Below are positions 1 to 23,005 of a stretch of 23,005 bases of DNA, piece after piece; position 1 is the first letter of the stretch; every line of letters starts with the position of its first letter. Source of the stretch: a virus. Position numbers and translations under genes: made by a program. The stretch covers positions 1-23,005 of IMG/VR virus record IMGVR_UViG_3300008517_000075; one strand, given 5' to 3'. The notes below the pieces were generated by a model, which was not told the DNA's origin, ran no database searches, and saw only the letters and a program-made list of their open reading frames with translations.

Positions 1-726
1 ATGCCGAAGAACAATATGTATTCTCAATCGGTCTTTCAGTGGAATCCGTTTGTAGGCTGCCAGTTTGACTGCATTTACTGTCGCAGGTCTTTTCAGGCAC
101 AGCTAAAACGCCAAAAGCATAGATGTCTAAAATGTTACAATTACGAGCCGCACGAACACCCTGAAAGATTAGACCAACACCTGCCGCCAACGAGATTCGG
201 CCAGTTTATTTTCACTTGTGCGAATGGGGACATTTCATTCTGTTCGACAGAATATCTTGAGAGTATTGTTGAGGTAATAAGAAATTGGCCTAACAGAACT
301 TTCCTAATACAGTCGAAGAATCCTAAGACTTTTGAGCGTATTGAATGGCCGAAGAATGTGATTTTGGGGACGACGATAGAAAGCGACAGAGATACAACAG
401 GAATATCAAAAGCCCCTTCAATCCACAACAGAACCAGCGATTTTTTGCGGGTTAAACATCTTTGCAAAATGGTAACTGTTGAACCAGTAATGGATTTTAA
501 CTTAAACATTTTACTTGGTTGGATATATCACATTAACCCTTGTATGGTTTGGCTCGACCTCGATACAATAAAACTTTGTGAGCAATCTGGCTTCGCCCTG
601 AAAGAAAGACTAAAGCGGAAACTTACGCAGCAATCGTTCTGGCGGACCATTTATTATAAAAAGTATCCCAACGTCTCGAAAATTGAATATGAGGATGTTC
701 TGGTCTTTGAAAAGAGGGCTGTTTGA
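1..726 (+). CDS. Radical-SAM-like phage protein (DUF5131 / Gp37-Gp68 type)
   Basis: A 241-aa protein. Near the N-terminus it reads WNPFVGC (residues 14-20) and carries a CX3CX2C cluster (C20, C24, C27), the spacing that holds the 4Fe-4S cluster of radical SAM enzymes. Blocks further on (FIFTCANGD, FLIQSKNPKTF, VILGTTIES, VTVEPVMDF) follow the order of the DUF5131 / phage Gp37-Gp68 family, where a WNP-x-x-GC-x-x-x-C-x-x-C start is followed by a GD motif, a QxxTKRP-like block and a xxEP block. A second CxxC at C42/C45 could bind zinc or an auxiliary cluster. No substrate is known for the family as far as I recall, so none is given. The ATG lies exactly at the window edge, so an upstream start cannot be excluded. 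It is followed immediately by a 45-aa membrane peptide. Family call fairly sure; catalytic role inferred. Confidence 0.72.
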   Translation: MPKNNMYSQSVFQWNPFVGCQFDCIYCRRSFQAQLKRQKHRCLKCYNYEPHEHPERLDQHLPPTRFGQFIFTCANGDISFCSTEYLESIVEVIRNWPNRTFLIQSKNPKTFERIEWPKNVILGTTIESDRDTTGISKAPSIHNRTSDFLRVKHLCKMVTVEPVMDFNLNILLGWIYHINPCMVWLDLDTIKLCEQSGFALKERLKRKLTQQSFWRTIYYKKYPNVSKIEYEDVLVFEKRAV

Positions 727-864
727 ATGACTTGTTTGAACATCATCGCCGTTATCGTTTTGGGGTTTATACTTTGGTATCGTTTTTTGCTGAAAAGAAA
801 ACGGTTTCGGTGGGTCAAGTATTCAAAGTGCGGCGATGTCATTTTGAGATTACAAAAGGTATAG
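727..864 (+). CDS. Small single-pass membrane peptide (45 aa)
   Basis: The ATG follows directly after the TGA stop of the radical-SAM-like gene. GAGGG at 714-718 is a good ribosome-binding site eight bases upstream. The peptide has a hydrophobic stretch at about residues 4-22 (LNIIAVIVLGFILWYRFLL), then KRKR and a basic tail, so it should be an inner-membrane protein with a cytoplasmic basic C-terminus. I do not recognise a family. The competing reading frame beginning with TTG at 723 gives a charged 64-aa product with a poorer start. Too small for functional assignment; a holin accessory or exclusion peptide would be guesses. Confidence 0.5.
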   Translation: MTCLNIIAVIVLGFILWYRFLLKRKRFRWVKYSKCGDVILRLQKV

Positions 865-904
865 GCAGTTCCCGTTTTGAAAGGGATAGAAAGGACTTTA
901 TAAC

Positions 905-1168
905 GTGCCAGCCTTAAAGGTACATTCCAAGACGACCTATTATTTTTACGGCTCTGATTTACGTACTGCTCGCGGGCAGGGAGGGTTGCTGCAGAAGCAG
1001 CTCGCCGGGCGACTTACGAAGGCTGGATGTCCAAGACCTATATCACAGGAGGAGTGGAATCAGCAGACAATCAGCCATTTGGAGAATACTAATATCCCTC
1101 ATGCTATCACGCCTGAGCAAATTAAGGCGTTCAATCGAGCATTGGATACCACTGATACACTGGACTAA
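905..1168 (+). CDS. Cro/CI-like (XRE) helix-turn-helix protein
   Basis: An 87-aa protein with the typical spacing of an XRE-type DNA-binding domain: LRTAR helix 1 (about residues 19-23), QKQLAGRLTKAG helix 2 (30-41), then WNQQTISHLENT recognition helix (51-62), followed by a final helix around ITPEQIKAFNRAL. TISHLENT matches the TISRIENG signature of this family closely. The start is GTG with AAGGA at 891-895 nine bases upstream. The loop between helices 2 and 3 is longer than usual (CPRPISQEE). An intrinsic terminator overlaps its stop codon, so it probably ends a transcript. A phage regulator is the natural reading; target operators are not visible here. Confidence 0.68.
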   Translation: MPALKVHSKTTYYFYGSDLRTARGQGGLLQKQLAGRLTKAGCPRPISQEEWNQQTISHLENTNIPHAITPEQIKAFNRALDTTDTLD

Positions 1169-1193
1169 TACAAACCCCAGTGTGTTTTTTTTT
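1156..1193 (+). terminator. Intrinsic terminator after the HTH gene
   Basis: A perfect 7-bp stem pairs ACACTGG (1157-1163) with CCAGTGT (1177-1183), with a possible extra G-U pair at 1156/1184 and a 13-base loop. It is followed by nine uninterrupted T (1185-1193). The stop codon of the HTH gene lies inside the loop. This separates the 1-1168 block from the terminase operon. Confidence 0.82.
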
Positions 1194-1231
1194 AGTTGAC
1201 TTATCTTGCAATCACTCCGAAAACATATTTA

Positions 1232-1795
1232 GTGGCAAAGCAGAAGAAAAAGTCAACACACAAAACAAAACGTAAGCTCTCACGCAAAAAGGGTCTAAAT
1301 AAACCCCAGCACGAGGAGTTCTGCCGACAGTTTGTTATTGATAACAATGGCACAAAGGCTGCGGAAAGGGCTAAGTACAGCAAAAAAACAGCAGCACAAC
1401 AGGCTTCTCGACTGTTAAGTAGTGTTAAGATTCAGGACAGAATAGCGGGATTAAAGCAGAAATTGCAAAAATCTACTCATATTAGTGCTGAAAGAGTTGT
1501 TGAAGAGTTTGCTCACCTTGCTCTTGTTGACCCTGCGGAGGCTTTTGATAAGAACGGGTATTTGCTTGATGTTACATCAATGCCAAGGAATTTAAGGGCT
1601 GCGATATCAAGTATTGATATAGTCACAGAGACATCTGGCCGGGGGGAAAATAAGACAACGGAGTATGTTAAGAAAATTCGTTTCTGGGACAAAAACAAAG
1701 CTCTTGAAAATCTCGGCAAGCATTTAGGAATCTACACTGAGGACAACAAACAGAAAGCGGAGAGCTTGGCTGCATTCCTAAAGGGGGTTGATTAG
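1232..1795 (+). CDS. terS: Terminase small subunit (Terminase_2-like)
   Basis: A 187-aa protein from the GTG at 1232; an in-frame TTG at 1196 would add twelve residues, and neither start has a convincing ribosome-binding site. I prefer GTG because TTG sits three bases from the terminator T-run. The N-terminus is very basic. The segment LNKPQHEEFCRQFVIDNNGTKAAERAKYSKKTAAQQASRLLS is the helix-turn-helix DNA-binding part of Terminase_2 proteins (LTPKQ-x-x-F-V-x-E-Y ... NATQAAIRAGYS ... ASRLL pattern). The middle and C-terminal parts (LALVDPAEAFD ... KNKALENLGKHLGIY) match the oligomerisation half. The protein recognises packaging sites and regulates the large subunit. Its stop codon abuts the ATG of the large terminase. 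Confidence 0.88.
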   Translation: MAKQKKKSTHKTKRKLSRKKGLNKPQHEEFCRQFVIDNNGTKAAERAKYSKKTAAQQASRLLSSVKIQDRIAGLKQKLQKSTHISAERVVEEFAHLALVDPAEAFDKNGYLLDVTSMPRNLRAAISSIDIVTETSGRGENKTTEYVKKIRFWDKNKALENLGKHLGIYTEDNKQKAESLAAFLKGVD

Positions 1796-3328
1796 ATGGT
1801 AGCAGCGGTCACTGAACGAAAAACCAAGAAAGCAAGACAAAAGGCGTTCTACGCTAAATATAGGCCGGATCCGATAGGGTTTCAGGTAGATTGTTTGGAC
1901 GTTAATCCTGATTTTGTTTGGGATAAGATGATTGAAGTTGCAGATGCAGTTAAGAATTATCGTAAGGTTTGTGTTTATGCTGGGCACGGAGTTTCGAAAT
2001 CTTTTGAAATTGCAAGGTTGGCATTATGGTTTCTGTTTACACACAATCCTTCTACTGTAGTTACTACTGCTCCCTCCTTCGACCAAGTGGAAAAAGTTTT
2101 ATGGAAAGAGATAAATACTGCTCACGCCAATGCCAAAATACCTTTGGGCGGCGATATTACCAAAACCAAACTTGATATAGACCCGAAGCGTAAATGGTTT
2201 GCCTATGGCTTTGCTACCAAGCCAGATACAGTTACAGGCGAAGCTACTAAAGTTCAGGGTGCGCACAATGAGTATGTTTTAATAATTTTCGATGAAGCGG
2301 CGGCGATTCTTCCACAAATATGGAAGGCAACCGAATCCTTGATGAATCAGCCGAATTGTAAAATGGTGGTTATTGGGAATCCAACATCAGCCACAGGGAC
2401 ATTTGCAGGGCTTGAGAATGACCCAAGCTGGCATTTTATCAATATAAGCGTTAAGGATACGCCGAATTTCAAAGAGGGCTATCAAGTTATACCAGGCGTC
2501 TCTGGTAGAGAATACGAAGAAAGCGTCCGGCTTAAGTATGGGGAGGACAGCAACGAATATGGCATCCGCGTCTTAGGCCGCAAGCCGGAATTTACGGCGG
2601 GAACGTATCTCGGCCCGCAGCTTGCCCAGGCTGAAAAGGATGGTAGGGTTGGCGATGTAACCCACGACCCCGCGCTGCCAGTTTACACTTTTAGCGATAC
2701 AGGCGATATGTATGCCGCCTGGGGTTTTGTTCAATTCGCAGGTTCACAGATAAATATCATTGATTTCTTTTATGATTCGAAAGGGGTTGGCGTTCCTGGC
2801 TGGGCGGCAGAGAAACAGAAACGTAATTATAAATACGCCGGTGATTACACGTTGCCTGATATATTCCCTAAAGGTCCAAATCAAAAAGCTGGTATAACAG
2901 GCCAATACTCGATAGATGTAGCCAAGAATTTGGGCATAGATTTTATCAAGATAGAGCTACCAGGTAAGGCTGACCAGATTAGGGCTGCTCAGGACATAGT
3001 GGTTCACTGCCACTGGTCCAAAGAGGCCAAAGAGTGTTTTGATGGACTTTTGGACTGGTGTAAGCGAAAGAATGAAGCTTTGAGCACGCCGGAAAAGCCG
3101 GTTTATTTTGACGAACCGCTTAAAACTTGGGGCAGGCACGTTGGGGATATGTTCTGCGGACTTGCGGTGGCTTATAGGTATATGTCCATCGGTGGTTCTA
3201 TTCGAGGTCGTTTGACTCCAACCTTGCCGAATTTAGGCAAAACGACACAGAAGGGCGCATACGGTGGCGATATATTGCACAGAGGTCTTAAAATGCCTCG
3301 TGGCGTTAGTGTTAAGAATACGAGTTGA
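1796..3328 (+). CDS. terL: Terminase large subunit (packaging ATPase/nuclease)
   Basis: A 510-aa protein of normal length. The ATPase domain shows a Walker A loop AGHGVSKS (62-69), a Walker B VLIIFDE (161-167) with the catalytic glutamate E167, and a motif III GNPT (194-197). The C-terminal half carries an RNase H-like nuclease start at FSDTGD (299-304) and a late HVGD (around residue 447), where the last metal-binding acidic residue is expected. Walker A has Ser where the related GHGIGKS loop has Gly before Lys. The protein drives DNA into the procapsid through the portal and cuts the concatemer. It starts one base after the terS stop and is followed after 14 bases by a small gene with a strong ribosome-binding site. 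Confidence 0.95.
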   Translation: MVAAVTERKTKKARQKAFYAKYRPDPIGFQVDCLDVNPDFVWDKMIEVADAVKNYRKVCVYAGHGVSKSFEIARLALWFLFTHNPSTVVTTAPSFDQVEKVLWKEINTAHANAKIPLGGDITKTKLDIDPKRKWFAYGFATKPDTVTGEATKVQGAHNEYVLIIFDEAAAILPQIWKATESLMNQPNCKMVVIGNPTSATGTFAGLENDPSWHFINISVKDTPNFKEGYQVIPGVSGREYEESVRLKYGEDSNEYGIRVLGRKPEFTAGTYLGPQLAQAEKDGRVGDVTHDPALPVYTFSDTGDMYAAWGFVQFAGSQINIIDFFYDSKGVGVPGWAAEKQKRNYKYAGDYTLPDIFPKGPNQKAGITGQYSIDVAKNLGIDFIKIELPGKADQIRAAQDIVVHCHWSKEAKECFDGLLDWCKRKNEALSTPEKPVYFDEPLKTWGRHVGDMFCGLAVAYRYMSIGGSIRGRLTPTLPNLGKTTQKGAYGGDILHRGLKMPRGVSVKNTS

Positions 3329-3342
3329 TAGGAGGTATATAA

Positions 3343-3573
3343 ATGGGCGGTAGTGGTGGTAGTGACTATACTCCGGTTCCAGTTTATGAGCCGGAACCCG
3401 TTGTGGTTCAACCTACGCAAAAATCGGCAACGGCTCAACCGGTAATCCAGCTTATGAGTGAAGCTGAGGAAAAAAACAAGAAATTTGCTGCGGCGTTATT
3501 AACGCAGGACTGGCTCAAGCCGCCTACTTTAGGGATACCAGGGATTCAGGGAAAGGATGTGTTGGGACTATAA
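3343..3573 (+). CDS. Small protein between terminase and portal (76 aa)
   Basis: A near-consensus ribosome-binding site GGAGG (3331-3335) lies seven bases before the ATG, so this is clearly a translated gene. The product begins with Gly/Ser repeats (GGSGGSD), continues with a Pro/Val/Glu-rich low-complexity stretch (residues 9-25), then a helical EAEEKNKKFAAALLTQDWLK part and a C-terminal PPTLGIPGIQGKDVLGL tail. I do not recognise a family. Small genes at this position are common in podoviruses and may assist packaging or head completion; no function is claimed. Its stop is immediately followed by the portal ATG. Confidence 0.75.
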   Translation: MGGSGGSDYTPVPVYEPEPVVVQPTQKSATAQPVIQLMSEAEEKNKKFAAALLTQDWLKPPTLGIPGIQGKDVLGL

Positions 3574-5361
3574 ATGCTCTGGTCAGATAAAACATTATAT
3601 GAGCGAGTAATTGACAGGCTCACTGAGCGCAAGGAGGTCTACAATCGACACAAAGCCGACAGGTCGCTGATTGCCCAGTATTTCCGGCTTGACCTTGCTA
3701 TTGAGGTTGACGAGGAGACAAACAGCTTAATTCTCGGACACGATATTTATGAGGGGACTGCGCCTTGGGCTGCAAGGGTGATGGCTACCGGCTTCCAAGG
3801 CAAGCTTATGAGTAAGGCCATTGCTTGGCTGCTTTACAAGATGGGCAGCTTGGACTTGCGAGGGATAGATGAATTGGATATCTGGTGTCAGGACATTAAA
3901 GAGTATATGGCCGACGTGTATCAAAGAGGTAATTTCTATGATGTTCAGCCCAATTTTACTTTAGATGGCGTGACGATAGGCAGCCCCGTTATGTTCGCTG
4001 AGGAGGATTTGACTACCGAACGGCAAATGTGGCTTCCGACTCATTATAAACAAGTTTATGTATTCTATGACCGTTACAATCAGCCAGAAGGCGTGATAGT
4101 TGAGGATGGCACTTGGACGGGCAAGCAGCTCGATGACAGTTTCTGCAAAGCCCGCGGTCTTGAGGGCAGGCAAGAGGAGCGAGAAAAAATATTCACAAAG
4201 GATTTGGCGGACAATCTCAAACAGGGTAAATTCGGGGAAAAATACAAGGTATATCGAGCCGTCTTTAAGGCAACGGACGATATTTGGGAAGGCAAAGATT
4301 TTGAAAAGCCAGTGGGAAATCCCTTGTGGATTAGCGTCTATTTTCAAGAAGGTTGTGAAAAAAACAAACAAAACGAGCCACTTGCGAAAGAGCCTTACTG
4401 GGTAAGGCCGTTTGTGGTTTGGGATTACAATAAAAAGCCTTGGTATGCCACAAGTTCCACTCCTGCTTATGAGGCATATCACGATGTGGTAACGCAGCAG
4501 CAGGTTCATAAAAACTACATTGAGGGCGTTCAAAGGAGGACTCGTAAACCTACTATTTATCTTGATACACAGGAGGGAAAGTTAGATTTGGGGGCTGGTG
4601 GATTGATGTCTGTTTCGCCGCAGGAATACGACAGGCCACCGAAGCCTATTGATGGCGAAGCGACTGAAATCAATTTGGATGCAGACTTATCTGATAAATT
4701 GGCTAAGGCATGCGAACGGCATTTTCACTTAGACCAGCTTCTTGTCTTTATGCGCAGGATGGAGAGGCGGCAAAGCCCCTTGACGGCGACAGAAACTATA
4801 AAACTGGAAGCTGAAAGCGTCTCGTTCCTGAGTCCTTTTATTGAGAGTCACAGTCGTTATTTGGCTGATTGCGACGAGATAGCAATGGGAATTGAGGTTC
4901 TCGCAGGACGTGGACCGTTTGCACCTGATATAATGGCGAATATAACGGATATAGTTATGCAAAACGCCAAGGGACCGAGAACATCCATAAGAGTAGTTCC
5001 TGAATTTATTGGCCCGCTTCATAAGGCGCAGAAGTTAAGTCAAGCGATAGAGCCGATAACGACTGGAACAGCGATAGTTGCACAAATAGCGAAAAATATA
5101 GGCGACCAAGACTTGGCCAGAACGATGATTAGGGGCTACAAGACCGCTGACAAAGCGTTAGAGGCGGTGAATTTTCCCCCAGACTGCATCGAGACGGAAG
5201 AGGACTACAATGCAACAAGAGAAGCATTGACGCAGGCTCGTATAGAAATAGAGCAACAAAAATTGGCGATAGAGGCGGCGAAAGCGATACCTTCGACCCA
5301 ACGTAAAACTGAAAAAGGCAGTCCTATGGATATGCTGACAGGCGAGGGAGTGAAAGAATGA
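3574..5361 (+). CDS. Portal protein (head-to-tail connecting protein)
   Basis: A 595-aa protein resembling the podovirus head-tail connector family. Recognisable blocks are the N-terminal helical YERVIDRLTERKEVYNRHKAD region, the YEGTAPWAARVMATGFQGKLMS segment (typical D/E-G-T-A-x-x-A-x-x-x-x-A-x-G-x-x-G-x-L), a central beta-rich part ending in WDYNKKPWYATSSTPAYEA, and SPLTATETIKLEAESVSFLSP, the very typical TATE block of portals in this family. A charged helical C-terminus (about 540-595) would form the barrel or crown. Twelve copies form the DNA gate at one vertex. The ATG directly follows the stop of the previous gene with only GGGA (3564-3567) upstream, suggesting coupled translation. Confidence 0.92.
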   Translation: MLWSDKTLYERVIDRLTERKEVYNRHKADRSLIAQYFRLDLAIEVDEETNSLILGHDIYEGTAPWAARVMATGFQGKLMSKAIAWLLYKMGSLDLRGIDELDIWCQDIKEYMADVYQRGNFYDVQPNFTLDGVTIGSPVMFAEEDLTTERQMWLPTHYKQVYVFYDRYNQPEGVIVEDGTWTGKQLDDSFCKARGLEGRQEEREKIFTKDLADNLKQGKFGEKYKVYRAVFKATDDIWEGKDFEKPVGNPLWISVYFQEGCEKNKQNEPLAKEPYWVRPFVVWDYNKKPWYATSSTPAYEAYHDVVTQQQVHKNYIEGVQRRTRKPTIYLDTQEGKLDLGAGGLMSVSPQEYDRPPKPIDGEATEINLDADLSDKLAKACERHFHLDQLLVFMRRMERRQSPLTATETIKLEAESVSFLSPFIESHSRYLADCDEIAMGIEVLAGRGPFAPDIMANITDIVMQNAKGPRTSIRVVPEFIGPLHKAQKLSQAIEPITTGTAIVAQIAKNIGDQDLARTMIRGYKTADKALEAVNFPPDCIETEEDYNATREALTQARIEIEQQKLAIEAAKAIPSTQRKTEKGSPMDMLTGEGVKE

Positions 5362-5367
5362 AATGAG

Positions 5368-5400
5368 ATGAAGGAGTTTCACAAAGGCAAGCTTCGCTAA
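5368..5400 (+). pseudogene. Possible 10-codon remnant of a small phage gene
   Basis: Seven bases after the portal stop an ATG opens a 10-codon frame, MKEFHKGKLR, then TAA. The peptide resembles the start of a small phage protein type that I remember as beginning MKEFxxGxL(H/R)SG and continuing with a Lys/Arg-rich helix; here it is cut off at once. It may be a decayed copy or chance. The rest of 5401-5419 is A-rich and holds nothing else. Confidence 0.15.
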
Positions 5401-5419
5401 TTAAAAAAGAGAAAATAAC

Positions 5420-5563
5420 ATGCCAGTTCATAGAACAAAAGGTGGTGGTTATCAATGGGGTCGCCACGGAAAGATTTATTACGGTAAAGGCGCAAAGGCC
5501 AAAGCCGCAAGACAAGGCCGTGCTGCCAGAGTCAGCGGGTATAAAGGAAAGAGGCACAAATGA
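5420..5563 (+). CDS. Small basic phage protein (47 aa)
   Basis: A short frame starting ATG CCA GTT CAT. The product reads MPVHRTKGGGYQWGRHGK, then IYYGKGAKAKAARQGRAA and SGYKGKRHK. This pattern (K-G-G-x-x-W-G-x-x-G-K-x-Y, later A-x-x-Q-x-R-A and S-G-Y) is one I associate with a widespread family of very small phage proteins of unknown role found near portal and capsid genes. It is strongly basic, with hardly any acidic residues, so nucleic-acid binding is plausible but inferred. Its last codons overlap the next gene as ATGA. Confidence 0.7.
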   Translation: MPVHRTKGGGYQWGRHGKIYYGKGAKAKAARQGRAARVSGYKGKRHK

Positions 5564-5931
5564 GAAAGATTGAATTGTTAATTGTCGTTGTGGTTTTGGG
5601 ATTGTTAGCGTTCTTGTTCTGTGGTTGCAATGAGTCGCAAAAGACGGACAAGTCGTTCCGTGTGGCTACAAAAAACCCACAAATACAGGCCGAATGGAAC
5701 GCTTTTAAGCAAGTGATTGGCAACAGGGATGATGAGTTAGCTGTTCTGGCCTTTAACCTATGGCGTGTGGACAGAGCGAAAGCGCCTTTGAGCGCGGTGT
5801 ATAAGCAAGTGCCTGACTCGAACGACCCTAACAAGTTGATAATCGTTAATCGGATAGATGAGATTGAGAAACGGCTGGCAGTATTAGAGAAATCAGAGGA
5901 ATATGATTTGGTAAGTGGATTAAAAAGATGA
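5560..5931 (+). CDS. Probable exported lipoprotein or membrane-anchored protein (123 aa)
   Basis: The N-terminus MRKIELLIVVVVLGLLAFLFCGC is a signal-peptide-like hydrophobic helix ending in a cysteine pair; C23 after G22 could be the lipidated residue, though the -3 and -2 positions (Phe, Cys) deviate from the usual lipobox. The rest is soluble and helical (EWNAFKQVIGNRDDELAVLAFNLWRVDRAK; IVNRIDEIEKRLAVLE is a short coiled coil). It begins within the stop of the 47-aa gene and ends overlapping the next tiny gene. I do not recognise a family. A cell-envelope protein in the middle of a capsid gene cluster is odd; superinfection exclusion or adsorption control are possibilities, not conclusions. 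Confidence 0.68.
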   Translation: MRKIELLIVVVVLGLLAFLFCGCNESQKTDKSFRVATKNPQIQAEWNAFKQVIGNRDDELAVLAFNLWRVDRAKAPLSAVYKQVPDSNDPNKLIIVNRIDEIEKRLAVLEKSEEYDLVSGLKR

Positions 5932-5987
5932 GTAGCAAGCAGAAGGCGAAAGCATATTCAAAGGTTCGGAGAAAAAGGCATAAATAA
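5928..5987 (+). CDS. Tiny basic peptide (19 aa)
   Basis: An ATGA overlap with the preceding gene opens a 19-codon frame encoding MSSKQKAKAYSKVRRKRHK, with ten Lys/Arg and no acidic residue. Its end, RRKRHK, echoes the KGKRHK end of the 47-aa protein just upstream, at protein and at DNA level (GAAAxAGGCAxAAATxA). Position, overlap and composition argue that it is translated, but at this length certainty is impossible. Confidence 0.4.
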   Translation: MSSKQKAKAYSKVRRKRHK

Positions 5988-6001
5988 TTGGAGAGACAAA
6001 A

Positions 6002-6112
6002 ATGGCAAAAGGCGTTCCAAAAAGAGATGGTTCCGGTCGAGGACGCAGGGCTAATCGTGGTCGAGGCGGCTGTAAAGTAACACGAAGGAGCGGAAGAGGA
6101 AGAAGGCGTTAA
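6002..6112 (+). CDS. Arg/Gly-rich peptide (36 aa)
   Basis: GGAGAG (5990-5995) six bases before the ATG is a good ribosome-binding site. The product is about 40 percent Arg with RGR/GRGR repeats (RDGSGRGRRANRGRGGC, then RSGRGRRR), and has a single Cys at residue 24. I recall similar very short RDGSG...RGRGGC peptides in environmental phages, without known function. RGG-like composition suggests RNA or DNA binding. The stop overlaps the next start as TAATG. Confidence 0.6.
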   Translation: MAKGVPKRDGSGRGRRANRGRGGCKVTRRSGRGRRR

Positions 6113-6396
6113 TGACTGAGCAGAAAACACAATCCGAGATATTGAAAGCTGTGGTGAAAAAAGGCTATGAGCAAGCGGGAATTGAGTTTCTTGCTTACAG
6201 ATTATCACGGCTTATAAAGCGGATTGATAATGAGGCCGATAAGGTTTTGTTTAACGAAATAGCGGGCGAAATACACTTACTCATCGGAAATAATACGAAT
6301 TTATTTTTAAGAAATATAGCAGAAACAATCTTACAAATAGCGTCAGTGGGAATGCAGGAGAAAGAAAATGGCAAGGAAAAAGAGTTCAAAAGGTAA
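6112..6396 (+). CDS. Hypothetical helical protein (94 aa)
   Basis: Starts in a TAATG overlap, with AGAAGG inside the upstream gene as ribosome-binding site. The product is all-helical in appearance (ILKAVVKKGYEQAGIEFLAYRLSRLIKRIDNEADKVLFNEIAGEIHLLIG), with amphipathic helices and no clear membrane span. It ends in a charged tail that overlaps the next gene by 29 bases in another frame. No family recognised. Confidence 0.65.
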   Translation: MTEQKTQSEILKAVVKKGYEQAGIEFLAYRLSRLIKRIDNEADKVLFNEIAGEIHLLIGNNTNLFLRNIAETILQIASVGMQEKENGKEKEFKR

Positions 6397-6691
6397 GAAA
6401 AAAACCCAAGCACCGCCACAGGCAGAAAAAACGAAAGCAACAGTAAAGGAGTCGGTGGAAGAGAAGCGACCAGTGAAGCTGCCCAACCCTGTAGAGGTAG
6501 AGTTTGAATCTATGCTCGATGTTGGCAGGTCTGGGCACGTCAACCGAGCAAACTATGACGATAGCAATCTTCATAAATTCATACTACAGAACAATCTCCA
6601 CGGTAAGGTTATCCGAGTTGTTGCGGATACTTCAATGACCCCCGTAAATGGAAACTTGATAACGAAATACACTATTTACAGAAAGGATTAA
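6368..6691 (+). CDS. Hypothetical protein with Lys-rich N-terminus (107 aa)
   Basis: AGGAGA at 6357-6362 supports the ATG at 6368. Residues 1-40 are low-complexity and Lys/Ala/Pro-rich (MARKKSSKGKKKTQAPPQ), probably disordered and nucleic-acid binding. Residues 41-107 look like a small folded beta-rich domain (VEVEFESMLDVG ... GKVIRVVADTSMTPVNGNLITKYTIYRKD). No family recognised. It precedes the scaffold gene by three bases. Confidence 0.65.
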   Translation: MARKKSSKGKKKTQAPPQAEKTKATVKESVEEKRPVKLPNPVEVEFESMLDVGRSGHVNRANYDDSNLHKFILQNNLHGKVIRVVADTSMTPVNGNLITKYTIYRKD

Positions 6692-6694
6692 ACT

Positions 6695-7495
6695 ATGCCT
6701 GAATGGTTAGATAGTTTTGAACATGATTCGCTGAATACACCGGAGACAAAAGAGGCTTTTACCAAAGCGATGGGCAAGTATGAAACACCGGAAGCGGCTA
6801 TTATTGGTGGTTTCAATGCGATAAAATCTACTGGCACGCCTTACAAACTGCCTGAATCGCTCGATAAGATGCCTGGTGATACGGACGAAGAGCGCGACAA
6901 AAACCGCAATGAAATGATGGGCAAAATAAACAAGCTCATCGGCGCTGTCGAAAAGCCGGAGGACTTACAAGACATAAACTGGCTACTTGATTCTACGCTG
7001 GAAGGCGATAAACCCAATGAGGGGCTTGTCAAGGCCGTTACAGAGTTCGCAGTGGCTGAAAAAGCCCCAAAAGGTCTGGTTCAAAAGCTGGCTGGTTTTT
7101 GGAATAGATTGCAGGCTGGCAATCGTGAGAAGCAGGCGGAGGCACAAGAGCAAGCAGAGACACAACAAGCGGCCAAAATCAAAGAGGTCAACGAAAAATT
7201 GACCACTGATGCCGGAGGTAATGCCGACGAATTGAAGTCAAGAATAGAGCTTGTTAAGCGAATGTTCCTTAATTTTGGTAGTCTTACCGCCGAAGAATAT
7301 AAACAAGCAGGCGTAGGAGTTCTTGAAAAAACTACCAACTACGCTTTCAACAAGGGTCTTATAAACATAGCGCAGAGTTTCAAGTCGGGCAAGACTATGA
7401 TGGGAGATGGCAATCCGCCTCCGCCGCCGCCACCTAAAAAGCCAAGTAATATATCAAAGTCACGGCAAGCTATAGGATTGCCTCCGGAAGAATAG
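6695..7495 (+). CDS. Capsid scaffolding (assembly) protein
   Basis: A 266-aa acidic, helical protein directly before the capsid gene. The part YKLPESLDKMPGDTDEERDKNRNEMMGKINKLIGAVEKPEDLQD (about 50-93) follows the linker pattern of podovirus scaffolds (xxIPxxxxDEExxxxxYxxLGxPExPxxY). Residues 140-175 are a Gln/Glu/Ala-rich coiled coil (NREKQAEAQEQAETQQAAKIKEV), and 180-235 a further helical region. The end carries seven consecutive prolines (codons 7415-7435) followed by KKP, then a basic patch and GLPPEE; such scaffolds usually contact the capsid protein through a C-terminal helix-turn-helix, here replaced or preceded by a proline hinge. AGAAAGGA before the ATG is the ribosome-binding site. 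No protease gene is nearby, so scaffold release without cleavage, as in T7, is likely. Confidence 0.75.
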   Translation: MPEWLDSFEHDSLNTPETKEAFTKAMGKYETPEAAIIGGFNAIKSTGTPYKLPESLDKMPGDTDEERDKNRNEMMGKINKLIGAVEKPEDLQDINWLLDSTLEGDKPNEGLVKAVTEFAVAEKAPKGLVQKLAGFWNRLQAGNREKQAEAQEQAETQQAAKIKEVNEKLTTDAGGNADELKSRIELVKRMFLNFGSLTAEEYKQAGVGVLEKTTNYAFNKGLINIAQSFKSGKTMMGDGNPPPPPPPKKPSNISKSRQAIGLPPEE

Positions 7496-7698
7496 CAAAG
7501 CCCCTTCGCAAGAAGATACGGCTTTTAATATAAAATCAGAAGACACCCGTCTTACTGAGGCGGCCTTCTGACAGGTCGGAAAGACGGCCTGCCTGCGCAC
7601 GGCACGATGTTGTGCGAAGGGAAAGACCTTCCCCTGAAGACACTTTTTCCCGAATAGAAAAAACGATTTTTTGAAAATCTCTATTTAGGAGAAAGTCT
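7496..7698 (+). promoter_or_regulatory. Structured leader of the major capsid gene
   Basis: A 203-bp gap without a gene in an otherwise packed operon. It contains several stems: CAGAAG 7537-7542 with CTTCTG 7565-7570, or nested AAGAC 7540-7544 with GTCTT 7549-7553; CAGGTC 7572-7577 with GGCCTG 7586-7591 (one G-U); GGGAA/TTCCC near 7619-7634; and the final hairpin listed separately. A poor promoter-like pair, TTCGCA 7505-7510 and TATAAA 7529-7534 with an 18-base spacer, could start a capsid transcript here. Likely roles are mRNA stabilisation or boosting or timing capsid expression. The structure is visible; the role is inferred. Confidence 0.5.
7653..7685 (+). promoter_or_regulatory. Hairpin directly upstream of the capsid ribosome-binding site
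   Basis: AATAGA (7653-7658) pairs with TCTATT (7680-7685), enclosing an inner perfect stem GATTTT (7665-7670) / AAAATC (7674-7679) with a three-base loop and a one-sided A-rich bulge. The AGGAG ribosome-binding site (7687-7691) begins two bases after the stem, so folding would leave it just exposed at the base of the hairpin, a geometry that could keep it single-stranded or protect the 5' end. Confidence 0.5.
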
Positions 7699-8724
7699 AT
7701 GGGAACAAACACAATTGGAGTAGCAGGGAATATCTACGACCTGCTCAAAATTAAAGCTCCTGACGGCTCACCGATAGATTTCGTCGTCAATACCCTTATG
7801 GAGCGAGACCCATTCACGGCCATTTTGCCCGTAATCCCTTCTAATGGCGGATTATCTCATAGGGGATTGAGACTTACTGGTCTGCCTACGCCGTATGTTG
7901 TTGATATAGGTGGAAGCTGGAAGGAAAGCAAATCGGACCGTGAGCCATTTACAGAAGGACTGGTTACAATCCGCTCAGCTTATCAGGCCCCTCAGGATGC
8001 GTTTGAGAATGAATCTCCTGCTATAAGAGCGGCCTTGCTGGAAGAAGAGCGCAAGGCTCATATTGAGGCCATTGATCAGGCGGCAATGAATTTGATGCTT
8101 CGTGGCTCGGACTCGACCACTAAAGGCCAAAACAAGCTGATTGGCCTGCTTGAAAGAGCGCCTTACCAGTCTGTTGATAACAAATACGTCTTTGATGTTG
8201 GCGGTTCAGCTATTTTGCGACACGCCTTATTGATGAAACTGGGCGTATCGACTGTCTGTGGGCTTTATAACCCATTCCACCCAACTATGGGCATTGAGGA
8301 AAAGGACAAGGGCGAGGTCAGGGTTGACGGACTTGGTACGAGTGAAGATGAGCATCGTTACGACATTTGCATCGAATACGCAATTACCAAAGGGCTTTGC
8401 CTGCGAGACCAGACAGCGTTCAAGTTGATTGCCAACATCCCTGTTGCCGCTTCGGACAACCCGGGTTCGACAATTGTTGATATGGCTATCGAGGCATCGT
8501 TAGTGAATGCAACTAAGAATGGCGATGGTAAACCGTGGGTTCTGTTCTGTTCCGAGCGGACTTATGCCAAGTTGGTCAAGGCGCAGAACGACAAGACATT
8601 CGTTTATACCACGGCGGACAATATCTGGCGGACAGAACTACCGATGATTAGCCCGAATATCACGATTGCCGTTATGGATGCCCTGAACCTTGATATTGCG
8701 GATTCGGAAACAGAACTCGCCTGA
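7699..8724 (+). CDS. Major capsid protein
   Basis: A 341-aa protein after the scaffold with a strong ribosome-binding site AGGAG seven bases upstream. Its N-terminus (NIYDLLKIKAPDGSPIDFVVNTLMERDPFTAILPVIPSNGG) and the blocks GGSWKESKSDREPFTEGL, AYQAPQDAFENESPAIRAALLEEERKAHIEAIDQAAMNLML (long spine-helix-like segment), then LCLRDQTAFKLIANIP and the late NITIAVMDALNLDIAD match my memory of capsid proteins of BPP-1-like podoviruses, which have the HK97 fold. Length fits. It forms the icosahedral shell, probably with the product of the following gene as cement. A hairpin overlaps its stop codon. Confidence 0.88.
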   Translation: MGTNTIGVAGNIYDLLKIKAPDGSPIDFVVNTLMERDPFTAILPVIPSNGGLSHRGLRLTGLPTPYVVDIGGSWKESKSDREPFTEGLVTIRSAYQAPQDAFENESPAIRAALLEEERKAHIEAIDQAAMNLMLRGSDSTTKGQNKLIGLLERAPYQSVDNKYVFDVGGSAILRHALLMKLGVSTVCGLYNPFHPTMGIEEKDKGEVRVDGLGTSEDEHRYDICIEYAITKGLCLRDQTAFKLIANIPVAASDNPGSTIVDMAIEASLVNATKNGDGKPWVLFCSERTYAKLVKAQNDKTFVYTTADNIWRTELPMISPNITIAVMDALNLDIADSETELA

Positions 8725-8745
8725 TAATGAGGTCAGGGCGGTTTT
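8718..8745 (+). terminator. Hairpin with short T-run after the capsid gene
   Basis: CGCC (8718-8721) pairs with GGCG (8737-8740), and TGA of the stop codon (8722-8724) with TCA (8733-8735), with one bulged G and an 8-base loop; four T follow (8742-8745). A weak terminator or 3'-end-stabilising hairpin that may set the excess of capsid mRNA over downstream genes. Confidence 0.4.
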
Positions 8746-8787
8746 GTGTATGTGAAAATTGGAACCTAATTAAAAGGAGAAAGACCT

Positions 8788-9312
8788 ATGATACTAACGA
8801 AACCTGGAAAATTGTGCATTGCACAGGACGTGGCTAATACCACGGAAGATTCCGACAATGTAATCCAGCTCAACAAAACAGCGAATGCTGGCGGCACTAC
8901 GCTGGCGGTAAACTTCGCACCAAACTCAAAGCTGGTAATCCAAAATGCGAAAATAGCTGAAACCGCAGGGACATTGACCATTGATGTTGTTCTCGCTCTT
9001 GAAGCAGCTTTGGATAACAGGACGCTTTTGCATCAGATTTACATTGCGGCAATTACGGATTATCGCACTGTCAGGGCAGGCGCGATGATACACGAGTGGA
9101 AGATACCGGCCTGGGTCGATGAGCTTGCCTATCAGCTTTCGGTGAACAACAGCAATAGTGATATTTTCTTCGGCTTGTATATCACTACGGGCACATCGAC
9201 TTATTACATCAACGCTGCCGTTGCACCTTGCGATGCGCCTGACGGATTCACCAACAGGCAGGTAGTAGAATCGCCGGTAGGTGTTCCAGCTAATTGTTCA
9301 GCCGGAAGTTGA
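8788..9312 (+). CDS. Bbp16-like capsid cement (decoration) protein
   Basis: A 174-aa protein with ribosome-binding site AAGGAG (8774-8779). Its start, MILTKPGKLCIAQDVANTTEDSDNVIQL, follows the pattern of the Bbp16 cement family of Bordetella phage BPP-1 (MILDxxxxFSDAQAVTATAxSTNVIDLG), and it continues with alternating beta-strand patterns (TTLAVNFAPN, GTLTIDVVLALEAALDNRTLL, AGAMIHEWKIP, QLSVNNSNSDIFFGLYITTG), suiting a jelly-roll. Cement proteins sit as trimers or dimers on the outside of the expanded shell and stabilise it against internal DNA pressure. Its place directly after the capsid gene supports the call. Confidence 0.7.
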   Translation: MILTKPGKLCIAQDVANTTEDSDNVIQLNKTANAGGTTLAVNFAPNSKLVIQNAKIAETAGTLTIDVVLALEAALDNRTLLHQIYIAAITDYRTVRAGAMIHEWKIPAWVDELAYQLSVNNSNSDIFFGLYITTGTSTYYINAAVAPCDAPDGFTNRQVVESPVGVPANCSAGS

Positions 9313-9336
9313 TGAACGAATGAATAGATTTAACCG

Positions 9337-9372
9337 GGGCGGGCAGTTGTTTCTTCCTGCCTGCCCTATTTT
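9337..9372 (+). terminator. GC-rich hairpin between cement and fibre genes
   Basis: A 10-bp stem pairs GGGCGGGCAG (9337-9346) with CTGCCTGCCC (9357-9366), one G-U pair, 10-base T-rich loop, followed by TATTTT. It has the form of a partial intrinsic terminator and lies directly upstream of the AAGGAG ribosome-binding site of the next gene. Confidence 0.55.
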
Positions 9373-9375
9373 GAA

Positions 9376-9381
9376 AAGGAG
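9376..9381 (+). promoter_or_regulatory. Ribosome-binding site that fixes the fibre start
   Basis: AAGGAG seven bases before the ATG at 9389. It selects the start that yields a clean signal peptide and rejects the longer in-frame opening at 9281, which would overlap the cement gene and read through the hairpin at 9337-9372. Confidence 0.75.
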
Positions 9382-9388
9382 AACAAGT

Positions 9389-11719
9389 ATGAAAAAGTTT
9401 TTAACTATTATGGTGTTGCTGCTGCTCTGCACGAATACGTTTGCCGCTTTGACTTATGGCCCGACTTACTACCGAAACAATTTTCAATATCAGGAAAATT
9501 CGACAAGAAACCCGATATATTTGTTTCTCGATGAAATGGACACTCTGACTTCTGGCGGGCTGATTTATCAGTTTACCCCGACTACCGAACCGGCTACTCC
9601 GGCAGAAGGTATGTCTTATTATGATGATGTTGCCAAGGCCGTGAAGCTCTATACTGGTGCCGCTTTTGTTGCACTTGGCACTACTGCTAACGGAACATCC
9701 CTTGATGGCTCTTACGATTTGGGTTCGGGCATTACCGTTGATGGTGATGCGGTTACTTTAACGGTTACTGACAACGCCAATAATGCCGCATTAAGTATCG
9801 CGCAGAACGATGCAACTAATGATCCTGACGGTCTTTTGATTACGATGGCTACAGACTCCGATGGCATTGCTTTGCATATCAACGGCGTTACTGCCAGCAC
9901 TGACATTTCTGCTGATAATTGGAGTGTTTCGACAGCGGGCGTGTTTACTTATGCCAACGCCGAAACTATTGATAACGCTACTGATGACAAGTTTGAGTTT
10001 AACAGCAACGACAAAGAAGATTTTACACTTGACCTGTCAGGCACTAATATAGTTGGTTTTGCAAGCGACACGGATGCTGTTACGTTAGAGTTCAATGCTC
10101 TTGATGCGTTTACCGGCGTTGGAAGCATTACCTTTGACGCCGCCGCCGCTACGATTACCACTGCTACCTCTGGCGATGCACAGGATTTAACAGTTTCCGT
10201 AACAGGTGCTCACGACTCAAGCCTTATTCTTACGTCTGCCGGGACTTCCACTACTGATGCAACGCAGTTACTTGCAACTGTCGGCTCAATAAAGATAAAT
10301 TCGGCGGACAACCTTGATATTGATGCCGCAGACAATATTACTATTGATACGGCAGGTGGTGCTTTAACTACTACGGTTACTGGTGGGGATTATACCGTTG
10401 ACATCACCGACAAATCCTACAAGTTGGATTCCGGCGAAGCCGACGCTGATGCTATTTGGCTTTGTGCCACTGATGCCGCTGGCGGTATTAATATAGATTG
10501 CGGAACAGGTACTTTAGACATTGATGTTGCCGGTGCAATAAATATGACTAATAGTACAGCGGTCGATATTACAATCGACTCTACTGCTGGTTCGGTTAAT
10601 ATTACTGGCACGCAGGAAGCTGCTGATGCTATTGCTATTCTTGCTGATGGCACAGCGGGCGGTATTACCGTCGGTTTTGGTACTGGCAATATGGTTGTAA
10701 CCGGAACCGGTGCAAGTGCTGATTTTACTCTCGATGCTGACTTGATTAGCATAGATGGAACCGGCACTTCTAACATTACCTGTACCAATGGCGCTGGAGA
10801 AGACTTTACTATTTCAACTGCTGGTGCTGCCGACCACAGTTTAATTATCACCACTACTGGTACAGCCGCTGATTCTTTACAAATTACAACTACTGCCGGC
10901 GGAATGGATATTACTAACGGTGGTGCATCTGGTGAAGACCTCGATATAGATGGCGTGCTATCTGCTGTAACTATCAATTCTGACGAAGCAACAACTGACG
11001 CCATTGATATATCAGCTACTTTGGGTGGTATCACTATGACAAGCACGGCTGTCGCATCATCGTGGACACACACATCAACTGGTACTGCTGACGACCTGAC
11101 TATTTCTGTCGCAGGAGCAACAAACTCAAGTCTTATTTTGGCTTCTTCTGGAACAGGCGAAGATGCGTTGAGTCTATTAGCATCAGGCACGTCTGCAAGT
11201 GCTGCGTCTATACTTATCGACACTGCCGATGGCGGAATAGTTATGACCGCAGATGGTTCGATCAAAGGCGACATTACCATTGATGCTGCTGACGACATAA
11301 CAATCACGGCAGTAGGCAAGGTTACTATGAATCTTGGTGCTGAAGCGTCTACGTACCAGGGTAATTTTCTGCCAGCCACCGTTAAGAAGCAGACAATTAC
11401 AACTAGCTCGCTGTCAACCGCCCATTGTGGTTATTGCAATCAAGTAGCTGTTGATGCGCAGACAATTACTTTGCCTGCTGCGGTCGCTGGTGTAGAATTT
11501 TGGATTATGTGTACCGCAGCCGATGGCGTGGCGTTGGTGACAATAGAACTTGATAATTCCGATAAGTTTATTGGTGCTGGTTTGACTCCCGCTGACGGCG
11601 AGGCGATACTTCTTACCCAAGCAACACAGAACTATGGTGATTACATCAAAGTTTCTGCACATACTGACGGTTGGATTATAACCGAAATGGTAGGTACTTG
11701 GGCGGAAGCCTCACCCTAA
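9389..11719 (+). CDS. Signal-peptide-bearing repetitive fibre-like protein (776 aa)
   Basis: From the ATG at 9389 the protein starts MKKFLTIMVLLLLCTNTFAA, a textbook Sec signal peptide with a likely cut after TFA. Residues about 20-95 end with a GMSYYDDVAKAVKLYTGAAFVAL block like those in tail-fibre N-terminal parts (G-x-x-Y-Y-D ... K-x-Y-x-G-x-x-F). The long middle (about 100-650) is Thr/Ala/Asp/Gly/Ser/Ile-rich, very acidic, nearly free of Arg and aromatic residues, with repeats such as DLTVSVTGAHDSSLIL (266), DFTISTAGAADHSLII (472) and DLTISVAGATNSSLIL (569), and many xxIDIxxADNITI strands: a beta-solenoid-like shaft. The C-terminal 120 residues (AQTITLPAAVAGVEFW ... GWIITEMVGTW) form a separate globular domain of a kind seen at the end of phage fibres and bacterial surface proteins. 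Probably an adhesin or side fibre; the signal peptide is unexplained. Confidence 0.72.
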   Translation: MKKFLTIMVLLLLCTNTFAALTYGPTYYRNNFQYQENSTRNPIYLFLDEMDTLTSGGLIYQFTPTTEPATPAEGMSYYDDVAKAVKLYTGAAFVALGTTANGTSLDGSYDLGSGITVDGDAVTLTVTDNANNAALSIAQNDATNDPDGLLITMATDSDGIALHINGVTASTDISADNWSVSTAGVFTYANAETIDNATDDKFEFNSNDKEDFTLDLSGTNIVGFASDTDAVTLEFNALDAFTGVGSITFDAAAATITTATSGDAQDLTVSVTGAHDSSLILTSAGTSTTDATQLLATVGSIKINSADNLDIDAADNITIDTAGGALTTTVTGGDYTVDITDKSYKLDSGEADADAIWLCATDAAGGINIDCGTGTLDIDVAGAINMTNSTAVDITIDSTAGSVNITGTQEAADAIAILADGTAGGITVGFGTGNMVVTGTGASADFTLDADLISIDGTGTSNITCTNGAGEDFTISTAGAADHSLIITTTGTAADSLQITTTAGGMDITNGGASGEDLDIDGVLSAVTINSDEATTDAIDISATLGGITMTSTAVASSWTHTSTGTADDLTISVAGATNSSLILASSGTGEDALSLLASGTSASAASILIDTADGGIVMTADGSIKGDITIDAADDITITAVGKVTMNLGAEASTYQGNFLPATVKKQTITTSSLSTAHCGYCNQVAVDAQTITLPAAVAGVEFWIMCTAADGVALVTIELDNSDKFIGAGLTPADGEAILLTQATQNYGDYIKVSAHTDGWIITEMVGTWAEASP

Positions 11720-11738
11720 TCGAAAATCGAATTTTATG

Positions 11739-11770
11739 GGGGCAGGTTAAAAACTGCCCCAGTTTTAATT
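11739..11770 (+). terminator. GC-rich hairpin after the fibre gene
   Basis: A perfect 7-bp stem GGGGCAG (11739-11745) / CTGCCCC (11754-11760) with an 8-base A-rich loop, then AGTTTTAATT. Terminator-like, but with only four consecutive T. It precedes the AAGGAG ribosome-binding site (11771-11776) of the next gene, the same arrangement as at 9337. Confidence 0.5.
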
Positions 11771-11784
11771 AAGGAGATATTGAT

Positions 11785-12399
11785 ATGAGAAAGGTTTTAA
11801 TAATCTTTATAATGAAAACAAAAATTTTCCTAACAATTCTGATTTTGTTTTTGGCCTCAGTTTCGTGGGCGGATGAGCTTGAGACGGTTCAGCCTCCAGC
11901 TAAACTAATTAAGACCTCTAATTCCAATGATGCCGCTCTTGGTGTAGATGGTACTTCGTGGGCGGTAGCAAGTGGCTGGCCTCTTTTATCTGTAAAAAGC
12001 AATGCTCTTAAAGTTAAATTCTATGTCTATGATTCTAACACCAGTGGGCCGAATGACACAACTTTTAGCTATGAATTTTACGTTGCCGATTACGGCTGTA
12101 ATGCCGAAAAGGTAGCCGCTGGCTCTGCTACTTGCGGAGCTGCGCAGTTGAGCCACGACCCAGCAAATCCACTTGCAGAATTAAATAGCGGCGACCCAAA
12201 CTCGCTTTATTGCTGGGTTGATACGTTGGGAACGATTACAACTGATTGGGCATCTCTCCTACTTAAACAAAATGACGGTGGTCTCAATGATGTCGCATCT
12301 TTCATATTTGACAGGCAAACAGCGAAAAAGGCGTGGTGCAGGATTTACAACAGGTCAAGGTCAACAATGACTGTTTATTGCGTGATTTATTATTATTAA
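11785..12399 (+). CDS. Exported protein of unknown function (204 aa)
   Basis: AAGGAG (11771-11776) eight bases upstream fixes the ATG. The N-terminus has two Met-Lys/Arg starts in a row (MRKVLIIFI, then MKTKIFLTILILFLASVSWADE), giving an unusually long hydrophobic signal with a likely cut after SWA (residue about 29). The mature part looks like a beta-sandwich (LKVKFYVYDSN, TTFSYEFYVADYG, WVDTLGTITTDW, VASFIFDRQ, KKAWCRIYNRS, MTVYCVIYYY) and holds five cysteines, which would suit disulfides outside the cytoplasm. The block DVASFIFDRQTAKKAW feels like a phage surface-protein motif but I cannot name a family. It lies between the fibre and the beta-helix gene, so a virion-surface or envelope role is likely. 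Confidence 0.62.
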   Translation: MRKVLIIFIMKTKIFLTILILFLASVSWADELETVQPPAKLIKTSNSNDAALGVDGTSWAVASGWPLLSVKSNALKVKFYVYDSNTSGPNDTTFSYEFYVADYGCNAEKVAAGSATCGAAQLSHDPANPLAELNSGDPNSLYCWVDTLGTITTDWASLLLKQNDGGLNDVASFIFDRQTAKKAWCRIYNRSRSTMTVYCVIYYY

Positions 12400-12465
12400 A
12401 AAGATGTACTTTGCCAGACAGATTTGAAAATCAATGGTTGCGCGTGGTGCTTTTTACATTATGCG

Positions 12466-12471
12466 AAAGGA
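12466..12471 (+). promoter_or_regulatory. Ribosome-binding site that fixes the beta-helix start
   Basis: AAAGGA seven bases before the ATG at 12479. The longer in-frame opening at 12434 adds fifteen residues, has no such site, and would bury the signal peptide. Confidence 0.65.
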
Positions 12472-12478
12472 CAAACTA

Positions 12479-13489
12479 ATGAAGAAGTTCATTGCGATTA
12501 TTCTCTTGTTTTTTGCTGTTCCTGTTTTAGCGGCGGACTTGTATGTTTCAAAAACTGGCAATGATGCCAATGATGGCTCAAGCTGGCAAGAGGCTAAATT
12601 AACAGTTCAGGCAGCAATAGATGCGGCTTCCAGTGGCGATGAAATTGATGTTAATAGCGGCACTTATAATGAGTCTGTTACTCTGAGTGATGGTATCGCC
12701 CTTGACGGACTTGATAAGACAGCGATTATTTCCTGTATTGGTGAGTCCGAAACAGCATTAGAACTACACCATAACTGTACTATAAAAAACCTGACTTTAT
12801 CAAGTACATATATTGGTACTAATACGTATGGATTGCGTGGGGCTGGTAAAAGTAATTTTGTTGTAGAAGATTGCAATATAAACGGTTCGTATGACGGTGT
12901 CCATTTACTTAGTTGCCACAACGGTATATTTAGGAACAATATAATCAAAGGTAAATTTGATGGTGGATGGATAGGCGGTGAGTGTTCTAATTTGCAGTTT
13001 ACTAATTGTGATTTTACAGGGTTGGGTACTTACGGGGATGTAACTTGCAGGGGGTTTGTTGTTGGCCCCTCGCGGAATTGCAATTTTACAGATTGTGATT
13101 TCTACGGTAGTAGAATTGACAACAGCATTTACGACTTAGGCGGGTGTCTGGTAATAAATAGTACAAATGTTTGCACATTTAATTCTTGTAGTTTCCGTTC
13201 CTCTGGAGGCGCTTTGCCGACAGGCGAACAGTATGCTTTAAGGTTGGGCACCACCAGCAGAGGTGCTTGCGTTGGCACTGCTATAGTTGATATGGGTACT
13301 TTCTTGAATGAACATCTGGGTTCGCCTTCACAACAGTATGATGTTGAATTAGTAACTCCCGCCGACACTGCGCCAGGCTTAATTTATATTATTAATTCCT
13401 CTTATGATAAAACTAAAATATCTGGAACAAGGATAATCGAGGCATTTCGCGGCAAAAGAGATAGGTATGGTCTTTTTAGCAGAAGGTGA
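12479..13489 (+). CDS. Signal-peptide-bearing right-handed beta-helix protein (336 aa)
   Basis: Begins with the signal peptide MKKFIAIILLFFAVPVLAA, cut probably after VLA. The mature N-terminus DLYVSKTGNDANDGSSWQEAKLTVQAAIDAA is the characteristic opening of pectate-lyase-like parallel beta-helix proteins (A-x-Y-V-x-x-x-G-x-D-x-x-x-G-S-x-x-x-P-x-x-T-I-Q-x-A-I). Coils follow with PbH1-like turns (TIKNLTLSS, FVVEDCNINGSYDGVHLLSC, GIFRNNIIKG, LQFTNCDFTG, CNFTDCDFYGS, CTFNSCSFRSSG). About thirteen cysteines lie in the coils. In phages such folds are tailspikes that bind or cut surface polysaccharides; no catalytic residues can be assigned. It sits just upstream of the gatekeeper, where T7-like phages have no such gene. 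Confidence 0.75.
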   Translation: MKKFIAIILLFFAVPVLAADLYVSKTGNDANDGSSWQEAKLTVQAAIDAASSGDEIDVNSGTYNESVTLSDGIALDGLDKTAIISCIGESETALELHHNCTIKNLTLSSTYIGTNTYGLRGAGKSNFVVEDCNINGSYDGVHLLSCHNGIFRNNIIKGKFDGGWIGGECSNLQFTNCDFTGLGTYGDVTCRGFVVGPSRNCNFTDCDFYGSRIDNSIYDLGGCLVINSTNVCTFNSCSFRSSGGALPTGEQYALRLGTTSRGACVGTAIVDMGTFLNEHLGSPSQQYDVELVTPADTAPGLIYIINSSYDKTKISGTRIIEAFRGKRDRYGLFSRR

Positions 13490-13503
13490 GAAAAAATTAA
13501 AAA

Positions 13504-13572
13504 ATGCCAAACGAAACCAGAAAGATGCTTGTCGCAAATCACAAGATTTATATTTGGTATAGGAGATATTAA
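13504..13572 (+). CDS. Possible 22-aa peptide before the gatekeeper
   Basis: A 22-codon frame (MPNETRKMLVANHKIYIWYRRY) fills most of the 85-bp gap and ends two bases before the gatekeeper ATG, containing that gene's AGGAG site in its last codons. It has no good ribosome-binding site of its own. It could be a coupling leader peptide or chance. Confidence 0.2.
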   Translation: MPNETRKMLVANHKIYIWYRRY

Positions 13573-13574
13573 AT

Positions 13575-14549
13575 ATGGCAACCGATTCGCTTGAACTAAT
13601 TAACGCGGGTTTTCTTAAACTTGGCGGGGCGGGCGACCAATTTGGCAATGTGCCTTTTTTGCCGAATCTTAATGGCGATGACAACCTGACGTTACGCTCT
13701 ATTGATACGTATGCAAGAGTGAGAAAAAAAACCATTACTGACTTGGCTGTGAGAAAAAGTCCTTTCAAAGAAACCTTAAAATTTGCAGACCTCGGCGATG
13801 ACCTTGTTCAAGATGACCTTGACATAGCGAGCATTGCCGTTGGCGCAGACCCGTTTCCTGTAACAGTTACAACCTCGGAAGCCCACGGATTAACAACCGA
13901 AGATACAAGATACATCACGGGAGTAAGGGGTTCAGGCGGGATAAGTGCGCTTAATAATACCCTCAAAACTATTACAGTAATTGATACAACCAGTTTTACT
14001 CTGGATGATACTATCGGCTCTGCGGACTGGTCGCATACTGGAAATACGGGCAAGGTATCCAAAGTTCCCGAAATTGGGGGTTGGACTTACGCCTTTGATT
14101 TGCCGAGCGATTGTATAGCTGTAGTTCGGCAGATTGATGAGGCATTTGTTTCATCCACCAAGAACAGGCAGGAATACAGATTTAATACAATACTTAATCG
14201 CGCAGGTGATGGCAAAATCCTTGTTACGAACAGCTTGTCTAATAGCGCGGCGGATAGTGCATTTATTGAGTATTGTATCGACCAAGACGATACTACGATA
14301 TTCAGCCTTCCTCTTGAGGAATGTATTATTTGTATGTTTGCGGCGGAGATATGTCCGGTTGCTGGCAAAGACCTTGAAGTAAGGGTTGCTTTAATGCAAG
14401 AATATCTTCAGATTACTCTACCTAACGCATTGGCTTACAACGGCTCGCAGAGTAATAATATAGCAAAGCAAATTCAGAGTTATCTTAGCAGCAGAGGGGC
14501 TACCCGCAGTAACGAAACCCGTGCACAAAGATATAGAAGCTCTACATAA
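13575..14549 (+). CDS. Gatekeeper / tail tubular protein A with inserted beta domain
   Basis: A 324-aa protein. The N-terminal helices (LELINAGFLKLGG ... SIDTYARVRKKTITDLAVRKSPFKETLKFADL) and the later GWTYAFDLPSDCIAVVRQID, FIEYCID ... FSLPLEECIICMFAAEICPVAGKDLEVRVALMQEYLQ match T7 gp11-type gatekeepers (Y-x-Y-x-L-P-x-D-C-L-x-V, L-A-x-x-L-A). Between them about residues 84-163 are an insertion (VTVTTSEAHGLTTEDTRYITGV, TITVIDTTSFTLDD) of the HGLTTGD...TVxVIDxTTFTL type, the motif databases often label ubiquitin-activating E1 FCCH-like. The insert probably projects from the tail ring. The protein attaches to the portal and joins it to the nozzle. AGGAG ten bases upstream gives the start; the stop overlaps the nozzle ATG. 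Confidence 0.82.
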   Translation: MATDSLELINAGFLKLGGAGDQFGNVPFLPNLNGDDNLTLRSIDTYARVRKKTITDLAVRKSPFKETLKFADLGDDLVQDDLDIASIAVGADPFPVTVTTSEAHGLTTEDTRYITGVRGSGGISALNNTLKTITVIDTTSFTLDDTIGSADWSHTGNTGKVSKVPEIGGWTYAFDLPSDCIAVVRQIDEAFVSSTKNRQEYRFNTILNRAGDGKILVTNSLSNSAADSAFIEYCIDQDDTTIFSLPLEECIICMFAAEICPVAGKDLEVRVALMQEYLQITLPNALAYNGSQSNNIAKQIQSYLSSRGATRSNETRAQRYRSST

Positions 14550-17500
14550 TGAAAAAGATTTTGTTTGTTTCAGTTTTGCTCTTTTTTACAGAAGGGTTGT
14601 TGGCAGAGCAGCATTTTACGCCCACTATCGAGTCGCTTAATACCGGCTATGTAAGTCCCCTTATGGAATCGAGGACGGATTTTGGTAAATACAAATCATC
14701 CTGTAGAACACTCGAAAATATGTTCGTAACACCTCAAGGGCCGGCAACGAGAAGGCCAGGCACAAAATATATAGCGACAGTAAAAGACAGTAACTATCCA
14801 GCAAGGCTCATTCCTTTTGAGTATTCAACCCTGGACGCTTATATTCTTGAGGCAGGTAATGAGTATATACGATTTTATCGTGATGGAGGGCAAATACTTA
14901 CCTCAATCGGAACCGAAACTCTTGGCGCACTTGACTCAAACGATATTGCCTATTGGAAGCTAAACGAGGATGCGGACAGCAATGCCGTAGATGAAGAAAA
15001 TGAAACTTACGATGGTGTTGCTACGACAACCACGGATGTGCTTCATTATCTCGGCAAAGTTGGCACTGGCAGCTTTGACCTTGACGGTCAGTATGCCGTT
15101 GAAATCGACGACAACGATGTCTTTACCTTTTCCGAAACGGGCAATCCTTTTAGTATAGTTGCTTGGGCCCATGTGACTGATTCAGCTGAGGTGCAAACAA
15201 TCATATCGAAGTGGGAAGAGGGAACAGGAAGAGAATGGCGGTTACAGCTTCTCTCGGACGAGACTTTACGATTGGAATTATACGACGACAGCTTGGGTTT
15301 AGATGTTAATTGTATTTCGCAATGGAAGCTAAACGAGGATGCAAACAGCAATGCCGTAGATGATGCGCAAGAAGAGCAAGATGGTGTAGCTACAGCGAAT
15401 ACAGAGGATTTGCACGTCGCAGGTAAACTTGATGGTGCTTTTGACTTTGATGAGCAATATGCGGTAGTAATAGATGATAATGATGTTTACAGTTTTGGTG
15501 ATGGTACTGACGATAGTCCCTTTAGTATAGCCGCGTGGATATACAACGATGGAAGTAATGGATATCAGATAATAGTATCCAAAAATGGCTCGGCAACAAC
15601 CAGTTACGACGAATGGTACTTTGCCTTAGTCAATCAAAAACTTTACCTGATTCTTTACGACAAAAATGCCAATGCTTATCGGTTTAAGATTACCGACTCT
15701 ACAATATCAACAGGATGGCATCTTGTAGTTGCAACTTATGATGGTTCTGGGGGCACAAGTGCGGCGGACAAAATAACTCTCTATGTTGATGATGTGGATA
15801 CGGCGTCCACTACGGGTAGTGTGGGCACTTATGTGGCGATGGAGAACCTTGATGGCTTGGTTCGTATTGGCGCAGGATTTTATTCATCAGGAGTTTTGGC
15901 GTATTATTTCCGTGACAAAATTGATAATGTAATGATATTTGATAAGGAACTTTCTGCTTCAGAGGTATTATCTCTTTATGCTTCTGGTTCAGGAACAGAA
16001 GACTTGGCCGGTGATTCGATTTATACGACAACTGACGATGCCCTTGAAACTGGCTGGCATCTCATAATAGCAACTTATGACAGCACTGGAGGTGTTTCCG
16101 CAGCAAACGGCATTGCTTTGTATGTCGATAATAATACTGCTGCTGATACAACAGTTCATAACTATGCTAATTATGTTGCTATGGAGAATACTGCTACCGA
16201 TTTAAGAATTGGTTCTCAGCTATCATCTGAATCGGCTCAACAGTACATTTGGCAGGACAAGTTAGACAATATAATAATCTTTGATTATGAATTAACAAGC
16301 TCAGATATTGCAATTCTGAGAACGGAAGGCCCTTATAAGATAGAAACTCCTTATAGCCAATCTGAAAGTTCTGATATTCAATATGCTCAATCCGGTAGTA
16401 ATTTATACCTCGTTCATCCGAATCATCCCCCGCAGAAACTTGAACGATACACTCACGATTGGTGGATAATAGATGATGTTGATATCACGACAGGGCCGTT
16501 CCTATCGGAAAACACAACGAGTACAACTATAACACCTTCGGACGTAAACGGGACAATCACCCTGACCGCCAGCAGTCCTATTTTCAGAACAAGTCATATT
16601 GGCTCAATATGGGAAATAAACCAAAAAAGAGATACGTCTGTGTTTACCGGCACGCTTGACGCCGATGAATCATCTTCTGAAACAGATTATTTTTATGGTG
16701 GATATAGTTTCACTACGGACGAGGAGTCTGTTTGGGATGCCACCGTAACCCTTGAAAGAAGCACAAATAATGGCACGACTTGGCAGGCTGCTCTCAGCTC
16801 TTTGCACAAGACCAATTTTGATAACCCCGCTGAGACAGAAGAAACAGGTGCTATATACAGGGCAACAATGGAGGATTTCGTTTCTGGCTCTTGCGATTAT
16901 ACCTTCGTAATATCAGATCCTTGGAATCATGGAATTATCAAAATCACTGGCTATTCTAATCCTACCACGGTAACCGCCGATGTAATAGTAAAGTTGGCGA
17001 ATACCGATGCTGCTTCACGCTGGAGAGAAGGGTATTGGTCGGATTACAGGGGGTGGCCGCAAACAGTAGAGTTTCATCAACAGCGACTTGTATTTGGAGG
17101 GTCGGCTTCTTACCCTCAACATCTATGGTTTGGCAGAGCCAATCCCTCTGACTATGAGAATTTTACAGAAGGCACACTTGATACCTCGTCCTTTACTATG
17201 GCGTTAGAAGGCCAAAATCCTATCCGATGGCTTCTTTCGCAGGATTATTTATTTATAGGAACAATGGCAAGTGTAGGTAAATATGGCGGGCAAGGCGAGG
17301 CTATCACTCCGACAAGTCCGAGCTATCGCGAACAATCAAAAAGCGGGTCTGCTTCCATCAGGTCAGTTCTTGCTGGTGATGCTATCCTTTATGTTGAACG
17401 TGGCGGGCAGCGAGTCCGGGAATTTATTTATAATTTGTCAATGGACAAGTTTATCTCTCCACCCTTGACGATTCTTGCCGAGGATATTGCCAATAGTGGG

Positions 17501-18304
17501 ATAAAAGACATTGCATTTCAAACCAGACCCGACTCTATATTATGGTGTGTTCTTAATGATGGGGATATAGCAGCATTAACCTATCAAAGAGAACAGGAAA
17601 TCTTTGGCTGGTCTCTTCAAACCACCGATGGGGATTTTGAATCTATTGCCAAAATTCCCACTGAATCAGGAGAGGATGAAATATGGGTGGAGGTCGAAAG
17701 AACAATAGATAATAGTAGTGTGAGGTATATTGAACAATTTCAACCAAGAGATTGGAGCAGTGATATTAACGACTGCTGGTTCGTGGATTGCGCCTTAAAC
17801 TACGATGGTAATGATGCTAACAGCTTTACTGGCTTGAATCATTTAATCAATAAGGATGTTTATGTCCTCGGCGATGGTGTAATTGAACCGAATGAGATTG
17901 TTGATGCAAACGGTGAAATTGTAATAGACAGGGCGGCAGGAAGAATCACGGCAGGTCTGCCTTTTACATCCAAGCTTGAAACAATGCCCATATATCTTGA
18001 CCCGATGGATAAACCATACAGTAAGAATATCCTGCAATTGTGGTTTGATTTCTACAAAACCGGATTCTGCAAATATGCAGCGAGCAAAAACGCCAGCAAG
18101 CTAACGAATATAAATTTTGAAAATGATATGAGAACAGACCCTAATGCGACGGCACAGGAACTTTATACTTCTGATAATATGCTAAAAGAAGTAATCGACC
18201 AGTATAGTTCATCGCAAAAACATTCAATTTACCTTGAATCGGATGCCCCTTTGCCGCTTACGGTAAGGTCAATAACCTATAATGTAGTAGGGTACTCGAA
18301 ATGA
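14549..18304 (+). CDS. Tail nozzle (tail tubular protein B-like) with nested LamG domains and signal peptide
   Basis: A 1251-aa protein. Residues 1-19 (MKKILFVSVLLFFTEGLLA) look like a Sec signal peptide. Directly after it comes the conserved nozzle start (HFTPTIESLNTGYVSPLMES, then RTDFGKYKSSCRTLENMF, PQGPATRRPGTKYIA, RLIPFEYSTLDAYILEAGNE). The nozzle resumes at GPYKIETPYSQSE (594) and runs to the end with blocks typical of podovirus nozzles (FHQQRLVFGGSASYPQHLWF, PIRWLLSQDYLFIGT, GDAILYVERGGQRVREFIYNL, DSILWCVLNDGDIAALTYQREQEIFGW). Residues about 130-593 are an insertion: the first half of a LamG (concanavalin-like) domain from 136, a second complete LamG (about 255-482), then the missing second half of the first (about 485-593). 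Start is a TAATG overlap without strong ribosome-binding site; an in-frame TTG pair at 14597/14600 could give a form without the signal. It forms the tail tip through which DNA leaves. Confidence 0.88.
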   Translation: MKKILFVSVLLFFTEGLLAEQHFTPTIESLNTGYVSPLMESRTDFGKYKSSCRTLENMFVTPQGPATRRPGTKYIATVKDSNYPARLIPFEYSTLDAYILEAGNEYIRFYRDGGQILTSIGTETLGALDSNDIAYWKLNEDADSNAVDEENETYDGVATTTTDVLHYLGKVGTGSFDLDGQYAVEIDDNDVFTFSETGNPFSIVAWAHVTDSAEVQTIISKWEEGTGREWRLQLLSDETLRLELYDDSLGLDVNCISQWKLNEDANSNAVDDAQEEQDGVATANTEDLHVAGKLDGAFDFDEQYAVVIDDNDVYSFGDGTDDSPFSIAAWIYNDGSNGYQIIVSKNGSATTSYDEWYFALVNQKLYLILYDKNANAYRFKITDSTISTGWHLVVATYDGSGGTSAADKITLYVDDVDTASTTGSVGTYVAMENLDGLVRIGAGFYSSGVLAYYFRDKIDNVMIFDKELSASEVLSLYASGSGTEDLAGDSIYTTTDDALETGWHLIIATYDSTGGVSAANGIALYVDNNTAADTTVHNYANYVAMENTATDLRIGSQLSSESAQQYIWQDKLDNIIIFDYELTSSDIAILRTEGPYKIETPYSQSESSDIQYAQSGSNLYLVHPNHPPQKLERYTHDWWIIDDVDITTGPFLSENTTSTTITPSDVNGTITLTASSPIFRTSHIGSIWEINQKRDTSVFTGTLDADESSSETDYFYGGYSFTTDEESVWDATVTLERSTNNGTTWQAALSSLHKTNFDNPAETEETGAIYRATMEDFVSGSCDYTFVISDPWNHGIIKITGYSNPTTVTADVIVKLANTDAASRWREGYWSDYRGWPQTVEFHQQRLVFGGSASYPQHLWFGRANPSDYENFTEGTLDTSSFTMALEGQNPIRWLLSQDYLFIGTMASVGKYGGQGEAITPTSPSYREQSKSGSASIRSVLAGDAILYVERGGQRVREFIYNLSMDKFISPPLTILAEDIANSGIKDIAFQTRPDSILWCVLNDGDIAALTYQREQEIFGWSLQTTDGDFESIAKIPTESGEDEIWVEVERTIDNSSVRYIEQFQPRDWSSDINDCWFVDCALNYDGNDANSFTGLNHLINKDVYVLGDGVIEPNEIVDANGEIVIDRAAGRITAGLPFTSKLETMPIYLDPMDKPYSKNILQLWFDFYKTGFCKYAASKNASKLTNINFENDMRTDPNATAQELYTSDNMLKEVIDQYSSSQKHSIYLESDAPLPLTVRSITYNVVGYSK
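14954..14994 (+). repeat. LamG duplication, copy 1
   Basis: 41 bases encoding WKLNEDADSNAVD, 39 of 41 identical to 15323-15363. It marks the start of the outer LamG domain in the nozzle gene. Confidence 0.88.
15323..15363 (+). repeat. LamG duplication, copy 2
   Basis: Second copy, 369 bases (123 codons) downstream and in the same frame, encoding WKLNEDANSNAVD. Two adjacent G-to-A differences from copy 1. Similarity continues more loosely (QYAV-x-IDDNDV-x-x-F in both), so this marks the start of the inner LamG domain. Confidence 0.88.
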
Positions 18305-18717
18305 CAGAGAAAATAGTTATTAAGCCGATGAGCAACGAAGATTTTTTGCGCCTGATGGAAATGAACAAAGAATTTTATCCTGAATACGCTTCTTTAAGTC
18401 CGCAGGATAAATTATTAGTTGCACAACTTAACAGGGATACCGGCATAGCTGAGGCATACTACCTTGACAATAAATTAGTTGGTGTCGCCGGTATCAGAGA
18501 ACGTGGGATAGGCGAAGCGTGGTTTGTAACGACCCCAGATGTTAGAGAAAACCACAGAATGTTTCTTTTAAGGGCAGTCAAAAAGAATCTACCTATATAT
18601 AGAGACAATCTTAATCTCTGGAAGCTCTTCGCAACGAGCAAAATCAGTAAGAATTTTCTTGAGCATTTGGAATTTGACGGCAGCCGGCGTATTTTTCAAT
18701 GGATAAGAAGTAAATGA
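18301..18717 (+). CDS. GNAT-like internal virion protein (T7 gp13 analogue)
   Basis: A 138-aa protein in an ATGA overlap with the nozzle. It resembles the GNAT-fold phage proteins that occupy the T7 gp13 place (internal virion protein A / DUF2833 type): a beta strand KLVGVAGIRERGIGEAWFVTTPDV followed by helix RMFLLRAVKKNLPIYR and NLNLWKLFATSKISKNFLEHLEFDGSRRIFQW. The GIGEAWFVTTPD block matches the usual GxGExWxLTTxD. Such proteins are needed for assembly of the internal core; an acetyltransferase activity has not been shown to my knowledge and the acetyl-CoA loop is not evident here. The gene order nozzle-gp13-gp14-gp15 supports the call. Confidence 0.75.
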   Translation: MTEKIVIKPMSNEDFLRLMEMNKEFYPEYASLSPQDKLLVAQLNRDTGIAEAYYLDNKLVGVAGIRERGIGEAWFVTTPDVRENHRMFLLRAVKKNLPIYRDNLNLWKLFATSKISKNFLEHLEFDGSRRIFQWIRSK

Positions 18718-19544
18718 GCAGATTCGTATTTGATGAATCAATTTTTTGGGATGACCCGAATTACATCGAGCTAAAGCCCGGCTGGTGGATACGGAAAGTC
18801 CCTGGGGAAAAGTTCCTTGGTGGGCTGCCTCTACATCCGCATGACCCAATATTCACTCCTTTAGCTATTGCTGCCGTAGTAACCGCTGGCACTATGCAGG
18901 CTGTATCATCTTATAGACAGGGCAAAGAAGCGGAAAGGCTGTCTAAGACTCGGGCGGCCATAGCGGAGCAGAATGCACAGCGACAAAAAGAACTGGCCGA
19001 ACGTAGGGCGGCAATAGAGCTTGAAAATGCCCGACGAGTCAAAGAAGAAGCCGCTGAAGAAGCTCGACTGGAAGAAGAAAAGGGCCAGAAATTTTTGCAG
19101 CGGCAAAAAGCATTATTCGCCGCTGGAAATATCAGAATTGATGTAGGAGCTCCTCTTGTTATAGAAGCCCAGACCAAAAGAGACCTTGCTATGCAAAAAG
19201 GGTTTATCCTGGAAGAAGGCAGGGATATTGCAGACATTTATCGTATGCGGGCTGAATACGAAAAAGAGTATGGTTCAGCGGCAATGGCAGGTGGATTACT
19301 TGAAGCTGCTTATGAAAAACAAGCTGGCAGAGCCGCAAGAAGGCAATCCAAGTGGGATATGTGGTCATCGATTTTATCGACCGGCGAAACTGCTGGAACT
19401 ATGGGATATAGAGCCGGATGGTTCGGTGGTAAAGGAACTATAACTATGAGTTCTCCCTCAGTAAAGGTAAGAAATCCACGCTCTCTAAAAGCAGATTATT
19501 GGTCTGGTTCTTATACGAGGAATTTCCCGTCAAGTTATTGGTAA
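18714..19544 (+). CDS. Internal virion core protein (T7 gp14-like)
   Basis: A 276-aa protein beginning in an ATGA overlap. Residues 1-45 are a Trp/Pro-rich head; IFTPLAIAAVVTAGTMQAV (about 45-63) is a hydrophobic segment; 65-130 is a strongly charged coiled coil (QRQKELAERRAAIELENARRVKEEAAEEARLEEE). Then comes the core typical of gp14-like ejection proteins: AAGNIRIDVGAPLVIEAQTKRDLAMQKGFILEEGRDIADIYRMRAEYEKEYGSA with small hydrophobic helices. In T7 the equivalent leaves the capsid first and makes a pore in the outer membrane. The C-terminus is Ser/Tyr/Arg-rich. Confidence 0.75.
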   Translation: MSRFVFDESIFWDDPNYIELKPGWWIRKVPGEKFLGGLPLHPHDPIFTPLAIAAVVTAGTMQAVSSYRQGKEAERLSKTRAAIAEQNAQRQKELAERRAAIELENARRVKEEAAEEARLEEEKGQKFLQRQKALFAAGNIRIDVGAPLVIEAQTKRDLAMQKGFILEEGRDIADIYRMRAEYEKEYGSAAMAGGLLEAAYEKQAGRAARRQSKWDMWSSILSTGETAGTMGYRAGWFGGKGTITMSSPSVKVRNPRSLKADYWSGSYTRNFPSSYW

Positions 19545-19548
19545 AATT

Positions 19549-21123
19549 ATGAGCGAGGTAAAGTTATATCAAAGAACAGCGACTGGCGGGTTTCATCCTC
19601 TGCCTAAGCCACAAGGCGTGCCTGCCTTACCGAAGCCACCTTATCAGCTTGCCGACCGTAGCGGCGAGAGAAGATTCGCTGGTACTTTAGCTGGTATCGG
19701 GGAGAATTTATTCGATAAAATTATCCGCGCGCAGGAAGAGAACGAATATCACTCTTTCATAGGTGCGTCACACGAAAGAGAGCAGCAATTCTATAATCTT
19801 ATCAATCAAAAACCCGATATGCCCCTTAATGAAATGCTTACCGAACGGGACAGGATGATTAAAGACATTCGGCTGTACCATTCAAAACTCAAACTTCCCC
19901 GAAGCAGACAGTCCGGGGCCAACTGGATAGCAAGCAATCTCGGCACTTTGAAGGAACGGGCGGAAGGGGAGATAGGTGCAGTTAGCGCAAGATATGCTAA
20001 CCAAACATTTGAAACTTATAGAAAGTATTATATCGCAAACAAGATGCCCGATGAACTTGCGAATTTAATAGAGGGAGCTGTCAGGGCGGGAACGGTCCGT
20101 GAAGATATTGGAACAATACTTTTAGAAACCGGCTACGCGGAAATAAACGAAGAATCTGCAATATTAGATATAGAATCTCAGGCGAGACAACTTGCTATCA
20201 CAGGTGGATGGGACGCGGCTATCAAATATATCATTGACCCTAAGAACCAGCAAGAATGGGCTAATGATTACGGGATAAGTCTTGAAACAGTAAAGAAAAT
20301 CACTACCGATTTGAATACGATGCTTAACGCTGAACAAGAAATTGCTAAGACGGAACTCGAACAGAAACGGGAAGCCGACAGAGACGCAATTTCAAAAGCC
20401 ACTGCCTCTTTAGACCCGAATACTTTGACTTTAATCGATGATAGCTCTCTTGATGAAAAAGAGCAGGCGGAAAAAACCCAGCGGCTGAGAACGGAAGTGG
20501 AAAGACGAGCTTCTGGTGAAGATATAATAACAAATTCGCAAGTTTATAATGCACTTGATAATGAGGTAAAAGCATATCATCTTGCACCAAGCACAAGAGC
20601 CAAAACAGATATATTGAATCGATTGGAAACTGAGCGTTTTGAGAATAAAACTATCGCCCAGTCTGAATATCAAAAACTAAAAGATGCGCTCGAGGCAAAA
20701 TTATCGACAGAAGATGCTTATTGGTTGCAGGAGGCAAGGGGTCTCTTGGATGAATCTATACGAGAAAGAGATAAACTTTCTGGTATGTTAAGAACGGAAG
20801 AGGGTTTAATTGCTGCCTCGGCGATGGCAAAAATGGCTTTAGATAAAGCAATGGATGAAGCAGCAGCCGAAGGAAAACCAATAAGAGGCAGGGACATTCT
20901 TATTCGTGCGATGCAACTTGTTCCTATGTTCAAAGTTCCCAAAGCCGAACAGGAAAAATGGCCTTCACCAGTAACTATTAGTAAAGGCGTAGAGGAGGTC
21001 AAAGTCTCTTGGAGCGAACCAGCAACCATAGAGGAGTTTTACGAAACCGTTAGAAAGATAAGTCGGGAACAAGATGAAGATGCGGCTCGTGCTTATTACG
21101 AAGAATGGGTGGATAAATGGTAG
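19549..21123 (+). CDS. Internal virion core protein (T7 gp15-like)
   Basis: A 524-aa, almost entirely helical and charged protein with no membrane span. An N-terminal Pro-rich stretch (PLPKPQGVPALPKPPYQLADRSGERRFAG) is followed by long helices (NLFDKIIRAQEENEYHSFIGASHEREQQFYNLI; AEQEIAKTELEQKREADRDAISKATASLD) and a C-terminal DAARAYYEEWVDKW. Order and character fit the gp15 class of ejection proteins that assemble as a tube across the periplasm. Sequence in this class is poorly conserved, so the assignment rests largely on position. No strong ribosome-binding site precedes the ATG, which lies five bases after the previous stop. Confidence 0.68.
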   Translation: MSEVKLYQRTATGGFHPLPKPQGVPALPKPPYQLADRSGERRFAGTLAGIGENLFDKIIRAQEENEYHSFIGASHEREQQFYNLINQKPDMPLNEMLTERDRMIKDIRLYHSKLKLPRSRQSGANWIASNLGTLKERAEGEIGAVSARYANQTFETYRKYYIANKMPDELANLIEGAVRAGTVREDIGTILLETGYAEINEESAILDIESQARQLAITGGWDAAIKYIIDPKNQQEWANDYGISLETVKKITTDLNTMLNAEQEIAKTELEQKREADRDAISKATASLDPNTLTLIDDSSLDEKEQAEKTQRLRTEVERRASGEDIITNSQVYNALDNEVKAYHLAPSTRAKTDILNRLETERFENKTIAQSEYQKLKDALEAKLSTEDAYWLQEARGLLDESIRERDKLSGMLRTEEGLIAASAMAKMALDKAMDEAAAEGKPIRGRDILIRAMQLVPMFKVPKAEQEKWPSPVTISKGVEEVKVSWSEPATIEEFYETVRKISREQDEDAARAYYEEWVDKW

Positions 21124-23005
21124 TAAAACCATTTGAAGAAGTCGTAGGGAAACAGTCGCAGGTCTTGGGCTTCAATGATGTTATTGCTGGCGATGCTGAA
21201 GATTACGAAGAGCATCCATTTCTGTTGGAATCAGGAGATATGGAACGGCGGGGAAAAAATGTAATCGATTGGGCTACCGAGTTGCAAATCCCAATTTCGA
21301 CTGCTCGACAAAATTACGATGATATTGAAAAGTTCAAAATTGGAGACCCAAAAGAACTTGGGCTTCCGACTACTGGTGAAGAATATCAAGAAATGAGGCT
21401 AAATACTATACCTGAAGAGGTCGGGATATTGGGAAAATTATTTGCCTACGAACCAGCGGCAAAGCCGGAACATTATTGGGAGATGGGTTTATTGAAAAGA
21501 ACTGCCTTTGATATTTATATGGCGGGTCGGCATATTTTAACTCGTATAGGAGGAACAGCAACGACCGAAATGGGACTGACTACCAAAAAAGAAGTCCACG
21601 ATTTATACGAAAACGAGTTAAGAGATAATCCCAAATGGTATCATAAAGCACCTGAAGCGACAGGTTGGGTGGCAGAAAAAGCCGCCGAATTTTACGCATT
21701 AAAAACATTATTCCATCTTACTGGCCTTAGTACAGCTTTGACTTGGGCTGGTACTAAGATGGCTTCGCCTTTTGTATCAAAAGCGTTAGTCGCTCGTGGT
21801 GGGATTAAAGTTTTACCAACTTTAAGTAAAGCTGGTTTGAAGCGATTAACTCTTGACGGCCTTGCCGCTTTTTTACGTTTCGCACCAGAAAATACAGCCT
21901 TTCTCGCCTCTTGGAGTGTCAGTAGTGCAGCACTAAAAAAAGAGGAAGATATTGGCGAAGCTGCGCTTTCAGGCGGGCTATGGGGTTTGGGCTTTTCAGC
22001 TATTATGCCTATTACTGGCGGTCTTGGCAAAATGGCTATGGCGACTAAATGCGGCCAGAAGTTACAGCAATTAGCAAGTATCGCTTATACAAATCTATGG
22101 ATTAAACATCCCAGGTTGATGAACGCTGGCAGGCGAGCTTTCTCCGATGAGTGGCTTGCCGATATGGAAAGGCAATATAAAGCCCGTTTTGGCATCGACC
22201 CTACCGCAGCAGATAAAGCGATGATGAAAAAAATGACCCGAATGGTTGGTGATGAAATAACTCGAATGGCCCAAAAAGATGCTGCAATGAAGGCGTATTG
22301 GGAATCGGGTAAGGTTGTAGCCAAGCCGCCAGTACCCAAGCCATCCGTAGAACCGACAGAAGCTATCGTTAAGCCATCAAAAGCCTCAGAAGCCCCTGTA
22401 TTGAAAAAAGGGGCATCAGAGGTCGTCCCGCCTACCGTACGGCCAGCAGCGGCGAAGCCAGAGGCAGCCCCTAAGGTCGAACCAGAGCCTTCTGCGGCAA
22501 AAGTTGAAAAGAAGTTTTATACCACTATTCCCGAAGAATGGCGCAAGGTAGAAGCTCTTTATGACTGGGGCCAAAAAGGATTGAGGAGCCAATATAACAC
22601 TGCGATAAAGGTCAAAGGTCAAAGGTCAAGAAAGACCTTTATATGGCAAGATGAGATGGACAAAATCCCCATTGGCAATCAAAAGTTCCTTCGTGAAGTC
22701 AAGAAGCGAACGGATGAGGTTTGGCCTGTAAAAGAAAGGCGAGGAAAATTCTGGACAACAGAGTATTATCTCGCACCCAAACAGGTTATAGCTGAAGTTA
22801 AAACCGAATTGGGGGTAGAGGTTTTGAAAAGGCCCGTGCGAAAACCTAAAGGGCCAACAATCTCCGAGACTGCCCAAAAGCGATTTGACGAAATTACCCA
22901 TAAGGCCGAGACGAACGGCCTACTCGCTCTTGACGATAATGAATTTGAAGTTTTTATAAATAACAATGGAATCATACCGGATGACATCGAGCGGCACGAA
23001 GCGGG
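21117..23005 (+). CDS. Large internal virion (ejection) protein, T7 gp16-like, partial
   Basis: An ATG overlapping the stop of the gp15-like gene opens a frame without stop to the window end: at least 629 residues, 3' end missing. The start reads MVVKPFEEVVGKQ. Residues about 115-185 are charged and helical; 195-310 contain several moderately hydrophobic helices (LKTLFHLTGLSTALTWAG, GLWGLGFSAIMPITGGLGKMA) that could insert in the inner membrane. Residues about 398-465 are a Pro/Ala/Lys/Glu-rich linker (KPSVEPTEAIVKPSKASEAP), followed by a basic globular part (FYTTIPEEWRKVEALYDWGQKG ...). In T7 gp16 a lytic transglycosylase is at the N-terminus; nothing like it is visible here. The class assignment comes from order and size. 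A catalytic domain may lie beyond the edge. Confidence 0.68.
   Translation, partial: MVVKPFEEVVGKQSQVLGFNDVIAGDAEDYEEHPFLLESGDMERRGKNVIDWATELQIPISTARQNYDDIEKFKIGDPKELGLPTTGEEYQEMRLNTIPEEVGILGKLFAYEPAAKPEHYWEMGLLKRTAFDIYMAGRHILTRIGGTATTEMGLTTKKEVHDLYENELRDNPKWYHKAPEATGWVAEKAAEFYALKTLFHLTGLSTALTWAGTKMASPFVSKALVARGGIKVLPTLSKAGLKRLTLDGLAAFLRFAPENTAFLASWSVSSAALKKEEDIGEAALSGGLWGLGFSAIMPITGGLGKMAMATKCGQKLQQLASIAYTNLWIKHPRLMNAGRRAFSDEWLADMERQYKARFGIDPTAADKAMMKKMTRMVGDEITRMAQKDAAMKAYWESGKVVAKPPVPKPSVEPTEAIVKPSKASEAPVLKKGASEVVPPTVRPAAAKPEAAPKVEPEPSAAKVEKKFYTTIPEEWRKVEALYDWGQKGLRSQYNTAIKVKGQRSRKTFIWQDEMDKIPIGNQKFLREVKKRTDEVWPVKERRGKFWTTEYYLAPKQVIAEVKTELGVEVLKRPVRKPKGPTISETAQKRFDEITHKAETNGLLALDDNEFEVFINNNGIIPDDIERHEA
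22607..22640 (+). repeat. Three tandem 7-bp repeats plus inverted copy
   Basis: AAAGGTC occurs three times head-to-tail (22607-22627) and is followed after six bases by its reverse complement GACCTTT (22634-22640), giving a perfect 7-bp hairpin inside the ejection-protein gene. The frame stays open through it (KVKGQRSRK). Confidence 0.85.

Follow-up and report, generated by a model that had tools for sequence, protein, structure and literature searches.

The window, a stretch of 23,005 nucleotides of viral DNA, carries a tail module downstream of the major capsid and cement protein genes (Table 1). The window nozzle was identified as phrog_376 by a match over the whole protein (residues 25–1246, E 3e-174), with phrog_394 upstream and the internal virion proteins phrog_308 and phrog_418 downstream. 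The nozzle and gatekeeper identities given in the initial annotation are supported by these matches. A fold was modelled for the nozzle homologue L088 (pLDDT 79), and the top Foldseek matches of this model are tail chains of Carin-1, LME-1, a cyanophage and T7. PHROG tail-fibre matches of the 12479 protein start at about its predicted mature N-terminus. The 9389 and 11785 proteins gave no match in Pfam, PHROG or NCBIfam.

Table 1. Head and tail-module features of the window. Signal peptides and mature parts are predicted; ^ marks the predicted cut.
Feature	Position	Strand	Details
Major capsid protein, without signal	7699..8724	+	Matches epsilon15/phiV10-type major head proteins; rule score 0
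Cement protein, without signal	8788..9312	+	Assigned because its gene follows that of the major capsid protein, the epsilon15 order; rule score 0
Signal peptide, tail-module protein 1	9389..9445	+	19 residues, MKKFLTIMVLLLLCTNTFA^ALTYG; rule score 5.74; good SD AAAAGGAG
Mature tail-module protein 1	9446..11719	+	Long, repetitive, fibre-like
Signal peptide, tail-module protein 2	11785..11871	+	29 residues from 11785, 20 from 11812; MRKVLIIFIMKTKIFLTILILFLASVSWA^DELET; rule score 6.19; SD AAGGAG
Mature tail-module protein 2	11872..12399	+	Homologue L237_5438, also with signal (E 2e-27)
Signal peptide, tail-module protein 3	12479..12532	+	18 residues, MKKFIAIILLFFAVPVLA^ADLYV; rule score 6.35; SD AAGG
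Mature right-handed beta-helix, tail-fibre/spike-like	12533..13489	+	Pfam Beta_helix 2.9e-9; PHROG tail-fibre matches
Gatekeeper (head-to-tail adaptor), without signal peptide	13575..14549	+	phrog_394, E 1e-12; rule score 0
Signal peptide, tail nozzle	14549..14605	+	19 residues, MKKILFVSVLLFFTEGLLA^EQHF; rule score 5.26
Mature tail nozzle, two inserted laminin-G-like domains (about residues 130–605)	14606..18304	+	phrog_376; Laminin_G_3

N-termini of the window proteins

N-termini were scored with a three-part rule (basic n-region, hydrophobic core, small residues at -3 and -1) calibrated on annotated genes of E. coli K-12. At the cut-off of 4.4 the rule accepts 1 of 66 cytosolic proteins and 15 of 17 proteins classed as exported. 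The four N-termini which had been described as signal-peptide-like from the letters alone (9389, 11785, 12479 and 14549) were correctly placed and score 5.3–6.4, and the gatekeeper scores 0, as expected from the claim that it has no signal. Random N-termini drawn with each protein's own body composition reached 4.4 or more in 1, 19, 7 and 2 per 3000 draws, respectively. No RR precedes the hydrophobic core in any of the four window signals, as judged by direct reading for a Tat motif (SRRxFLK-type). On sequence criteria, these N-termini are typical Sec/SPase I signal peptides, which the head proteins and the gatekeeper lack.

The nozzle start overlaps the gatekeeper stop (TAATG), and ATG 14549 is therefore taken as the natural start. 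The 11785 gene has a further in-frame ATG at 11812, from which the signal would be shorter, MKTKIFLTILILFLASVSWA. Predicted mature-start peptides in the window include EQHFTPTIESLNTGYVSPLMESR, ALTYGPTYYR and ADLYVSK. The family of tail-module protein 1 was found in L007, L238 and, N-terminally, in the contig of L011 (L214), with signal-like N-termini in each; the L007 homologue (L007_1578) carries a different signal, MKKWIILLIGIVCLGAAIA, in front of the same mature start LTYGP.

Tagged and untagged homologues

Querying viral contigs with the window nozzle alone gave no matches, and relatives were gathered with closer alignments, the first alignment being too diverse for genome contigs. Rule scores of 148 distinct nozzles were bimodal, with 11 at 4.4 or above and the remaining 137 at 3.3 or below. 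Two further scans gave 43 nozzles with a predicted signal ('tagged') out of 90, beyond which five tagged nozzles were missed by the rule (L277, L279, L292, L335 and L351). A predicted signal peptide is present on at least 43 distinct nozzles of related phages, and the observation reaches far beyond the window. The idea that a signal had been prepended to an intact gene was borne out when tagged and untagged homologues were compared. The nozzles of the five annotated relatives aligned start directly at the conserved region, without signal, and none of the 40 matches listed between the window nozzle and a phage collection begins at residue 1.

The tag is shared by neighbouring genes. In a first set, 22 of 52 ORFs upstream of tagged nozzles were themselves tagged, compared to 4 of 447 beside untagged ones; the corresponding counts in the further scans were 103/280 and 3/209 (p 2e-25, ignoring relatedness). 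By contig, tagged upstream ORFs were present in 43/43 scored with a tagged nozzle and in 3/32 with an untagged nozzle. A fibre domain (phrog_1640/6518) is present in relatives, and the T7-type fibre domain was tagged in all 11 cases beside tagged nozzles and in none of the 40 beside untagged ones. Head genes in relatives scored 0, as did gatekeepers except for one weak rule hit. The predicted signal marks the tail module (nozzle and fibres), not the head. L238 is nested among tagged phages; its nozzle and fibre are both untagged and two other tail-module ORFs have signals, so that export of the nozzle would not be indispensable.

In alignment, residue 2 of the untagged L238 fibre is matched by residue 18 of the L007 fibre and residue 22 of the L237 fibre; the start of the L238 fibre corresponds to the exact end of the tags in these two homologues. 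The cut-to-motif distance in tagged nozzles has a median of 9 (3–13), and the Met-to-motif distance in untagged nozzles is 7–14, mostly 10. Residue -1 is A in 29, G in 10 and S in 4 of the 43 tagged nozzles, a distribution that the rule itself partly imposes. After the predicted cut, the tagged proteins begin as their untagged relatives do. Moreover, the nozzle is split in L258, L334 and L335, where the body (HMM 93–726) is encoded separately and has a signal of its own; in L258 and L335 the short genes for the nozzle N-domain are likewise tagged. Signals were 14–29% identical in five of six families, compared to 50–56% for the adjoining mature parts in four of those; cut positions used here for L138, L049 and L093 were off by one to three residues, and the conclusions are independent of them. 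Tag sequences diverge and their predicted chemistry is kept. Chance or mis-called starts were ruled out by the calibration, the random draws, conservation and the split genes. Cut sites, split genes, module-wide occurrence and divergence together support selected export and cleavage, and weigh against chance as well as against a dual start or an uncleaved membrane helix.

A possible assembly route and its alternatives

We favour, with a probability of about 0.6, a reading in which working cleavable Sec signal peptides are carried by the tail module of a short-tailed phage, tail parts maturing in the periplasm and heads filling in the cytoplasm. The tail-module proteins, nozzle and fibres among them, would be synthesised as precursors and pass through the Sec translocon of the host, a diderm and probably a planctomycete, after which signal peptidase I would remove the signals and the proteins would mature on the periplasmic side. 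The portal, the capsid and cement proteins, the gatekeeper and the majority of internal virion proteins would remain in the cytoplasm, where heads would fill with DNA and be closed by the gatekeeper. Heads and tail parts would meet once the inner membrane is broken by holin or lysis, or else at that membrane during its breakage. Comparison of relatives establishes, at the level of prediction, that there are signals, conserved as a module, whose cut leaves the canonical N-terminus, and it argues strongly for export and cleavage of the tail proteins. The occurrence of tags on tail but not head proteins suggests different compartments and late joining, whose place and time we only infer. A two-compartment tailed dsDNA phage, with cytoplasmic heads and periplasmic nozzle and fibres, completed only on inner-membrane breach, has in our view an even chance of being correct.

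Several points count against this model. In known short-tailed phages, nozzle and fibres are built onto heads within the cytoplasm; the nozzle and fibre of L238 are untagged; and the sealing of a DNA-filled head without nozzle needs explaining. Export of the nozzle had been called self-defeating in the initial annotation, a judgement at odds with tags kept across deep divergence and with split-nozzle pieces carrying their own.

Membrane-associated assembly and surface display, both proposed at the outset, are possible but less likely. In the first, signals would direct tail proteins under synthesis to the inner membrane, and tails would be assembled there and dock to heads without full periplasmic release. 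The same targeting signals would suffice, parts would not have to join only after lysis, and some signals are long (L049_5135 and L088_448, about 30 residues). However, the hydrophobic cores are mostly short, with small-residue cut sites at their ends, signal peptidase I works on the outer face, and separate tags on split-nozzle parts fit release better than anchoring of one complex, which makes docking rather unlikely. In the second, tail proteins exported to the surface or periplasm would block superinfection or receptors, the virion copy being produced from an internal start. Candidate starts are the window TTG codons at 14597 and 14600, once suggested to make a dual-start nozzle, and an ATG near the canonical start in L010 and L011. 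Nevertheless, only 5 of 43 tagged nozzles have an in-frame ATG close to the cut, and the window TTG codons adjoin the purine stretch ACAGAAGGG without a gap, leaving too little spacing for it to act as their SD. A second, untagged nozzle gene was not seen. The dual start is thus not sustained, and display appears improbable.

It is still harder to regard the N-termini as uncleaved virion parts inserting into host membranes during infection. Hydrophobic helices do occur at fibre and nozzle N-termini, and AlphaFold predicts one at residues 2–16 of L088, but a low-confidence break (15–17) separates it from the fold, the predicted cuts coincide with the starts of untagged homologues, and the N-terminus of a fibre attaches it to the particle and does not face the host, as established for T7-type fibres. 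Least credible is the capture of tail-module genes from host secreted proteins, with signals as relics: beta-helix and laminin-G domains are widespread among secreted proteins of bacteria and the 12479 protein could be such a case, yet nozzle and T7-type fibre belong to virion families that also occur untagged in other phages, and relics would decay, whereas the chemistry is kept over deep divergence and on each split-gene piece. Disulphide bonds were also considered as a reason for export and rejected, since cysteine in the mature tagged proteins (0 to 4 per 100) overlaps that of head proteins and shows no consistent increase.

Known systems and host

The module resembles T7/epsilon15/Carin-1-type short tails in gene order, in nozzle (phrog_376) and gatekeeper (phrog_394) sequence and, through the L088 model, in nozzle fold (Carin-1 8ck1_A, TM 0.70; T7 nozzles), and differs by the signal that the annotated relatives lack. 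Virion proteins with signal sequences occur in filamentous phages, where M13 pIII and pVIII are inserted or exported before assembly. In contrast to the dsDNA head-tail phages of the window type, these are ssDNA, headless and extruded without lysis, and a major capsid protein of epsilon15 type together with matches to terminase exclude the window from this group. Signal-peptide and SAR endolysins and spanins likewise use Sec, but are lysis proteins and not virion parts. An endolysin with a signal peptide has been described (PMC8951688); in PMC8951688 and PMC12989515 signal peptides come up solely for lysis proteins, and they are not mentioned in PMC10386132. An earlier description of exported tail proteins was not found in the open papers searched, a set that leaves out most subscription journals and preprints.

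To our knowledge, tailed-phage assembly is taken as wholly cytoplasmic up to lysis, and we know of no such two-compartment route in tailed phages. A lineage sending nozzle and fibres through Sec would, if true, break this rule and make head completion and tail addition separable in space. Testable questions follow: how the filled head is sealed, and what a tail would gain in the periplasm (chaperones, calcium, modification, avoiding premature triggering). The tag could also help to recognise tail genes by sequence in little-studied phages, here linked for the most part to Planctomycetota.

Tagging is not a habit of all related Planctomycetota podoviruses, as most readable Planctomycetota-binned nozzles are without tags. 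The host of the tagged family is probably a planctomycete, as judged from contigs binned with MAGs. Among the four meanings first offered for the signals, a host with unusual compartment organisation fits best on this binning: the closest binned members of tagged phages fall in one order of Planctomycetota, and members of two distinct tagged lineages are binned with a single order of this phylum.

Signal peptides of the tail module

The structural module of the 23-kb window runs from terminase through portal (assigned by position), scaffold region, a major capsid protein of the epsilon15 type and cement to three tail-module ORFs, the gatekeeper and the nozzle (PHROG matches phrog_394 and phrog_376, respectively), with internal virion proteins phrog_308 and phrog_418 located 3′ of the nozzle. 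The four N-termini for which the initial annotation had proposed Sec signals (hereafter tags) are indeed signal-peptide-like. All four passed a rule scoring n-region, hydrophobic core and cut site; on annotated genes of E. coli K-12, used for its calibration, it accepts 15/17 exported and 1/66 cytosolic proteins at a score of 4.4. Gatekeeper, capsid and cement of the window were all rejected, and the rule accepted 0.03 to 0.6% of random N-termini drawn with the same composition.

The tag marks the entire tail module. On related contigs, 103 of 280 upstream ORFs were tagged beside tagged nozzles vs 3 of 209 beside untagged ones (p 2e-25, which overstates independence since the contigs are related). 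Counted by contig, this corresponds to 43/43 vs 3/32, the former including L011, where the one hit counted, on the gatekeeper, is weak and false positive, although genuine tagged ORFs are present on its contig. Portal, scaffold, capsid and cement ORFs were without tag throughout the contigs compared. Downstream of the nozzle, 18/147 ORFs were tagged, fibres included. On the 50.7-kb L007 contig, whose nozzle gene continues across the ends of the record, tags were found on 6/21 structural and 2/38 other ORFs, the rule also picking up membrane anchors.

Coordinates of features in the window and on related contigs
Feature	Coordinates	Remarks
ORF upstream of terminase genes	window 1-726	radical SAM mobile pair protein A, weak NCBIfam match (E 2e-4)
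Small protein MRKIELLIVVVVLGLLAFLFCGCNESQ	window 5560-5931	lies between the portal and scaffold regions; N-terminus resembling that of a signal peptide or a lipoprotein
Tagged ORF starts	window 9389, 11785, 12479	good SD sites
Gatekeeper	window 13575-14549	324 residues vs about 200 in annotated relatives; insert at residues about 96-157, weak E1_FCCH match
Nozzle start	window 14549	TAATG overlap
Nozzle insert	window 14935-16365	two laminin-G-like domains after GGQIL motif (residues about 130-605)
Split nozzle genes	L258:8941-13948	split at HMM position 93-95
Split nozzle genes	L334:1333-3627	split at HMM position 93-95
Split nozzle genes	L335:7586-11697	split at HMM position 93-95
Adjacent ORFs of L246 / L250	G796:C141:18580-20528	66 and 525 residues; nozzle N-domain, no signals; Planctomycetota-binned
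L139 nozzle	L139:269-7094	Planctomycetota contig; complete, tagged; adjoins divergent histidine kinase gene; no gatekeeper upstream

Nozzle lineages and the predicted cut

Among 148 distinct nozzles of the first search round, 11 scored at least 4.4 and the rest at most 3.3. After two further scans with closer alignments, 43 of 90 were tagged, to which L277, L279, L292, L335 and L351 are to be added, missed by the rule owing to an unusual start codon or a failed motif search. The tagged nozzles of L279, L351 and L292 apparently use ATT or ATA as start codon, preceded by a G-rich stretch that resembles an SD; ATG, GTG and TTG are all absent at this position.

Nozzle tagging is a lineage trait. 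In a tree computed for 87 nozzles from the part that follows the tag, the label required 6 changes vs 29 when shuffled. The tree comprises the window group (25 rows, L238 being the one untagged member), an L010/L088 group, a group of 13 including L139, a group without tags around L092 and the lone L223. The tag was possibly gained more than once, and the placement of some long branches is uncertain.

Untagged nozzles start immediately ahead of a conserved motif (MARVAVQLTNFTAGELSPRL and similar), mostly 10 residues from Met to motif, which matches the median of 9 from predicted cut to motif in tagged ones. The same was observed with the homologous fibres L007_5674, L237_6823 and L238_8497, the latter two matching tail fibre and spike families of T7 type (phrog_1640, phrog_6518 and phrog_2234). 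The untagged L238 fibre begins MTVASSESIRESF, and its residue 2 aligns with residue 18 of L007 (...TPVFA^TVPAGESIREYF) and residue 22 of L237 (...YSTAAA^TVPAGETIREFS), exactly behind the predicted cuts. Judged from these alignments, the predicted cut restores the native protein. Fibres of T7 type were tagged in 11/11 cases beside tagged nozzles vs 0/40 beside untagged ones, a count in which L237 and L261 are corrected for misleading internal matches and the L277 nozzle is taken as tagged. In the AlphaFold model of the L088 nozzle (pLDDT 79), the tag forms a lone helix (2-16) followed by a low-confidence break, and the remainder matches the Carin-1 nozzle (TM 0.70) and T7 nozzles; searching the PDB by sequence likewise retrieves the Carin-1 chain that bears the name Tail Nozzle.

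Split nozzles, probable export and proposed late joining

In L258 the nozzle is split over three genes, two for N-domains (865 and 113 residues) and one for the body (690 residues, covering HMM positions 93-725). All three have a signal of their own, the body reading MKKIILLIILFLSAVSFA^ETSGQIL. Similarly, the L334 and L335 bodies start at HMM position 94-95 behind their own signal. Selection for export of each chain predicts that a signal appears at a site which used to lie inside one continuous protein; other readings do not. We consider that tail-module proteins are exported and cleaved, with a probability of roughly 0.9.

Heads would then join with tails once the inner membrane fails, an order of events that we somewhat favour. 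In classical phages, heads can be completed in vitro with tails or tail parts, a precedent for late joining. In L238, fibre and nozzle, which are encoded by adjacent genes, both lack the tag while other tail ORFs are tagged. This fits a need for nozzle and fibre to share a compartment; a single recombination could also account for it. As to what the periplasm would offer to exported tail proteins, cysteine counts gave no pointer to disulphides.

L258 and L335 carry the nozzle N-terminal domain twice, as separate genes, the first L335 copy without clear start codon. Nozzles of split-gene contigs are possibly hetero-oligomeric. The laminin-G-like insert of the window nozzle lies near the site where other nozzles are split; it also occurs in L139, and a similar one in L049.

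Hosts

According to MAG binning, by which phage contigs can be placed wrongly, L237 (tagged) and L238 (untagged nozzle) from the window group fall into bins of one Planctomycetota order, as does L139, which represents another tagged group; L138 (a 3-kb contig) belongs to a Bipolaricaulota bin and L150/L223 to a Dependentiae bin. Most readable nozzles of Planctomycetota bins are untagged, and the tag is thus not just a matter of having a host from this phylum. For the L139 nozzle, a prophage remnant and an orphan nozzle are candidate readings.
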